Source: Thermoanaerobaculia bacterium (GTDB lineage Bacteria; Acidobacteriota; Thermoanaerobaculia; Multivoradales; J023). Taken from it: a stretch of DNA of 64,000 nucleotides. The stretch covers positions 62,001 to 126,000 of the forward strand of contig JAUIJL010000007.1 in the NCBI GenBank assembly GCA_030431255.1, written 5' to 3'. Shown one piece after another: positions 1 to 64,000 of this stretch. The notes below the pieces were generated by a model that was given only the letters and a program-made list of their open reading frames with translations, was not told where the DNA came from and did no database searches. A program made the position numbers and the translations under genes. How positions within the stretch are numbered: position 1 is the first letter of the stretch; each line of letters begins with the position of its first letter.

Positions 1-73
1 TTCTGGGGCGAACGGAAACCGTTCCGAGACCGGCCGAAAGACGGCCCTGAGCTCGCTTCCCCGTGTCGGCCGA

Positions 74-1867
74 TCAGAACCGCCCCTGCACCAAACGTCG
101 GGTCGACGGCGCCCGGTGCACTTTTTCGAGATCCGCTTCGTCCTTGAGCTCGGTGATCAGCTCGACCACGTGCTCGGCGGACATGAGGGCACCTTCTTGC
201 CATCCGGGCAGGGGCGACACTTGATCGCCGACCACGAAGAATCGTCCTCGGTCCGAGCCCAATAAGCGATGGTAGGCCTTCGCGTCTTCGGGATCGTCGT
301 CGTTCCAATCGGGCCAGCCGCCGGCGGCATAGGGGACTTGTTGCCAGGCGATGCTGAGGCCTTTGTTCATCGGCACGATTTGATCGCTGCCGAATTCGGG
401 ATGCAGCTTGAGGGCCCCTTTCCGCGCTTCCTTGAGCCGGCGCTCCAAACCCCAGCGTCCGAATTGCTCGGCATCCTCGTCGTAGATATAGGCGCCGGTC
501 AAGGTGCCTTTCTGTGAGAAATAATCGTTCGACGGATACCACATCTGGGTGATGAGATCGTCGATCCAGCTGATGCCTCCGTAGATCCCGTAAGCATCGT
601 CTTCCCAAAAACGGGCGTTGGCTTGCCACCCGACTTTGGCGGCGGCGCCGAATTTCGCTTGGTCGACGGCCTGCCCGTAGTCGTCGGTGAAATTCGCTTC
701 CACCTGCCTAGCCAATATCGGCAACGGGATATTGCTGACACAAAAATCGGCGGTCTTGCGGACCAGATCGCCGGTCATGTGATCGGTGTAGGAAACCGCG
801 ACCCCGTCGTCGGAGATCTCCACCTTCTTCACGACGCTCTGATAGTCGATCAAATGTCCGACCCGGCGGACGAAACCGTCGACGATGCGATCCATGCCGC
901 CCACCGGCTGGAAGAGGGTCGGTTGCCATTCGTATTCCACCGGCTGATAGAAACGATCGGTCCAGAATTCCGAGCGCAGCAGCTCCGAAAACGCCAGAGG
1001 ATCGGGGGGAATGCAGGTTTGGTCGACTTCCAGGGGTTTGGCACACCCGGAGCGGGTTGAGCCCGAATACTTGAAACAGTCCAAGGCCTTTTGAATGCAG
1101 GCCCCACATTGACCACACGATTGATCGCAGTCGGCACAACCCGAAGAGCAGCTCAAACAAGGCTCGTTCAGCTCGGCGTGATCACAGGCCTCGTTCTTGC
1201 CCAGATCGCCGAAGACCTTCAGCAGGCAGAGCAGCTGGTTCTTCATCTCCTCGAGCTCGTCACCCTGAAGCTCGTCGTCCAAAGAGCCTTTGTAGACCGC
1301 CTTGGCCAGCAGCTCGGCGATGTAACCGCGGGTGTCGTTGGCGACTCGTCGGTTGACCTGCGGACGCCCACCGAAGGCTTTTTGGGTCTGGAAAAGGTTG
1401 GCCGTGGTCTCCATCACGTAGACCTCGAGGGGCACATTGAGCTCACGGCAATAGTGCAAAATTCGGCGGTGATGGTATGGCAGCCGGCCCGGCCCCATGT
1501 TGAGGTAAAGACCTTTGTCGAATTGGCAGACCTGGTCGCGATGCCCTTCTTGGTGGATGTGAGTGCCCGGCCGAGCCGTGAGGCTGCGTCCACCGGCGCG
1601 GCTGTTCACTTCCAGCACCTCGCATCGATAACCCGCCTGATCGAGCATCAAAGCGGTGGCCAGACCGCCGATTCCCGCACCGAGCACCAAGACTCGCTGC
1701 CCGTCGCCCACGTGGCGGTCGAGCTTCGGTGGCCCGGCCCAGGCTCCCGGGGTGTTGATCAAACCGAAGGACACCATGGCCTCGTAGACCGCCGCCGATC
1801 CCCCTACCCGACCCGCCATCTCCAAAAATCCGCGCCGAGAAAATCCACCCTTCCCACTTCTCGCCAT
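74..1867 (-). CDS. Tat-exported flavin-dependent amine oxidase with cysteine-rich insert
   Basis: Predicted 597-residue FAD-dependent oxidase of the monoamine/L-amino-acid oxidase family. The start at 1867 is chosen because it gives a twin-arginine signal (SRRGFLEM, residues 10-17); the open frame continues upstream only across the opposite-strand permease. The dinucleotide-binding motif VLGAGIGGLA lies at residues 61-70, followed by AGGRS (91-95), and the FAD-closing C-terminal motif is VVGDQVSPLPGWQEGA. Between about 228 and 285 there is an insert with eleven cysteines, including CxxCxxxCxxCxxC spacing (244-257), which is not a normal part of this family and may bind metal or an Fe-S cluster. 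Tat export fits a protein folded with its cofactor. Substrate unknown. Family assignment is firm, role of the insert is open. Confidence 0.85.
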   Translation of the reverse strand: MARSGKGGFSRRGFLEMAGRVGGSAAVYEAMVSFGLINTPGAWAGPPKLDRHVGDGQRVLVLGAGIGGLATALMLDQAGYRCEVLEVNSRAGGRSLTARPGTHIHQEGHRDQVCQFDKGLYLNMGPGRLPYHHRRILHYCRELNVPLEVYVMETTANLFQTQKAFGGRPQVNRRVANDTRGYIAELLAKAVYKGSLDDELQGDELEEMKNQLLCLLKVFGDLGKNEACDHAELNEPCLSCSSGCADCDQSCGQCGACIQKALDCFKYSGSTRSGCAKPLEVDQTCIPPDPLAFSELLRSEFWTDRFYQPVEYEWQPTLFQPVGGMDRIVDGFVRRVGHLIDYQSVVKKVEISDDGVAVSYTDHMTGDLVRKTADFCVSNIPLPILARQVEANFTDDYGQAVDQAKFGAAAKVGWQANARFWEDDAYGIYGGISWIDDLITQMWYPSNDYFSQKGTLTGAYIYDEDAEQFGRWGLERRLKEARKGALKLHPEFGSDQIVPMNKGLSIAWQQVPYAAGGWPDWNDDDPEDAKAYHRLLGSDRGRFFVVGDQVSPLPGWQEGALMSAEHVVELITELKDEADLEKVHRAPSTRRLVQGRF

Positions 1868-2077
1868 GCCTGAGCCCCCTTCGGATTTGTTGCCGAGCAC
1901 ATGCGGCAGCCCGCCTGGCAACTCCGCCGGCCGGCCCCGTCCACGGGATCTTTCGACCCGTGCCTCGTTTTCGAGCTTCTGGTGATCTATCGTGCCCAGG
2001 AGTATACCGTGACTCGGCTCGCGCTCCCGATTTAGGAATTTTTTTGACTCGTAAAAATTTTTCCGTAGAATACTTTC

Positions 2078-3223
2078 ATGGACATTTTGCAGGCCATTCC
2101 CATAGAAACCGCCCGCATGCTCTACCTGGCAGCTCCCTTTTTGCTCCTGGGTTTGGCCATGGCGGGTTTGGTGCACGTGCTCATGCCCAGCACCTGGATC
2201 GAGCGATGGATGGGCAAACCCGGCATCAAGGGTGCCGCCATGGCCGCCGGCTTGGGAGTGCCGCTGCCGGTCTGCAGCTGCGGCGTGGTTCCCTTGGCAG
2301 TGGAGATGCGACGCAAAAAAGCCAGTGATCCGGCGAGCATGGCCTTCTTGATCACCACGCCGGAATCCGGTGCCGATTCCGTGCTCTTCACCTGGGGTTT
2401 GATGGGTCCGGTGATGGCGATCGCTCGACCGATTTCGGCCTTCGTCACCGCCATGATCGGCGCGGTGACGGCGATTCTCCGCTTGCCCGCCGACCGCGAA
2501 ATACCCGCCGCCGAAGCCGAGGTCGCCTCGTGTTGCGGTGGCTGCGGATCCTCCGCGGACCCCGCGTCGAGCGAGATCGAGACAGACGCTCCGACAAAGA
2601 AAGGGATCTGGAATGGAACGTTGCGTCCAGCCCTGGGTTACGGCTTCGGCGAGCTTTTCGACGACATCGCGTTTTGGTTGGTGATCGGCCTGGTTTTCGG
2701 CGGCGTGCTGACGGCGATCCTCCCGGGGGACCTTTCCGCCCTCGGCCTCGGCAGCGGTTTCCTGCCCATGTTGGTGATGCTCGCGGTCGGCATCCCGCTC
2801 TACATGTGCGCGTCCGCCTCCACTCCAGTGGCGGCGGCGCTGATGGCCAAAGGTTTGTCGCCCGGGGCCGCGCTGGTCTTCCTGCTCGCCGGTCCGGCCA
2901 CTAACGCTGCCTCTCTGGTGGTGCTGACCCGGACCTTCGGTCGAAAGTTCATTCAAATCTACCTATTCAGCGTCGCGGCCGGGGCCCTGATCTGCGGCAT
3001 CGCCCTCGACGCTCTGATCGCTCGGCTCGGCTGGAACCTCGTCCTACCGATTTCCCACGCCCACGATCACGGTCTCAGCCCGATCGGCCTCGCCACCTCG
3101 GTGGTGCTCGTCATCTTGCTGATCCTCTCCGCCCGTCGGGGCGCCTTCGCCTCGGGCTGGCGCGAGCTGATGAGCAGCTTTCGGCCGAGCAAAGCCGCCG
3201 AGCACGGCGCCCACTCCCACTAG
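2078..3223 (+). CDS. SO_0444-family Cu/Zn efflux-type permease
   Basis: A 381-residue polytopic membrane protein of the DUF318/ArsP-like permease superfamily, closest in motif to the SO_0444 Cu/Zn efflux group. Two membrane-spanning halves are separated by a hydrophilic linker (about 137-180). The conserved CSCGVVP motif is at residues 66-72, and the linker carries a CCGGC cluster (152-156). Further histidines near the C-terminus (SHAHDHG, and the tail AEHGAHSH) are likely metal ligands. It is divergent from the amine oxidase, whose start is 210 bases away, and ends before a strong bidirectional hairpin. Metal efflux is inferred from family; the actual ion cannot be read from sequence. Confidence 0.8.
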   Translation: MDILQAIPIETARMLYLAAPFLLLGLAMAGLVHVLMPSTWIERWMGKPGIKGAAMAAGLGVPLPVCSCGVVPLAVEMRRKKASDPASMAFLITTPESGADSVLFTWGLMGPVMAIARPISAFVTAMIGAVTAILRLPADREIPAAEAEVASCCGGCGSSADPASSEIETDAPTKKGIWNGTLRPALGYGFGELFDDIAFWLVIGLVFGGVLTAILPGDLSALGLGSGFLPMLVMLAVGIPLYMCASASTPVAAALMAKGLSPGAALVFLLAGPATNAASLVVLTRTFGRKFIQIYLFSVAAGALICGIALDALIARLGWNLVLPISHAHDHGLSPIGLATSVVLVILLILSARRGAFASGWRELMSSFRPSKAAEHGAHSH

Positions 3224-3288
3224 CAGCTAAAAACCACCGAGCCGAAAGCCACCGAGCTGGGCCCCTCGGGCACAAAACCTCGAGCAGC

Positions 3289-3322
3289 AAAAAAGACGGG
3301 CTCCGAAGAGTCCGTCTTTTTT
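3289..3322. terminator. Bidirectional intrinsic terminator
   Basis: The hairpin GACGGGCTC-CGAA-GAGTCCGTC (9 pairs, one G-U, tetraloop) is flanked by A6 on the left and T6 on the right. It can end transcripts of the permease (plus) and of rpsN (minus), which converge here. Confidence 0.9.
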
Positions 3323-3403
3323 GGTCAGAGCCCGAATCCCGCGCTGGGATCCCAAGCCCTGGAGGGTGCCGAGAGCCGAAGGCTCAAGGCGCCGAAACGC
3401 TGA

Positions 3404-3709
3404 TCACCAGCTGGCTTTCACCACGCCGGGCAAGTCGCCGCGCAGGGCGAGATCCCGAAGCGCAATGCGGGAAAGACCGAACTTCCGGTAGTAGGCCCGG
3501 GGACGACCGGTCACGGCGCAACGGTTGCGAATCCGCGTCTTGCTGGAGTTGCGCGGCATCTTGGCGAGGCGGGCGATGGCTTCCTCGCGAGAGTCCGGGT
3601 CGGTCTTCGGGTTTTTGATGATCGACTTCAGCTCGTCGCGGCGCTCTTTGTAGAGGGCCACCAAACGACGACGCTTATCATTCTTCGAAACTGCTGCCTT
3701 GCTAGCCAT
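3404..3709 (-). CDS. rpsN: 30S ribosomal protein S14, zinc-independent (C-minus) type
   Basis: A 101-residue S14, the same length as the E. coli protein, with the family signature [20 protein letters not shown] and the C-terminus LPGVVKASW. Only one cysteine remains in the region where zinc-ribbon S14 proteins carry two CxxC pairs, so this is the form that does not need zinc. It assembles into the head of the small subunit. It stands alone rather than in a ribosomal protein operon, which suggests a stand-alone or second copy used when zinc is short; that is an inference, since the main operon is outside the window. An AAGG ribosome binding site precedes the start. Confidence 0.95.
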
Positions 3710-3948
3710 GGAACCTTCTCTTTCGCTGTCGCTTGAATCTGTCGCTTTAGCGGTCCACCGTGCTGACGCATGGCTGGACCACCGATATCTGGTCTCTAAT
3801 GCTTAGTTTCACCGGTCCGACAGGGTGGGCGGTCCGACGGGCCGGGAAAATTCAATCAGGCACACGTCACCGGGCGGGCGATAGTACACGATCGCGATCT
3901 TTTTGCCAAGGTTGTGGAAGAATCTATCTCACGCCGACCCAAGTGCCC

Positions 3949-4485
3949 ATGAACAAAACCGCCAATCCTTCCTTCAAAGGCCTCCGTCCCGCCTCGGCCC
4001 GAGCCAGCCGGGCGGCGCGGGCCGGCAGCAAGAAGGCCGACACCCGCTGCGAGCTGATTCTGAGGCGTGCTTTGTGGCGCCTCGGTTGTCGCTTCCGGGT
4101 CGATGTCAAATCTCTGCCCGGCCGGCCGGATCTGGTGTTCACCAAGGCCAAAGTCGCGATCTTTTGCGACGGTGACTTCTGGCACGGCAAGGATTGGCCG
4201 AATCGTAGAGCTAGGCTCGCACGGGGCAACAACCCCGAGTATTGGATCGGCAAAATTCAACGCAATATGGAACGGGACTTGGCGGTTTCCGCGGAGCTAC
4301 GAAACCGAGGGTTCATCGTGCTTCGGTTCTGGGAGTCGGAGATCCGAAAAGGTCTGGACGCCGTCTGCGAGCTGATCCTACAGATTCTCGACAGCATGGG
4401 GCACCGAAAAGAAACGTGGAATGGGCCGAAAGCCGATCGGGCCGAAAGCCCCGAAGAGCTTCCGGCCCGAGCTTCGGATCCTTAG
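3949..4485 (+). CDS. Vsr-like (very short patch repair family) endonuclease, divergent
   Basis: A 178-residue protein of the Vsr/PD-(D/E)XK fold: LPGRPDLVF (residues 56-64) contains the metal-binding aspartate D61, followed by KVAIFCDGDFWHG (68-80). In classical Vsr the second block reads FTHGCFWH; here the active-site histidine and the zinc-ligand cysteine are both aspartates, so this belongs to a zinc-less subfamily. The start at 3949 is preferred because homology begins at once after it; the frame is open to 3760. The last 25 residues are low complexity and come from a 16-base tandem repeat (GGGCCGAAAGCC at 4423 and 4439). No cytosine methyltransferase is nearby. It converges on glnA with an 11-base gap. 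Role in mismatch repair or defence is unproven. Confidence 0.7.
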   Translation: MNKTANPSFKGLRPASARASRAARAGSKKADTRCELILRRALWRLGCRFRVDVKSLPGRPDLVFTKAKVAIFCDGDFWHGKDWPNRRARLARGNNPEYWIGKIQRNMERDLAVSAELRNRGFIVLRFWESEIRKGLDAVCELILQILDSMGHRKETWNGPKADRAESPEELPARASDP

Positions 4486-4496
4486 GGAGCCTTGGA

Positions 4497-5825
4497 TCAA
4501 TATTCGTGCAGGTAGCGTTCCTGCTCCCACGGGTGGACGTGGGAAATGTACTCCGCCCACTCCTGGCGCTTGGCCTCGATGAAGTGCTTGGAGATGTGGT
4601 TGCCAAGGGCGTCGAGCACCACGGAATCCTTCTCCAGCTTGTCGAGGGCCTGGGAGAGATCACCGGGTAGGGCGCCGATACGCAAACGCCGCTTCTCCCG
4701 CTGGCTCATGGTGTAGATGTTCTTATTGACCGGCGGTCCGGGGTTGAGCTCCCGCTCGATGCCGTCCAGACCGGCGGCGAGCATGACCGCGAAGGCCAGG
4801 TACGGGTTGCACGACGGATCCGGCATGCGAACCTCGCAGCGGGTGGACATGCCACGTTTGGCGGGAACACGCACGAGGGGCGAGCGGTTCTTCTCCGACC
4901 AAGCGATATTGATCGGCGCCTCATAGCCGGGAACCAACCGCTTGTAGGAGTTCACCAAGGGATTGGTGATCGCCACGATGGCCGCGGCATGGTCGAGCAC
5001 ACCGCCGATATAACCCATGGCGGTGGCGGAAAGACCGTGCTCCGCATTGGCGTCGTAGAAGGAATTGCTGCCGTCCTCCCGGATCAAGCTCTGGTGCACG
5101 TGCATGCCCGAGCCGTTGGCGCCGAAGATGGGCTTCGGCATGAAGCTGGCGTGCAGGCCGTAGTCCAGGGCCACCTTCTTGACCACGAATTTGAAGGTCA
5201 CCACCTTGTCGGCGCAGGCCAAGGCTTCAGAGTATTTGAAGTCGATCTCATGCTGTCCGGGCGCCACCTCGTGGTGAGCCGCCTCGACCTCGAATCCCAT
5301 TTGCTCCAGCACCACCACGATGTCGCGACGGCACTCTTCGCCACGGTCTACGGGGGTCAGGTCGAAATATCCGCCGACGTCGTGGGTGTCGAGCAGGGTC
5401 TTGCCGGTCTCGTCTTTCTGGAAGAGGAAGAACTCGGCTTCCGGACCGGTGACGATGGTGTAGCCCATCTTGGTCGCACGCTCCACTTGGCGCTTGAGGG
5501 TCAAACGCGGGCAACCCTCGAAGGGAGAGCCGTCGGGCAGGTGCACGTCACAAATCATGCGCGAGACCCGCGAGCCGTCGGGGCTCTTCCACGGGTTGAT
5601 TTGGAAGGTGTCGAAGTCCGGCACGAGAAGCATGTCCGACTCTTCGATCCGGGTGAATCCCTGGATGGATGAACCGTCGAACATGATTTGCCCGTCGAGG
5701 GCTTTCTCGAATTGGGAGCGCGGCACTTCGACATTTTTGAGCACGCCGTTGATGTCGGTGAACTGCATGCGCATAAAGCGCACGTTCTCCTCATCGGCCA
5801 AACGCAGAATCTCTTCGCGGTTCAT
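4497..5825 (-). CDS. glnA: Glutamine synthetase, type I-alpha
   Basis: Catalyses ATP-dependent amidation of glutamate to glutamine, the main ammonium assimilation step, as a cytoplasmic dodecamer. At 442 residues it has the length of Bacillus-type GlnA. Visible motifs are FDGSSIQGF near residue 52, the ATP-region segment FMPKPIFGANGSGMHVHQS, and RVPAKRGMSTRCEVRMPDPSCNPY split across the substrate loop. The C-terminal part matches GSI-alpha (HISKHFIEAKRQEWAEYISHV) and lacks the adenylylation tyrosine site of GSI-beta, so control is probably by feedback or transcription rather than by GlnE. Start 5825 is set by the AAGAGG site at 5831-5836; an in-frame start 48 bases upstream has no such site. 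Confidence 0.97.
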   Translation of the reverse strand: MNREEILRLADEENVRFMRMQFTDINGVLKNVEVPRSQFEKALDGQIMFDGSSIQGFTRIEESDMLLVPDFDTFQINPWKSPDGSRVSRMICDVHLPDGSPFEGCPRLTLKRQVERATKMGYTIVTGPEAEFFLFQKDETGKTLLDTHDVGGYFDLTPVDRGEECRRDIVVVLEQMGFEVEAAHHEVAPGQHEIDFKYSEALACADKVVTFKFVVKKVALDYGLHASFMPKPIFGANGSGMHVHQSLIREDGSNSFYDANAEHGLSATAMGYIGGVLDHAAAIVAITNPLVNSYKRLVPGYEAPINIAWSEKNRSPLVRVPAKRGMSTRCEVRMPDPSCNPYLAFAVMLAAGLDGIERELNPGPPVNKNIYTMSQREKRRLRIGALPGDLSQALDKLEKDSVVLDALGNHISKHFIEAKRQEWAEYISHVHPWEQERYLHEY

Positions 5826-6342
5826 GACTACCTCTTTATATGGTGTTCCATGGCTGCCGGTAGGCTCCGGCAAAATCTTCGAGGGCTGGAGGCGGTCCGT
5901 TTTCCAACGGTCCCGACGCGGCCATTGTAAGCAGGTCCAATCTGAATTGCAACGACATTATTCCTTAATCGACACGAATCGCTAATCATTTTTCCAGAAT
6001 TCCGCATAAAGCGAGCATGGTGACCCTGAAGAATTGACGATTCGTCAAAAAATCCAGATCACTCAAGAGTCGCCTCAAACTATTCCCACGCCCCTTCACG
6101 GTAGGATCAGCAGGTTCTCGCATCGGCGTAAATCTCTACTCGGACTGAAACCGTAAGGCTCTTCGAAGCACAGGACCCCAAGCGGGAACGATCTGCCGGC
6201 CGGTTCGTCGGCCCAAAGGTCTGGCGCAACCTTCGACGGCCGGGGCGCATCCAAGCCTGAAACCCGGACGACCCGAGCCGGTTGCTCGCAGCCCGAGCTC
6301 AACGGGTCGTCTTCCCGCCCGCAAAACCCAGGAAATCCAGCT
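5826..6342. other. Divergent intergenic region glnA / VTT gene
   Basis: 517 bases without a gene. The part from about 5940 to 6080 is AT-rich and presumably holds the glnA promoter. A 15-base dyad, TTGACGA-T-TCGTCAA, sits at 6034-6048, about 210 bases upstream of the glnA start. I see no riboswitch and no confident -35/-10 pair. Confidence 0.5.
6034..6048. promoter_or_regulatory. Candidate operator dyad
   Basis: Perfect 7+1+7 palindrome TTGACGA-T-TCGTCAA in the AT-rich divergent region. Size and symmetry fit a homodimeric regulator. No regulator can be named, and chance occurrence is possible. Confidence 0.35.
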
Positions 6343-7191
6343 ATGCCCGACTCTGCAACTTCCGGGGCTTCCGAGCCGCCGCCCCCCCAAGACTCGAATG
6401 GGGCGCCGCCGAGTGCGACCAAGAATCCGTGGCCCAAACGCGTGATCATGCTTTTGGTGATCGTGGGTCTCGGCTTGCTCCTTCGCAAGCTCGGCCCCGT
6501 GGCCACGCCCTACGTCACCGAGTTCCTCGATTGGGTCCATTCCCTAGGGGTTTGGGCGCCGGTGGTTTTCATTCTCGGCTACGCCGTTTGCACCGTAGCC
6601 TTCGTGCCCGGCTCTCTGCTGACCATGGCCGGCGGCATTCTCTTCGGCCTTTGGGCAGGTACCGCATACGTCTTTCTCGGCGCTTCCCTGGGCTCTGGAT
6701 CCGCGTTCCTCATCTCTCGATATCTGGCACGGCGGGCCATCGAGAAGAGATTGGCAGGCAATGAGCGCTTCGGATTGATCGACAAAGCGGTGGGGCAACA
6801 GGGTTTGAAGATCGTCTTCCTGCTGCGCCTGGTGCCTTTCTTCCCGTTTATTTGGCTGAATTACGGCCTCGGCCTGACCCAAGTGAAATTCCGTGACTAT
6901 CTGCTCGCCGGGGTCGGCATGATCCCGGGCACGTTTCTCTATGTTTATTACGGCAAGGCGATCGGTAGCCTCGCCGCCCTATCCCAGGGAAAGACCGCCG
7001 AGCAAGGGGCCGAGCAATGGGTTTTCCTCGGCCTCGGTCTGGTGGCCGCCATCGCCGTGACGACCGTCATCACCCGAATCGCTCGCCGAGCTCTCGCCGA
7101 AGCCACAGCCCAGGCAGAAGACACGGCCCAGGCAGAAGACACAGCCCCGGCGAAAGGCACCGCCGGCAACGAGCCCAAGGAGATTTCGTGA
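6343..7191 (+). CDS. TVP38/TMEM64 (VTT/DedA-like) family membrane protein
   Basis: A 282-residue inner-membrane protein. After a proline-rich cytoplasmic N-terminus (1-30) come several hydrophobic segments and the VTT core: FVPGSLLTMAGGILFG near residue 88 and the reentrant-loop region RLVPFFPFIWLNYGLGLTQV near 165. Relatives are lipid scramblase-like or small-solute transporters; the substrate is unknown. The C-terminal tail is low complexity with repeated AQAEDT units from an 18-base tandem repeat. Its stop codon overlaps the GTG start of the following flavoprotein (GTGA), so the two are translationally coupled. Fusions and pairs of VTT with this flavoprotein type are known, which supports a joint function. 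AGGAAA precedes the start. Confidence 0.85.
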   Translation: MPDSATSGASEPPPPQDSNGAPPSATKNPWPKRVIMLLVIVGLGLLLRKLGPVATPYVTEFLDWVHSLGVWAPVVFILGYAVCTVAFVPGSLLTMAGGILFGLWAGTAYVFLGASLGSGSAFLISRYLARRAIEKRLAGNERFGLIDKAVGQQGLKIVFLLRLVPFFPFIWLNYGLGLTQVKFRDYLLAGVGMIPGTFLYVYYGKAIGSLAALSQGKTAEQGAEQWVFLGLGLVAAIAVTTVITRIARRALAEATAQAEDTAQAEDTAPAKGTAGNEPKEIS

Positions 7192-8717
7192 CGTCCCCAT
7201 CTTCCAATCCGATCCTCGAGCCCATGGATGAGCACAACCAGAAGCTCATCTCCCACGTCCATCCCCACGACTGGGTCAATCCCGAGCCCATCGACCGATA
7301 CCACCTGGTGGTGATCGGAGCCGGCACGGGGGGATTGGTCTCGGCGGCGATCGCCGCCAGTCTCGGCGCCAAGGTGGCCCTGGTGGAGCGCCACTTCATG
7401 GGCGGGGATTGCTTGAACGTGGGCTGCGTGCCGTCGAAGGGTCTGATCAGCGCGGCCCGGGTTTGGCACACCGCCCGGACCGCCGGCGGAGAGATGTCCG
7501 GTCCCGACGCCCGCGGCGAAGGCAATTTCGCCGCGGTCATGGAACGCATGCGTCGGCTGCGGGCCGGCATCAGCCCGGTGGACGGAGCCGCCCGTTTCCG
7601 AGATCTCGGCATCGACGTCTTTCTCGGCCATGGACGCTTCGTGGCGGGTGACACCGCGGAGGTGGACGGCAAGCGGCTGCGATTCCGCCGCGCGGTCATC
7701 GCCACCGGCGCGCGCGCCGCGGCGCCGCCGATCGAGGGTCTTTCGGAAACTCCCTACTTGACCAACGAGACCCTTTTCAGCTTGACCGAGCTACCGGCCC
7801 GCCTAGGAGTCATCGGCGCCGGACCGATCGGCTGCGAGATGGCCCAAAGCTTCGCCCGATTCGGCTCCAAGGTGACGGTGATCAATCGCGCCGACCACGT
7901 CTTGCCCCGAGAGGACGAGGACGCCGCCCGCCTGGTGGAAGCCTCCATGACCCGGGACGGTGTCGACATCCACGGCCGGTCCGACGTGGTGGCGACCAAG
8001 ACCACGGCCGACGGGCAAGTGGTGATGAGCATGAAGGGCGAGCAAGGCGCACGTGAGATCGAGGTCGACCAGCTCTTGGTGGCGGTGGGCCGTGCTCCCA
8101 ATACCGACGGCCTCGGTCTGGAAGCTGCCGGGGTGGAATACAACGCCAAGGGCGTGGTGGTGGACGACCGGCTGCGCACCAGCAACAAGAAGATCTTCGC
8201 CGTCGGCGACATTGCCTCGAAATATAAGTTCACCCACACCGCCGACGCCCAGGCGCGCCTGGTAATCCGCAACGCCTTCTTCTTCGGCCGTGGCAAGGCC
8301 AGCTCCTTGGTGGTGCCGTGGTGCACCTACACCAGCCCCGAGGTGGCCCACGTGGGCCTCTTTGCCCACGATGCCAAAGAGCATGGGTACGACGTCGAAA
8401 CCATGACCCTGCCCTTCGACGAGCTGGATCGCGCGGTGCTCGACGGCGAATCCGACGGCTTCCTGCGCGTCCACCTCAAAAAAGGCAGCGACACCATCCT
8501 CGGCGGCACCTTGGTCGCCGCCCACGCCGGCGACATGATCGGCCCCCTGGCCCTGGCGGCCACCCACGGGTTGGGTGTGTCGAGCTTCTCCTCCACTATT
8601 TTTCCTTACCCCACCCAAGGGGAGATCTTCCGCAAAGCGGGCGACCAATACAATCGGCGGCGCCTCACCGACGCCACCCGCAAAATCTTCGACCTCTGGT
8701 TCAAGATCTTCAAGTAG
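7188..8717 (+). CDS. FAD-dependent pyridine nucleotide-disulfide oxidoreductase (MerA-like, no mercury ligands)
   Basis: A 509-residue class I flavoprotein disulfide reductase. FAD motif VVIGAGTGGLVSA, redox-active disulfide GGDCLNVGCVPSKG, NAD(P)-binding GVIGAGPIGCEMAQ, the FAD ribityl motif IFAVGDIA, and the dimerisation domain with WCTYTSPEVAHVG are all present. Such genes are often labelled mercuric reductase, but the C-terminal cysteine pair that delivers Hg(II) is absent (the end is FDLWFKIFK) and there is no N-terminal HMA domain. The GTG start at 7188 overlaps the stop of the VTT gene and is served by AAGGAG ten bases upstream; an ATG at 7224 is an alternative. Substrate unknown. Confidence 0.88.
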   Translation: MTSPSSNPILEPMDEHNQKLISHVHPHDWVNPEPIDRYHLVVIGAGTGGLVSAAIAASLGAKVALVERHFMGGDCLNVGCVPSKGLISAARVWHTARTAGGEMSGPDARGEGNFAAVMERMRRLRAGISPVDGAARFRDLGIDVFLGHGRFVAGDTAEVDGKRLRFRRAVIATGARAAAPPIEGLSETPYLTNETLFSLTELPARLGVIGAGPIGCEMAQSFARFGSKVTVINRADHVLPREDEDAARLVEASMTRDGVDIHGRSDVVATKTTADGQVVMSMKGEQGAREIEVDQLLVAVGRAPNTDGLGLEAAGVEYNAKGVVVDDRLRTSNKKIFAVGDIASKYKFTHTADAQARLVIRNAFFFGRGKASSLVVPWCTYTSPEVAHVGLFAHDAKEHGYDVETMTLPFDELDRAVLDGESDGFLRVHLKKGSDTILGGTLVAAHAGDMIGPLALAATHGLGVSSFSSTIFPYPTQGEIFRKAGDQYNRRRLTDATRKIFDLWFKIFK

Positions 8718-8736
8718 ATGTCGTTAAACTTGCGGC

Positions 8737-10668
8737 ATGGCCATTTCTACCGCCGATCGGATCGAGGCCCTCCGGGCCATTCCGCTGTTCAGCTATTTGA
8801 CTCCGGAGGAGCTGCTGGCGGCCCAAGTTCTATTCGAAGAGGTCTCTTGCCCGAAGGGTGAGGTGATCTGCCGTGTCGGCGACGAGGGCGACACCTTCTA
8901 CATCGTGCTTTCCGGCGAGCTCGAAGTGTGGGGCGGCGGCTCCCCCTCCAAGCTGCTGTCGCGGCTCGGCCCGAAAGACTTCTTCGGTGAGCTCGCCCTA
9001 GTGGTCGGCGGGCCCCGATCCGCGACCATCAAGGTATCCCGCCAAGCCCGTCTGCTCTCCCTCTCCAAAGATTCCTTCAACCGCTTCTTCCTCAAAAACG
9101 CCAAGGTCCTGGAGTACTTCTCACGGGTCATCTGCCAACGCCTGGCGGCCACCGCCTCCAGCCAGAAGGTGGAATCCCGATCGAGCCAGGTGATCGGCGT
9201 CATCGCCCAACCCTATTTGCAGGGCAGCAGCTTGGTGGCCGCGTCGGTCGCCTGCCTGCTAGATCAATGGACCGACCAAGAGGTGCTGTGGGTAGAGGTG
9301 GGAAAAGGCCGTCAAGGCGCGGTGCGATTGAGCCTGCAGCCGGATCGGATCCTGTCGCGCATTCGTCAGCCCGAGGGTCTGCCGGCCAAGCTGGATATCG
9401 AGGTCTCCGACGACGAGGACATGGTCGCCCAAGCGGACCGCTTGTCCGCGTTGGTCACCGCTCTTTGCCAACGTTTCGACTATGTGGTGCTCGATCTGGG
9501 CTCCGAGCCCGAGTCCATGACCCGCACCGTCGGCGCCTATGCGGACGTCGCGATCCAAGTGGTCGACACCCCGAGCGGAGCAGCGCCGAGCTCCCGCGGC
9601 CTGCGCACCTTCGAGGTGCTCAACCTCTTCAACCGCGGCACACGGCGGGTCCCCAACAACAGCTGCGAGCCCTTCGTGCTGCCCAAGGACCCCAACCTTC
9701 CGGCGGAGCTGTCCCCGTTCGCGCTCGGCGAGCGAATCGCCCGCGCTCCCCGCTCCGTGGCGGGAGTGCCGTTGCATCGTCTGGTGCGCAAGATCCTGGG
9801 CCGCACCCTCGGCTTGGCCCTCGGGGGTGGCGCCGCCTTCGGCCTCGCCCATCTGGGGGCGCTCAAAGTTTTCGAGGAGCACGGCCTGCCCATCGATCTC
9901 TTGGCCGGGTGCTCCATGGGCTCCATGGTGGCGATCGGTTACGCCGCCGGCCTGCCGGTGTCCCAATTGGAGAGCATGGCCGACGACCTGGGCACCAAAT
10001 CCAAGCTGCTCAATCTGGTGCGTCGCGACTCCACCTTGACCCAACCGGGTTTCCTGACCGGCGACACGATCATCGAAACCATCTCACCGTTCTTGGAAGA
10101 CCGCCAAACCTTCCGTCACCTGCGCATACCCTGCCGGGCGGTGGCCACGGATATTGAAACCGGCGAGCGGGTCTCCATCGGCACCGGCCGTCTCGACGAA
10201 GCGTTTCGCGCCAGCTCCTCGGTGCCCATCGTCATGGCACCGGTGCGTCGCGGCAATCGCATTCTGGTCGATGGAGCCGTGTGCGATCCGGTGCCCGCAG
10301 AGGTGCTGCGGGAGATGGGGGCCGACATCATCGTGGCGATCAACGTGGTGCCGCCCATGAAGAAGGGCGTCGAAGGCTTGCCGTCGCGCATCTACCGGCG
10401 CCTGAATCTATTCAACCCCTTGGCATACCTGGGTCAGAGCATCGACCTTCCCAACCTATTCGACATCGCCATGAGCTCCATGCAGACCCTGCAACACGAG
10501 CTCGGCAACTTCAAAGCCATCTCAGCGGACGTGCGCATCAACCCCGACCTATCCGACTTCACCTGGATCGAGTTCTATCGAAATCGGGAGCTGATCGCCA
10601 AAGGCCATGAGTCCGCGGAGCTGGCGGTGCCCGCCATCAAGAAAGCGTTGGCTCGCACCGACGTCTGA
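8737..10668 (+). CDS. cNMP-binding, patatin-like phospholipase (NTE-type)
   Basis: A 643-residue three-part protein. Residues 10-140 are a cyclic-nucleotide-binding domain (GDEGDTFYIVLSGELEV, then FFGELALVVGGPRSATIK). Residues 150-310 resemble a MinD/ParA-like fold that has lost the Walker lysine motif. Residues 355-600 are a patatin domain: oxyanion loop GGGAAFG (363-369), nucleophile S393 in GCSMGS, and catalytic D512 in VDGAVCDP. It should hydrolyse acyl esters of membrane phospholipids under cyclic-nucleotide or membrane control, like bacterial neuropathy-target-esterase homologues. It starts 19 bases after the flavoprotein and is probably cotranscribed with it. Confidence 0.9.
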   Translation: MAISTADRIEALRAIPLFSYLTPEELLAAQVLFEEVSCPKGEVICRVGDEGDTFYIVLSGELEVWGGGSPSKLLSRLGPKDFFGELALVVGGPRSATIKVSRQARLLSLSKDSFNRFFLKNAKVLEYFSRVICQRLAATASSQKVESRSSQVIGVIAQPYLQGSSLVAASVACLLDQWTDQEVLWVEVGKGRQGAVRLSLQPDRILSRIRQPEGLPAKLDIEVSDDEDMVAQADRLSALVTALCQRFDYVVLDLGSEPESMTRTVGAYADVAIQVVDTPSGAAPSSRGLRTFEVLNLFNRGTRRVPNNSCEPFVLPKDPNLPAELSPFALGERIARAPRSVAGVPLHRLVRKILGRTLGLALGGGAAFGLAHLGALKVFEEHGLPIDLLAGCSMGSMVAIGYAAGLPVSQLESMADDLGTKSKLLNLVRRDSTLTQPGFLTGDTIIETISPFLEDRQTFRHLRIPCRAVATDIETGERVSIGTGRLDEAFRASSSVPIVMAPVRRGNRILVDGAVCDPVPAEVLREMGADIIVAINVVPPMKKGVEGLPSRIYRRLNLFNPLAYLGQSIDLPNLFDIAMSSMQTLQHELGNFKAISADVRINPDLSDFTWIEFYRNRELIAKGHESAELAVPAIKKALARTDV

Positions 10669-11049
10669 ACCCGCGCCCAGAGCACCTTTCGTCTGTTTCG
10701 CCGACATTACAGCTTTCACAGAGCTCACCCTAAATGCCTTGGCCCTGGAGCCGGCGCAGACTTATTGCCCTTTAAATTCGTCCAGTTCTTTCGCCAGCTT
10801 CCACGGTGCTTTCATCTCGTCTTCGCGATATCCTTAAACAGCGACTCTTCTAGAGCCGCCCATTTGTCTTTTTGTTATTCAGAATCGTTTCCATTTGCCC
10901 GTCGATCGGATCTTCAGCACTTCAGCGAACGGCTGCTGCCGTCAGGCTTCGAGTGTGCACCGCGTTCCTCACGCCGGTGAGATCCTCCTATGCAGCAAGT
11001 CGGATTCGCGGTGCTGGAGTCGGCGACGCCTCTAAAAGGAGGCATTTAA
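10669..11049. other. Intergenic region and leader of the LamG protein
   Basis: 381 bases with no supported gene. It ends in a short hairpin, GCCTC-taaaag-GAGGC (11028-11043), that includes the Shine-Dalgarno sequence AAGGAGG of the next gene. No terminator or known riboswitch was recognised. Confidence 0.5.
11028..11043 (+). promoter_or_regulatory. SD-containing hairpin before the LamG gene
   Basis: Five-pair stem GCCTC/GAGGC with a six-base loop. The 3' arm overlaps the ribosome binding site AAGGAGG (11036-11042), seven bases before the ATG at 11050. If it forms it would mask the site and damp translation. Confidence 0.4.
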
Positions 11050-13902
11050 ATGCTGAACCTCCCCCGTCACAATTCCCCCTCACTACCCACGAAACGAAAA
11101 AAGAGCGACTTATTCCACGCTTTCTGGGTGCTGCTTCTGGGCGCTGTTTGCTTCGCGGCACCCGGCCTCGCGGACCCGGTAGCCCATTGGCCCCTGGACG
11201 ACGGTAGCGGCACGACCGCCGGCGACAGCGGCCCCAATGCACTCGACGGCACCGTTGAAGGGGCCGGCGGATCGCCCCAATGGCTCGGCACCGGTGTCTT
11301 CAACGGTGCCCTCGAGCTGGACGGTGTCGACGATCTGATCGAGATCCCGGACACCTTCGAGCTGGACTTGAGCACCCGCTTGACCCTCACCTTGTGGGTT
11401 CGCCCTTCCAGCTTGATGGGCAACCGCAGCCTGATCTCCAAAGACGGGTCCTACGAGCTCGATCTGAGCCATACCGGCACCGGTTCTTACAGCCTTCGCC
11501 TCAACAACGTTCGCCGCGGTGCCGGCACCTCGACCCTGGCCAACGGGGTTTGGCAACATCTGGCGGTAACCTGGGACGGCACCACCGTACGCTACTACTT
11601 CCAAGGCCAACCGGACGGCAGCGCTTCGTTCGCCGGTGCCCTGAACGTGAACGGCCACGATCTCGGTCTCGGCGGCCGACCGGCGAGCTACGGCGGTGGA
11701 TTCCCCCAATTCCTGCTCGACGGCGCGATCGACGACGTAAGAATCTATGACCGCGCCCTTTCAGCGGCGGAAATCGACGCGATCTTCCAGAACCAACCCT
11801 TGCCGCCGCCGCCCGCCGACAGCACCCCTCCGGTGCGCTCCGACGGGAGCCCCATGGGCACTTTGCCCTACGGCACCACGGAGGTCGATCTCACCCTGCT
11901 CACCGACGAGAGCGCAGAATGTCGATATTCGTTGACGCCGGGGGTGATCTGGTCTGCCATGGCCGAGACTTTCGACATCACCGGAGGTGGTTACCACTTG
12001 GAGACAATCACCGGGTTGCAAGACGGCATGACCTACTCCTACAACGTTCGCTGCCGCGACACTGTCGGCAACGACAACCCCGACGACTACTTGATCAGCT
12101 TCGACATCGAAGCTTCTCCGCCGATCGACTTGGTTCCACCCCTGCGTTCCTCCCCTTCCCCTTTGGGCACTTTGCCCCCTGGGACCAGCCAAGTGGAGCT
12201 GACTCTCGACACTGACGAAGATGCCGAATGCCGTTATAGCGAAACCCCCAACACGGATTTTTCGTCCATGGACGACTCTTTCCAGCTCACCGGCGGCCAG
12301 ACCCACTCGACCTATATTTCCGGCCTGTCGGACGGCACCACGCGCACTTTCCACGTCCGTTGCCGCGACACCTCCGCAAACGCCAATGACAACGACCTAT
12401 CGTTGGGATTCTGGATCGCCGAGCCTGTACCGGGCAGCGGCTTTCATCCCACCGACCTGAGCTCGGTGGAATTCTTCGTCGAGTCTCGACATGGCCTGAG
12501 CATCGCCACTTGCAACACGCAAGCCTGTCGCGAGGCAGGTGACAACGTACCGTTAGCCCAGCAATTCTGCGATACCGACACGTTCCCCAGCGGGTGCATC
12601 CGGCGCTGGGAAGATCAGTCGAATTTTGCGCCGCCGGTACCTTTCGAGTCTCCGGAATGGCTCACCGGCCGCGATCACGGCCAGGATGACTTGGACAAAC
12701 CCGGCTTGATCCTCAACTGCCTCAACGGCCGTCCGTGTGTCAGAGGAGGCTTTGGTGCAGAGCAATTCCGAGGCCTGGAGACCGAGCCCAATCAACACGT
12801 CGGCCCTATCTCTGGGCCGTTCAGCCTTTACGTGCTGGCCAAACCCATCGACCAGACTGAAAACTTCTACTACTTGGGATTTGCCGGCAGCGAGCTGCTG
12901 CACTACATCGGAGACGATTCCCTTGGGATGCGGGTGGGATTTGGAGCACAGGTTCCGCTCACCGGCCCCGACACTGTGGCGCCGTGGGATTGGTATCTGA
13001 TCGAGATCCATCGAGGCGTCGACAACTCCACAACGGCCCTGATCGACGGCTACGATCTGACTCTAGGCAACCCAATGATCGCGGGTGACTTCTACTTTCG
13101 CTTTCTCTTCACCGCCAGCAGGAATAGCGGCTTTGGAGGGGACTTGGCCGCCGCCATGGTTGCTAGTGGCGAGCTGACGCCGACTGAGCAGGCAGACCTG
13201 CGCCAATACTTCGCTGCGGTTTACGGCTTGCGAATCGGCGACGGCAACCCCCCTCCCCCAGAAATCGTAGTGCCCACCGGCGGCTTGCTCGCAGAGTGGA
13301 GCTTTGAGCACAACCCCATCAACTGCCTCACCTACAACGGTGTGCCGTCGGGAGCCGACGGTACACTCGGCCCCAGCTGCCCAGAGGATGCTCCTTCCAA
13401 CTCGGCCGGGGCTTCCGGCCCCGGATTGCTCTTCGATGGTCTCAACGATGAGATCGTCATCAACGCCGACCCAACTTTGGATCTGTTGACCGGTATTTCA
13501 ATTTCTGCCTGGGTCAAAACATCGAGCACCGGTGAGTATCGGTCGATAGTCGACAAACGTGATGGGCATACCGACGGCTTCGACCTCTATGTGGCCACTG
13601 GCGGCGAACCCTTCCTGCGCATCAACAATAGAGCCCTTCTAGGCAACGCCAACTTGGCAGACGGCCAGTGGCACCATGTGGTGGGTTCTTATGACGGCGC
13701 CAATATGTGGCTTTACGTCGACGGTGTCTTGGACAGCGGCCGGGTGGCCGAACCACAGGTCCTGGACACCACCTCGCCCTTGTTCATAGGACGCAGCTAC
13801 GCCGGTAGCTTCAACGTCTTCGACGGCTCGATCGACCAAATCCGCATCTATGATCGACCGCTGAGCAGCACCGAGATCACCACCCTCGCGGGAGAGATTT
13901 GA
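11050..13902 (+). CDS. Large secreted protein with two LamG (concanavalin A-like) domains
   Basis: A 950-residue exported protein. The signal peptide covers about residues 1-42 (hydrophobic FWVLLLGAVCFAAPGLA). A first LamG jelly-roll spans about 45-245 (VAHWPLDDGSGTTAGDSG, ending DDVRIYDRALSAAEI). Two Ig-like/Fn3-like repeats of about 98 residues follow, each with SPxGTLPxGT at the front and VRCRDT near the end. A unique middle segment (460-735) has four cysteines near its start. A second LamG domain (about 740-948) ends DQIRIYDRPLSSTEI. The parts suggest carbohydrate or surface binding outside the cell. No catalytic motif was found. Strong SD AAGGAGG precedes the ATG. Confidence 0.85.
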   Translation: MLNLPRHNSPSLPTKRKKSDLFHAFWVLLLGAVCFAAPGLADPVAHWPLDDGSGTTAGDSGPNALDGTVEGAGGSPQWLGTGVFNGALELDGVDDLIEIPDTFELDLSTRLTLTLWVRPSSLMGNRSLISKDGSYELDLSHTGTGSYSLRLNNVRRGAGTSTLANGVWQHLAVTWDGTTVRYYFQGQPDGSASFAGALNVNGHDLGLGGRPASYGGGFPQFLLDGAIDDVRIYDRALSAAEIDAIFQNQPLPPPPADSTPPVRSDGSPMGTLPYGTTEVDLTLLTDESAECRYSLTPGVIWSAMAETFDITGGGYHLETITGLQDGMTYSYNVRCRDTVGNDNPDDYLISFDIEASPPIDLVPPLRSSPSPLGTLPPGTSQVELTLDTDEDAECRYSETPNTDFSSMDDSFQLTGGQTHSTYISGLSDGTTRTFHVRCRDTSANANDNDLSLGFWIAEPVPGSGFHPTDLSSVEFFVESRHGLSIATCNTQACREAGDNVPLAQQFCDTDTFPSGCIRRWEDQSNFAPPVPFESPEWLTGRDHGQDDLDKPGLILNCLNGRPCVRGGFGAEQFRGLETEPNQHVGPISGPFSLYVLAKPIDQTENFYYLGFAGSELLHYIGDDSLGMRVGFGAQVPLTGPDTVAPWDWYLIEIHRGVDNSTTALIDGYDLTLGNPMIAGDFYFRFLFTASRNSGFGGDLAAAMVASGELTPTEQADLRQYFAAVYGLRIGDGNPPPPEIVVPTGGLLAEWSFEHNPINCLTYNGVPSGADGTLGPSCPEDAPSNSAGASGPGLLFDGLNDEIVINADPTLDLLTGISISAWVKTSSTGEYRSIVDKRDGHTDGFDLYVATGGEPFLRINNRALLGNANLADGQWHHVVGSYDGANMWLYVDGVLDSGRVAEPQVLDTTSPLFIGRSYAGSFNVFDGSIDQIRIYDRPLSSTEITTLAGEI

Positions 13903-13948
13903 GCTCCGGCTCTCTTCAGCTCGAACACTCGGAACCTAAGCATGACAT

Positions 13949-13993
13949 GGGGGACGGTCCGCTGTGGCGTGCGGACGGTCCCCCGATTTTTTT
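13949..13993 (+). terminator. Intrinsic terminator after the LamG gene
   Basis: A 14-pair stem, GGGGGACGGTCCGC against GCGGACGGTCCCCC with one G-G mismatch and loop TGTGGCGT, followed by GA and seven T. It lies 47 bases after the stop codon. Confidence 0.92.
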
Positions 13994-14117
13994 GGCGACA
14001 TTTTCCCTTCGATTTCCCCAACATTCACAGCATTTTCATCGGGCTCAGGCAAGTTCGAGGCCGTTCGACTCAACAAAGCACCGGCTTTACGTCAGACCTG
14101 CCAAAGGAGCCTTCTTC

Positions 14118-16016
14118 ATGCTTTCATGCTCGCGAGCTGCTGTGATCCTGCTCGTTCTCACGCTCTCTACCTCCCCTTTGCTCGGCCAAGGCCTCGGCCT
14201 GCTCGGCACCTGGAATTCGGGCCTCGGTGAAGGGGCGACCGAAATCGCCGCCTTCGATCCGGCCTCCAAACGCCTCTTCGTGGTCAACGCCACCAACGCC
14301 TCGGTCGACATCCTCGACCTGAGCGACCTCACCGATCCGCAACAAATCACCGGCTTGGACGTCACTCCCTACGGCGGCGGCGCCAACAGTGTGGCTGTGG
14401 CCAACGGCTGGGTGGCGGTCGCCGTGGAAGCCGACACCAAACAAGACGACGGTAGGGTCGTCTTCTTCGATACCGACGGCCTATTCCTGCACCAAATCAC
14501 CGTCGGCGCGCTGCCCGACATGGTGACCTTCACCCCCGACGGCCAAAAGCTGTTGGTGGCCAACGAAGGGGAGCCCAACGACGACTACACCGTGGACCCG
14601 GAAGGCAGCGTGTCGATCATCGACCTGTCGGGCGGCTTGCTCGACGCCACCGAAACCCGGATCGGCTTCACCGATTTCAACGCCGACGGCCCCCGCGCCG
14701 GCGAGCTGTCGTCGGACGTCCGTATCTTCGGCCCCGGCGCCACGGTCGCCCAGGACCTCGAGCCCGAATACATCGCGATCTCCGAGGACAGCGCCACCGC
14801 CTGGGTCGCCTTGCAAGAAGCCAACGCCCTGGCGGTGATCGACATCGCCGCCGGCACCGTGACTCGCATCGACGCTTTGGGCTTGAAAGACCATTCCCAA
14901 CCAGCCAACGCCATGGACGCCAGCAACCGCGACGACGGCATCCAGATCCGCAACTGGCCCACCTTCGGCATGTACCAGCCAGATGGAATCGCCGCCTTCC
15001 AAGTGGGCGGCGAGACCTACGTGGCCACCGCCAACGAGGGCGATTCCCGGGATTATGACGGTTACTCCGAAGAAGAGCGGGTGAAGGATCTGACCCTCGA
15101 CCCGACGGCTTTCCCCGATGCCGACACCCTGCAAATGGACGAGAACCTCGGCCGACTGAAAACCACCTCCGCTAACGGCGACTTGGACGGTGACGGCGAC
15201 GTCGATCAAATCTACTCCTACGGCGCCCGTTCCTTCAGCATCTGGAGCGGCACCGACGGCTCCCTGGTCTACGACAGCGCCAACGAATTCGAGCAAATCA
15301 CCGCCGCCCAGGTGCCGGCGATTTTCAACTCGGATCAAAGCAACCCCGACGAATTCGACGATCGCAGCGACGACAAGGGTCCCGAGCCGGAAACGGTCGT
15401 CATCGGCCAGATGGGCGACGCGCTGTGGGCCTTCATCGGGCTCGAGCGAGTCGGCGGTGTGATGGTCTACGACGTCACCGACCCCACCGCCCCGGAATTT
15501 CTCTTCTACGAGCCTTCGGCCGCCGGTGATTTCGCGCCCGAGGGCGTGATTTTCGTCGATCCCGCCGACAGCCCGATCGGCGAGCCTTTGTTGATCTTGT
15601 CGAACGAGGACAGCGGCACGGTATCGATCTACCGGATCAGCGCCCTGGGCACCGGCACCCCGAGCTGTGCGGCCGACCCACACACCCTGTGCTTGCAAAA
15701 TAATCGCTTTGCCGTCCGAGCGGACTTTGCCGCCGAAGGTGAGGAGCCCCAGCAAGCCCGGGCCCAGGCCTTCACCGACAACACGGGTTATTTCTGGTTC
15801 TTCAGCGAGGACAACGTAGAGATCACCCTCAAGGTGCTCGACGCCTGCGATTCCGCATCGAATCACTTCTGGGTCTTCGCCGCCGGCATGACCAGCGTCG
15901 AGGTCGCGTTGACGATCACCGACACGGTCACCGGTGAGGTCAGAAGCTACGACAACCCCCAAGGCACGGCTTTCTTGCCGGTGCAAGACACCTCCGCCTT
16001 CCAGACCTGTCCGTAA
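14118..16016 (+). CDS. Secreted choice-of-anchor I family beta-propeller protein
   Basis: A 632-residue exported protein. Start 14118 is fixed by AAAGGAG at 14103-14109 and gives a clean signal peptide (LSCSRAAVILLVLTLSTSPLLGQG). The body is the choice-of-anchor I propeller: repeated strands such as AAFDPASKRLFVVNATNASVDILDLS, and the family blocks DGIAAFQVGGETYVATANEGDSR and EPETVVIGQ. The last 115 residues (from 15666) are a separate beta domain beginning CAADPHTLCLQNNRFAV and ending DTSAFQTCP, of the type often appended to secreted proteins in Thermoanaerobaculia-like Acidobacteria. Function unknown; relatives are extracellular or cell-surface proteins. Confidence 0.85.
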   Translation: MLSCSRAAVILLVLTLSTSPLLGQGLGLLGTWNSGLGEGATEIAAFDPASKRLFVVNATNASVDILDLSDLTDPQQITGLDVTPYGGGANSVAVANGWVAVAVEADTKQDDGRVVFFDTDGLFLHQITVGALPDMVTFTPDGQKLLVANEGEPNDDYTVDPEGSVSIIDLSGGLLDATETRIGFTDFNADGPRAGELSSDVRIFGPGATVAQDLEPEYIAISEDSATAWVALQEANALAVIDIAAGTVTRIDALGLKDHSQPANAMDASNRDDGIQIRNWPTFGMYQPDGIAAFQVGGETYVATANEGDSRDYDGYSEEERVKDLTLDPTAFPDADTLQMDENLGRLKTTSANGDLDGDGDVDQIYSYGARSFSIWSGTDGSLVYDSANEFEQITAAQVPAIFNSDQSNPDEFDDRSDDKGPEPETVVIGQMGDALWAFIGLERVGGVMVYDVTDPTAPEFLFYEPSAAGDFAPEGVIFVDPADSPIGEPLLILSNEDSGTVSIYRISALGTGTPSCAADPHTLCLQNNRFAVRADFAAEGEEPQQARAQAFTDNTGYFWFFSEDNVEITLKVLDACDSASNHFWVFAAGMTSVEVALTITDTVTGEVRSYDNPQGTAFLPVQDTSAFQTCP

Positions 16017-16080
16017 TTTAGATCAGTAAACCTCTCAACAAGCTCGCACCTTCTTTAGAGGCCGAGTCAACCTTCCGGCA

Positions 16081-16130
16081 CCTTAGCCCTCACCCCCCTA
16101 ACCCCCCTCTCCCGGGACGGGAGAGGGGGG
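16081..16130 (-). repeat. REP-like palindromic element, copy A
   Basis: Contains a perfect 12-pair hairpin, CCCCCCTCTCCC / GGGAGAGGGGGG (16102-16130, loop GGGAC). On the minus strand it continues into a conserved tail with GGGGGGTGAGGG. The same hairpin plus tail occurs in opposite orientation at 16240-16281. Confidence 0.75.
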
Positions 16131-16239
16131 AATGCTTGCTTGCGCTCCGCGCGCGCGTTTGAAGGTAATTTTGAACCAATCATCGGGCGTAGGGCAGCTC
16201 CTAAGGTACCCAAAAAGTTTGGCCGGGCACTCTGGCTCT

Positions 16240-16281
16240 CCCTCTCCCGTCTGCGGGAGAGGGGGCTGGGGGGTGAGGGTG
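16240..16281 (+). repeat. REP-like palindromic element, copy B
   Basis: Hairpin CCCTCTCCCG / CGGGAGAGGG (16240-16263, loop TCTG) followed by the tail containing GGGGGGTGAGGG. It is inverted relative to copy A with about 110 bases between them, the arrangement of a BIME. No RAYT transposase is in the window. Confidence 0.75.
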
Positions 16282-16310
16282 ACTTTTCCCTCTGTTTTCG
16301 TTTCCGAGCA

Positions 16311-16345
16311 CGCCCGGTCGCCATTCTCGACCGGGCGTTTTCTTT
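16311..16345 (+). terminator. Intrinsic terminator
   Basis: Perfect 10-pair stem CGCCCGGTCG / CGACCGGGCG with loop CCATTCT, followed by TTTTCTTTT. It lies about 295 bases after the propeller gene and 108 bases before the transporter, insulating the latter. Confidence 0.9.
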
Positions 16346-16452
16346 TCGGGCCCGACGCCCCCGGGGGCCGTCGGCTTGTCGAGGGGTTCGCCCTCCGGTA
16401 GTCTCTGGCCTTCGATGCTCAGGTTTTTCCACCTTCAGTCGGAGGCTCGACG

Positions 16453-18060
16453 ATGGAAAGAGTGATTAGCGCCTTAGGGCTTTTGGTATTGCTCGGCATT
16501 GCCTATGTGTTTTCCAACAACCGTCAAGCCGTCAAAGCACGAACGGTGGTGTGGGGCATCGGGCTTCAGCTGCTCTTTGCGGTGATTATTCTTGCGAAGG
16601 ATTTGGTGTACTCCCTCGGAGGCCTTTTCCTGCTGATCGTTCTGATTTGCGTATACCTGACGGAGACTCAGCTGGGCGAAAGAGCGCCCGCGAGGTCGGC
16701 CATCGCGGGCGGAGCCGTCGTCGCTTGCGGGCTGGCCGTCGGCCTGTTTTACCTGCTCGCGCCTTTCGGGGTCAGCACGGCGGTGACCTGGCTCGCGCTG
16801 ATCGCCCTGGTGGTGAATTTCAAGCTCCGCCACGAACGGCTCGGAGCGATCGCCTTCTCCACCCTCATGGTCTCCGGCCTGGGCCGCTTGTGGGCTGCCA
16901 ACGCCACCGGCCAAGACGCCTTCCGGGTGGTTTCCGACAAGGTGTCGGTGTTCTTGGCTCTGTCGAATAAGGGCGCGGAATTCCTCTTCGACAACTTGGC
17001 CAAACCACAATATTTCTTTGTCGGCGAAGAAGCGGGTTGGCCCGGATTCGGCTTCCAATTCGCCTTCAGCGTCCTGCCGACGATCATCTTCTTTTCCGCC
17101 TTCATGTCGGTGATGTACTACCTCGGCATCATCCAGGTATTGATCTCCGCCATGGCTCGCTTCATGCATTGGAGCCTGAAGACCTCGGGCTCCGAAACCA
17201 TGTCGTGCACGGCCAACGTATTCGTCGGCCAAACCGAGGCTCCGTTTTTGATCAAACCTTTCCTTAAGGACATGACCGAATCGGAGCTCAACGCGGTGAT
17301 GACCGGTGGCTTCGCCACCATCGCCGGCGGCGTGCTGGCGGGTTATATCCAAATGGGCGTCGATCCCGGCCATTTGATCGCCGCCAGCGTGATGTCGGCG
17401 CCGGCGGCCTTGGTCATCGCCAAATTGCTCTTTCCCGAGACCCAAGAATCCGTGACCGCCGGTGACGTGGACATCCCGGAGGTCAAAACCGCCGACAACG
17501 TGGTGGAAGCGGCCGCCAACGGTACCACCGACGGTTTGAAGCTGGCCCTAAACGTCGGTGCCATGTTGATCGCCTTCATTTCCTTGATCGCCTTCCTCGA
17601 CGTCATGTTGGGCTATTTCGACGGCCTGATCGACGGTCGCTTGCTGGGCGCGCAGCTCGCCGAGGCCACGGGTGAGTATCCGGGCATCTTCCCCGGCAGC
17701 ACCAAGACCTTTTTCGGCACCATTCTGGCCCCGCTGGCCTTCGTCATGGGTGTGCCCTGGGCCGACGCCGGAGCCATCGGCAATTTGCTCGGCACCAAAC
17801 TGACCCTTAACGAATTCGTGGCCTACGGCTTCCTCGCCGAGCACATCAACGCCGGCGATCTACAGCCCCGCTCCCTGATCATCGCCACCTATGCTCTTTG
17901 CGGTTTCGCCAATTTCTCCTCCATCGGCATTCAAATCGGTGGCATCGGCGCCCTGGAGCCCGAGCTTCGTCCGACCTTGTCGCGCATCGCGGTGCGCGCT
18001 CTGCTCGGCGGGGCGCTCGCTTCCTTCACTACGGCGACCGTGGCGGGTATGCTTCTCTGA
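16453..18060 (+). CDS. Concentrative nucleoside transporter (CNT/NupC family)
   Basis: A 535-residue inner-membrane symporter that imports nucleosides with H+ or Na+. The family signature GTKLTLNEFVAY is present, as are the substrate-binding stretch NVFVGQTEAPFLIKPFL and the C-terminal CGFANFSSIGIQIGGIG. It is longer than E. coli NupC (400), in the range of the larger CNT proteins; the extra length lies in the N-terminal helices and in a hydrophilic loop around residues 335-355. The GGAGG-like site in TCGGAGGCTCGACG precedes the ATG. The following dacB starts 78 bases downstream on the same strand. Confidence 0.93.
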   Translation: MERVISALGLLVLLGIAYVFSNNRQAVKARTVVWGIGLQLLFAVIILAKDLVYSLGGLFLLIVLICVYLTETQLGERAPARSAIAGGAVVACGLAVGLFYLLAPFGVSTAVTWLALIALVVNFKLRHERLGAIAFSTLMVSGLGRLWAANATGQDAFRVVSDKVSVFLALSNKGAEFLFDNLAKPQYFFVGEEAGWPGFGFQFAFSVLPTIIFFSAFMSVMYYLGIIQVLISAMARFMHWSLKTSGSETMSCTANVFVGQTEAPFLIKPFLKDMTESELNAVMTGGFATIAGGVLAGYIQMGVDPGHLIAASVMSAPAALVIAKLLFPETQESVTAGDVDIPEVKTADNVVEAAANGTTDGLKLALNVGAMLIAFISLIAFLDVMLGYFDGLIDGRLLGAQLAEATGEYPGIFPGSTKTFFGTILAPLAFVMGVPWADAGAIGNLLGTKLTLNEFVAYGFLAEHINAGDLQPRSLIIATYALCGFANFSSIGIQIGGIGALEPELRPTLSRIAVRALLGGALASFTTATVAGMLL

Positions 18061-18138
18061 GTCATCAGCGGTCGCCGACGGCCTCGATCCTCGGCGACCT
18101 CAGAGCATTCACCACGAAGCCTTGGATCGAGTCTGCCT

Positions 18139-19653
18139 ATGTTGCTCGCGCGAGCCTCGCGTGGTTTCCGTTTTCGTCGCACCTCCATCTCTCCTTGCCG
18201 ACTGCTGCTCGGCATGGCCGTTTGCACCCTGGCGGCGCAAGCGATTTCCGCCCAATCCTCACTATCGACGATCAAGGGGGCGGTCAATCAACAGGTGCGG
18301 CACGCCCGCCAGATCGCCCCCGAGCTCGGTGTGCACATCGTCGAGCTCGACTCCGGCGACGACATCTACTCCTTCAACGCCGACACACGGCGCATCATCG
18401 CGTCGAATACCAAGCTCATGTCCACCGCCACGGCCCTCGATCGCCTGGGTCCGGGTTATTTCACCGAAACGCCTTTCTTCATTCGGGGCGCGGCCGAAGG
18501 CTCCATCCTGAAGGGCGATGTGGGCGTGGTCGGCGGTGGGGATCCCAACATCTCCGGCCGACATCACAACGGCGACTCGTTCGCGGTCTTCCGGCAGTGG
18601 GCACAGCGGCTCAAAGCCCTCGGCCTGACCACCGTCAGCGGTGATCTGTATTTGGCCACCGGCCTCTTCGACGACCAATGGGTGCATCCCGACTGGCCGA
18701 AGGATCAGCTCGACCGCTGGTATCAAGCGCCCGTGGCGTCGCTTTCATTCAACGACAATTGCGTGTTGGTGAAGGTGGAGCCGATCCGTACCGGTGACGG
18801 TCACGCGCGGGTCGGCTGGGTGCCGGAAGTGCCCCTATTTCAGGTCGACGGCCGGGTCAGCATCACCTCCAATCAGCGTCGGCAGTGGATCCGAATCAGC
18901 CGTGAGACCCTCGGCGCCACCCTCGAGGAGCAGCGTCGATTCAAGGTTTCCGGCAGCATCTACAAGCGCACCGAGCAAGTCGACAAATGGGTGACGGTGC
19001 CCAACCCAATCACCTATTTCGGGGTGGCTCTGCGCCAAGCCTTCCGCGACGAAGGGGTGTATATCCGAGGTCGTGTGCTCAAGGTCGATCGCCTTTCCGG
19101 CACCTGGAAACGGGCGGCGGTGCATCGCACGGACCTGCTCACCAGCCTTGAGGTGATCAACAAACGCAGCCAAAACTTCTACGCCGAAAGCATCACAAAA
19201 TTGCTCGGGGCCGAGCTGTGCGGCGACGGCACTTGGGCGGGCGGTCTTCGGGCGATCCAAGAATTCCTGGACGAAGTCGGCTTGCCACGGGATCAATACC
19301 AAATGGCCGACGGCTCCGGCATGAGCCGCAACAATCAGTTCACCCCCAGTCAAATCACCACCTTGTTACGTTTCATGTACTTTCACCAATGGGGTCAGGA
19401 ATTCGTCCGAACTTTACCCTTCAGCGGTGAAACCGATTTATCCTGGGAGAAACGGCTGGCCAAGGCCCCCTACAAAGGCAATGTGCTGGCCAAGACAGGA
19501 ACCCTGAGCGGGGTCTCGACCCTGTCCGGTTATGCCAAAGGGCGTTCCGGCAAGCTCTACGCCTTTTCGATTCTGTGCAATCGATCCAAGGCCAATTGGC
19601 GAGCCAAGGATGCCCAAGATCGCATCCTCCGGGCGCTCATCGACCACGGTTGA
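18139..19653 (+). CDS. dacB: D-alanyl-D-alanine carboxypeptidase/endopeptidase (PBP4 type)
   Basis: A 504-residue periplasmic serine peptidase (family S13) that trims and opens peptidoglycan cross-links. The three penicillin-binding motifs are visible: S89-N-T-K92 with the nucleophile serine, S344-Q-N346, and K452-T-G454. A signal peptide covers about residues 1-38 (cleavage near AQAISAQS), with an unusually long basic n-region (RGFRFRRTS). Length matches the family. It is followed after 11 bases by a SpoIIE phosphatase, probably in one transcript. No strong SD was seen at the start, so the exact N-terminus is less certain. Confidence 0.93.
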   Translation: MLLARASRGFRFRRTSISPCRLLLGMAVCTLAAQAISAQSSLSTIKGAVNQQVRHARQIAPELGVHIVELDSGDDIYSFNADTRRIIASNTKLMSTATALDRLGPGYFTETPFFIRGAAEGSILKGDVGVVGGGDPNISGRHHNGDSFAVFRQWAQRLKALGLTTVSGDLYLATGLFDDQWVHPDWPKDQLDRWYQAPVASLSFNDNCVLVKVEPIRTGDGHARVGWVPEVPLFQVDGRVSITSNQRRQWIRISRETLGATLEEQRRFKVSGSIYKRTEQVDKWVTVPNPITYFGVALRQAFRDEGVYIRGRVLKVDRLSGTWKRAAVHRTDLLTSLEVINKRSQNFYAESITKLLGAELCGDGTWAGGLRAIQEFLDEVGLPRDQYQMADGSGMSRNNQFTPSQITTLLRFMYFHQWGQEFVRTLPFSGETDLSWEKRLAKAPYKGNVLAKTGTLSGVSTLSGYAKGRSGKLYAFSILCNRSKANWRAKDAQDRILRALIDHG

Positions 19654-19664
19654 AGAGGTAGAAC

Positions 19665-20903
19665 GTGAAGAAAAAGGTCCCGGCAACGGATCAACGCGAG
19701 CTGTTGCGCAAGGTCGAAGAGCTGGTTCAACAAATCGAGCGCAGCGGTGAGGAAGAGGTGCCGATCCACGCCATGGTGGAAGCCATCGTCAAGGAGCTGC
19801 GCGATGAGCTCGGCATTTACGGCGCCCGCCTCTACGAGCGACTCGGCGACGACTACGTTCTGCGGGTCACCTTTCCCGGCGGCAATACGGTGGACGAGGT
19901 GTTCAGGGTCTCGCGCAGTTACGCGCCCGTGGAGCTCTGCCTGATGCTCGGCATCGTTTACATGGAAGCGGACGACGAGCGCCTCGATCCCGAGCTGGAG
20001 GCGGCCCTCGGGGTGAAGGAATTCGCCGCTGTGGAAGTGGCTTCCGAGCGCTACATGATCGGCTTCAACGTCGCTCCGGGTCATGATCACGACGGCATCG
20101 TCTACTCCCTCGGAGTGGTCCGCCACGCCATCAACCAGAAGATCCGCGAGCAGGAGATGGAAGCCATCTTCCGTCAAGCGAAGCAGATCCAGACCTCGAT
20201 CCTGCCCAAGGAAGCCCCCAAGCATGCGGTCTTCGACATCGCCGGCCGGAGCCGTTCCTTGGACAGCGTCGGCGGAGACCTCTTCGACTTCATCCCGATC
20301 CACGACAAGATTCTCGGCCTGGCGATTGCCGACGCCTCCGGTCACGGATTCCCGGCGGCGCTCCAGGTGCGGGACGTGTACATGGGCCTGCGCATGGGAA
20401 TGGCGCGGGATATGAAAATCGTCCGCACCGTGGAGCGGCTGAATCAGATCATCCACCAGAGCACGCTGACCAGCCGATTCGTCTCCATGTTCTATGGCGA
20501 GCTCGAGGTCAGTGGCTTGTTCATCTACGTCAACGCCGGCCACCCCGCTCCGTTCTTCCTGTCGGCTTCGGGCAAGATCCAATACCTCGAAGAAGGCGGG
20601 CCGATCCTCGGCCCCCTACCGGTCGCCATTTACGACCGCGGGGTGGTACGCCTTCAGCCCGGCGACATGTTGGTCATGTACACCGACGGTCTGACCGAAA
20701 CCCATCGGATGGCCGAAGGCGGAGGCGAGAGCGACGAAGAATACGGGGTCGAGCGATTGCAGGAGGTGGCGCGCAAGAACCAAGGACGCTCTTCCCAAGA
20801 AGTGATCGAGGCCATCTTCCAAGACGTCGAATCGTGGAGCGGGCCCCTGGAGGCCGAGGACGACCGTACCGTGGTGGTGGTTCAATACCCCCCGGAGGGG
20901 TGA
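19665..20903 (+). CDS. SpoIIE/RsbU-type PP2C serine phosphatase with GAF-like sensor
   Basis: A 412-residue cytoplasmic signalling phosphatase. An N-terminal coiled segment (8-30) leads into a GAF-like sensor (about 35-155), then a linker helix (KIREQEMEAIFRQAKQIQTSILPKEAP) and the SpoIIE domain (about 185-410). Metal-binding aspartates lie in SVGGDLFDF, IADASGHG and YTDGLTE. Such proteins dephosphorylate anti-sigma-factor antagonists; no partner STAS or HATPase gene is next to it. GTG start at 19665, with GAAGAGG upstream. It converges on phnE with three bases between stops. Confidence 0.9.
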   Translation: MKKKVPATDQRELLRKVEELVQQIERSGEEEVPIHAMVEAIVKELRDELGIYGARLYERLGDDYVLRVTFPGGNTVDEVFRVSRSYAPVELCLMLGIVYMEADDERLDPELEAALGVKEFAAVEVASERYMIGFNVAPGHDHDGIVYSLGVVRHAINQKIREQEMEAIFRQAKQIQTSILPKEAPKHAVFDIAGRSRSLDSVGGDLFDFIPIHDKILGLAIADASGHGFPAALQVRDVYMGLRMGMARDMKIVRTVERLNQIIHQSTLTSRFVSMFYGELEVSGLFIYVNAGHPAPFFLSASGKIQYLEEGGPILGPLPVAIYDRGVVRLQPGDMLVMYTDGLTETHRMAEGGGESDEEYGVERLQEVARKNQGRSSQEVIEAIFQDVESWSGPLEAEDDRTVVVVQYPPEG

Positions 20904-20906
20904 GGG

Positions 20907-22007
20907 TCACACAATCCGCTCGCGCACCTTGGCCGACACGATGTCCATGGCCCACACCGTGACCGCGATCAGGATCACCAGCGTGCCCACTTCCCCCCAT
21001 GCGCCGAGATCGACCCGCGGCTTGAGGATGTAGCCGATACCACCACCACCGACGAAACCGATGATCGTGGACATGCGCACGTTGATGTCCCAGCGATAGA
21101 TGGTGAAGCTCAGGAACGGCGGGATGATCTGCGGCACGACGCCGTAGCGCAGCACTTGCAGGGTGGAGGCGCCGGTGGCGGTGATCGCTTCCACCGGCCC
21201 GGTGTCGATGGATTCGATTTGCTCCGAGTAGAGCTTGGTGAGCGCGGCCACCGAATGCACCCACAGAGCCAGCACGCCGGCGAAGGGCCCGATGCCGACC
21301 CAGGAGATGAAAATCAGTGCCCACACCAACGGCTCCACGGCGCGGGTCAGGTTCATGACCGTGCGCGCCAGGGTGTAGGACCATCGGGCCACCCAATTGC
21401 CGCGGGTCAGGTTGCGCGCGGCCACGAACGAGAGGGCAAACGCCAAGGGAATGGCGAAGGCCGTGGCCATGAAGGCGAGAAAGATGGTCTGCACCAGGAG
21501 CACCAACCCCTGGTGCAAGACGTCGGCGGACGGATTCATCAACCCGCGCACGATGTCCGCCGCTTTGGAAAATTTGGTCAAGAAAGTCAGCAGCTGGACC
21601 TCGGTGATCAGCCAGCCGGTGAAAAAGGTCAGCTGGATCAAAAGCGCGGTAAACCAACCGCGGGAGGTCTGGGTCCAGGGTAGGAATTCTTCCTCGGGCA
21701 TCACCCCGCGCACCGTGGCGCGCCCCGGAGAGGTGCCCAGGGGCCGATAGAAGAGGTTCCAGAGGGTCGCCAGCACGAAGGCGACGGTCACCAACCAGGG
21801 GTAAGACAGCAGATCGAGGATTTCTTCCGGGGTCAGGAGCAAACCGGTCGGCCCCCGGCGGCCCGAGAAGGCCAGGGCCAGGAACTCGATCATCAACAAC
21901 ACCAAAAGCATGAGAATGGTGTCGAGCATCAATCCTTGAAGCCGGCGCACCCCTTTTTTCCACGGGGTGTTTTGCTGGGCCAAAATACGTTCGCGTGCGG
22001 TGGTCAT
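20907..22007 (-). CDS. phnE: Phosphonate-type ABC transporter permease
   Basis: A 366-residue membrane component of a phosphate/phosphonate-type importer. The binding-protein-dependent transport domain occupies the C-terminal 200 residues, with the EAA-like loop SIDTGPVEAITATGAS and the family stretch IIGFVGGGGIGYIL. The N-terminal 150 residues hold extra membrane segments beyond the usual PhnE length. It is last in a minus-strand operon, 11 bases after phnC. No C-P lyase or phosphonatase is in the window, so the ligand could be phosphonate, phosphite or another oxyanion. Confidence 0.9.
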   Translation of the reverse strand: MTTARERILAQQNTPWKKGVRRLQGLMLDTILMLLVLLMIEFLALAFSGRRGPTGLLLTPEEILDLLSYPWLVTVAFVLATLWNLFYRPLGTSPGRATVRGVMPEEEFLPWTQTSRGWFTALLIQLTFFTGWLITEVQLLTFLTKFSKAADIVRGLMNPSADVLHQGLVLLVQTIFLAFMATAFAIPLAFALSFVAARNLTRGNWVARWSYTLARTVMNLTRAVEPLVWALIFISWVGIGPFAGVLALWVHSVAALTKLYSEQIESIDTGPVEAITATGASTLQVLRYGVVPQIIPPFLSFTIYRWDINVRMSTIIGFVGGGGIGYILKPRVDLGAWGEVGTLVILIAVTVWAMDIVSAKVRERIV

Positions 22008-22018
22008 CGGCCGGCTCC

Positions 22019-22804
22019 TCAGATCATCGTATTCGACGCCGGCTCGGCGTCTTCACCGTAAATTTCACGGAAGGTGTCGCCGTCGAATTGCTCGGCGGTG
22101 CCCTCCCACACCTTGCGGCCGGCCCGTAGGGCGACCAATCGCGTGGCGTATCGCCGCACCAAATCGATGTCGTGCAGGGTGCAGACCACGGTCATGCCTT
22201 CCTTGCGATTCAGGTCCTCGATGTGGCGCATGATCGAGTGGCGCAGGGCCGGATCGAGGGAGGCCACCGGCTCGTCCGCCAGGACCAACCGAGCTTCCTG
22301 CATCAAGGCCCGGGCGATCGCCACCCGCTGCTGCTGGCCGCCGGAGAGGGCGTCTGCACGGCTGGATTCCCGACCTTTAAGGCCCACCCGTTCTAAGAAG
22401 CCCATAGCCTTCTTGCGCTCATATTCTGAGAATCGCAGCAGCGCGCTGGACAGCAAACCGGAACGACCCAAGGCTCCGGACAAGACGTTGATCAGCACCG
22501 TGTGACGTCGCACGAGATTAAATTGCTGGAAGATCATGGCGATGTCGGAGCGGATCTTTCGCAGCTTCTTGCCCCGGGCTCGGGTGACGTCCTCACCGAA
22601 GATCGAAACGCTGCCCTCGGTGGGCTCGATCAAGCGATTGAGGCAGCGCAAGAGGGTGGACTTGCCGGAGCCCGAAAGCCCGAGAATGGCCAAGAACTCC
22701 CCTTCGCGGACCTCCAGATCCACATTATCGAGGGCCTGGGTGCCGTCGGGAAAAACTTTCGACAGCCCCCGGGCATCGATCACGATCCCCCGCTCGCCGG
22801 ACAT
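22019..22804 (-). CDS. phnC: Phosphonate-type ABC transporter ATP-binding protein
   Basis: A 261-residue ABC ATPase that powers the importer formed with PhnE. Walker A GLSGSGKST (near residue 42), Q-loop IFQQFNLV, signature LSGGQQQR and Walker B LVLADEPVASLD are intact, and the H-loop is in CTLHDID. The start codon overlaps the stop of phnD by one base (TGATG), so translation is coupled to the binding-protein gene. Confidence 0.95.
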   Translation of the reverse strand: MSGERGIVIDARGLSKVFPDGTQALDNVDLEVREGEFLAILGLSGSGKSTLLRCLNRLIEPTEGSVSIFGEDVTRARGKKLRKIRSDIAMIFQQFNLVRRHTVLINVLSGALGRSGLLSSALLRFSEYERKKAMGFLERVGLKGRESSRADALSGGQQQRVAIARALMQEARLVLADEPVASLDPALRHSIMRHIEDLNRKEGMTVVCTLHDIDLVRRYATRLVALRAGRKVWEGTAEQFDGDTFREIYGEDAEPASNTMI

Positions 22805-24258
22805 CAGCCGTCCCCCTTTTTCTCGGTGTCCTTCTTCTCGGTGCTTTTCTCGGTGCTCTTATCGCCGTCTTTCTCCGCTTCAGGGGCGGGAGCCGCTTTC
22901 TCTCGCTTCTTCTTGAGCTTGTTCTCGGCTGCTTCGAGCAAGGAGTCGGCGCTCATGCCCGAGGTCTCCAGCGCTTCCCGGAAGCCGTCGAAAGCGTTGT
23001 CGGAGGTCACCGCCGCTTCGACCCCGGCCACCAGATCGAAATAGGCCTCGCGGCCCGCCGGTGTCTCCAAAAAGCGTGTGAACGAGGCGTGGAAGCGATC
23101 CCACAGGGAGCTGCTGAACCCTTTGCGCACGGCGCACACATCATTGGGAATGGGATCCGTCAAGGCGACGATGCGCACCTCGTCGAGGAAGGCCCGTCGG
23201 CGTTCCATGTCCATGCGCGAAAGCACCAACATGCGGGCGTCACCCACCAGGGTGCCGTCACGGGCCTGTTGGGCTCCGGGCGGTGAGTAAAAAGACGATC
23301 CGCCTACCGCCTTGCCGTCCCACACCGCTTGCACCGTGTTGGCATGGCCCCCGGAGAAATAAACCCTCCCCAGGTCCACACCCGCTCGATCCAGAAGCAT
23401 GCGCGGGAAGATGTGGCCCGAGGTGGAGGTTTCGTCGGTGAAGGCAAAGCTACGGCCCTTGAAATCTTCGAGACGCCGCGCGCCGGAGTCGGTGCGGGTG
23501 AGCACGCAGCCGAAATATTCGGTCGCTTTTTCCGGCACCGGCTGGTCGGTGGTGTAGATGATCCGGGTTTCGGTCAGGGTGCCGGGCCGCTCGTATTCCA
23601 TCTCCTTGCGGCCGTCGCCCACCAGGTCGTGGGGGCCGGAGAAGACGTAGCTGGAGGCGGCGGCATCCACCTCGAGCGGGGTTTCCACCAAGCGCCGTAC
23701 CGCGTCTTTGTCGTCGTCCACCGGCACCTCGATCCAGCCCGGTGCCTCGCGGTCGAGGACCTCCACCAAACGTAGCCGTAGATCCGCGGTCAACGAGCGG
23801 GGAAAGGCGATCCTGCGGGCGGCGAGCCCCGCGAGATCGGCGGGCTCGGCGTTGCCGTTGCGGGTCACCAAAACCGCGAATCGATCCACCGCGCGCACCA
23901 CCTGCAGCTTCGCTTCCGCTTGATATCGCTCGTTCGCCAGCATGTAGGCGAAGGCGGGCATCCACGCCACGTCGGCTTGGTCGGCACCCAGGGCTTGGAT
24001 CACCGCCGCGTAGCTGGTGGGGACCTCGGTGCGCAGAATCAAGCCGGAGTCCTCGCGGATGAATCGCGCCAGCTCATCGCCGCGCCGCACCAACGTACCC
24101 TGCTCGACGCTGGGCACGAAAAGCATGCGAATGACCCCTTCGTCGGCGGCCTCCAGGCTCGCGCGCCGCTGCATGCCCCAACCGAAGACCACGAACCCCA
24201 AAGCGACCAGACACCAACCGATCCGTGGAATCCACGGTGAGCGAAATCTCTCCGTCAT
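22804..24258 (-). CDS. phnD: Phosphonate/phosphite-type ABC transporter substrate-binding protein, membrane-anchored
   Basis: A 484-residue PhnD-family periplasmic binding protein. Start 24258 is set by AGGAGGAG just upstream; an earlier in-frame ATG lacks a site. A hydrophobic N-terminal segment (IGWCLVALGFVVFGWGM) looks like an uncleaved anchor. The fold includes the typical PhnD blocks SYAAVIQALGADQADVAWM and FAFTDETSTSGHIFP. It is longer than usual PhnD (about 330) because the middle is expanded and the last 40 residues are a highly charged lysine/glutamate tail built from short repeats (STEK, DTEKK). The tail may be a coiled or disordered tether. It is the first transport gene, 117 bases after the histidine kinase. 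Confidence 0.88.
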   Translation of the reverse strand: MTERFRSPWIPRIGWCLVALGFVVFGWGMQRRASLEAADEGVIRMLFVPSVEQGTLVRRGDELARFIREDSGLILRTEVPTSYAAVIQALGADQADVAWMPAFAYMLANERYQAEAKLQVVRAVDRFAVLVTRNGNAEPADLAGLAARRIAFPRSLTADLRLRLVEVLDREAPGWIEVPVDDDKDAVRRLVETPLEVDAAASSYVFSGPHDLVGDGRKEMEYERPGTLTETRIIYTTDQPVPEKATEYFGCVLTRTDSGARRLEDFKGRSFAFTDETSTSGHIFPRMLLDRAGVDLGRVYFSGGHANTVQAVWDGKAVGGSSFYSPPGAQQARDGTLVGDARMLVLSRMDMERRRAFLDEVRIVALTDPIPNDVCAVRKGFSSSLWDRFHASFTRFLETPAGREAYFDLVAGVEAAVTSDNAFDGFREALETSGMSADSLLEAAENKLKKKREKAAPAPEAEKDGDKSTEKSTEKKDTEKKGDG

Positions 24259-24375
24259 CAACCAGCTCCTCCTATGAGGCGCCAAGCATAGCCCAAGCCG
24301 CGACCGGCCACGAGCCGTCGACCCCGCGCCTCGAATCAAATCGATTAATTTTCCGCAAAGATTGTCGAGGCCGGC

Positions 24376-26859
24376 TCAGGCCGTCCCGGGAGATCGAGCG
24401 GCGGCGGTTTCGCCGGAACGCATCCAGCGGTCGAGCACCACCGCCAATTGCTCTTCCTCGAAGGGTTTGACCAAATAATCGTCCATGCCGGCTTGGAGAC
24501 AGCGCTCCCTCTCCCCTTCGAAAGCGTGGGCGGTAATGGCGACGATCGGCAAGCGATCCGACGTCTCCTTGCCGCGGATCAGGCGGGTCGCCTCATAACC
24601 GTCGATGTCGGGCATTTGGCAATCCATCAGCACCAGGTCATACGACGAGCGCTCGATTGCCCCTAAGGCCTCTCGGCCGTTGTTCACCACATCGACTCCG
24701 ACCCCGAGGCTTTCCAGCTGTCCGATGATCACCATGCGGTTGACCTCATTGTCTTCCACCAGCAGCACCCTGCCCTCGCACAGGGTCCGGAGCGAGCCGG
24801 AAAGAGTCGTCTTCGAGGTGGGTTCCTCGGCGACGGTCAAGGGAATCTCGAACCAAAAATTGGAGCCCTCACCAATCTGGCTATCGGCACCGATGTGGCC
24901 GTTCATCGATTCCACGATTCGACGGCTGATCGCCAGGCCGAGCCCCGTGCCCACCAATTGTTGGGGCCCGCTGCCGGATTGGGTGAAGGCGTCGAAGAGC
25001 CGCGGCAGCTCGTCCGGATCCACACCGACACCGGTATCCACCACCGCAAACCTCAACACTACCTGCTTCGAGCCGGCGGCATGACGAGCCGGCAGCACCT
25101 CGAGCACTACCTTGCCGTCTTGGGTGAATTTGATCGCGTTGCCCACCAGATTGATCAACACCTGACGCAATCGCCAGGGGTCTCCCAGCACCCATTGGGG
25201 AGCCTCCGGCCAGACGTGAGAGAGAAGATCGATCCGCTTTTCTTGGGCCTTTGGCCTCAGCAGCTCCACCACCCCGGCCACCGCCTCCCGAACCTCGAAG
25301 ACCTCAGGCTGCAAGCTCAAATGCCCGGCCTCGATCTTGGAAAAATCCAAGATGTCGTTGAGCACGCCGAGCAGAGCCAACGCGGAGGAACGGATCGTTC
25401 TGGCATATCCCCGTTCCTGCGGCCCGAGGTCGCGTTTGAGCAATAAATTCCCGACCCCGAGAATGCCCATCATCGGCGTCCGAATCTCGTGGCTGAGGCT
25501 GGCGAAGAGCTCGATCCGGCTCTGGCTCAAGGATTCGGCCCGTTCCAAGGCCCCGCTCAGCTCCCGGGTGCGCTCCTCCACCCGATTCTCGAAGCGCCCC
25601 TTCAGCTCCACCAGCCTTCGGCCCATGGCCTCGAACCGCAGCTCGCGACCCGCTGACCAAGCGAGGCCCAGGGCCAAAAAACCGAACGGCAACCAGAGCG
25701 GGCGGAGGAGCCCGGTGAGACCGGAATGGGAGTCGATCACCAACGCGATCCAGGCCGCCGCGGCCCCTATTCTCAAACCCAGGGCGTGATCTTTTCCGGG
25801 CGAGGTCCGGGCAAAAACGGGTACTGAGATCGCCAGCATCGGCAGGGCTGCCCAAAACCAACCCCGAGCGGTGAGAATGCTCAGCTCCAACCCGGGCGCG
25901 AGCACCACAATGAAGCCCCAAACCAAGAAAACCACTTGATAGAGCCGCGCTGCCAGCCGTCGTTTCCGGGTCCAGAGTCGATCCCCAAGACCGACGATCC
26001 ACTGCATCCAAAGGACCGGCAGCAGGAAGCGAAACGCGACCTCGGCCTTCTTCAAGGTCACGAAGTCGTCCCACCAGACGAAACGCCATTGACTGTTGAG
26101 CCAGGTGATCATAGCCACGGTGATCAGCATGCAACCGAGCCATCGCCCTTCCGCCGGTCGTCGGCCGCGGGAAAACAGTGCCGCCACCAAGCCGAGAAAG
26201 GCACACGCCGCAGCTGCCGCCAAACCCGGGGCATCCTGTCGGCTCTCCCGACGCGCCAAATCGTCGAGACGCCCCAGCTCCGGCGCGATTCTCAGGATGC
26301 CGCCGAATTGCGGCCCAAACGCGGCGTGTCGGGCCACTCGAATCGCCAACACCAAACGGCCGTCGCGCACGGCTCCTGGCGGCACCGGGACGATGGTGTG
26401 TTGGTCGTAGTGGGTCGGCGAGCCCGTTGCCGCGGGTCCCGAATGGCCGAGCTCTCGACCCCCGGCAAAGATCCGGGCATGCGAAATGATCGGCCCCAGC
26501 CGCAGACCCAGGTGCCCCTCCGGACCGGCCAGCTCTTTGGGTATCGGCTCGACGGTGAGCCGGTACCAACCGACCTCTACCTGACCAAAACCTTGGGAGC
26601 CCCAAGAGCCGGGAACGGTCGCACGGGGCCAGCTGGAATCGTCGAAATCCGGCTCTGCCCAGCGGAGGTCGTCGCCGGGCCGGAAGGCCCAAGGCTCGTT
26701 CAGCTCGATGGGCTCAAAATACGGGAGATCGGCTCCCGCGGGCGTCGCTACCGCCTGCAGAACCACAAACGGCACCCACCACCACAGCTCCACAAGCCGT
26801 GGCACGAGCCTCCGCAGGCCGCCGGGAGCCTGGGTCGTCGAAGGGCTTTCATCTCTCAT
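24376..26859 (-). CDS. Hybrid sensor histidine kinase with 7TM-type sensor and receiver
   Basis: An 827-residue membrane sensor. After a signal/anchor segment (about 20-43) an extracellular jelly-roll domain (50-180) carries the WAEPDFDDSSW motif. A block of about seven hydrophobic helices follows (210-405), the 7TMR-DISM arrangement, then a coiled coil (415-445). The kinase core has H457 in SLSHEIRTP, and an HATPase domain with N and G boxes. The C-terminal receiver begins RVLLVEDNEVNRM and has phosphoacceptor D746 in LMDCQMPDIDG. It lies directly upstream of phnDCE on the same strand, which suggests, but does not show, that it senses or controls that uptake system. No separate output regulator is adjacent. 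Confidence 0.92.
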   Translation of the reverse strand: MRDESPSTTQAPGGLRRLVPRLVELWWWVPFVVLQAVATPAGADLPYFEPIELNEPWAFRPGDDLRWAEPDFDDSSWPRATVPGSWGSQGFGQVEVGWYRLTVEPIPKELAGPEGHLGLRLGPIISHARIFAGGRELGHSGPAATGSPTHYDQHTIVPVPPGAVRDGRLVLAIRVARHAAFGPQFGGILRIAPELGRLDDLARRESRQDAPGLAAAAACAFLGLVAALFSRGRRPAEGRWLGCMLITVAMITWLNSQWRFVWWDDFVTLKKAEVAFRFLLPVLWMQWIVGLGDRLWTRKRRLAARLYQVVFLVWGFIVVLAPGLELSILTARGWFWAALPMLAISVPVFARTSPGKDHALGLRIGAAAAWIALVIDSHSGLTGLLRPLWLPFGFLALGLAWSAGRELRFEAMGRRLVELKGRFENRVEERTRELSGALERAESLSQSRIELFASLSHEIRTPMMGILGVGNLLLKRDLGPQERGYARTIRSSALALLGVLNDILDFSKIEAGHLSLQPEVFEVREAVAGVVELLRPKAQEKRIDLLSHVWPEAPQWVLGDPWRLRQVLINLVGNAIKFTQDGKVVLEVLPARHAAGSKQVVLRFAVVDTGVGVDPDELPRLFDAFTQSGSGPQQLVGTGLGLAISRRIVESMNGHIGADSQIGEGSNFWFEIPLTVAEEPTSKTTLSGSLRTLCEGRVLLVEDNEVNRMVIIGQLESLGVGVDVVNNGREALGAIERSSYDLVLMDCQMPDIDGYEATRLIRGKETSDRLPIVAITAHAFEGERERCLQAGMDDYLVKPFEEEQLAVVLDRWMRSGETAAARSPGTA

Positions 26860-27193
26860 GGTGCAGCTCGGTTCCCATCTCCTCCATCCACCAGTGCAGC
26901 GCTCACGCTTCCTGCAGGCGCCGAGGGCTTCTCATCATTGAATGGACATGGGAGACACGAGAGCATCGAGACCCTAAGCAATCTGAAAACACAATGCGAT
27001 AACAGTTTACTAAATGAGAAGGATTAGTACAGCGCGGCCGGCCCTTCGACCGGATTCCCCAGACATTGCGTCCCCGAAAGTCCTCGGTTAAGGTGGGCTC
27101 ACATAGGATGGACAGGCGCCTTCTCTCTCGTCCTCACCGGGCTGCCTGTCAGCTGACGAGTCTGCCGGACAACAAGACCTTGGAGCCCCCTTG
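26860..27193. other. Divergent intergenic region kinase / cyclophilin
   Basis: 334 bases with no supported gene; it must contain promoters for both directions. The stretch from about 26970 to 27030 is AT-rich. No clear operator, riboswitch or hairpin was found. Confidence 0.4.
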
Positions 27194-27904
27194 ATGAGAT
27201 TCCCTTCCCGTTCAAACCACAGCGTCTTGATGGTTGCGACCATCACTTTTCTAGCCACGATCCTGCCCGTGGCCGCCCCGTCCACGGCTTACGCCCAATC
27301 CAACGACACCCCACCGCCGGCCGAAGCCGCCGGGTCGCCGGCCGCCGGGTCGCCGGCCGCCGGGTCGCCGGCCGCCGGGACGCCGGCCGCAAACCCACGG
27401 GTTGTCCTCGAAACGGATCTGGGTCGGATTGTGATCGAGCTATTTCCGGACAAGGCACCGCAGACCGTTGAGAACTTTCTTTCCTACGTGAAGTCCGACT
27501 TCTATCCCGGCACGGTCTTTCACCGCGTGATGCCCGGATTCATGGTCCAAGGCGGTGGATTTACCGCCGACTTGACGAAGAAGACCACCAAAGCGGGGAT
27601 TCAGAACGAAGCCGACAACGGCCTGCGCAACGATCGCGGCACGGTGGCAATGGCCCGAACCAACCACCCGCACAGCGCCACCACCCAATTCTTCGTCAAT
27701 CTGATCGACAACGGCTTCCTCAACCATCGTGGCAAGAATCCCCGGGGCTGGGGTTACGCCGTCTTCGGCCGGGTGGTGGACGGCATGAATGTGGTCGACG
27801 CTATCGCCGGGGTGAAGACCGGAAACCGCAAAGGTATGCAGAACGTGCCCATCGAGCCGATCAGCGTGAACAAGGTAAGCTTGGTGGACACCCAGACCGA
27901 ATAG
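27194..27904 (+). CDS. Secreted cyclophilin-type peptidyl-prolyl cis-trans isomerase
   Basis: A 236-residue exported foldase catalysing proline isomerisation in the periplasm. The signal peptide covers about residues 1-36 (VATITFLATILPVAAPSTAYAQ). A linker of four AAGSP/AAGTP units (residues 45-64) is followed by the cyclophilin domain: FHRVMPGFMVQGGG with the active-site arginine, TVAMAR, and SATTQFFVNL. Start is ATG 27194, with GGAG at 27183; an in-frame TTG lies immediately before. Downstream, direct repeats of TACAGACCACAC occupy the gap to the dehydrogenase gene. Confidence 0.93.
   Translation: MRFPSRSNHSVLMVATITFLATILPVAAPSTAYAQSNDTPPPAEAAGSPAAGSPAAGSPAAGTPAANPRVVLETDLGRIVIELFPDKAPQTVENFLSYVKSDFYPGTVFHRVMPGFMVQGGGFTADLTKKTTKAGIQNEADNGLRNDRGTVAMARTNHPHSATTQFFVNLIDNGFLNHRGKNPRGWGYAVFGRVVDGMNVVDAIAGVKTGNRKGMQNVPIEPISVNKVSLVDTQTE
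27326..27385 (+). repeat. 15-bp tandem repeat, four copies, coding
   Basis: GCCGCCGGGTCGCCG three times and one copy with a single change, in frame, encoding the AAGSP linker of the cyclophilin. Near-identity of the DNA copies points to recent slippage expansion. Confidence 0.9.
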
Positions 27905-27915
27905 GCCCACACAGA

Positions 27916-27942
27916 TACAGACCACACTGGTACAGACCACAC
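27916..27942 (+). repeat. Short direct repeats before the dehydrogenase gene
   Basis: TACAGACCACAC occurs at 27916-27927 and 27931-27942, with a 15-base period and a decayed third unit after it. They fill the cyclophilin-dehydrogenase gap. Confidence 0.7.
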
Positions 27943-27978
27943 AGGAACAGACACAGTAAGGCCCACGAGGAGCGCATC

Positions 27979-29565
27979 TTGAGCCAAGTCCACACCCTTC
28001 GCAGCTACGTCCTCGGCTCCTGGCACGAGGCGTCGAGCGACTTCGTTCCCTTGGTGGATCCGTCGACGGAAGAGGAGATCGCCCGGGCGTCGAGCAGCGG
28101 CATCGACTTCCAGTCGGTGCTCAAATACGCCCGCGAGCATGGGGGTCCGTCCCTGCGGGCCATGACCTTCGCTGAGCGCGCGGCCATGCTCAAAGAGCTC
28201 TCGAAAGCGCTCCGGGACCATCGCGACGAGCTGCTCGAGCTGTCCCGCCGAAACGCCGGCACCACCGATGCGGACGGCGCATTCGACATCGACGGCGCAG
28301 GAGGCACTTTGGCGTATTACGCGTCGGTGGGTAAGAAGCTCGGACATCGCCACGCCTTGGCCGACGACGACGGCACCCAGCTGGCCAAAACCGAAGCGTT
28401 CTGGGCCTGCCACGCGCGGGTGCCGCGTCACGGCGTGGCGGTGGCGATCAACGCCTTCAACTTTCCGGCGTGGGGCCTCGCGGAAAAAGCCGCTTGCGCC
28501 TGGCTGGCGGGCGTGCCGGTGATCGCCAAGCCGGCCACCGCCACCGCCTGGGTGACCGAGCGTTGGGTGGAGATCTTGCTCGAGACCGGCGTGCTGCCGG
28601 ACGGCGCCTTGCAGCTGATTTGCGGCGGCACCGGTGATCTCCTGAGCCATCTCGGATCCCAAGATTTGCTCGCCTTCACCGGCTCGGCCGACACCGCTCT
28701 CAAGCTGCGCGGGGGTGACAATCTGCAGCGCTGCTCCACCCGAGTCAACGTCGAGGCCGACAGCCTGAACACCGCGGTCCTGGCCCCCGGGGTCGGTCCG
28801 GACGACGATCTCTACGGACTTTTCATCAAAGACGTCTGCCGTGAAATCACCCAAAAGACGGGGCAGAAATGCACCGCCATTCGCCGCATCTTCGTGCCCC
28901 GGGATCTATTAGACGCGGTTCAGCACGATCTGGTGGTGCGTCTGCGCAAGACCGTCACCGGCAACCCCGGCGACGAATCCGTGCGCATGGGTCCCTTGGC
29001 CACCGCCCAACAGCTTTTCGACGCCGAGCACGGGGTCGACGAGCTGGAAGGGGACGGCGCGGTCAAGATCTACGGCAGCGGCAAGCGGTGCGACGGAGTC
29101 GGCTCCGAAAAGGGCAAGGGTTTCTTCTTCGGGCCCGTGCTTTTGCGTCTCGACGAGCCCGTCGACGCGGAGCTGGTGCACACCCGCGAGGTCTTCGGCC
29201 CCGTCGCCACCCTCATGCCCTACGACGGCAAAGCCGAACAAGCCGCCCGGTTCGTGGCCCTGGCAGACGGCACCTTGGTGACCTCGGTCTACAGTGACGA
29301 CGCGGCGTGGCTGGCGGAATTCACCGCCGGCGCGAGCCCTTACACCGGCCGAATCTACGTCGGCTCCTCCGGATCCGCGGGTTTCGGCTCCGGCGCCGCC
29401 CTACCCCAATCCCAACACGGCGGCCCGGGAAGGGCCGGTGGCGGCTCGGAGCTCGGAGGATTGGCCGGGCTCGACCCCTACCTGCAACGGATCGCCCTGC
29501 AAGGAGATCGAGCCGTGGTGGAATCATTGCTCGGCGCCGAAACAGAAGATTCCACGACGAGCTAA
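27979..29565 (+). CDS. Aldehyde dehydrogenase of the BoxD/PaaZ type (CoA-linked semialdehyde dehydrogenase)
   Basis: A 528-residue NAD(P)-dependent aldehyde dehydrogenase closest to 3,4-dehydroadipyl-CoA semialdehyde dehydrogenase (BoxD) and to the dehydrogenase half of PaaZ. Catalytic C298 lies in [10 protein letters not shown], general base E259 in NVEADSLN, and N161 in AFNFP. The MaoC hydratase domain of full PaaZ is absent, which favours BoxD-like use in aerobic aromatic (benzoyl-CoA or phenylacetyl-CoA) breakdown. No box or paa genes are adjacent, though a crotonase lies at 38.9 kb. Start is TTG at 27979 with GAGGAG six bases upstream. Confidence 0.85.
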
Positions 29566-29640
29566 GATTCATCCACTCTGGTGTTTCGAGAATCCAGAAG
29601 GCGCGGCGCACCGTTTGGCCCTACCCGCCGGATTCGCCCA

Positions 29641-29680
29641 AAACGTCCGCCGGCTCTCCCAGTCATGACGTTTTTTTTGA
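29641..29680 (+). terminator. Candidate terminator after the dehydrogenase gene
   Basis: AACGTC and GACGTT can pair around a 19-base partly structured loop, and are followed by a T8 run. Weak stem, so uncertain. Confidence 0.35.
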
Positions 29681-29686
29681 ATCCGC

Positions 29687-30106
29687 CTATTTTTTCTTGA
29701 ATTTGGTGATCATTTGACGGCTGTAGGCCACTTTCCACCGGCCGTCGTCGAGGATCATCTTCCAGGCGTTGGGCTTGCGGGTGCCGTCTTTAAGCACCAA
29801 TAGGCCGATCCACACACATTCGATCTCACACGGGGTCTTTTGGGTGATTTTGACCTCGCCGAAACCACCGCCCTGGGTAATCTCGTCGTGCAGCCCTTGC
29901 ATCACCCGAGGCACGACCTGGAGCTCTTCCGGCTTGAGGTGGGCGGTGTAGATCTGCTCCCGCGCTTGGTCGAAGTCACCGGTTTCGAGCCGGCGATAGT
30001 GCTGTTTCAACACCGCCAGCGGCTCGCCGGAGGCGAGGGCCGGCAGGGGAGCCAAGAGCCATGCGACGCAGAGCACTAGGGTCGAGAGCATCAGTTGTTG
30101 TTTCAT
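29687..30106 (-). CDS. Small secreted protein, NTF2-like (DUF4864/DUF4878-type) fold suspected
   Basis: A 139-residue protein with a signal peptide (MLSTLVLCVAWLLAPLPALASG) and a compact mature domain of about 113 residues. The order of a helical front (VLKQHYRRLETGDFDQARE) and later strands ending in WKVAYSRQMI resembles NTF2-like periplasmic domains. Two cysteines (CEIEC) sit close together and may form a disulfide. It lies 40 bases after the sigma-54 activator on the same strand and may be cotranscribed. Function unknown. Confidence 0.65.
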   Translation of the reverse strand: MKQQLMLSTLVLCVAWLLAPLPALASGEPLAVLKQHYRRLETGDFDQAREQIYTAHLKPEELQVVPRVMQGLHDEITQGGGFGEVKITQKTPCEIECVWIGLLVLKDGTRKPNAWKMILDDGRWKVAYSRQMITKFKKK

Positions 30107-30146
30107 CGCGGGTAGATTCTCTTTTCGGTGTGGGTTCGGCAGTCCG

Positions 30147-33100
30147 TCAAAGTCCGTCGTCTTCCAACTCTTTGCGCCAACGTCGGTAAGTGGGTGGCGA
30201 GACGCCCATCAGAGCCGCGGCTCCGGACGGATGATCGTCGTATTTCTCGACCACCAGCTGCAACAGCTCGTGGCGCGATTTCCCCAACAGATCGACCCCG
30301 CCGTAGCCATGGCTGAGCAGAGCGCTCAGGTGGGGCACCACCCGCTGCCATTGGGGCCACCGGGGGGAGAAGGTGCTCTGCGCCTGCTGCAACCGGCGGC
30401 GGTAAGTGGTTTCGGGCATGCCCAAAAGGGTGGCACCTCGGCTGGCGACCCCTTCGGCCGCGGCATCGGCGGCGAGCATGAGGTCGTCGGCCAGCCAGGT
30501 CCCCAAAGGCGGACGCACCTCCCCGGTGGTGGACAGCTGGTAACCCAGCTCATTTCGCAGCGCCGACCAAACCTCGGATATTCCAACCCCGTTGGGGTGT
30601 GAGGCCGAGCCGCCCCCGATGCCCGCGGGCGCGCCGAATGCCGACACGCCTTCCCCCAACGACGGAAGAGCTGGGGCGACCTCGGAGTCCCTGGGAGCGC
30701 TTTCGGAGAACGTTGGAGCCGTCGGTGGGCTCACGATCGGAATGGACGGGGTCGGAATGGACGGGGCCGGAATAGCCGGGGTCGGGGCCTCGGCAAAGAA
30801 TCGGGGATCCGTAGGCACCTCGGGGGTCGGCGCGGAATGGAACGCGGCATGCCCGGGCGGTGGGGTCGGTGATGGCGCCCCGGGCGCGGTCTCCCCCGAT
30901 GGCCAAGCACCGGAGCCCGGCCATGCTCCCGTCGCCAGGGCCTCCGGAGGCGCCTTCGTCCGCACCGCCGTCTGGATCGTTTCGGAGGTCAGGCCGCCGG
31001 ATTGATGATCCGCGAGACCCAGCTCCTCCATGCCGATATGGCTGCTCTCACAGAGGATCACCGCCCGCAACAAGCGATTTTCCAGCTCTCGAACGTTGCC
31101 CGGCCACGGGTAGGAGCGGATGCGGGCCTCCGCTTGGCTGGTGAGCCCTCGGATCGGCTTGCGATAGCGCTCCACGAACCGACGCAGGAAGTGCTCGGTC
31201 AACGCCACCACATCCTCGGGCCTGCGGCCGAGGGGCGGCACCTTCAAATGCACCACGTTCAATCGATGGTAGAGATCTCCCCGGAATCGACCGGCGGCCA
31301 CCTCCGCCGCCAAATTGCGATGGGTCACGGCGATCAAGCGAGCGTTCACCGTGCGCGAGCGGTTGGCGCCCACCGGGGTGATCTGCTTTTCCTGCACGAA
31401 GCGCAGCAGCTTGCTTTGCACCTCCAAGGGCAGCTCGCCGATCTCGTCGAGAATTAGGGTGCCGCCGTCGGCCTCGGCCAATCGACCGAAAGACCGCCGC
31501 TCCGCCCCGGTATACGCCCCCTTTTCATGACCGAAGAGCTCGCTGTCGATCAACGACGCGGCGATCGCCCCACAGTCGACCACGATCGGTTGACGCTCCC
31601 GTCGCGGGCTCATTTCGTGCACCAAGCGAGCGACCACCTCTTTGCCCGTGCCGCTCTCCCCGGACACCAATACGGTGACGTCCGTGGGCGCCACCCGCCG
31701 CACCACGTCCAGGATCTCGCCCATCTCCGGAGAGCGATGCACCAGCTCCACCCGCTGTCGGGCGTCCCGCAGCTCCTTGAGCTCGTTTTCCAGCCGACGA
31801 CGCTCCTCCGCTTGGCGCTGCCGATCCCGTTCGGCCAAGTGGATGCGATCCAGGGCCGCCGCCAGCTGGCCGCCGAGGGCGTCCAAGAACACCCGGTCCG
31901 AGGCGTCGAGGTCCGGCCCCTCGCCGCCGAGGGTGAGCAGCAACGCCCCGAGCGCCGAGCCCGGGCGGGGAGCCCGGCTGCCGTCGGAGGACGTACCGTC
32001 CGCCGACAGGGGGATCACCAGGGTTCTGCCCCCTTCGCGATGGGCCTTTTCTTCCGTTTCGCCCGTTCGTTGAGCTCGCCCGATCAGCCCCAGCTCACCG
32101 CCCTTGAGGGCAAACGCGCCGCTGGACCCTCGGCCCGGGCGGCGACGGGCCACCCCTGCCAGCAGCTTGGGCTCGTCGTCGAGCAGGGAGACCAAGGCCA
32201 CCCGTCGAGGCTCGAAGGTTGCCGCCAGGTGATCGATGGCGCGGATCGCCAAGGTGCCGAGATCGGGGCTTGTGGCCACCAGTCGGACCATGTCCCAAAG
32301 CAGGAGCATGTTGCGATAGTCCTTGCTCTGGTCGGCGGTGAAAATGCCCACTAGGCGATCGTGATGGCGCCCGGGCTCGAGCTCCGAATCGGCACCCCAA
32401 AACACAATCGGATGGCTGCCCGACCGTTTGGCGTCTCCGAGGGCGGCGTCGGCCCGTTGGACGAGCTCCTGGGCGATCTCTCCCGAGCCTCCCACCAACG
32501 AATCTTCGAGCTGGGCAATGCCGACACAAAAACCCAATCTCAGCTCACCGTCCAAATAGGGCGCCGAGACCAGCTGCTCGAGCAGCTTTTCGGCCAAAAT
32601 CGCCACCACCGACGGCGGGGCGTCTTCCAGGGTCACGGCAAAGACCGCCCCGCCGTAACGGTGCACCCGATTGACCCGGCCGGTGGCGTCTTCCAGCCGC
32701 TCGGCGATCTCGCGGATAACCCGATCTCCCGACGGCCGACCGAATCGCCGATTGACGTGAATCAGATCGTCGGGATTGACCAACATGAGGGCCAACGGGC
32801 GACCCCCTCGCCGCGACCGGCGGATCGCCCGAATCAACGTGCTCTGGAAATCGGCGCGGCCGGGCAAGGTGGTCACCGGATCGCGCATCACCGCGTCCGC
32901 GCGTCGGCAGAACCACACCAGCTCGGCGGCGAAATCGAGCACCCGCGGGGTCGGTCCCTCGCCGGTGGAAAGCTGTTCCAAATCCGGTGGATCGACACCC
33001 GGTCCCGAATCGATGCCGATCCAAAAGGTAACGGCGGTAAACGCGGCGCTGTAGAAGTCACGCACCGGCGGGCTCGTGCGCTCCCCACCGATCAGGCGGG

Positions 33101-33359
33101 TGACGCTGAAGAGATGACACCCCGGCTGCCGACTGTCGAATCGGATCACCGGCGCGGCGCCGGCTCCTCCCAGAGCCGACAGCGCCTGACGGACATCGGA
33201 CGCCTCCGCCAGCTCGGGAACCGCGGGCGCGTTCTGGCCGTGAGCCAACACCGCCTCCGCGTCGTCGGTCGGGGGCAAGCATAGGCTCAGCTTCTTGACG
33301 CCCCACAATCGGCGGAGCACCCCTGCTTGGGAAATAAGAAGCGCGTTGGCATCAGACAC
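30147..33359 (-). CDS. Sigma-54-dependent activator with degenerate GGDEF, GAF and two Fis-type HTH motifs
   Basis: A 1070-residue regulator. Residues 1-150 are unassigned. A GGDEF-fold domain (about 158-320) has the catalytic motif changed to GGAVF (236-240), so it should not make c-di-GMP. A GAF-like domain (350-505) and coiled segment (508-540) lead to an AAA+ sigma-54 interaction domain (542-780): Walker A GESGTGKE, GAYTGA loop in place of the usual GAFTGA, and Walker B LILDEIGEL. A proline-rich linker with PSIP repeats precedes two Fis-like helix-turn-helix motifs, LLGMPETTYRRRLQQ and LMGVSPPTYRRWRKE at the very C-terminus. It activates RNA polymerase-sigma-54 promoters; targets are unknown. 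It is divergent from the beta-helix protein gene. Confidence 0.9.
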   Translation of the reverse strand: MSDANALLISQAGVLRRLWGVKKLSLCLPPTDDAEAVLAHGQNAPAVPELAEASDVRQALSALGGAGAAPVIRFDSRQPGCHLFSVTRLIGGERTSPPVRDFYSAAFTAVTFWIGIDSGPGVDPPDLEQLSTGEGPTPRVLDFAAELVWFCRRADAVMRDPVTTLPGRADFQSTLIRAIRRSRRGGRPLALMLVNPDDLIHVNRRFGRPSGDRVIREIAERLEDATGRVNRVHRYGGAVFAVTLEDAPPSVVAILAEKLLEQLVSAPYLDGELRLGFCVGIAQLEDSLVGGSGEIAQELVQRADAALGDAKRSGSHPIVFWGADSELEPGRHHDRLVGIFTADQSKDYRNMLLLWDMVRLVATSPDLGTLAIRAIDHLAATFEPRRVALVSLLDDEPKLLAGVARRRPGRGSSGAFALKGGELGLIGRAQRTGETEEKAHREGGRTLVIPLSADGTSSDGSRAPRPGSALGALLLTLGGEGPDLDASDRVFLDALGGQLAAALDRIHLAERDRQRQAEERRRLENELKELRDARQRVELVHRSPEMGEILDVVRRVAPTDVTVLVSGESGTGKEVVARLVHEMSPRRERQPIVVDCGAIAASLIDSELFGHEKGAYTGAERRSFGRLAEADGGTLILDEIGELPLEVQSKLLRFVQEKQITPVGANRSRTVNARLIAVTHRNLAAEVAAGRFRGDLYHRLNVVHLKVPPLGRRPEDVVALTEHFLRRFVERYRKPIRGLTSQAEARIRSYPWPGNVRELENRLLRAVILCESSHIGMEELGLADHQSGGLTSETIQTAVRTKAPPEALATGAWPGSGAWPSGETAPGAPSPTPPPGHAAFHSAPTPEVPTDPRFFAEAPTPAIPAPSIPTPSIPIVSPPTAPTFSESAPRDSEVAPALPSLGEGVSAFGAPAGIGGGSASHPNGVGISEVWSALRNELGYQLSTTGEVRPPLGTWLADDLMLAADAAAEGVASRGATLLGMPETTYRRRLQQAQSTFSPRWPQWQRVVPHLSALLSHGYGGVDLLGKSRHELLQLVVEKYDDHPSGAAALMGVSPPTYRRWRKELEDDGL

Positions 33360-33590
33360 GATTAAGCGATCTTCCTCGGGACGCGAGCGCGCGCGGAAAA
33401 ACGCGCGCCGATCAAGCCTCGGTCATGATACCCCAGCCCTCGAAGCGCCGGATCGGAGGGAATCTCAGATTTTTTCGAAAGCTTGAAGGGGTTGGGCTCT
33501 TTAGAGCGCGTGGGTTGTCGACGGGGCGGCCGCGAGGTGCGGCACGCCCTAAATCATCACCCATCGACCCCATTCATTTGGAGAGACATC

Positions 33591-34961
33591 ATGCATTTCA
33601 AGCTCAGCCTACGGGCTTTCTTACCCGCTCTGCTCCTCGCCTTGGTCACGGCCGGCCAAGCCGACGCTACCGTGACCGTTTGTTTGAGCGGCCCTAATTG
33701 TCAAAGCTGGCCCGTATCGAGCGCCGGCGATCAGCAATTTACGGAGCTACAAGACGCCTTCAATCACATCAGCAGCACCACCCATCGCAACACCACCGCT
33801 TTCGTCTACCTATCCCCCGGTCTCTACAGCAACCAGAACAGCTCCCAATATATGACCATCTCCAACCGGGTCTGGCGTCCCTCTTGCCAAACGCGATCCG
33901 GCTATACCGGATTCCGACTGGCCAATCGCACCGCGCCGACCACCATCCAAGGTACCGGCTCGCAGCCGTCCGCGGTGCAAATCTGGGCCAAGGTGCCGGA
34001 TCACTTGCTGCAAAACCCGGTCTATCACGTGTCGGGTCCGGTCGTGCTTTACAAGATTTTTCACGGTCTCGGCTTCGACTCCAACGACCAGGTGACCTTG
34101 ACCAACCTTTCGGTGATTTCCGACGGCGGATTCACCGAAAACGGCGCGGGCGATGCCACTATCTACACCCGACGCACCGACTTGGTAGTCGACAACAGCT
34201 TGGTGCTCGCCAACAAAGGCAAATCGAATTGTCTGCGAAAGTTTTCCGGCGACGATTTTGTGCCCGGACCGGTTTTCGGCCCTTCCTCGAGCCTCTATCT
34301 CGATCAGGAAGGCATCGTCGTCGACGAGGCCGAGCTCACCCTCTTCCACACCGTGGTCGGCGGCAACATCCACACCGGGGTCATGGTCCTGAACGGAGCG
34401 ACCGCCAACGTCGGCGAGAGCCTGGTCCGCGGCAACGGTTGGGACAGCAATCACTTCCAACCCAACCACTCGGGCCACGGCATCACGTCCTTCTACCATT
34501 CGACCCAAGCGGCTTGCTTCGAGGGGGATACCCAGGTCGACGTCGACCGCAGCACGGTGATCGCCAATACCGGCGTCGGCGTGCTGTTGCGCGGCGACTA
34601 CAGCGGCACCGACCAACTGATTTCCGACAGCAACCTATCCCAAAATCAGAGCTGGGGATTCGCCGTCACCGGTGGCTGGGCACCGGGCATCACCGAGCTG
34701 CGCAACGGCAGCGACATTCAAGCCCTGGGCAATCAATACGGCAGCACGGGTGTGCGCTTCGAGGACCTGATCATCGACAACTCCAGCTCGATCACCATCG
34801 ACAACCCCTACACCACGTCTAACGTCACCGGTGCTCACCGTATCTTTCAAGTCACCGAGCCGGACGGTAACCCGTGGAATTCCAACAACCGTTGGGAGCA
34901 GCTGAAAGCGGTGGGCAGCGCCGTCGGCGGCCAGACCCGCGACTGTCCGTCGGGTTTCTAG
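33591..34961 (+). CDS. Secreted right-handed parallel beta-helix protein
   Basis: A 456-residue exported protein. Start 33591 follows GGAGAG at a good distance and begins with a signal peptide (FLPALLLALVTAGQADA). The mature part opens like a pectin-lyase-fold protein (FTELQDAFNHISSTTHRNTTAFVYLSPG) and continues in short repeated turns (TLTNLSVISDGG, TANVGESLVRGNG, DVDRSTVIANTG, DQLISDSNLSQN), as in polysaccharide-active or surface beta-helix proteins. No catalytic residues could be pinned down. The sigma-54 activator is transcribed away from it, 231 bases upstream, and could be its regulator, but no -24/-12 element was recognised. Confidence 0.75.
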   Translation: MHFKLSLRAFLPALLLALVTAGQADATVTVCLSGPNCQSWPVSSAGDQQFTELQDAFNHISSTTHRNTTAFVYLSPGLYSNQNSSQYMTISNRVWRPSCQTRSGYTGFRLANRTAPTTIQGTGSQPSAVQIWAKVPDHLLQNPVYHVSGPVVLYKIFHGLGFDSNDQVTLTNLSVISDGGFTENGAGDATIYTRRTDLVVDNSLVLANKGKSNCLRKFSGDDFVPGPVFGPSSSLYLDQEGIVVDEAELTLFHTVVGGNIHTGVMVLNGATANVGESLVRGNGWDSNHFQPNHSGHGITSFYHSTQAACFEGDTQVDVDRSTVIANTGVGVLLRGDYSGTDQLISDSNLSQNQSWGFAVTGGWAPGITELRNGSDIQALGNQYGSTGVRFEDLIIDNSSSITIDNPYTTSNVTGAHRIFQVTEPDGNPWNSNNRWEQLKAVGSAVGGQTRDCPSGF

Positions 34962-34980
34962 GCCGCACCGCATCTAGGAC

Positions 34981-35015
34981 GACCCCGCCCGGGTCGAATG
35001 GATCCGGGCGGGATC
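34981..35015 (+). terminator. Hairpin after the beta-helix gene
   Basis: Nine-pair stem CCCGCCCGG / CCGGGCGGG with an 11-base loop, 20 bases after the stop codon. No T-run follows, so termination by it is uncertain. Confidence 0.5.
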
Positions 35016-35047
35016 GAGGATGCAAACCCATCAGCATCCAAGCCATC

Positions 35048-35109
35048 AACCCCGGATCCCACGACCCGCGAGCGGAAGAAGGAAACTCGCGAGGGTTGGA
35101 TCCGGGGTT
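35048..35109. terminator. Long stem-loop between convergent genes
   Basis: Perfect 12-base arms AACCCCGGATCC / GGATCCGGGGTT enclose a second stem (ACCCGCGAG against CTCGC plus GGGT, with a two-base bulge). It separates the convergent beta-helix and VWA genes and likely stops transcripts from both. Confidence 0.7.
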
Positions 35110-35114
35110 TGCCT

Positions 35115-38100
35115 TCAGGGCGCGCAGGCCGAGAAGTCGTCCATCTCCACGGTCAAGGTCTTGGTGCCGTGGTAAGACACCACATTCATGCCCACCAGGG
35201 GTGAAGCCCCGAGATCCACCGCGATGACGCCCTGGGTGCCGCCCGCCGGTCGACGCCAGGTGGTGCCGCCGTCGGTAGAATATTCGACCGTGTAGGTATT
35301 GCCGCTGCGCTCGATCGCCAGCCGCACGGGCGAGCCGGCGCCGAAGAGGTTCGAGCCCAGGGCCACGTCACCCGTGCTGCCGAAACCGGTGCGAGCCCGG
35401 AACTGCAGGGCGGGACCGGAGCCGGCGAAGTCCGGCACCACCTGGACCATGATCCGGGCGTCTAGGGGATCGAGCCCCGCACGGACCATCAGACCGCCCT
35501 TGCGGTAAGCGCCACCCTCATCCTTGGTGAAGCCGTCCACATCGACCTCGGCGCGGAAATCACCCGCCAACGTGCGGTAGACGAAGACCCCGTTGTCGGT
35601 GCCGGCGTAAGCGGTGGTGCCGTTGCCGTCGATCTTCAAAGTGCCGTCGGACTCTTCCACGTAACCTTGGTCCGCGTCGCCGAGGAAAACCGAATCCCAA
35701 GCGCCGTCGAGCACGCCGTCGTCGAAGGAGTCGGTCACGCAGCCTGCCAAGGGACCGCCGGTGGCGACGAAACCGAAGTCCGCGCCGGATCTCACCTGCC
35801 AGGCCGCGAGGGTCATCGCCGCCGACGTGCCCGGACCGTTCGGACCGCTGGTGTTGACGTGTCCGGTCAAGCCGGAGTCGTCCACGGTGAGGGTCACGGC
35901 GCCGGCCGGCACGTTGAGCATGTAGGAGCCGTCGACGGCGGTGACGGTGGAGACTCCGCCCGCGCTGACCGGCACACCCGCCAGACCGGGCTCGCCGGCG
36001 CCGGCGCTGCCGTCACCGTCGAGGTCGTCGAACAATCGGCCGGTGATGAGGGCGCCTCGGGGCCGGCCGCAGCTCATCGCGGTCAGCAGCGAGCGACCCT
36101 CCTGCCGCAGACCCGCGGCGTCGGTGCCGCCGAAGACCTGACCTTCGGTGTACCAAGCCGCGTAGTCCTGGAGCCCTTCCGGCAACACCGGCGGGAAGTC
36201 GACACTGCCGCGGGGCACCATGGAAAAGATGCGCAGATCCCCATGCTGGTCGCGCAGGGCGCGGATCGAATCCATGGTGTCGGCCAAGACTTGGCCGGCA
36301 AAGGTACCGATTTGGGTGTTGTAGTCGCCCATCCAGGAAACCGCTCCCGAGGGCAAGAAGTCGCCGCTACCGTCCTTCAGACCGATGCCAGACACCAGCG
36401 CCTCCTCGTAGGCTGCCGGGCCTTCGCCGTAAATGTCGATGTTGGCCAGGCCGTCGGACGCCCAGATCACCACCATGCCGTGGGACGGATCACCGGAGCC
36501 CTGGAAGAGATCGCGGGCCTTCTCAAATCCCAGAGCCGCCGGGCTGGTGGTTTGGGGATGGTAGGGATCGAGTATCGGTAGGCCGGAGGCGCGCAAGAGG
36601 CCGTCCAGCTCCGCGGGCTCCGTGAAGGCGGATTCCACTTGCGCCGAGCTCAGCATATTGACGCCCGCATCGTCACCGCCCTCCACGCTCAACATGGCGA
36701 CCCGGGTGTCACCGTCGCGCAGGGCCAGACCCGCATTGATCTCCAACAAGCCTTCGATCACCGCGTCGAGCTTGCTCATCTCGCCGTCGATCGGCCGCGC
36801 CATGGAGTCGGAACGATCCACCACATAGAGCACATCCAAGCCCGCGTCGGCATCGCACGGCAGCGGATTGGGCGATGGACGGAATTGGGACGGACGACAG
36901 AGGCCGAAACCGTCGAAAGCTACGGTCATCGGCGTGGACTCGTCGTAGGAGGTAACGGTCGGTCCTACCCACATCTGCTCACCGACCTCGATCACGGTGC
37001 TGCCGCCGGTGCCGCCCAAGGGCTGAATCCAGCTATCGCCGCGGTCGGTGGAGTAGTAGACGGAGAACACATCACCCCGGCGCTGGATGGCCACCCTCAC
37101 GGGCAGCTTGATGCCTGGCACGGTGGAGCCCACCTCGTAGGCCAGGAGGTCGGTGCCCCGGGCGTCGAATTGCAGGGACGGACGAGCCGGCTCACCGGGA
37201 TCCGCGGACGGGTGGTGAGGCACGTATTGCACCATCACCCGAGGCGCGTTCGCCTGGAGACCCGCTCGCACCGTCAAACCGCCCTTTCGGTATTGACCGC
37301 CTTCGTCCACGGGCACGTCGACGATATCCAGCTCGACCCGGAAATCGCCGGTGGTGATCTGGTGTAGGAAAGCCCCGTGATCCGCGGCGTGGTAAGCCTC
37401 GGAGCCGGTTCCGCTGAGCAAAAGATGGCCGTTCGACGCCACCGACGAGCTGCCGTTGCCCAAATCGGCGGCCTGCCAATCGGAGCTCAGCCCAGCGTCG
37501 AATTCTTCTTGGCAGCAGCCGCGTCCACCGGCCACACAGGCGGTGGTCGGCGAGTCGGGCTCGCAGGAATCCACGATGCCGTTGCCGTTTTCGTCCGGCT
37601 CGCCGGGATTCTCCGCGGCAGAGCAGGGATCGGGCTCAGGACCGCTTCCACCGCCGCCACCGCCACCGCCGCCACCGCCACCACCGCCGCCACCACCACC
37701 GCCTCCGCCGCCTCCGCCACCACCACCGCTACCGGTGGGAGGACCGTAGATCCGGAGGTTGTCGATGGCGCCGGCAAAGGAATTGGTGCCGGATTGCAGG
37801 GAGCTGATGCGAATGCGGACGTCGCCGGAGCCGTCACCCACGTAGGTGAATCCCACGGCGGGAGTCAAATCCTGGCCGTTCGGACCGCCGACCCAGGCAC
37901 CGGGGTGGTGGGTGTGGTCGGCCAACACGGAGCCGTCCTCGCGCAGGATCTCGATCACCAACGCGTCGTCGGCCTCCGTCGCCCGGGTGCATTGCGCCCA
38001 AACCGACGGCCCCGCGTCGAAGGAAACGCTGTAGGACTTGCCCGCGTCGTTGGCGCTGACGCCGGTGTCGAGCTCCAGGGCGTTGGGTGCCGTGGTGGAG

Positions 38101-38399
38101 CTACCGGTGTAAAGGTGCAGGGCGTAGTCCGCATCTAGGCCCATATCCAGGTCCACAGCATGGGAGTGATTGACCCCGGAGCCCGTCCAGCCGGGCACGG
38201 TGCCGTCGCCGAATACCTCCAGATTGGTATCGCATTGGCGACCTTGGAGACCGGGGCTATAACCGCCGAAATCTTCCTCAAAAAGCAACACTTGGGCGGA
38301 CACTGGGAGGACACATAAAGACGTGAGGCAAATGACGAAAAACAGGAGGAATGAACGGCCGCAAACCGTTCGGTCGATCTGGCGGATGGGGGTCGGCAT
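35115..38399 (-). CDS. Giant secreted protein with VWA domain, Cna B-like domain, two DUF1349-like domains and polyglycine linker
   Basis: A 1094-residue exported protein. Signal peptide about 1-35 (FLLFFVICLTSLCVLPVSAQ). Residues 37-220 are a beta-sandwich, followed by a run of 27 glycines (225-251) and a short segment with DENGNGIVD that resembles a calcium-binding repeat. A first concanavalin-like/DUF1349-type domain (about 290-505) precedes a VWA domain with MIDAS residues DRSDSM (about 515-735). A Cna B-like unit (DDLDGDGSAGAGEPGLAGVPV) follows, then a second copy of the DUF1349-type domain (about 880-1094). The two copies share YRKGGL-VRAGL-MVQ blocks. Likely an adhesion or surface-matrix protein. 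SD GGAG precedes the start. Confidence 0.85.
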   Translation of the reverse strand: MPTPIRQIDRTVCGRSFLLFFVICLTSLCVLPVSAQVLLFEEDFGGYSPGLQGRQCDTNLEVFGDGTVPGWTGSGVNHSHAVDLDMGLDADYALHLYTGSSTTAPNALELDTGVSANDAGKSYSVSFDAGPSVWAQCTRATEADDALVIEILREDGSVLADHTHHPGAWVGGPNGQDLTPAVGFTYVGDGSGDVRIRISSLQSGTNSFAGAIDNLRIYGPPTGSGGGGGGGGGGGGGGGGGGGGGGGGGGGSGPEPDPCSAAENPGEPDENGNGIVDSCEPDSPTTACVAGGRGCCQEEFDAGLSSDWQAADLGNGSSSVASNGHLLLSGTGSEAYHAADHGAFLHQITTGDFRVELDIVDVPVDEGGQYRKGGLTVRAGLQANAPRVMVQYVPHHPSADPGEPARPSLQFDARGTDLLAYEVGSTVPGIKLPVRVAIQRRGDVFSVYYSTDRGDSWIQPLGGTGGSTVIEVGEQMWVGPTVTSYDESTPMTVAFDGFGLCRPSQFRPSPNPLPCDADAGLDVLYVVDRSDSMARPIDGEMSKLDAVIEGLLEINAGLALRDGDTRVAMLSVEGGDDAGVNMLSSAQVESAFTEPAELDGLLRASGLPILDPYHPQTTSPAALGFEKARDLFQGSGDPSHGMVVIWASDGLANIDIYGEGPAAYEEALVSGIGLKDGSGDFLPSGAVSWMGDYNTQIGTFAGQVLADTMDSIRALRDQHGDLRIFSMVPRGSVDFPPVLPEGLQDYAAWYTEGQVFGGTDAAGLRQEGRSLLTAMSCGRPRGALITGRLFDDLDGDGSAGAGEPGLAGVPVSAGGVSTVTAVDGSYMLNVPAGAVTLTVDDSGLTGHVNTSGPNGPGTSAAMTLAAWQVRSGADFGFVATGGPLAGCVTDSFDDGVLDGAWDSVFLGDADQGYVEESDGTLKIDGNGTTAYAGTDNGVFVYRTLAGDFRAEVDVDGFTKDEGGAYRKGGLMVRAGLDPLDARIMVQVVPDFAGSGPALQFRARTGFGSTGDVALGSNLFGAGSPVRLAIERSGNTYTVEYSTDGGTTWRRPAGGTQGVIAVDLGASPLVGMNVVSYHGTKTLTVEMDDFSACAP
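37647..37727 (-). repeat. Polyglycine-coding trinucleotide tract (27 codons)
   Basis: 27 consecutive glycine codons bounded by serine codons, using GGC, GGT and GGA in mixed order. The mixture argues against simple slippage of one triplet. It forms a flexible linker inside the VWA protein. Confidence 0.95.
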
Positions 38400-38857
38400 C
38401 GAGCTATCTCCAATCGAGCAAATGAGTGAATGTCGTTTTGCTCTTCGCTCACCACCGGAGTCTTGAGTTCCGTGTCATCCGCGGGGCGGATCGTGCGGTC
38501 GGGGGACGGTCGTGAGTCGAGGCGTAGACCCTCCCTTACCGCAAGGAGCGTGCCGACCTGCGCACCTCGATCCATCGTTTCTCGATCACCCCCAGCCTTC
38601 TTCGCGGGGCGCTGCCCCTTCGAGAGGCTTGATCTGACAGATCCAAAGCCCACTAAACCAAGACCGTCGCCGCAACTAGGAAAAACCTCTCGAAACATGT
38701 AATACATCCAGAGATATCAAGAGAGGACGATCTAACTGAGCCGCTCCTGATGCGCGGTTTTCTTCGAAATTCCCTGTTCTGGAGAAAAATGTGGCGGATA
38801 TTCCGGTTTGCAAACCGGAATATCCGCCACATTTTTCTCCACCGCTTTTTTCGCGGT
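38400..38857. other. Intergenic region VWA gene / crotonase gene
   Basis: 458 bases with no supported gene. The part next to 38400 is the leader of the VWA gene; no known riboswitch was recognised in it on either strand. The far end contains a perfect 62-bp palindrome. Confidence 0.5.
38780..38841. repeat. Perfect 62-bp spacerless palindrome
   Basis: 31-base arms meet exactly between 38810 and 38811 with no mismatch; the centre reads CCGGTTTG|CAAACCGG and the arms contain GTGGCGGATATT and its complement. It lies 16 bases beyond the crotonase stop codon. As RNA it would fold into a single very stable hairpin with an inner T5 run, so it may act as a terminator, but its length and perfection exceed what a terminator needs. 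Confidence 0.97.
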
Positions 38858-39715
38858 TTATTGCTTGCGGATTTTCTCAACCGCGGGGATAGGATCCCCG
38901 GAATCCCGTTCCGCCACCGCCTGCTTGAATCCCACCTCTTCCGCCCTCTCCTTGAACCACACGCCTTCGGGGCTGTGCCGGGCGATGCCGTCAAAGAGCG
39001 TCGCCAGGGTTTGGGTGCCGGCCAGCCCCATGTTGTCGTACGCCTGGTTGACCATCATCTTCATCATCATCAGCTGATTCTTGGGCACCCCTTGGATCCG
39101 GCGAGCCAAGGCATCGACGGCGGCGTCGAGCTGATCGAGGGGCACCGCCTGGGAGATCAAACCCATCTCCTGCGCCTCTTTGCCGGTGATCAAATCGCCG
39201 GTGAACAACATTCTCTTGGCTCTCTCCGCACCGAGCCGATACACCCACATGGCCGTGGTCGGGCAACCCCAAACCCGCGACGGCGGATAACCGATTCGGG
39301 CCTGCTCGTTCATGACGATGATGTCGCAGCACAGGGCGATGTCACTGCCGCCGGCCACCGCGTCGCCGTGGATCCGTCCGATGACCGGCTTCGAGCAGCG
39401 CCAAATGGACATGAAGCAACGCGTGCAGTGGCTCATGAAACCGAAATCGACCATGGGGTCCCAAGGCATCTCTTGGATGCCCGGATTCGTGCCGGGCTGC
39501 TCCGCGTAATCCTTCAGGTCGTATCCGCCGCAGAACCCGCGACCGGCTCCCGTCAACACCACGACGTGCACGGAATCGTCGCGCTCGGCGTGGCCGAAGG
39601 CGGCGGCAATGTCGTCCGGCATTCGCTCGCTGATGGCGTTGAATCGCTCCGGTCGATTGAGGGTTACGGTGGCGACCCGCCCCTGGGTTTCGTAAAGCAC
39701 ACTGCCGAATTCCAT
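38858..39715 (-). CDS. Enoyl-CoA hydratase/isomerase (crotonase) family protein
   Basis: A 285-residue cytoplasmic enzyme of the crotonase superfamily. Typical blocks are VATVTLNRPERFNAI, the oxyanion-hole segments GRGFCGGYDLKD and GDAVAGGSDIALCCD, and the trimerisation helix near the C-terminus. The position that is often a catalytic glutamate in hydratases reads PSRVWGCP rather than the usual PE motif, so the reaction may be other than simple hydration. AAAGGA precedes the start. It is the second gene of a minus-strand pair, 30 bases after the 202-residue hypothetical protein gene. Confidence 0.88.
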   Translation of the reverse strand: MEFGSVLYETQGRVATVTLNRPERFNAISERMPDDIAAAFGHAERDDSVHVVVLTGAGRGFCGGYDLKDYAEQPGTNPGIQEMPWDPMVDFGFMSHCTRCFMSIWRCSKPVIGRIHGDAVAGGSDIALCCDIIVMNEQARIGYPPSRVWGCPTTAMWVYRLGAERAKRMLFTGDLITGKEAQEMGLISQAVPLDQLDAAVDALARRIQGVPKNQLMMMKMMVNQAYDNMGLAGTQTLATLFDGIARHSPEGVWFKERAEEVGFKQAVAERDSGDPIPAVEKIRKQ

Positions 39716-39745
39716 GGACCCGTTCCTTTCTGGATGGTCAACGTC

Positions 39746-40354
39746 TCAAGTCTCGATTGCCGCCAACAAGTCTTCGAGCATATCTCTGAGCTCGGGACGC
39801 TCCTGCCCATCGTTCAGGATCGTTTCGATCCGAGAGCGAATCCGCACATCTCCCGAGCTTGCGCAGGCCACGATCAACGCCGGCAGACCCGGGTGATTCA
39901 GGGCGGACCCCGGCTCATTTCGTGATTCTTGCGTCACCAGCTGACGATATCGCTCCTCGGGATCCGTGCCGCCTCGGTTGAATCGACGAGCCACCTCGGC
40001 GGCGCGCTCAGCCATCTCCCGCAGCTCACGGGAGCGTTCCTCCGTCAGCTTCGCAGGTCCACTGCCGTCGAAACCGATCCACGTCTCCAACAACCACAAC
40101 GCCAAAGCCACGCCGTCTTCGGGGTGAATCAACGAAGCCTGATCCCGTTGTTGTCGGGTCGGTCGCCAATCGTCTCGCCGGTCCGCCAACACCAACCAAC
40201 CGCGAGCCAACCGCCGATCCGCCACCGCACCGTCACCGCGCCAACGCAGGCTTGGCGGATCGTCGGCAAAGAGCCATTCCAAGCTCTCCGGCACCTCTTG
40301 CCGCAACGCCTCGATCGCCTCGCCTAGGAATGAATCTCGCTCCGAATCGGACAT
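39746..40354 (-). CDS. Hypothetical protein in operon with crotonase
   Basis: A 202-residue soluble, mostly helical protein that I do not recognise. It is rich in arginine, glutamate and tryptophan, has no signal peptide or membrane segment, and ends in a helix (ELRDMLEDLLAAIET). The start at 40354 is preferred over one 39 bases upstream because GGAGG sits nine bases before it. Its only context is the downstream crotonase. Confidence 0.7.
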   Translation of the reverse strand: MSDSERDSFLGEAIEALRQEVPESLEWLFADDPPSLRWRGDGAVADRRLARGWLVLADRRDDWRPTRQQRDQASLIHPEDGVALALWLLETWIGFDGSGPAKLTEERSRELREMAERAAEVARRFNRGGTDPEERYRQLVTQESRNEPGSALNHPGLPALIVACASSGDVRIRSRIETILNDGQERPELRDMLEDLLAAIET

Positions 40355-40716
40355 CTTGCCGGACCTCCAGGTTTCGCAAACAGCTCTACACACACGCCCC
40401 AGATCTCATCCCTATGCTAGGGTTTCAGCTCGTCTTGATCCACTGTCGAGAAAGCTGGATCAGGGCGCCTAGGCCGGCTCCTTACGATGGGCAGACGGGT
40501 GAGCAAATGTGTCCATTCGATCTAGGCCGACGCCGACCTTGATGGAGTCGCCGATCTTCATGTCGACTCCACGGAGCCGAGCGCGACGTTCGCGGAGATC
40601 CAGCAAGTGCGCGGGTTCCGAAGCCGTCCGTGCTCAGGCCGGAGGTAGAATCCCGGTGCTTCGAGGAATTGTGAAGTCCCAAGGAAATGGAGCCAGAACG
40701 ATTCAGAGAGTCCGAC
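40355..40716. other. Intergenic region with possible gene debris
   Basis: 362 bases between the hypothetical protein and the antitoxin. No supported gene. Short unsupported frames occur on the minus strand (for example one starting MKIGDSIKVG near 40560) and may be remnants. Confidence 0.4.
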
Positions 40717-40977
40717 ATGAACCCATCCACGATCCGCAGGAAGGTTGCAGAGGAAATCGCGAGGATCCCTGACGAGAGCATTGCGAAGCTCTACGATTTG
40801 GTTCACAGCTTCCGGCTCCAGCCGCCGCCCGCCGACAATGCCGACAGAATAATGAGCCTAGCAGGCAGCTGGGAAGACATGGCGGAGGAAGACTACGCAT
40901 CTTTCCTCGCAGAGGTCGAAGAGCGAAAACATCAAGCGGGCAACGGGAGGCGACTCCGTGAAGCCGGCCTTGATTGA
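40717..40977 (+). CDS. VapB-like antitoxin
   Basis: An 86-residue protein of the kind encoded directly before PIN-domain toxins. It has a helical N-terminus (TIRRKVAEEIARIPDESIAKLYDLVHSF) and the characteristic C-terminal neutralising motif AGSWEDMAEEDYASFLAEV. Its end overlaps the start of a PIN toxin frame by 20 bases, the usual toxin-antitoxin spacing. The toxin gene is truncated, so the antitoxin is an orphan. Confidence 0.75.
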   Translation: MNPSTIRRKVAEEIARIPDESIAKLYDLVHSFRLQPPPADNADRIMSLAGSWEDMAEEDYASFLAEVEERKHQAGNGRRLREAGLD

Positions 40978-41050
40978 CACGAACATCATCTCAATGTTCA
41001 TGCGTGGACATCCAGCCGTGAAGAGCGCCATCGCCGCGTATCTGCTCTGA
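40958..41050 (+). pseudogene. Truncated VapC-like PIN-domain toxin
   Basis: GTG start at 40958 with GGGAGG upstream. It encodes only 30 residues, beginning with the first PIN motif LIDTNIISMFMRG (the acidic residue D of the active site), then stops at a TGA. A VapC protein is normally about 130 residues with three more acidic positions, and none of the remainder is found downstream in any frame. The RNase is therefore dead, by deletion rather than a single point change. Confidence 0.75.
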
Positions 41051-41136
41051 CACCGGAACCTCCAGTGAAGGTTCCTCGTGAGGTGAGGTCAGGTCATCTC
41101 CCCCGGTCTGTGCGTTGGGCCGATTAAAAGCCCCCC

Positions 41137-41547
41137 ATGGAAAACGGCAAACTTTTTCTCCTAGCCGCTGACACCATCCTTTTTCTTCATGTGGCCTTCG
41201 TTGCGTTTGTCGTCTTCGGCTTCGTTTTGATTCTCGTCGGCAAGCTGCGATCTTGGTTTTGGGTCAGGAATCCGTGGTTCCGTTGGACCCACCTCGCGGC
41301 CATCGGCTTCGTGGTGGTCCAATCCTGGTTTGGCGCCATTTGCCCTCTCACCATTTTGGAGATGGCTCTTCGAAGACAAGCCGGGGATGAGGTCTATTCA
41401 GGCTCGTTCATTGCCCATTGGCTCGAATCGATTTTGTACTATCAAGCACCGCAGTGGGTCTTTGTGGTGGGCTATACGGGCTTCGGCTTGTGGGTCGTCG
41501 CCAGTTGGTTCTGGGTTCGGCCGCGCCGTTTTAAGGATGGAAACTGA
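41137..41547 (+). CDS. DUF2784 family membrane protein
   Basis: A 136-residue protein with about four membrane helices, matching DUF2784: LHVAFVAFVVFGFVLI near the front, WTHLAAIGFVVVQSWFGAICPLTILE in two parts in the middle, and a final helix before the basic tail RPRRFKDGN. Function unknown. It sits in the small accessory patch with the antitoxin remnant and the SUKH protein; no strong SD was seen. Confidence 0.85.
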   Translation: MENGKLFLLAADTILFLHVAFVAFVVFGFVLILVGKLRSWFWVRNPWFRWTHLAAIGFVVVQSWFGAICPLTILEMALRRQAGDEVYSGSFIAHWLESILYYQAPQWVFVVGYTGFGLWVVASWFWVRPRRFKDGN

Positions 41548-41606
41548 GGCGAGCCCCTCCGACTGTCAGCTGATAGCATCCTCGACTATTCCGGAGGTTA
41601 GGAAAA

Positions 41607-42383
41607 ATGGACTCATGGCTCGACCGAATTCGCCCCATCACGACAAAGCGAGCGCCGGTTTCTATCGAGGAAGTCGATGCATACGAGGCAGCACAGGGCC
41701 CACTCCCCAGTGGCTACCGGAGTTTCATGAATCGGTTCGGAGTCGGCACGGTCACGAATTGGGTGCGTGTTTATCCACCCGCGCGCATCGCTTCGGAATG
41801 TGAGGCGTGGCGAGAGCGCATCTTCGATTATTGGTTCTGGGAGTCAGACGGGACGGATATGGATCACGAACGCGCGCTGGACTGCGTTTGTTTTGGGGAC
41901 ACGATGGGTGGCGACGAGCTGATCGCTCACCCGCAAGCGCCGGACGAGGTATATATCCTGCCGAGGAACTATGAGGTGGTGATGCGCGCCGGCTCGAGCT
42001 TGGAGGAAACGCTCGTGTGGCTCCACGAGTCGGGGAAGCTCACTGCGCCCCTTCGCTCCTGGTATTTCGAGCCCTGGGTGGAGCGTCTTGGGTGCCGCGC
42101 GGAAGGGACGGGTGCCGAGCACGAAGAGATCGTTGCCGCGGTCCAGAGGACCGGTCTCGTCGATCACAGGGAGGACGCTTCACCGGAGGAGGCGGAGGAG
42201 GACGGCGAAGTCACAACCCTGCTCATCCCATGCGTGGGTGGCCTCATGGGGATTCACGACGCAAGCGACATCATGCTTGTATGCGACGCAGATGCTGACC
42301 AAGACCTGCTCGGAAAGCTCATCCAAGCCCTCGAGAGCAGCGGCTGCACAACTTCTGAGCTCGAGTGTGTGCCGGCACCTTAA
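41607..42383 (+). CDS. SMI1/KNR4 (SUKH) domain protein, immunity-type
   Basis: A 258-residue cytoplasmic protein. The SUKH fold is seen in the first 160 residues: SIEEVDAYEAAQGPLPSGYRS split with FMNRFGVGTV, then a hydrophobic strand pattern ending WLHESGKL. SUKH proteins often act as immunity factors against polymorphic or contact-dependent toxins. No toxin is adjacent, so it may be an orphan immunity gene. The C-terminal 90 residues are acidic and unassigned. GGAGG lies eight bases before the start. Confidence 0.75.
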   Translation: MDSWLDRIRPITTKRAPVSIEEVDAYEAAQGPLPSGYRSFMNRFGVGTVTNWVRVYPPARIASECEAWRERIFDYWFWESDGTDMDHERALDCVCFGDTMGGDELIAHPQAPDEVYILPRNYEVVMRAGSSLEETLVWLHESGKLTAPLRSWYFEPWVERLGCRAEGTGAEHEEIVAAVQRTGLVDHREDASPEEAEEDGEVTTLLIPCVGGLMGIHDASDIMLVCDADADQDLLGKLIQALESSGCTTSELECVPAP

Positions 42384-42498
42384 GAGGCATCGGGAGAGCT
42401 AATCCGAGCTCGAATCCCAGAGCGCCCTGGATCGGGCACGACGCGGCCACCTCAGACGTGCCGACCAGAATCTCACTGCCGTTCCAGAAATTCTCTGA

Positions 42499-43776
42499 TC
42501 AAACCCTCCTGAACAACGGCAACCGTTTGCCGGACCAACCCGGAAATAGACCGCTGTCGTGCTCGGGCGCGATGTCGAAGTTTTGGCCGGCTACCTCGGA
42601 GAAGATGGATCGGAAGTCGGTAGTGACGGGCAGGTCTCGCCCTTCGTAGAGCTGATCGCGATCCAATCCCGGGAAATCACCGTGCACCTTGCCGCCGTCG
42701 ATGCCGTTGCCGAGCACGAAGAGGCAGGAGCCGTGACCGTGGTCGGTGCCGCCGGTGCCGTTTTCGGCGGCGGTGCGGCCGAACTCGGTCATGGTCAAAA
42801 CCGTGACGCGATCCCGATCCGCGCCCAGGTCGTGCCAAAACGCTGCGATGGCTTGGCTCAGGTCCCGAGCCTGACGGGCGAATGAGCCGGTCAGGGTGCC
42901 TTGCTGCACGTGGGTATCCCAGCCCCCGGACTCGGCGAAAGCGACCTGCAAGCCGACGTTGGATTTGATCAAAAACGCGATTTGCTTCAGGGAGGCCCCG
43001 AGGGGTCCGCGGGGATAGTCGGCCCCGGCGGCTGGACGGTAGTTGCGGACGTCCAACTTGTCCAACATATCGACCGCTTCGAAGGTGTCGGCGGCGGTGT
43101 CGTGCAGCAGCTCCTGGGAGGTTTGGTCGTAGAGGGCTTCGAACCCTTGACCCGCGGCGGCCGAAGCCTGCGGCGCCGACGGCAGATCGACTTTGAAGTC
43201 GCGCAAATTGGTCACCGCCAGGGCGCTTTGCTCGCCGTAGAGGGAACGGGGCAGAGCCGGGGTCAGACTCACCGCGCGGAAGGGTGTGGCGTCGTGACCG
43301 AGCCGGCCCATGACCCGATTCAGCCAGCCGTCGGCTGTGCCTTTGCGCCCGGGGGTGCCGGCTTCCATGTAGTCCTGGGCGTCGAAGTGGGAACGGGTGG
43401 TGTGGGGCGAGCCCATGGCGTGCACGATGCCCAAACGACCGTCTCGCCACATGGGCAAGAGAGGGTCGAACGCCGGGTGTAGACCGAAACCCACCCCCAA
43501 ATCGTGGACCGCGCGACCTCCGGCTGAGCGGGCGGCATCGAGGTGCAGGCGCGGCCGTAGGGCTTTGAGCTGCCGTCCCGCTCGTCCTCCGAGGGGCGGG
43601 ACCGCGGCCAGGGCGTCCATGGCACCCCGCTGGAAAATGGTCACCAAGACCTTGTCGCGAGTCGAGCCTTCCGGGGCGGTGGCGGCCGACGCGGCCCGTT
43701 CCAAAAAGGTCGGCCCCGCGCCGACGGTGAAGAGGGCGACACTGCCGGTTCGCAAAAAAGCTCTTCGATTGAGCAT
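42499..43776 (-). CDS. DUF1501 domain protein, Tat-exported
   Basis: A 425-residue protein with a twin-arginine signal (NRRAFLRTG) and the DUF1501 domain, an alkaline-phosphatase-superfamily-like fold. Visible blocks are FQRGAMDAL, GSPHTTRSHFDAQDYME, ESGGWDTHVQQGTL and TEFGRTAAENGTGGTDHG, the last two being typical metal-site regions. It is cotranscribed with the upstream DUF1800 gene, the common partnership in Planctomycetes, Acidobacteria and Proteobacteria. Biochemical function is not established. Confidence 0.92.
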   Translation of the reverse strand: MLNRRAFLRTGSVALFTVGAGPTFLERAASAATAPEGSTRDKVLVTIFQRGAMDALAAVPPLGGRAGRQLKALRPRLHLDAARSAGGRAVHDLGVGFGLHPAFDPLLPMWRDGRLGIVHAMGSPHTTRSHFDAQDYMEAGTPGRKGTADGWLNRVMGRLGHDATPFRAVSLTPALPRSLYGEQSALAVTNLRDFKVDLPSAPQASAAAGQGFEALYDQTSQELLHDTAADTFEAVDMLDKLDVRNYRPAAGADYPRGPLGASLKQIAFLIKSNVGLQVAFAESGGWDTHVQQGTLTGSFARQARDLSQAIAAFWHDLGADRDRVTVLTMTEFGRTAAENGTGGTDHGHGSCLFVLGNGIDGGKVHGDFPGLDRDQLYEGRDLPVTTDFRSIFSEVAGQNFDIAPEHDSGLFPGWSGKRLPLFRRV

Positions 43777-43857
43777 GTCCGTTCCTTTCCTATCCTGTTT
43801 TCACGTGCCTATTTTCAGTCTTGAAGCGCCGTTCGTCGAGCCGGGCGAGCGGCCGCC

Positions 43858-43891
43858 CAGCCGGGGTAGCGCTGCGCGCAATCCCGGTCTG
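43858..43891 (+). repeat. Dispersed palindromic element, copy 1
   Basis: A 34-base sequence starting CAGCCGGGGTAGCGC and ending CCCGGTCTG. The reverse complement of 52661-52694 matches it with one difference, and similarity continues about 12 bases further. It lies between the DUF1800 and DUF1501 genes. Confidence 0.85.
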
Positions 43892-43942
43892 CGGTCAGAA
43901 ATCGGGTTGTGGAGCCACCCTGGGCGGCCGGCCGAGATCCCC

Positions 43943-46009
43943 TCACCGTCGCTGGAATTCCGGTGAGCCCAGAATCACACCCGCCACGTGGGCCACGGGG
44001 CTGTGATCCGCGGGGCCTACGGGCGGGGGCGCCCGACGCCCGCGTCGTTCCAGGCCGCGCCGCCCCTGCCCCGGACCTGACATCACATCCCAGTCGTCGT
44101 CCATGGACTCAGGACCGAAACCGAGATCCTCGTCGTGAGACGGCGCGGCGTCGGCGATCTTCTGCGCCAGCTCAGGATCGTGGATCACCTCCCGGAGACG
44201 TATTTTGGTGGCATGGACGTCTCGCTCGATCAAAAGCAGGGGCAAGTAAAGGTCGAGGGCTTCGTCCAACGACGCCGGTCGCTGCTCTCCGGCCAAGGAC
44301 GCGAGATCCAAGCGCACACCCGGCACTTGACCGGTGGCCAGCTGGAGGCCGAAATTCATCCGGCTCAACAGGGCTCCCGTATTGACCCACGCGCCGGCGC
44401 GATCCGGGAATCCGGTGGGCGCCTGGTAGGCGTAGAGCGGCTGCCCCATGCGCCGGATCCAATCGTAGATGCCACGGGGATCCGTGACCTCCGCGTCCAC
44501 CACGCGCAGGGCCGAGATCACCACCTCGAAGGGACTTTTGATCTTGGCTCGGCGGGCTTCCGAGGCCCAGAATTCCGGCGATTCCACCAGCGTGCGCACC
44601 CACTGGCCCAAATCCCCGCTGGTCCGCTCATAGGTCGCCGCCAACCGATCCACCAGAGCCGACGGGGGCTCGTCCCGCACGAAACGCACGGCGAATTTGC
44701 GCGCCAAATGGTGGGCCGTCGACGGATGGGCGGCGAGCAGGTCGAGCACCTCGAGGCCGTCTTCCACGCCTCGACCGGCCGGTAGCTCATGACCGAGCAC
44801 GGTTTTCGGACCCGCGTCGTGGGCGTCGGCTCGGAAGATAAAGGACTCTTCGAAAAGGAAACCCGCTTCGGGGTAACGCTGGGCGCGACGGATTCGACGT
44901 CCGAGGTCACCGCCTCGACCCGCGGGCGGATAGGTGCTCCAACCGGTGAAAGCTCGTGCCACCTCCACCACGTCGTTTTGGTCGTAACCGCCGTCCACGC
45001 CCAGGGTGTGCAGCTCCATCAGCTCGCGGGCATAGTTTTCGTTCAGACCCTCGCTGCGCCGACCCCGACGTTGCCGATCTTCACCGGACCTGCTGTTTCG
45101 CTGCATTCGTTGCTGCCGACGACGCTCCCAACGCCTCGCGCGACGATCGTCGAAAGCGGCGCGGCGTAGGTCGAGGGTGGTTTCGGCACCATCGCCGGCT
45201 GTAGAGCGCACGTTGTCCAGGTAGTGCAACATGGCGGGATGTTTGGCGGTGGCTTCGAGCATGGCCCGAAAGGAGCCGGTAACGTGGGGGCGGATGGCGT
45301 CCCGCTCGTAGGGCCAGACGTAGATCCTGGCCTGATTGTCGGTGATCGACACATTGAAGTGGTTGAACCAAAAGTCGGTGAGCACCTCGCTCAGCTGGTT
45401 CTCTGAATAGACTCCACGGATGAGCTTCTGCCCCACCAGCTCGTAAGTTGCCTCTCGACGCGGGCGTGCCCCCCGTTCCCTAGCCCATTGCCGGGCCTTG
45501 CGCCGATCGTCCCGCTCCAGACCGTCGCGCCCCGGACCATCGCCCCCACTGAGCTGCAGATCGTCGCCGTTTTCCGGACGATCGATGACCCCTTCGCGGA
45601 TCGCCATGCGCAGCACCGCGCCGCCGTTCGGATACACCTCCGCGGTTTTGCGCGCCGAGAGATCCAGGCTCTTGGCTCCGCTCAGCTTCTGGTCGACGAC
45701 GGGGTCCGGGAGATCTCCCCGCAGCTGTTGCTCCAACCACCGTTCAAGGCCCGTCTCGACCACCCGATCCACGTCACCGGGGCGCGCGCCGAAGGTGAAG
45801 CGGTCCAAGAGGTAGGCCGCCGCTTGCCGTTCCGTGAGCCCCGCCTCTCGCCAGGGCATGTGCAGCCCACCCGGCTCCGCTTCCACGGACGGGCCCAGAA
45901 GGGATGCCGACAAGCCTGCGCCAACGATCACCAAGGTGACGATCACGAATCGCCACATGCCGGCCGAGCACATCTTCCACAACTCACTGCCGCCGCCGTT
46001 CACCGACAT
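43943..46009 (-). CDS. DUF1800 domain protein, exported
   Basis: A 688-residue protein with an N-terminal membrane or signal segment (FVIVTLVIVGAGLSASLLG, residues 21-39) and the DUF1800 domain: AAAYLLDRFTFGARPGDVD near residue 64, LTDFWFNHFNVS, NENYARELMELHTLGVDGGY and VARAFTGW. An arginine-rich, low-complexity insert occurs around residues 150-175 and another around 290-315. It is the first gene of the DUF1800-DUF1501 operon. Function unknown; the pair is thought to act in the periplasm. Confidence 0.92.
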   Translation of the reverse strand: MSVNGGGSELWKMCSAGMWRFVIVTLVIVGAGLSASLLGPSVEAEPGGLHMPWREAGLTERQAAAYLLDRFTFGARPGDVDRVVETGLERWLEQQLRGDLPDPVVDQKLSGAKSLDLSARKTAEVYPNGGAVLRMAIREGVIDRPENGDDLQLSGGDGPGRDGLERDDRRKARQWARERGARPRREATYELVGQKLIRGVYSENQLSEVLTDFWFNHFNVSITDNQARIYVWPYERDAIRPHVTGSFRAMLEATAKHPAMLHYLDNVRSTAGDGAETTLDLRRAAFDDRRARRWERRRQQRMQRNSRSGEDRQRRGRRSEGLNENYARELMELHTLGVDGGYDQNDVVEVARAFTGWSTYPPAGRGGDLGRRIRRAQRYPEAGFLFEESFIFRADAHDAGPKTVLGHELPAGRGVEDGLEVLDLLAAHPSTAHHLARKFAVRFVRDEPPSALVDRLAATYERTSGDLGQWVRTLVESPEFWASEARRAKIKSPFEVVISALRVVDAEVTDPRGIYDWIRRMGQPLYAYQAPTGFPDRAGAWVNTGALLSRMNFGLQLATGQVPGVRLDLASLAGEQRPASLDEALDLYLPLLLIERDVHATKIRLREVIHDPELAQKIADAAPSHDEDLGFGPESMDDDWDVMSGPGQGRRGLERRGRRAPPPVGPADHSPVAHVAGVILGSPEFQRR

Positions 46010-46023
46010 CGTCGCCTCCTAGC

Positions 46024-46062
46024 TTGTCCACCCAACTGGTCCACCCAACTGGTCCATCCAGC
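46024..46062 (+). repeat. 13-bp tandem repeat, three copies
   Basis: TTGTCCACCCAAC, TGGTCCACCCAAC and TGGTCCATCCAGC in direct succession, between the divergent DUF1800 and helicase genes. They could space or bind regulatory factors. Confidence 0.85.
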
Positions 46063-46105
46063 TCAACACTCCGGACGAATCACCGTCTTTCACTTTCTCT
46101 AAACC

Positions 46106-48610
46106 ATGGCGTGGGTCTTTCCTGCGGGTCGATTTGAAAAAATTTCAGCTTATACTCCGCTCGTGGCACCGCGTTTCGACCTCGACCAAAAGACCCTCGT
46201 GCTGGGCGTCGCCGATTTGCTCGACGCTCAGCTCGTCCGCAGCCTCGGATTCGCCAATCGTGGCGGCTACGAGCGCATGTGGCTGGGTCAAGCTATCCAC
46301 AGCCGCTATCAAGAGCAGGCTTTGGAGAGCGATCCCACCTATCGCACTGAGGTTCAGCTCAAATATACCTTCGATTTTCGCGGTTGGACGGTGACCATCC
46401 AAGGCCGGGTCGATGGCCTGCGACGGGATCAGGACGGCCGAAGGGTGGTGGAGGAGATCAAATCCATCCGTCGCGGCGCCTCGCTGATGCCGGCCACCCG
46501 CGAGCTCTACGAGCGCCAAGCCGCCCTCTACGTATGGCTGCTCAGCCATCTCGAGCCGGACGCCGAAGCCCCACCGATTGCCGCCGAGCTGATCCTGATC
46601 GAGATCGGCGGCGAGGGGGTAGCGCGGGAGCCGGTCGAGATCCACATGAAGGCCCTCGACGCGTCGATCAAGCGACGCATCAACGGATTGCTGCGCAGCT
46701 TCAAGGAACGGCTGGCGGCGCGGGACGCCCGGCGCGACGCCTCCGACGGCTTAGCCTTTCCCTATCCCGACCAGCGGGCCGGCCAAGACCAGATCATCGA
46801 ATCCGTGGAGCGCGCCCTGGACCAGCGGGAGCACGTGTTGGTAGAGGCGCCGACCGGCATCGGCAAAACCGTCGCCAGTCTCTTTCCGGCGATGAAATAT
46901 GCCCTGGCCCACGATCTCAAGGTCTACGTGCTGACCGCCAAAACCCTGCAGCAGGACATGGCCACGGCGGTGGTGTCACTGCTCAATCGAGCCGGCTCCT
47001 TCCGCTCCCTGCGGGTGCGCGCCAAGTCGAAAATGTGCACCAACGATCAAGTCCTGTGCCACGAGGAATATTGCAATTACGCCAAGGACTACTACCTCAA
47101 GCTCCATCGAACGGGGGTCGTGCACCAGCTGCTCGACCGCCATGACACACTGCTGCCCGATATCGTCCGCGCCGACGCCAAACGGGCTCAGGTCTGCCCC
47201 TTCGAGGTCAGCCTGGAGCTGAGCCAGCACGTGCAGGTCTTGGTCTGCGACTACAACTACGCCTTCGACCCCTACGTGGCCCTGACCGACTTCGCCGCCG
47301 ACGCCGATCTCTCGAATACGGTGTTGGTGGTGGACGAAATCCACAACCTGGTGGATCGCGGGCGTCGCTACTACAGCCCGACCCTATCCTCGGAGATCTG
47401 TCGTCGGGCCGCCGAGGAAGTGGCTTTGGGCGGCGCGCCCATTCACTACGAGCTGGCCCAGCTGTGCTTGGACCTGGAAACCCTGATCACCGACAACGTC
47501 GCCGACCATCAACCCCCGGGCAACGTGCCGTCGTGGGCGTTTGAGCAAGCCCTGCCCGAGGACGAGCTCTGGCGCCTACGCCCCCGCTTCGACAAAGCCT
47601 TCGTCGACTATTTGGAGTTCCGGCGCGAGACCAAAAGCCTGACCGCCGACGACCGCTTCGTGGACCTCTATTTCGAGCTGCTGCGTTTCTTGAATGTCCT
47701 GGTGGTCTCAGATCATGCCTTTTCCCACTATTTGGAGCGCGAGCAGCAGGACTATCGATTCCGCATCCTGTGCAAGGATCCCAGCCGATTCCTCGGTCAG
47801 GTGATCAATCGCTGCCATTCGGTGATCGGCCTATCGGCCACCCTCTCCCCCTACGAGTTCTATCGCGATCTGCTGGGTTTCGATCCCGAGCGCACGGCTC
47901 CGGTCCGCGTGCTGCACAGCTTTCCGGAAGAAAACCGCCGGGTGGTGATCGATTCCAGCGTCGCCACCAGCTACAAAGAACGCCCCGCCAACCTGGGTCG
48001 CATCGCCGAGCGGCTGGCGGAATTCGCCGACGCCGTGCCCGGCAACACCCTGGCCCTCTTCCCCAGCTATCGCTTCCTCGGCGACGTGGCGACCCTCATG
48101 CGGCCGAAACGCAAACGGGTGCTGGTGCAAAACGCCGGCGACGGCGACGCCCAGCGGGAAGACATCCTCGACACCCTGCGCACCGCCATCTTCGGCGACG
48201 TCTTGCTCCTGGCGGTGGCCGGCGGAGTCTTCGCGGAAGGCGTAGACTATCCGGGCGACGTGCTCAAAGCCGTCGCGGTCGTGGGTCCCTGCCTGCCGGC
48301 CCTGAGCTTGGAGCAGCAGTTGCTCCAGGCCTATTACGACGAACGATTCGATCGCGGTTTTGAATACGCATTCGTGGTGCCGGGCATGACCCGGGTGGTG
48401 CAGGCCGCCGGTCGGCTGATCCGCTCGCCCGAGGATCAAGGTGTGATCGCCCTCTTCGATAAACGTTTTCTTTGGTCCGTCTACCGCCGACACCTGCCGC
48501 CGGATTGGCTACCCGAGGACGGCCGAGCCCGGGAGCTGGTGGACGAGCCGAGCCGAGCCGCCCAACATTTTTTCGAAACCGTCGCCTCCACCGAGAGCTT
48601 CAACGAATGA
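46106..48610 (+). CDS. Fusion of RecB/Cas4-like nuclease and XPD/DinG-type Fe-S helicase
   Basis: An 834-residue protein. Residues 30-165 carry RecB-family nuclease motifs: H65 in GQAIHSRYQ, D103 in GRVDG, E117 and K119 in EEIKS, and Q138/Y142 in QAALY. Residues 225-830 form a superfamily 2 helicase: Walker A APTGIGKT (248-255), four cysteines (311, 318, 323, 364) placed like the XPD Fe-S cluster, DEIH box at 410-413, and motif VI QAAGRLIRSPEDQG. It should unwind DNA 5' to 3' and cut it. The stop overlaps the start of the TPR-SPOR gene (ATGA). A GTG at 46163 is an alternative start. Probably a repair enzyme. Confidence 0.88.
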   Translation: MAWVFPAGRFEKISAYTPLVAPRFDLDQKTLVLGVADLLDAQLVRSLGFANRGGYERMWLGQAIHSRYQEQALESDPTYRTEVQLKYTFDFRGWTVTIQGRVDGLRRDQDGRRVVEEIKSIRRGASLMPATRELYERQAALYVWLLSHLEPDAEAPPIAAELILIEIGGEGVAREPVEIHMKALDASIKRRINGLLRSFKERLAARDARRDASDGLAFPYPDQRAGQDQIIESVERALDQREHVLVEAPTGIGKTVASLFPAMKYALAHDLKVYVLTAKTLQQDMATAVVSLLNRAGSFRSLRVRAKSKMCTNDQVLCHEEYCNYAKDYYLKLHRTGVVHQLLDRHDTLLPDIVRADAKRAQVCPFEVSLELSQHVQVLVCDYNYAFDPYVALTDFAADADLSNTVLVVDEIHNLVDRGRRYYSPTLSSEICRRAAEEVALGGAPIHYELAQLCLDLETLITDNVADHQPPGNVPSWAFEQALPEDELWRLRPRFDKAFVDYLEFRRETKSLTADDRFVDLYFELLRFLNVLVVSDHAFSHYLEREQQDYRFRILCKDPSRFLGQVINRCHSVIGLSATLSPYEFYRDLLGFDPERTAPVRVLHSFPEENRRVVIDSSVATSYKERPANLGRIAERLAEFADAVPGNTLALFPSYRFLGDVATLMRPKRKRVLVQNAGDGDAQREDILDTLRTAIFGDVLLLAVAGGVFAEGVDYPGDVLKAVAVVGPCLPALSLEQQLLQAYYDERFDRGFEYAFVVPGMTRVVQAAGRLIRSPEDQGVIALFDKRFLWSVYRRHLPPDWLPEDGRARELVDEPSRAAQHFFETVASTESFNE

Positions 48611-49950
48611 AATCGACGTTCCGACTCGCTCCGCTCCTGTTGGCCGCCGTGCTGACCGTGCCCTGGGCCGGTGGGCTGGCCGCCCAAGCCGCCGCCCTGC
48701 CCGACGGCACCGACGAGGAAGCCACCTTGATGCTCGAGCAAGGCCGCGACCTCGCCCGGGCCGGACGCGCCCGCGAAGCGCTGCCGTTTTTCGAGCAAAC
48801 CCTGGACATGGCGGAAGCCCAGCTCGACCACGACTCCGTGCCTCTCGCCTTCCTGCTCCACGAGCTGGCCCTGGTCTATCGTGACGCCGGGCGACCGGAT
48901 CGCGCCGAAATGGAGCTGCGCAGATCCCTCGGCATCTTGGATCAAGTGCTCGGCACCGGACATCTTCAGGCGCTGCCGGTGGTGGCGGAGCTGGCGGATC
49001 TGCTTGCCGAGCAAGAACGCTATGCCGATTCGGAAGCCCTCTATCGTCGGGCGTTGGCCTTGCTCACCCAAGCCCAGCAGGCGGGCGCGGCAGGCCCGGA
49101 TCTCAACGCCGAGGCTGAAGTCGTCGCCACCCTCGGTCACCTGGCGCTTCTGGCGGACATTCAAGGTCGCGACGGCGAAGCAGAGAACCTCTATCGCCGA
49201 TCCATTGAGCTGGCGGAGCAGCATGGGCACCACAGCCCCGAGCTGGCGGCAGCGCTCAACAACCTGGCCTCGATCCACCACCGGCGCAACGAGCTCGACA
49301 CCGCCGAACCCCTCTATCGCCGAGCCCTGGAGCTACGCCGTAACTTGCTGGGGGATCGGCATTGGGTGGTGGCGGTGAGCCTCTCAGACCTGGCCCTATT
49401 GGAATTCCGTCGCGGCAACTACGATCCGGCCCAGCGCCTGGCCGACCAGGCCGCCGCCCTGTTGGAGCCCTATTGCGGCGCCCTCAATGCCGAGGCGGAA
49501 GGTGTTCGGCGCAGCGCCCGCGAGCTTTGCCGGGACACCAAAACCCTTCAGCAACGGCTGGCCAAGGCCGCCGAAAACACGGATCCGAGCCCGGATTCAT
49601 CCCGGGCCTTGGTCCCCGAGCCCCAGCCCGAAAGCGTGCAGGTCTCGAGCAGACAGGTTTCAGGCAAACAGGGCCAGAGCAGCGGCCGGACCGGCGTCTT
49701 CAGGGTTCAGCTCGCCGCTCGCCAAGACGCCGATCTCGCCCAGCAGGAGCTGGCGGACTTTCAACAGCGCTTTCCCCAGCTGCTCGGCACCCTCGAGGGT
49801 CGGTTGGAAACCGTCGACCTAGGGGCCAAAGGCATCTGGCATCGGCTGCAATTCGGCACCTTCGACGCCCGCCAAAAAGCCCGGGACCTATGCGAGGCCC
49901 TGCTACAACAGGGCCTCGCCGACTGTTGGGTGGCCGAGGAAGGTCAGTAA
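48607..49950 (+). CDS. Secreted TPR-repeat protein with C-terminal SPOR domain
   Basis: A 447-residue exported protein. The start is set by the ATGA overlap with the helicase stop and opens a signal peptide (LAPLLLAAVLTVPWAGGLAAQA). Residues 35-330 contain about six tetratricopeptide repeats of the long 42-residue type (for example AEPLYRRALELRRNLLG). After a low-complexity linker the last 80 residues form a SPOR domain (FRVQLAARQDADLAQQELADF, then LQFGTFDARQKARDLC), which binds denuded peptidoglycan glycans at division sites. Coupling to a helicase gene is surprising and may only be positional. Confidence 0.85.
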   Translation: MKSTFRLAPLLLAAVLTVPWAGGLAAQAAALPDGTDEEATLMLEQGRDLARAGRAREALPFFEQTLDMAEAQLDHDSVPLAFLLHELALVYRDAGRPDRAEMELRRSLGILDQVLGTGHLQALPVVAELADLLAEQERYADSEALYRRALALLTQAQQAGAAGPDLNAEAEVVATLGHLALLADIQGRDGEAENLYRRSIELAEQHGHHSPELAAALNNLASIHHRRNELDTAEPLYRRALELRRNLLGDRHWVVAVSLSDLALLEFRRGNYDPAQRLADQAAALLEPYCGALNAEAEGVRRSARELCRDTKTLQQRLAKAAENTDPSPDSSRALVPEPQPESVQVSSRQVSGKQGQSSGRTGVFRVQLAARQDADLAQQELADFQQRFPQLLGTLEGRLETVDLGAKGIWHRLQFGTFDARQKARDLCEALLQQGLADCWVAEEGQ

Positions 49951-50014
49951 CGGGTCCGCCAGTACTTGGAACCCGCCACTTTTGATGCGCGGTGGGCGGA
50001 AAGGAAAGCGCACC

Positions 50015-50064
50015 GGTCAATCCACAGGTCATCCACCGGTCAATCCACAGGTCAATCCACAGGT
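50015..50064 (+). repeat. GGTCAATCCACA direct repeats
   Basis: The 12-base unit occurs at 50015, 50038 and 50050, each continuing into GGT. The last two are in direct tandem. They lie about 100 bases upstream of the riboswitch core, where a promoter would be expected. Confidence 0.85.
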
Positions 50065-50154
50065 GTGATCGTTTGAGCGATTCGACCCTCGAAGTCTGGA
50101 AAATCAAATGAAGACATATACTCATATCTTGATACAGTGGACTTCAAGTCCGCC

Positions 50155-50250
50155 AGCTGTTTAGGGCAAACCGTGGGTAACCGCGGGACGCAAAGCTACG
50201 GGGCTCCACCTCAGAGAGGTCCTTTGGGCACCCAGCCGGAGCCGGCCGAG
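50155..50250 (+). ncRNA. GEMM-I cyclic di-GMP riboswitch
   Basis: The invariant blocks of the class are present in order: AGGGCAAACC (50163-50172), a six-pair stem CCGTGG/CCGCGG closed by the GNRA loop GTAA (50171-50186), GGGACGCAAAGC (50185-50196), a second arm with the stem-loop ACCTC-AGA-GAGGT, and the closing AGCCGG (50234-50239). The base equivalent to G20 of the Vibrio Vc2 aptamer is G, as expected for c-di-GMP rather than cyclic AMP-GMP sensing. Between it and the gene, CGACG and CGTCG (50261 and 50274) can form a hairpin against the Shine-Dalgarno GGAG, a plausible translational switch. Confidence 0.87.
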
Positions 50251-50290
50251 CCGTCAGCCACGACGAACCCCCCACGTCGGAGAGCCCCCA

Positions 50291-52573
50291 ATGACCAAAC
50301 CCTCGCCCCCCTCGTTGAGCTTCATGAGCTGTTTGCTGATCCTGATGCTGGCGGCTTCTACGCCCGGTATCGTGCTGGCCGGATCGCCGACGAACCCGAT
50401 TCTCTTCGTCACCCAGATGCCGATTTCCCAGGATTTCGCCACCATCGGCTCGACGTTTTCCAATCACCATTCCCGCATCGATAAGGTCGGTCGGGGTGGA
50501 GACCTCTACATTCGCTACACCGACGGCACCCTGCGCAACCTCACCCAAGAGGCGGGTTACGGCAGCACCGGTGTGTTTCAGGGCACCGACGCGATCGCCG
50601 TGCGCGATCCCCACGTCCATTGGAGCGGCACCAAAGCTTTGTTCAGCATGGTGATCGGCGCACCCCCCGCCCAATACCAATGGACCACTGAATATTGGCA
50701 GCTCTACGAGATCACCGGCCTCGGAGCGGGACAAACGGCGGTGATCACCAAGATCCCGAACCAGCCGGAGACCTACAACAACATCACGCCGGTCTACGCC
50801 AGCGACGGCCGGATTCTCTTTACCTCGGACCAACCCCGAGGCGGAGATCAGCCGCATCTCTACCCCCAGCACGACGAATACGAGTCGACGCCCACCAACA
50901 CCGGCCTGTGGAGCTTGGATCCGTCCACGGGCGAGGTGTTTTTGCTCCAGCACTCGCCGTCCGGATCGTTCACGCCCTTTGTCGACAGCTACGGCCGGGT
51001 GATCTTCACCCGCTGGGATCATTTGCAGCGGGATCAACAGGCGGACGCCGACGCCCTGGCGGTGCTGGACGGCAATCCCGCGCCCTACGGCACCTTCAAT
51101 TGGCAGAGCGAAGGCGCGAATGCCCCCATGCTCAACGACCGGACCGAAGTGTTTCCGGAGCCTCGGCGTGCGCGCACGGATCTCTTGGCCGGAACGAATC
51201 TCGAAGGCCACTCGATCAACCATTTCTTTCCGTGGATGATCGCCCAAGACGGCACGGGCGAGGAGACCCTGAACCACATCGGTCGTCACGATTTGCACAA
51301 TTACTTCAATCGCAGCCTCAACGACGACGGCAACCTGATCGAGTTCATCGCCTCAGTATCAGGCCGACCGAACCAGAGCTCCATCCTGAACGCCTTCCAA
51401 ATCCGCGAGGATCCGTCCGTCGCCGGTCGCTATCTGGCGGTGGACGCTCCCGAGTTTCGCACCCACGCCGCCGGGCGGATCGTGGCCATGAGCGCGCCCC
51501 CATCCTTGGCACCGGATCAGATCTTGGTGGACTACATCACCCATCCGATCACCAACACCCAAACCGACGACGGTGACCCGCCGCCGTCGACCCACACGGG
51601 TCACTATCGGGACCCTCTGCCCCTGTCCGACGGCATCGTGGTCGCCGCCCACACCGCCGAAACCCGTATCGCCGGCAACGAGGGCACCCGCGCCAACCCG
51701 ATGCCCCGCTACGACTTCCAGCTCAAGACCTTGGCCCCGAGCGGCGGTTATTTGGCCGCCACCGGATCTTTGACCGGCGGCATCACCAAGTCTCTGACCT
51801 ATTGGGATCCCGACGTGTTGGTGAGCTACAACGGTCCGCTGTGGGAGCTCCAACCGGTGGAGGTGATCAGCCGACCCCAACCGCCGGATACGTCCATGCT
51901 GGAGCTCGAGGCGCCGGAGCTTCAGATGTTCCAACAAGAAGGGGTAGACCCCGCCGCCTTCACCGCCGACTTGGCGGTCCGGGGCCTAGCGTTGGTGGTG
52001 AGCCGCAACGTCACCCGCCGGGATTCCGACGACCGTCAGCAGCCGTTCAACCTGTCGATCCCAGGCGGGGCGACCACCAGCGGCGCCGGCGGTACGATGT
52101 ATGAGGCGTTGTACCTGCAATTCTTCCAGGGGGATCAAATCCGCGGCATCGGTGGCACGGACGACCCCGCGCCCGGTCGTCGGGTGATCGCCCAAATCAT
52201 GCACGACGCCGAGGGCGCCAACCCACCCAGCACGGGCCCGGCGGGCAGCGTGCGGTTGGGAACCGACGGCTCCATGGCCGCCCTGGTGCCGGCCCACCGC
52301 GCCATGAGCTGGCAGATGCTGGCGCCGGACCACGAGCCCGTGGTGCGCGAGCGCTATTGGATTACCTTCCAGCCCGGCGAGGTGCGGGTCTGCGCCTCCT
52401 GCCATGGGCAGAGCTCCAGCGACCAAGCGGGTCAAGGTCCACCGACCAACCCGCCCCAAGCCTTGGCCCTGCTGCTGCAACATTGGCAAGGGATCCTCTT
52501 CCGAGACGGATTCGAATCCGGTGATCTGGGTCAGTGGTCGAGCTCTCTGGGGCGATCCGCCGCGATCCACTAG
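50291..52573 (+). CDS. Secreted HzsA-like beta-propeller protein with C-terminal c-type haem site
   Basis: A 760-residue exported protein. Signal peptide about 1-30 (LSFMSCLLILMLAASTPGIVLA). The body resembles the hydrazine synthase alpha-subunit family found far beyond anammox bacteria: a WD/TolB-like propeller (YASDGRILFTSDQPRGG, VDSYGRVIFTRWDHL) and the middle-domain block NHFFPWMIAQDGTG with LNHIGRHDL. A single haem c site, CASCH, is at residues 701-705. The tail ends with FRDGFESGDLGQWSS. It is controlled by the GEMM-I riboswitch just upstream. Substrate unknown; no other hydrazine synthase subunit is present, so hydrazine synthesis is not implied. Confidence 0.8.
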   Translation: MTKPSPPSLSFMSCLLILMLAASTPGIVLAGSPTNPILFVTQMPISQDFATIGSTFSNHHSRIDKVGRGGDLYIRYTDGTLRNLTQEAGYGSTGVFQGTDAIAVRDPHVHWSGTKALFSMVIGAPPAQYQWTTEYWQLYEITGLGAGQTAVITKIPNQPETYNNITPVYASDGRILFTSDQPRGGDQPHLYPQHDEYESTPTNTGLWSLDPSTGEVFLLQHSPSGSFTPFVDSYGRVIFTRWDHLQRDQQADADALAVLDGNPAPYGTFNWQSEGANAPMLNDRTEVFPEPRRARTDLLAGTNLEGHSINHFFPWMIAQDGTGEETLNHIGRHDLHNYFNRSLNDDGNLIEFIASVSGRPNQSSILNAFQIREDPSVAGRYLAVDAPEFRTHAAGRIVAMSAPPSLAPDQILVDYITHPITNTQTDDGDPPPSTHTGHYRDPLPLSDGIVVAAHTAETRIAGNEGTRANPMPRYDFQLKTLAPSGGYLAATGSLTGGITKSLTYWDPDVLVSYNGPLWELQPVEVISRPQPPDTSMLELEAPELQMFQQEGVDPAAFTADLAVRGLALVVSRNVTRRDSDDRQQPFNLSIPGGATTSGAGGTMYEALYLQFFQGDQIRGIGGTDDPAPGRRVIAQIMHDAEGANPPSTGPAGSVRLGTDGSMAALVPAHRAMSWQMLAPDHEPVVRERYWITFQPGEVRVCASCHGQSSSDQAGQGPPTNPPQALALLLQHWQGILFRDGFESGDLGQWSSSLGRSAAIH

Positions 52574-52600
52574 CCCAGGGTAGCTCCGCAACCCTGGGCT
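52572..52600 (+). terminator. Hairpin overlapping the HzsA-like gene stop
   Basis: Perfect 10-pair stem AGCCCAGGGT / ACCCTGGGCT that begins inside the TAG stop codon. No T-run follows. It is also the first palindrome of the repeat cluster reaching to 52694. Confidence 0.55.
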
Positions 52601-52694
52601 GAGGACAACAACGACTTCGGCGTAACGGATCTTCTTGTATCCCGAAGGGATTCCTGACCACAGACCGGGGTTGCGCGCAGCGCTACCCCGGCTG
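52572..52694 (-). repeat. Compound palindromic repeat cluster (includes dispersed element copy 2)
   Basis: Three hairpins in 123 bases: AGCCCAGGGT/ACCCTGGGCT, ATCCC-GAA-GGGAT (52639-52651), and CCGGGGT/ACCCCGG (52665-52691). The segment 52661-52694 is the inverted counterpart of 43858-43891 with one mismatch, so this is a mobile or spreading intergenic element rather than just a terminator. Confidence 0.8.
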
Positions 52695-52714
52695 TCCTAC
52701 GCGGCCACCACCCA

Positions 52715-54604
52715 CTAAACAGACTGCAGGGCTCGCAGCACGTCGACCATGCCGCGGCCTTGGAAGTAGCGCTCCCGACCGAGGTCGGTGGCCGTGTCGC
52801 AGAGGATCTCCTTGATCCGGCGGGATCTCCCCATCAGCTCCGTATGCCTGGCCATCAGCAGGGCTGCGGCGCCGGAGACGTGGGGCGCGGCCATGCTGGT
52901 GCCGTCACGACGACCCCATTCGCCGTCGGGCTCGGTGGAGAGGATTTTCTCTCCCGGGGCGACGAGGTCGGGCTTGGCTCGTCCGTCCCCCGTCGGTCCC
53001 CGGCTGGAAAAATAGCTGACCCCATAGGTGTGGGGGCTGAACCGATGGGTGGAGCCGACGGTGAGCACCAGGTCCGAGTTGCCCGGATCGGTGATCGACA
53101 CCGTGAGATATCCCTCTTGGCGCCCCATCACCGTGCGAAACGTTTGATGCCCCTGGTTGCCCGCCGACGCCACCACCACCACCCCGCTCGAAACGAGGCG
53201 ATCCGTCTCCTCGCACACGGGGGTCGCGCCACAGGCATAGCTCTCCACCTCGTGACGGATCGACAGCGAGAGATTGGCGCCGTGCACCACCAAATAATCG
53301 CGGTGACCGTTCAGCCAGCTGACGAATTGCAGGGCTGAGATCAAGTCGAATTCGTTACCGCCGGCGCCCACCACCCGCAGATCGTAGAGCTCGATGTCCG
53401 GGCACATGCCGTGACGATCACCGTCGGGATCCGTGGCCCCCAAGATGCCGGCGACGTGGGTGCCGTGGCCGTTGTCGGGCGGCACGTAATCGTCGTCGTG
53501 CTCAATCCTCAGAAACGGCTCCAGCAGGCCCCAATTCACCTGGCGCCCCTTGAGCAGATTGAGCTTCAGGTCTTCGAGATCGTCAGCCAGCTCTTCCTTT
53601 TGCTCCTTCAGCATCCGGCGCAAGGCAACCGGCAAGTCCTCGTTGTCCGGCTCTAGGGAATCGGGATCGAGCAACATTCGGATGCGGGTGAAGTCGTAGG
53701 TCTTGGTGACCCTGGAGAACTTCCACCAGTGGGTCTTTTCCTCGTCGGGCATGGTGTCACCACCGGCCGCTTGCCAAGCCTCCTCGTCTCGAAAGGCCGG
53801 ATGCCGGGCATCGATGCCAGTGTCGAGCACCGCCCAGGCCAGGGACCGACAGCTGATGCCGAAGAGATGACGCCCGGCGTCGGCTTTGACCGCCGGCACC
53901 GACCGGGAGATGCTCGGCTCCACCATGCGATTGCGATTGACGCTCCACACACTGGTTTCAAGACCGGTCGCCTCCGACTCCTGGCAGGCGGCGAGCACCT
54001 TGACCACGGAATCCGCAATCTCGAAGAAGGTCGGCCGACGCAATTGAGCGCTGCCGTCGTAGGAGGGCTCCGTCGGCGGATCGTCCAGCTCGTGCTGGGC
54101 TTGGGCCCATCCCAACGCGCCGACGATATTGGCCACCCACAACAGCTCCGGGGTGAGCTCCGTGCCGACCGAGCGCCCCCAAAAGGCCGCTTCGAGCGCT
54201 TCGGCCAGCTGCCGACGCTGCTTCTTGGTCCGCAGACTCTTGAGGAACGCTTCTCGACGATTGCCCACATGCCGTGGCCACCAATGGGTGAGCGGCAAGA
54301 TGAGGCGCACCAGCTCGTCGAAATAGCAGCTGGCCACCACGTGAAATTGATTGTAAACCGCCCGTGCCGGCCGGCGCGGGCGGGAGGACTCGGCTCGGCT
54401 TTCCAACAGCCGGCCCCGAACCGCCGCACCGACACCGCCGACCGAAGCCTGAATGTGGGGTGCCAACAGCAGATCCACCGGCTCGTCCGGGGCTTGACCA
54501 TAGGCTTGCCACACATCCGGCAGCACCGGCGAATCTTGGGTGAAACGGGTCGAGCCGTGGGGCCCGAAAATGAGGTCGTGGACGAAATCCGGATTCAATT
54601 GCAT
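52715..54604 (-). CDS. S8 family serine peptidase (subtilase), no signal peptide
   Basis: A 629-residue subtilisin-like protease. The catalytic triad is D261 (AVLDTGID), H380 (NGHGTHVAG) and S570 (GTSMAAPHVSG), and the oxyanion asparagine is in ASAGNQG. There is no signal peptide; instead 240 residues precede the protease domain, beginning MQLNPDFVHDLIFGPHG, and an acidic helical insert lies between D and H (about 310-365). It may act in the cytoplasm or be exported by another route. It is third in a minus-strand operon, 11 bases after the DHFR gene. Confidence 0.9.
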   Translation of the reverse strand: MQLNPDFVHDLIFGPHGSTRFTQDSPVLPDVWQAYGQAPDEPVDLLLAPHIQASVGGVGAAVRGRLLESRAESSRPRRPARAVYNQFHVVASCYFDELVRLILPLTHWWPRHVGNRREAFLKSLRTKKQRRQLAEALEAAFWGRSVGTELTPELLWVANIVGALGWAQAQHELDDPPTEPSYDGSAQLRRPTFFEIADSVVKVLAACQESEATGLETSVWSVNRNRMVEPSISRSVPAVKADAGRHLFGISCRSLAWAVLDTGIDARHPAFRDEEAWQAAGGDTMPDEEKTHWWKFSRVTKTYDFTRIRMLLDPDSLEPDNEDLPVALRRMLKEQKEELADDLEDLKLNLLKGRQVNWGLLEPFLRIEHDDDYVPPDNGHGTHVAGILGATDPDGDRHGMCPDIELYDLRVVGAGGNEFDLISALQFVSWLNGHRDYLVVHGANLSLSIRHEVESYACGATPVCEETDRLVSSGVVVVASAGNQGHQTFRTVMGRQEGYLTVSITDPGNSDLVLTVGSTHRFSPHTYGVSYFSSRGPTGDGRAKPDLVAPGEKILSTEPDGEWGRRDGTSMAAPHVSGAAALLMARHTELMGRSRRIKEILCDTATDLGRERYFQGRGMVDVLRALQSV

Positions 54605-54615
54605 AACGACCTCCG

Positions 54616-55122
54616 TTAGGCCACGACCCGACGTCCGTATCGCAAGAGCTCAAACGACGGATGCTCCCACGTATCCTCGACCCACCACTCCTTGTCGCTG
54701 AAGTCCGGAAAAAAGAGATCCCCCGGCACCGGGCTTTTGATCATCGCCAGCACCATGCTTTGGGCCAACGGCATGGCCTGCCGAAACACCGAAGCGCCGC
54801 CGACCACCAAAACCTCACGATCGGGATCGAGATCTCTGGCCGTGCTCAATGCCAAGGCCAGATTCGGTACCCTCAGGGCGTCGCCCGGCTCGATCGACGC
54901 CTCCACTTTCGGTCTCGACGCGGGCGTATCGCGGGTTAAGATCACCGCCCGATGGCAGGGCAGCTCGGCTCCGATGAGATCCCAGGAGCGTCGACCGATC
55001 ACCACGATCTGGTCCTTGATCTCATCAAAGATCTGACGTCGGACATCGGGAATCGTCCACGGCACGATGCCCGCACCGCCGATGGTGTGGCCGGGGCTTC
55101 CCAAGGTGGCAAGAATACGCAT
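54616..55122 (-). CDS. folA: Dihydrofolate reductase
   Basis: A 168-residue enzyme that reduces dihydrofolate to tetrahydrofolate with NADPH. Family features: IGGAGIVPWTIPDVRR with the substrate-site tryptophan region, IVVIGRRSWDLIG, the cofactor strand VLVVGGASVFRQAMPLA, and a C-terminal beta hairpin. Length is normal. It lies between the HD-domain gene (13 bases upstream) and the subtilase gene. Confidence 0.92.
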   Translation of the reverse strand: MRILATLGSPGHTIGGAGIVPWTIPDVRRQIFDEIKDQIVVIGRRSWDLIGAELPCHRAVILTRDTPASRPKVEASIEPGDALRVPNLALALSTARDLDPDREVLVVGGASVFRQAMPLAQSMVLAMIKSPVPGDLFFPDFSDKEWWVEDTWEHPSFELLRYGRRVVA

Positions 55123-55135
55123 GGTCGGCTCGCCG

Positions 55136-55750
55136 TTAGGACGTGGCTGTGGCCGGTGCCGGGGCTAAGCGGCCGTCGAGGTCGAGCTCCTCAGCCCGGC
55201 CTTTCATCGCTTCGAGCACATGCCCCACGTGTTGCCACAGCTCCAATTTTCCGTCGAAACATTGCCGACTGAAGTCGGCGGTCGATTCCTCGATCTCACC
55301 GCGATCCACGGCGGCGCAAAAAAGCTTGTCCTTCCAGTTGCGCTTGACCGACTTCACCTTCATCAGACGCACGTCCTTGGCCGGACGCACCAGGGTCGCC
55401 GCGATGATCAGGCCGGTGATCTCGTCGCAGGCCCTCAGGGCGAAATCCATCGGAGATTGGGCGTCGACACCGGTGCCCACGGGATTGTGAGCCAGGATTG
55501 CTTGGATCACTTCCTCGGAGGCTCCGCGCTCGCGCAAGATCGGCGCCCCGTCTTTCGGGTGCTGGTCTACCGTTGGGTGTATCTCCCAATCGAAGTCGTG
55601 CAACAGACCGGCCATGCCCCAGGCCTCGACGTCACCGTCCAGGCGCTCCGCATAAGAGCGCATAGCTGCCTCGACCGCCAACATATGACGGCGCAATCCG
55701 ATGTCTTTCACGTGCTCGGTCAAGATATTCCAGGCTTGCTCTCGGTCCAT
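55136..55750 (-). CDS. HDIG-type HD domain phosphohydrolase
   Basis: A 204-residue soluble protein with the HD metal site: H22 in LRRHMLAVE and H51-D52 in LLHDFDWE. A further conserved stretch is AILAHNPVGTG. The small size matches stand-alone HDIG proteins acting on nucleotides or related phosphates; the substrate cannot be read. It is the first gene of the HD-folA-subtilase operon, with GGAAGAGG before its start. Confidence 0.85.
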   Translation of the reverse strand: MDREQAWNILTEHVKDIGLRRHMLAVEAAMRSYAERLDGDVEAWGMAGLLHDFDWEIHPTVDQHPKDGAPILRERGASEEVIQAILAHNPVGTGVDAQSPMDFALRACDEITGLIIAATLVRPAKDVRLMKVKSVKRNWKDKLFCAAVDRGEIEESTADFSRQCFDGKLELWQHVGHVLEAMKGRAEELDLDGRLAPAPATATS

Positions 55751-55951
55751 GGTGCCTCTTCCTTCACAAAACGCTCTCTTCTAAAAAGCGGTTAGAAAAC
55801 TGCTTAAGGTGTATTCCGACATTTTATCGTGTGCTGAACGGTCTTGCCGAAAAGCCCGGCTTGTCGAGGTCCTGTGGCAGAATAGGCCGTCCCCTGCTCG
55901 CCTCAACATTCCCTCCGGCCGAGGCCGGATGTCGCCCCACCCGGAGCCCCG

Positions 55952-57970
55952 ATGACGGACGAGTCGTCCTCCCCAGAAGCCTCCCACGAGATTCCGCTTC
56001 AAACCCCGCCTCTCGACGACTACTTGCCGTCCGCGAAACCGACGGACGAGCCGCCGCCTCCGGAAGACCGACCGCGGATCTCCAAACCGGTAAATTTCAT
56101 CATTCTGACGCTGATCGCGCTCGTGCTGGCGATCGGCCTCTTATGGCTCCTGCCCGCGGGCAATCTGCCGGATCCGCCGAGCGGCGCGTTGGTGACCTGG
56201 GTGGCCCCGGGCTCTTCCTGGGCCTACCTTGACGACGGCTCCGACCCGGGTCCGGATTGGGCCCAGCCAGACTTCGACGACAGCGCTTGGAAACGAGGTC
56301 ACGCCCTCTTCGGATACGGCCGTGGCGACGAAACCACCGTCATCCGTTGTCGCCCGAATTGGCCGGTCGATACACCTTGCCCCAAGGGCGGTGATCCCGA
56401 TCGCACCTTGACCCACTATTTTCGCCACGTCTTCGAAGCCCGGGAGCCGCAAGCTTACGAGCGGGCCAGGATCAGCCTGCTGAAGGACGACGGCGCGGTG
56501 GTCTACCTCAACGGAGAAGTGCTCATCCGGGCCAATATGGGTCCCGGGGTGTCCGGCTGGAATGCGCCGGCCGCCCACGAAGCGGAAAACGGACGCGCTT
56601 GGTTCGACTACTTTCTCGACTTGCGCAAATTGGCCGACGGACCCAACGTGTTGGCGGTGGAGCTGCACCAAGCGTCGGTGGACGGCAAGGATTTGGCCTT
56701 CGACTTAAAGGCCGTGGCCTTCGACGCTCGCGCCCGCGCGGTTCGCCGCGGGCCCTATTTGCAAATGGCGACTCCCAGCTCGGTGGTGATCCGATGGCAA
56801 ACCGTGGATCGGGTGCCCGGAGTCGTCCGCTGGGGTGCTCGCCGAGGTGCTCAAGAGGCTCCTCTCGATCAAACCGCCGCCAACGGTCGGCTCAGCCGAG
56901 ATCATCGGGTCGAGCTGGTGGGCTTGGAGCCCGGCACCACCTACGACTACACCCTGGGCGCCGAAGAGCACCGTCTCAACACCGCCGAGCGATTCACCTT
57001 CACCACCCCCGAGGACGACCCCACTTCAGCGCTCAGAATTTGGGCGGTGGGCGACCAGGGCACGGGCGACTCTCTAGCCCGAAAGGTGAAGCTGGCGTTC
57101 CTGAATTACAGCGCTGAGCAGCGCGCTGATCACCGCCGTCCGCTCGATGTCTGGATTTCCCTGGGGGACAACGCCTATGACGACGGCACCGATGCCGACT
57201 TCCAACGGGCCCTCTTCGAGACCTATCCCGAGCTGATCAGTCGCCACACCCTATGGCCGTCCCTGGGCAATCACGATCTCAAATCCGTCGAGGAAGGGCG
57301 CGGGCCGTATTTCGACATCTTCGAGCTGCCCACCGCAGGGGAGGTCGGAGGAATACCCTCGGGCACCGAGACCTACTATTCCTTCGACCAAGGCCCCGCT
57401 CATTTCATCAGCCTCGACACCTGCGGCGACCTTCGCCCGGGGCGCGAGATGCTCACTTGGCTGGAGGCGGACCTCGAAGCCAATACCCGGCCTTGGACCC
57501 TCGTCTATTTTCACCACCCGCCCTACACCGACGGCTGGCATAAATCCGACGACCCGAAGAAGGGTTGGCGCATGACCAGCGTGCGCGAGAACGTGTTGCC
57601 GATTCTCGAGCGGGCGGGGGTCGACTTGGTGCTCGGCGGCCACAGCCACTCTTACGAGCGCTCAGCGCTGCTGCACGGCCACTACGGCACCTCCGACACC
57701 CTCGACGAGTCGATGAAGCTCGATGCCGGAGATGGCGACCCCGAAGGCGACGGGCCCTACGTCAAACAGCAGGGTGGACGGGGCACGGTTTACGTGGTGG
57801 CCGGGTCCTCGGGCAAGCTCGCCGAGGCTCGCCTGGAGCACCCGGCCATGGTCAGCAACCTCCTGGGCCTAGGCTCGGTGGTGATCGACATCGACGGCCA
57901 TCGGCTCGACGCCGCTTTCGTCACCGACGAAGGCCGAGTCGCGGACCGTTTCCGCCTCGTCCACCACTGA
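55952..57970 (+). CDS. Membrane-anchored purple-acid-phosphatase-like metallophosphoesterase
   Basis: A 672-residue protein. A proline-rich cytoplasmic N-terminus (1-45) precedes one membrane segment (about 47-68). Then comes a jelly-roll domain with DWAQPDFDDSAW (about 75-250), an Fn3-like domain (RRGPYLQMATPSSVVIRWQT), and the phosphatase domain with all metal motifs: VGDQG, LGDNAYDDG, LGNHD, HHPPY and GGHSHSYER. It should hydrolyse phosphate esters outside the membrane. The DFDDSxW jelly-roll resembles the sensor domain of the kinase at 24376-26859. GGAG precedes the start. Confidence 0.9.
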   Translation: MTDESSSPEASHEIPLQTPPLDDYLPSAKPTDEPPPPEDRPRISKPVNFIILTLIALVLAIGLLWLLPAGNLPDPPSGALVTWVAPGSSWAYLDDGSDPGPDWAQPDFDDSAWKRGHALFGYGRGDETTVIRCRPNWPVDTPCPKGGDPDRTLTHYFRHVFEAREPQAYERARISLLKDDGAVVYLNGEVLIRANMGPGVSGWNAPAAHEAENGRAWFDYFLDLRKLADGPNVLAVELHQASVDGKDLAFDLKAVAFDARARAVRRGPYLQMATPSSVVIRWQTVDRVPGVVRWGARRGAQEAPLDQTAANGRLSRDHRVELVGLEPGTTYDYTLGAEEHRLNTAERFTFTTPEDDPTSALRIWAVGDQGTGDSLARKVKLAFLNYSAEQRADHRRPLDVWISLGDNAYDDGTDADFQRALFETYPELISRHTLWPSLGNHDLKSVEEGRGPYFDIFELPTAGEVGGIPSGTETYYSFDQGPAHFISLDTCGDLRPGREMLTWLEADLEANTRPWTLVYFHHPPYTDGWHKSDDPKKGWRMTSVRENVLPILERAGVDLVLGGHSHSYERSALLHGHYGTSDTLDESMKLDAGDGDPEGDGPYVKQQGGRGTVYVVAGSSGKLAEARLEHPAMVSNLLGLGSVVIDIDGHRLDAAFVTDEGRVADRFRLVHH

Positions 57971-58112
57971 GCCGGCCGGTCGAGCTTGCCCCCCTCACCA
58001 CTCGAAGGCCTACCGCCCTGGCGCCGATCTCAACGTATTTCTTGGCACAAAGGGGGTTGTGCGGCTATTATTGGAGACCGTCCTTTTTTCTCTTTCGACC
58101 CTGGGAACGCCC

Positions 58113-58919
58113 ATGAAGGCCATTCGACCTCTGCCCCATCCAAATCTCAGCCGGCTCCACGCCCGGCGGATCACCTTTGGATGCGTGATCGGCTGCTGGT
58201 TGGCTGCCGTGGCTCCTACCCCGGTTGAGGCCGATTCCAACCGTAGCGCTCGGGGCTCGCAAGGAGAGGCGATCCAGGTTAAAACCCTGGCCGACGGCAC
58301 CCACCTCATTTACAACGAAAACCAACGACAGCGAGCCCGGCGGCGGTCCACTCGCCTCTTGCCGACACCTTCCGGCAGCGGGCTCGATCTGCTGATTCGC
58401 CGCTATGCCCTGGAACAGGGCCTCAGCCCCCGCTTGGTCCAAGCGGTGGTGCAAGTGGAATCCGGATACAATCCGCGAGCCTTGTCCGCCAAGGGCGCGA
58501 TGGGTTTGATGCAGCTCATGCCCGAGACCGCTCGGCTCATGGGGGTCAGCGACCCTTGGGATCCGGCACAGAACATCCGCGGGGGCACTCGCTATCTGGC
58601 CAGACAGCTCGATCGCTTCTCCGGTAATTTGGTTCTCGCCCTGGCGGCGTATAATGCGGGTCCGACGGCCGTTGCCCGTTACGGCGGTGTGCCCCCTTAC
58701 CGCGAAACCCAGAACTACGTCGATAAAGTGCTCGGGCTGTATGAGAAGAACCCACCCCAGCTGCTGCGAGACTATGCTCGCGACCAAGAACGCATTGCCG
58801 AACGCAAAGCGGAAGAGAAGCTGGCTTTGGAGCGAGAGACCCGCGGCCAGGACGTCTACGTTACCCGGGACGAGAACAACAACATCGTGTTCACCACCGA
58901 GCGACCCGATTCTCGTTGA
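58113..58919 (+). CDS. Lytic transglycosylase (SLT domain)
   Basis: A 268-residue periplasmic enzyme that cleaves peptidoglycan glycan strands. Signal peptide about 1-40 (ITFGCVIGCWLAAVAP). The SLT domain (about 92-205) has catalytic E116 in VVQVESGYNPRA, then GLMQLMPETA and ALAAYNAGPTAV. A DUF4124-like short strand (TLADGTHLIYNEN, and again VTRDENNNIVFTT at the end) flanks it. The ATG at 58113 is chosen over a GTG at 58059 that has its SD too close. Just downstream are three imperfect CGGCACCGTC repeats. Confidence 0.88.
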   Translation: MKAIRPLPHPNLSRLHARRITFGCVIGCWLAAVAPTPVEADSNRSARGSQGEAIQVKTLADGTHLIYNENQRQRARRRSTRLLPTPSGSGLDLLIRRYALEQGLSPRLVQAVVQVESGYNPRALSAKGAMGLMQLMPETARLMGVSDPWDPAQNIRGGTRYLARQLDRFSGNLVLALAAYNAGPTAVARYGGVPPYRETQNYVDKVLGLYEKNPPQLLRDYARDQERIAERKAEEKLALERETRGQDVYVTRDENNNIVFTTERPDSR

Positions 58920-58931
58920 GCGCGGCCTTAA

Positions 58932-58970
58932 GCGGCACCGTCTCGGGCGGCACGGTCTTAGCCGGCACCG
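58932..58970 (+). repeat. Imperfect CGGCACCGTC repeats
   Basis: CGGCACCGTC, CGGCACGGTC and CGGCACCGTC spaced about 17 bases apart, directly after the lytic transglycosylase stop codon. Non-coding. Confidence 0.6.
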
Positions 58971-59080
58971 TCCTTATGGGTCCAGTCCTATTCAACTCAG
59001 TCCCACTCAGCTAAGTTTCATGGAGCGGAGCTCGCGCGCCGCATCGCGGCTCGCTCCGCCAACCTTAAAGTGATTCTTCG

Positions 59081-59650
59081 ATGTTCAACCTGCCGAACAT
59101 CCTGACCTGCTTTCGGATCCTCTTGGTTCCGATTTTGGTCGTGGTGTTGCTGACCAAATTCGAGGGCAAAGAATTCGTTGGCCTCGGTGTCTTCTTGTTG
59201 GCGGCCTTCACCGATTTCCTCGACGGCTTCATCGCTCGTCGTTGGGGGCTGGTGACCCGCCTGGGCAAGCTGCTCGACCCGGCCGCGGACAAAATTTTGA
59301 CCTCCGCAGCCTTCATTTCGTTGGTGGAAATGGGCTTGGCCCCGGCCTGGATCGTGGTCACCATCGTCGGCCGTGAATTCGCCATTTCCACCCTGCGCAG
59401 CGTTGCCGCGTCTCAGAATTTGGTGATCGCGGCGTCGTGGTCCGGCAAGGTCAAAACTGTTTCCCAGGTGGTCGCCATCGCCCTGTTGATCGTGCACGAT
59501 CAGCTCGGCAGCCTTCAAATTCTCGCCCCTTGGGCCCTGAATATCGCGCTCATCTTGTCGGTCTATTCAGGCCTTGAATACGCGGTGGTCTACGCTCGCA
59601 CCCTATTCTCCGAGTCACAACCCCCGACCGAGCCCACCAGTCCGGACTGA
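59081..59650 (+). CDS. pgsA: CDP-diacylglycerol-glycerol-3-phosphate 3-phosphatidyltransferase
   Basis: A 189-residue integral membrane enzyme making phosphatidylglycerol phosphate. The CDP-alcohol phosphotransferase motif is complete: D48 G49, A52 R53, G62, D66 and D70 in DGFIARRWGLVTRLG and LLDPAAD. It starts NLPNILTCFRILLVP, the usual PgsA opening, and has about six membrane helices. The RND exporter gene follows after 49 bases. Confidence 0.94.
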   Translation: MFNLPNILTCFRILLVPILVVVLLTKFEGKEFVGLGVFLLAAFTDFLDGFIARRWGLVTRLGKLLDPAADKILTSAAFISLVEMGLAPAWIVVTIVGREFAISTLRSVAASQNLVIAASWSGKVKTVSQVVAIALLIVHDQLGSLQILAPWALNIALILSVYSGLEYAVVYARTLFSESQPPTEPTSPD

Positions 59651-59699
59651 CCGGGCATCTTCCGGCTCCAACCTCTGTGACCCTTCATCAGGTGGATTG

Positions 59700-62267
59700 A
59701 TGTCGAATTTCCTGCTCAAGATCGCCCGCTTTGCCGAGCGATTCCACCGCGCCATTCTCCTGACCACCCTGGTGCTCGTCGCCCTGGCGGTAATCCTCGT
59801 CACCCGGGTTCGATTCGACCCCGACGTGCTCAGCTTGCTACCCCAGGACGACCCCGCGGTTCAGACCTTCCGCAATACACTCCAGGAATTCGGCGCCCTG
59901 GACATGCTCTTGATGGTCGTGCGCGTGCCCGAGAACACCGCGGTGCTCGACCCCTATCAAGAGCTGGTGGACGAGCTCGGAGCCGCACTGCAAAAACAGG
60001 AGGAATTCGAGTGGGTCGAGCACCGAATCGGCGAGCCCACCGAGCTGTTGACGGCCTTCTTTCCTCAGAGCTTTTTCTTTCTCCAAGAGCCGCAGCGGGA
60101 GGACATTCGATCCCGCCTCTCGGATTCCCAAATCGACCATAAGGTGGCGGAGCTGCGGCGTCGGCTGAGCACCCCCCAAGCGGTGGCTTTAAAAGAGCTG
60201 ATCGCCCTCGATCCGCTCGGGCTCTCGGACGTGTTCCTCGGCCAGCTCGACAAAGGACGTGGGGCCCTCGGGGTCGATTGGACCACCGGTTACTACCTAT
60301 CGTCCGATCGTCGGCTGTTTTTGATGTTGGCCAAACCCACCGGCGCCGCCCAAGACCTGGAGTTCACCCGCCATCTGGTCGACGTGGTCGAGGGCGTGGT
60401 GGCTGAAAAAGCGGCAGCCTGGAAGGAGAATCACGCCGAGGCCATTGCCGCGGGTGAGCTGCCGGCCACCCCCGACGTAGCCATGGGCGGCGGTTATTTG
60501 ACCGCGCTCGACGACGCTGAGCTGATTCGCCGAGATGTGTTGGTCAACGCCTTCTCGTCCATGGGCATCGTGCTCTTGCTCTTCTACTTCGCCTTCCGGC
60601 GTCTGGGCCTGTTGATCTACGCCTTCTTACCCTTGTCCACGGGCCTGCTGATCACCTTCGCCTTGGCCGGCACCGCCTGGGACAAGCTGAGCTCTGCCAC
60701 CAGCGCCTGCGCCGCGTTGTTGGTGGGGCTCGGCATCGACTTCGTCATCGTGTCGTATGGACGATACGTGGAGGAACGTCAGCGGGGCGCCACCGCCAGC
60801 GAGGCCCTGGAAATGATGACCGGCTCGTGCGGACGAGCCGTGGTGGTGGGCGGCATCACCAGCGCCGCCACCTTCTACTCGTTCACCGTGACCGAGTTCA
60901 CGGGTCTGCATCAAATGGGCCTGCTGACCGCCACGGGCATTTTGTTGTGCATGGTGGCCGTGCTGCTGATCCTGCCCGCGCTTTTAGCCTGGAGCGAAGC
61001 GAGACACGCCAAACGGAAAAGCTTGCCGACCCTTTTCGTGCACGGCTTCGGTGCGGCGAACCTGGTGCGCGGAGCCATGGATCGCCCGCGGCTGACCCTG
61101 GGAGTCGGCTTGGCGATCACGGCTCTCACTGCAGTCCAGCTGCCGCGCTTGGAATTCGAAAGCGCGATCCAGAATCTCCGCCCCGAGGGCAATCGGGGTA
61201 TTCAGGTGCAGCAAGAGGTCTCCGAACGGTTCGGCTCCAACTTCAAATACATGATGTTGGTGCTCAGCGATCCGGATCTGGATCGGGTGCTCGATCTCGC
61301 CACCCGCGCCGCCGAAGGAGCCAGGCCCATGCTCCAGAGCGGTGACCTCTATCGGGTGGATTCCATCAGCACCTTGATCCCCTCACCGAGCCGTCAACAG
61401 GAGGTGCTGGCTTGGCTGGAGCAACACCGCGCCGATTCGCTGAACATGGATCGCATTCGTGATCGATTCCAAACCGCCCTGGCGGAGGAGGGAATGCGCG
61501 CCGAGCCTTTCGCCGCGGGCATGGACCTCCTGGAAAGCGCCCTCGCCGCCGACACACCGATTACCGTGGCGGACCTGGAAAAGCGTTCCAGCACCCGCCG
61601 ACTGCTGGAGCGGTACGTACGCTTCGACGGTGAGCAATGGAAGAGCGTCGTTTACCTCTACCCGCCCGAGAATAAGTGGAAACGTGAGCCGCCACCGAAA
61701 GCCGAGGCCTTGGCCGCCGAGCTCGGCCCCCAAGCCGAGCTGACCGGGGTCAACGTGGTCAGCCGATCCCTGCGTCGTCAGGTGTGGATCGACGCCGTGA
61801 TCGCCGCTTTGCTGGGCACCTTCGCGGTGGCCTTCCTGCTCTGGCTCGACTATCGCCGGATCGGCGACACCATGTTGTCCCTGGTGCCCCTGAGCGTCGG
61901 CATTGTGTGGATGTTGGGGGTGATGGTGCTGCTGGGCATGAAGGTCAACTTCATGAACATCTTCGTCACCACCATGATCATCGGCATCGGCGTGGATTAC
62001 GGTGTGCACATGCTGCACCGTCGGCGTGAGCTGATCGACGATGGCGACGAGGCCTTTGCCTCGGGCCTAGCGGAGACCGGTCAGTCCATTGCCATGGCCG
62101 CGGTCACCACCTCCGTCGGCTTCGGCTCCTTGGCCCTCTCCCACTACCCGGGGCTGCGCTCGATCGGTTATGTGGCCATCCTCGGCGCCGCGGCCACCGC
62201 CCTGGTGGCGATCACCATGCTGCCCGCCTATCTTCAGCTCATCCGTTCAGGCGATGAAAAGAGCTAG
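59700..62267 (+). CDS. RND superfamily (MMPL/HpnN-like) exporter
   Basis: An 855-residue inner-membrane protein with two repeats of one helix, a large periplasmic loop and five helices. The first helix is at 18-38; MMPL blocks include SACAALLVGLGIDFVIVSYGR in the first half and MIIGIGVDYGVHMLHRR in the second, where the aspartates are likely proton-relay residues. Size and layout match HpnN-type hopanoid or lipid exporters, but no hopanoid gene is near; a lipid substrate is inferred only from family and from the pgsA neighbour. AGGTGG precedes the ATG at 59700. Confidence 0.85.
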   Translation: MSNFLLKIARFAERFHRAILLTTLVLVALAVILVTRVRFDPDVLSLLPQDDPAVQTFRNTLQEFGALDMLLMVVRVPENTAVLDPYQELVDELGAALQKQEEFEWVEHRIGEPTELLTAFFPQSFFFLQEPQREDIRSRLSDSQIDHKVAELRRRLSTPQAVALKELIALDPLGLSDVFLGQLDKGRGALGVDWTTGYYLSSDRRLFLMLAKPTGAAQDLEFTRHLVDVVEGVVAEKAAAWKENHAEAIAAGELPATPDVAMGGGYLTALDDAELIRRDVLVNAFSSMGIVLLLFYFAFRRLGLLIYAFLPLSTGLLITFALAGTAWDKLSSATSACAALLVGLGIDFVIVSYGRYVEERQRGATASEALEMMTGSCGRAVVVGGITSAATFYSFTVTEFTGLHQMGLLTATGILLCMVAVLLILPALLAWSEARHAKRKSLPTLFVHGFGAANLVRGAMDRPRLTLGVGLAITALTAVQLPRLEFESAIQNLRPEGNRGIQVQQEVSERFGSNFKYMMLVLSDPDLDRVLDLATRAAEGARPMLQSGDLYRVDSISTLIPSPSRQQEVLAWLEQHRADSLNMDRIRDRFQTALAEEGMRAEPFAAGMDLLESALAADTPITVADLEKRSSTRRLLERYVRFDGEQWKSVVYLYPPENKWKREPPPKAEALAAELGPQAELTGVNVVSRSLRRQVWIDAVIAALLGTFAVAFLLWLDYRRIGDTMLSLVPLSVGIVWMLGVMVLLGMKVNFMNIFVTTMIIGIGVDYGVHMLHRRRELIDDGDEAFASGLAETGQSIAMAAVTTSVGFGSLALSHYPGLRSIGYVAILGAAATALVAITMLPAYLQLIRSGDEKS

Positions 62268-63766
62268 GGTTCCTTCTCGGCCCAAGCTTCCACATTCGAT
62301 GACTCGAAGCCGTCGGCAAAAATGGCCGGCGATCGTTCTTGGTCAGCCTGCCCGCCGGTGGTGAGCTCTCCTCCCGGCTCGAGGTAACCCAACGCCACCA
62401 GCTGCGCCAAGGTTTCGTCGTCGACCTCCTCGACTTTCTCGTCGGTATCGAGCTCGGTCGACGCCACCAACCCGCGCCATTTCCGCAGATGGCCCCGCAG
62501 AGATTGGAGCTCCTTCGGCGGCTGCTCGATGAGATCTCGTTGCTCCAGCGGATCCTGCCGGTAGTGGTAGATCTCTTCCAAGCGTCCCTGCTCGGTGACG
62601 AAGAGTCGATAGGACTCCGACGCCACCGCGATTCGCCGCCCGTAAAACGGCGATTCGCTGACCGCGATTTGATCCATGGACTCGACCCCGGCACGTCCCT
62701 GCAAGAAGGGCAAAAGGCTCTGCCCTTGGGCCGCGGTGGGAATCTCCACACCCACGGCGTCGAGCAGGGTGGGCATGAGGTCGATCGATTCCACCACCGG
62801 TGAGTAGACCCCCGCCGACGCCCCGTCCGGCCATCGAATGATCATCGGAATTCGGGTCACCGGTGAGTAGATCTGACCGTGAAAAAGATCTCCGTGCTCC
62901 TGAAAGGAGTCGCCGTGGTCGGAAATGATCACGATGATGGACTGCTCGAAGAGGTTGCGGGCTTCCAAGAACTTGCGCAAACGCCCGAACCAAGCATCCA
63001 CATGGCGAATGCCGCCATCGTAGAAAGCCTTGGCATATTCCACGTCGCGCTCTGGAAGCTGCGGATACGGCTGTTGATCGTGGGAGCGTCGGATCTTGGC
63101 CATGCGCGCGGACACCCGCTTGCGGAAGCGCGGCGTGGGCGGTTCCTTGAGCTGCCCCAAATATCGATTCCGATAGGGCTGAGGGGTCACCTCGTAGGGC
63201 GAGTGCACGTCGTAGGTGTGGGCCAAGAGCAGGAAAGGTCGGCTCGCGGTGTTTGGATCGCGCAAATGGTCGTCGAGCCATCTCTCCACCTTCGGTCCGA
63301 TCCGCCTCACCCCTCCCGGGCGATGGTCGTAAAGCTCGAAGCCCTGCTCCAGGCCGAAACCCTTAGACATCAAGCCGCCGTCGACGAAAGCGGCGGTGCG
63401 ATATCCGGCAGCCGCTAAAGACTCCGCCAGCGTCTCGGCCTTTTCGCTGATTTTTTCCGCGTCGAAAATTCGCCCGTGGGTGCTCGGGTACAAGGAGGTC
63501 AGAATCGAGGCTTGGGAGGGCGGAGTATTCGGCCCCTGGCTGAAGGCCCATTCAAAACGGGCGGCCTGCTCAGCGAATCGATCGATTTCCGGGCTGGTAT
63601 CCCGCCCGTAGCCGTAACACCCGAGGTGATCCGCCCGCAGGGTGTCGATGTCCACCAAGATGATCGGTGGTGACTCGTAGATCGGGGCCTTCGGGTGCGA
63701 GCAGGCACCCAAACATAGGGTTGCACACAGCAAGAGAAAGCGAGGCTGAAAAGGCAGACATTCCAT
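62264..63766 (-). CDS. Sulfatase-fold (alkaline phosphatase superfamily) lipoprotein
   Basis: A 500-residue lipoprotein: lipobox LCLGAC with Cys22. Metal-site motifs of the superfamily are IILVDIDTLRADHLG near residue 40 and IISDHGDSFQEHG. At the nucleophile site the sulfatase pattern C/S-x-P-x-R is replaced by TPPSQ (T81), so formylglycine cannot form; a phosphodiesterase or phosphotransferase role is more likely than sulfate ester hydrolysis. The C-terminus carries ADGFESSNVEAW. Its stop and that of the RND gene share the four bases CTAG. An upstream start at 63799 is possible. Confidence 0.82.
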   Translation of the reverse strand: MECLPFQPRFLLLCATLCLGACSHPKAPIYESPPIILVDIDTLRADHLGCYGYGRDTSPEIDRFAEQAARFEWAFSQGPNTPPSQASILTSLYPSTHGRIFDAEKISEKAETLAESLAAAGYRTAAFVDGGLMSKGFGLEQGFELYDHRPGGVRRIGPKVERWLDDHLRDPNTASRPFLLLAHTYDVHSPYEVTPQPYRNRYLGQLKEPPTPRFRKRVSARMAKIRRSHDQQPYPQLPERDVEYAKAFYDGGIRHVDAWFGRLRKFLEARNLFEQSIIVIISDHGDSFQEHGDLFHGQIYSPVTRIPMIIRWPDGASAGVYSPVVESIDLMPTLLDAVGVEIPTAAQGQSLLPFLQGRAGVESMDQIAVSESPFYGRRIAVASESYRLFVTEQGRLEEIYHYRQDPLEQRDLIEQPPKELQSLRGHLRKWRGLVASTELDTDEKVEEVDDETLAQLVALGYLEPGGELTTGGQADQERSPAIFADGFESSNVEAWAEKEP

Positions 63767-63858
63767 GAAGAGCACGCAAGCTGAAACCCGGCCGAGCATC
63801 CGGCCAAGGCGCGCGCATTATATAGAGACCCGCCCTGATTGCTAACCGGGCTCCAGGC

Positions 63859-64000
63859 TCAGAGAATCTCCTCGAGCAGCTCCTTGACCTTGCCCCGACG
63901 ATAGGCCCGGCTGATCACCAATTTGGTGCCGTTGTCCAGCTCTAGGCGGGATTCCGATCCATATCCGGGCTCGATTCGGCGGATACGATCGATGTTGACC
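63859..64000 (-). CDS. LytTR-family response regulator, C-terminal fragment
   Basis: The last 46 residues of a protein that enters from the right edge. VNIDRIRRIEPGYGSES followed by LELDNGTKLVISRAY matches the end of LytTR DNA-binding domains. It lies upstream of the sulfatase-fold gene on the same strand. The receiver half, if any, is outside the window. Confidence 0.75.
   Translation of the reverse strand, partial: VNIDRIRRIEPGYGSESRLELDNGTKLVISRAYRRGKVKELLEEIL

Follow-up and report, generated by a model that had tools for sequence, protein, structure and literature searches.

The window (the whole stretch of 64 kb that was analyzed) contains a perfect palindrome of 62 bp at positions 38780-38841, which we interpret as a Rho-independent (intrinsic) terminator of the adjacent crotonase gene, symmetrical and in principle able to act in both directions. 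Judged from the sequence, the probability that transcription would end here in this way is about 0.8. The palindrome is exceptional in length, but its function is most likely ordinary and the terminator one of a known kind. A preliminary description of the site had placed three explanations side by side: a bidirectional terminator, a protein-binding cruciform, and two abutted ends of an insertion element left after excision or a circle junction. The first was strengthened by the anatomy of the site, its position and the other hairpins of the genome, whereas the insertion-element or circle-junction idea found no support.

Anatomy and genomic setting

The segment is its own reverse complement over 62 of 62 bases, that is, two 31-base arms without mismatch or spacer, and it starts 16 bp beyond the stop codon of the crotonase gene (38860-38858, minus strand). 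Both its perfect, spacerless nature and its location next to this gene were thus as first described. Symmetry ends at 31 bp on each side, where the next outward bases are C and C. An inverted-repeat search of the window returned the palindrome (arms of 31 nt, 100% identity, 0 nt apart) as the first among 14 listed. With local base composition, the number of centers with arms of at least 31 bases expected by chance is 5.4e-14 per 64 kb and 8.6e-12 per 10.19 Mb. The arm has a GC content of 45% (62% in the sampled genome), and the site lies away from the ends of its 370-kb contig.

From the outside inward, the palindrome is composed of five pairs formed by TGGAG (38780-38784) and CTCCA (38837-38841), an A5 tract (38785-38789, plus strand, corresponding to a T tract on the minus strand) standing opposite a T5 tract (38832-38836, plus strand), as expected of a bidirectional terminator, and a 19-bp stem with a 4-nt loop (38790-38831), in which TGCA at 38809-38812 forms the center. 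The order of tract, stem, loop and tract is therefore found on both strands, and on each of them a T-rich tract comes immediately after a GC-containing RNA hairpin. The plus-strand T run consists of only 5 residues and is followed by CTCC. Since the center of an RNA hairpin needs a loop of at least 3 bases and the predicted fold has a UGCA tetraloop, the absence of a spacer means only that the tetraloop is self-complementary. A loop of 4 nt was also the most frequent one in a 1.58-Mb part of our genome survey (8 of 31 strong inverted repeats), and according to PMC13155455, bacterial inverted repeats in general most often have a spacer of 4 bp. The minus-strand RNA of the palindrome folds with a z-score of -10.3 against 200 shuffles, and the fold of the whole palindrome has 29 pairs and -51.2 kcal/mol. 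A terminator scan detected terminator-like matches at the palindrome on both strands, and these were the sole two matches with 20 pairs in 9 kb, although the scan by itself carries little weight (8 matches in total vs 7.6 in shuffled sequences). No Rfam family was found at the site at gathering threshold. Elsewhere in the window, a c-di-GMP-I riboswitch aptamer is located at 50155-50258 on the plus strand (51.2 bits vs a gathering score of 35).

The crotonase gene (enoyl-CoA hydratase/isomerase; 38858-39715, minus strand; Pfam ECH_1, E = 7e-44) is the one whose transcript the terminator would end, and the palindrome lies just downstream of it, where an intrinsic terminator is expected. RNA polymerase leaving this gene on the minus strand would transcribe A5, a stem capped by the UGCA tetraloop, and finally U5, with release expected at the U tract, ahead of the next gene 380 bp further on. 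This next gene, at 35115-38399, has the same direction and codes for a protein of 1094 aa with a Pfam match to DUF1349; it would be shielded from read-through if the site terminates. The protein contains a long glycine run, its DUF1349 match is weak, and a search of its own genome gave 17 matches, the protein itself among them, some in open frames of ~7000 codons. The gene scan revealed no convincing gene in the gap between the two genes, and a 90-aa plus-strand open reading frame located there was rejected as a gene, as it lacks the codon-position pattern of the neighboring genes.

The second, small hairpin previously noted between the palindrome and the stop codon (CCGC-TTTTTTC-GCGG) is indeed present at 38842-38856, and an outer A-T pair extends it to 38841-38857. 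By sequence and terminator scan, it is not followed by a T run on the minus strand and is thus not terminator-like in the direction of the crotonase gene.

Comparison with known terminators and other hairpins

For E. coli and Zymomonas, PMC7566282 describes bidirectional terminators where genes converge, and it also mentions A tracts preceding terminators between in-line genes. The palindrome shares with bidirectional intrinsic terminators an A tract, a GC-containing stem, a tetraloop, a T tract, a position after a stop codon, and symmetry. It differs from them in that it pairs perfectly over 31 bp, including both tracts and five further pairs, and in that its flanking genes are arranged in tandem, both on the minus strand, rather than convergently. 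We therefore classify the site as an intrinsic terminator that is bidirectional in its anatomy only. A close parallel is the hairpin just after rrfB (5S rRNA) of E. coli K-12, presumably the rrnB T1 terminator (L182, around position 21760), in which symmetry also runs outward through the T-rich stretch (20-bp arm with one mismatch, loop of 4). It differs from the palindrome in the mismatch, in being shorter, and in a T stretch broken by CG. Within the window itself, another hairpin resembling a bidirectional terminator was observed at 3288-3323 (16-bp arms, one mismatch, A6 and T6 tracts).

To place the palindrome among the hairpins of its own genome, we surveyed a non-random sample of 1,984,972 bases out of 10.19 Mb, with genes predicted by simple codon-usage calls. 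The sample contained 43 strong inverted repeats, of which 5 were inside predicted genes, 2 were at the edges of stretches, and 36 were between genes. The intergenic repeats were distributed over 21 tandem, 14 convergent and 1 divergent gap, as compared with 414 tandem, 123 convergent and 175 divergent gaps in the background (gaps >40 bp). Repeats in divergent gaps were thus few (P = 0.0005) and those in convergent gaps many (P = 0.0017) against this background. In addition, a gene 3' end was no more than 100 bp away for 31 of the 36, and among the 21 tandem repeats, 15 had the 3' end closer than the 5' end. It should be noted that two of the 36 (at window position 16102 and at L061 1546) belong to a dispersed repeat family and are not terminators. 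The longest perfect arms in the 1.98 Mb were 31 (the palindrome), 21, 21, 20 and 18 bp, and shorter ones followed; the palindrome is the longest member of the terminator-like class in this sample. From a geometric fit to the remaining perfect arms, 0.006-0.025 arms of at least 31 bp would be predicted among those of the sample, a figure that is descriptive only because the palindrome was picked for standing out.

Several observations do not favor a terminator. With tandem neighbors, there is no evident gene that the palindrome would end in the reverse direction. Its T run is short, with five residues ahead of a C, and its stem is far beyond the length that termination needs. Conservation gives no support either, as the site is absent from the relatives searched. 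Among 40 genomes, including its own, only three others had a crotonase match at E <= 1e-60. After the stop codon of the closest crotonase found (G004, 69% identity), the stretch read contained just a repeat with 8-bp arms and no T tract. In G003, a repeat of a different sequence with 12-bp arms overlaps the end of the crotonase gene, and in G006 no repeat with arms of at least 8 bp was found near the gene end; the crotonases of these two genomes share just 51% identity with the one next to the palindrome and are possibly not its orthologues. In six other genomes of the family, no convincing match to the intergenic DNA of the site was found (best E = 0.02).

Alternative explanations

It could be that the palindrome acts at the 3' end of the crotonase mRNA without ending it, i.e., that a duplex of ~29 bp protects the message or is cut by RNase III while termination takes place elsewhere. 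The very stable fold and the short T run would be consistent with such a role. However, A and T tracts occupy the terminator position on both sides of the stem. Similar hairpins are located mostly near gene 3' ends, a distribution that would suit stabilization as well. Stabilization or processing could also go together with termination and does not contradict it. As an explanation in place of a terminator, we consider it unlikely.

A function at the DNA level, as a cruciform or a protein-binding palindrome (a regulator operator or an N15-type telomere-resolution site), would account for the perfect symmetry beyond the A/T tracts, which RNA termination does not require. Protelomerase sites are long perfect palindromes, which also fits. 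However, a search of the genome for the ResT-TelK catalytic family PF16684 gave no match (the same search found matches in 1 of 14 control genomes), and a target site of a ResT/TelK-type protelomerase was rejected on this basis. With up to 3 mismatches allowed, no other occurrence of the central 22 bp, or site resembling it, was found in the genome, and the A/T tracts and the position behind a stop codon would be left unexplained. The chances of such a DNA-level site appear slim.

Even less probable is that the palindrome is a scar or junction of a mobile element, with two terminal inverted repeats brought head to head by excision or circle formation. Abutted ends would indeed give a spacerless perfect symmetry, and the arm is richer in AT than the sampled genome. 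Searching the rest of the genome with one arm, a check proposed in the preliminary description, showed, however, that the arm is single-copy: neither it nor the center has a second occurrence in the 10.19 Mb when up to 3 mismatches are allowed. A 26-base part of the arm had no match in 39 relatives and no exact match in viral contigs, phage and plasmid records gave no match at E 0.1, and no direct repeat of 2-12 bases, as a target-site duplication would leave, abuts the flanks. The 17 exact 18-mer matches detected in other genomes extend by just 0-3 bases to the left and 0-1 to the right and thus look like chance matches. As a positive control, an equivalent search was made with the palindrome at window position 16102; it found 24 places in the genome, which shows that repeats can be seen in this way. 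The latter palindrome (16102-16130, CCCCCCTCTCCCGGGACGGGAGAGGGGGG) is a REP-like dispersed one, with its 24 places counted at up to 3 mismatches, and many of the 12 copies that were read have similar flanks over some tens of bases. The 62-bp palindrome resembles REP-like elements in being an intergenic perfect inverted repeat but differs from them in being single-copy, and was not assigned to REP/BIME-type repeats, which are multicopy.

An assembly artefact at a fold-back can practically be set aside: palindromes longer than the k-mer are hard for assemblers, but a fold-back would give long mirrored flanks, whereas here the two flanks are not mirror images beyond 31 bp, an intact gene lies 16 bp away and the site is well within its contig.

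The persistence of the palindrome does not demand a separate explanation. In E. coli, inviability takes a palindrome of roughly 150 bp or longer. The genome codes for an SbcD-family protein (above the NCBIfam cut-off), so survival of the palindrome is not explained by the absence of this protein. The earlier premise that long perfect palindromes are unstable owing to SbcCD is weak at 62 bp: the in vivo cleavage work, according to the accessible text of PMC4245961, used a perfect palindrome of 460 bp, and the portions of PMC7999016 and PMC3175470 at hand give no length limit. Thus, no special protection need be assumed for a palindrome of 62 bp.

Symmetry past the tracts

The symmetry of the palindrome continues 5 bp past the A/T tracts, and termination does not need these pairs. 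In the 1.98 Mb there are 16 perfect hairpins of the A4-stem-T4 type (29 if A3/T3 is allowed), and in 5 of the 16, the palindrome included, pairing extends 4-10 pairs past the tracts (P = 8e-9). This pattern was first noticed in the initial 785 kb (4 of 11). It is weakly confirmed by the stretches examined later, where the count is 1 of 5 (P = 0.02) for A4 and 1 of 16 (P = 0.07) when A3 is allowed as well. In E. coli stretches (350 kb), an extension of at least 4 was seen in 0 of 6 A4 and 0 of 12 A3 hairpins. As regards relatives, 400 kb of G017 had no A4 hairpin, and 232 kb of G002 had one, with an extension of 1.

The symmetry continues beyond the U tract, into a part that a terminated RNA would not need, and arms of 31 bp exceed those of all other hairpins sampled. 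For these reasons we infer that the length and perfection of the palindrome may have come about when one arm was copied off the other by template switching during replication. According to PMC8794818, a single event of template switching can give rise to perfect RNA hairpin stems. A broader and rather doubtful extension of this idea is that some intrinsic terminators in the lineage were born in one step, by a short inverted copy made in this way, and that the palindrome is a young example. Older products of template switching would be predicted to carry decayed outer arms, but no clear sign of these was found in other hairpins of the genome: for A4 hairpins with an extension below 4, complementarity over the 11 positions past the first mismatch was 21/77, 6/22 and 8/22 in three own-genome sets (35/121 in total), and the expectation from composition is ~0.26. 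The length of the palindrome could help to show how perfect hairpins arise: symmetry in excess of what termination requires suggests a mutational origin, and given several such sites in the same genome, this origin could be tested by comparing close strains.

The longest extension of the five, and the closest to the palindrome in its symmetry past the tracts, belongs to a perfect hairpin with 21-bp arms and A4/T4 tracts at L030 17791-17836 (own genome, contig C1), where symmetry continues for 10 pairs beyond the tracts. According to our own gene calls this hairpin sits between divergent genes; it therefore does not fit a terminator, as no gene end there needs one, and it counts against the terminator reading of the 62-bp palindrome.
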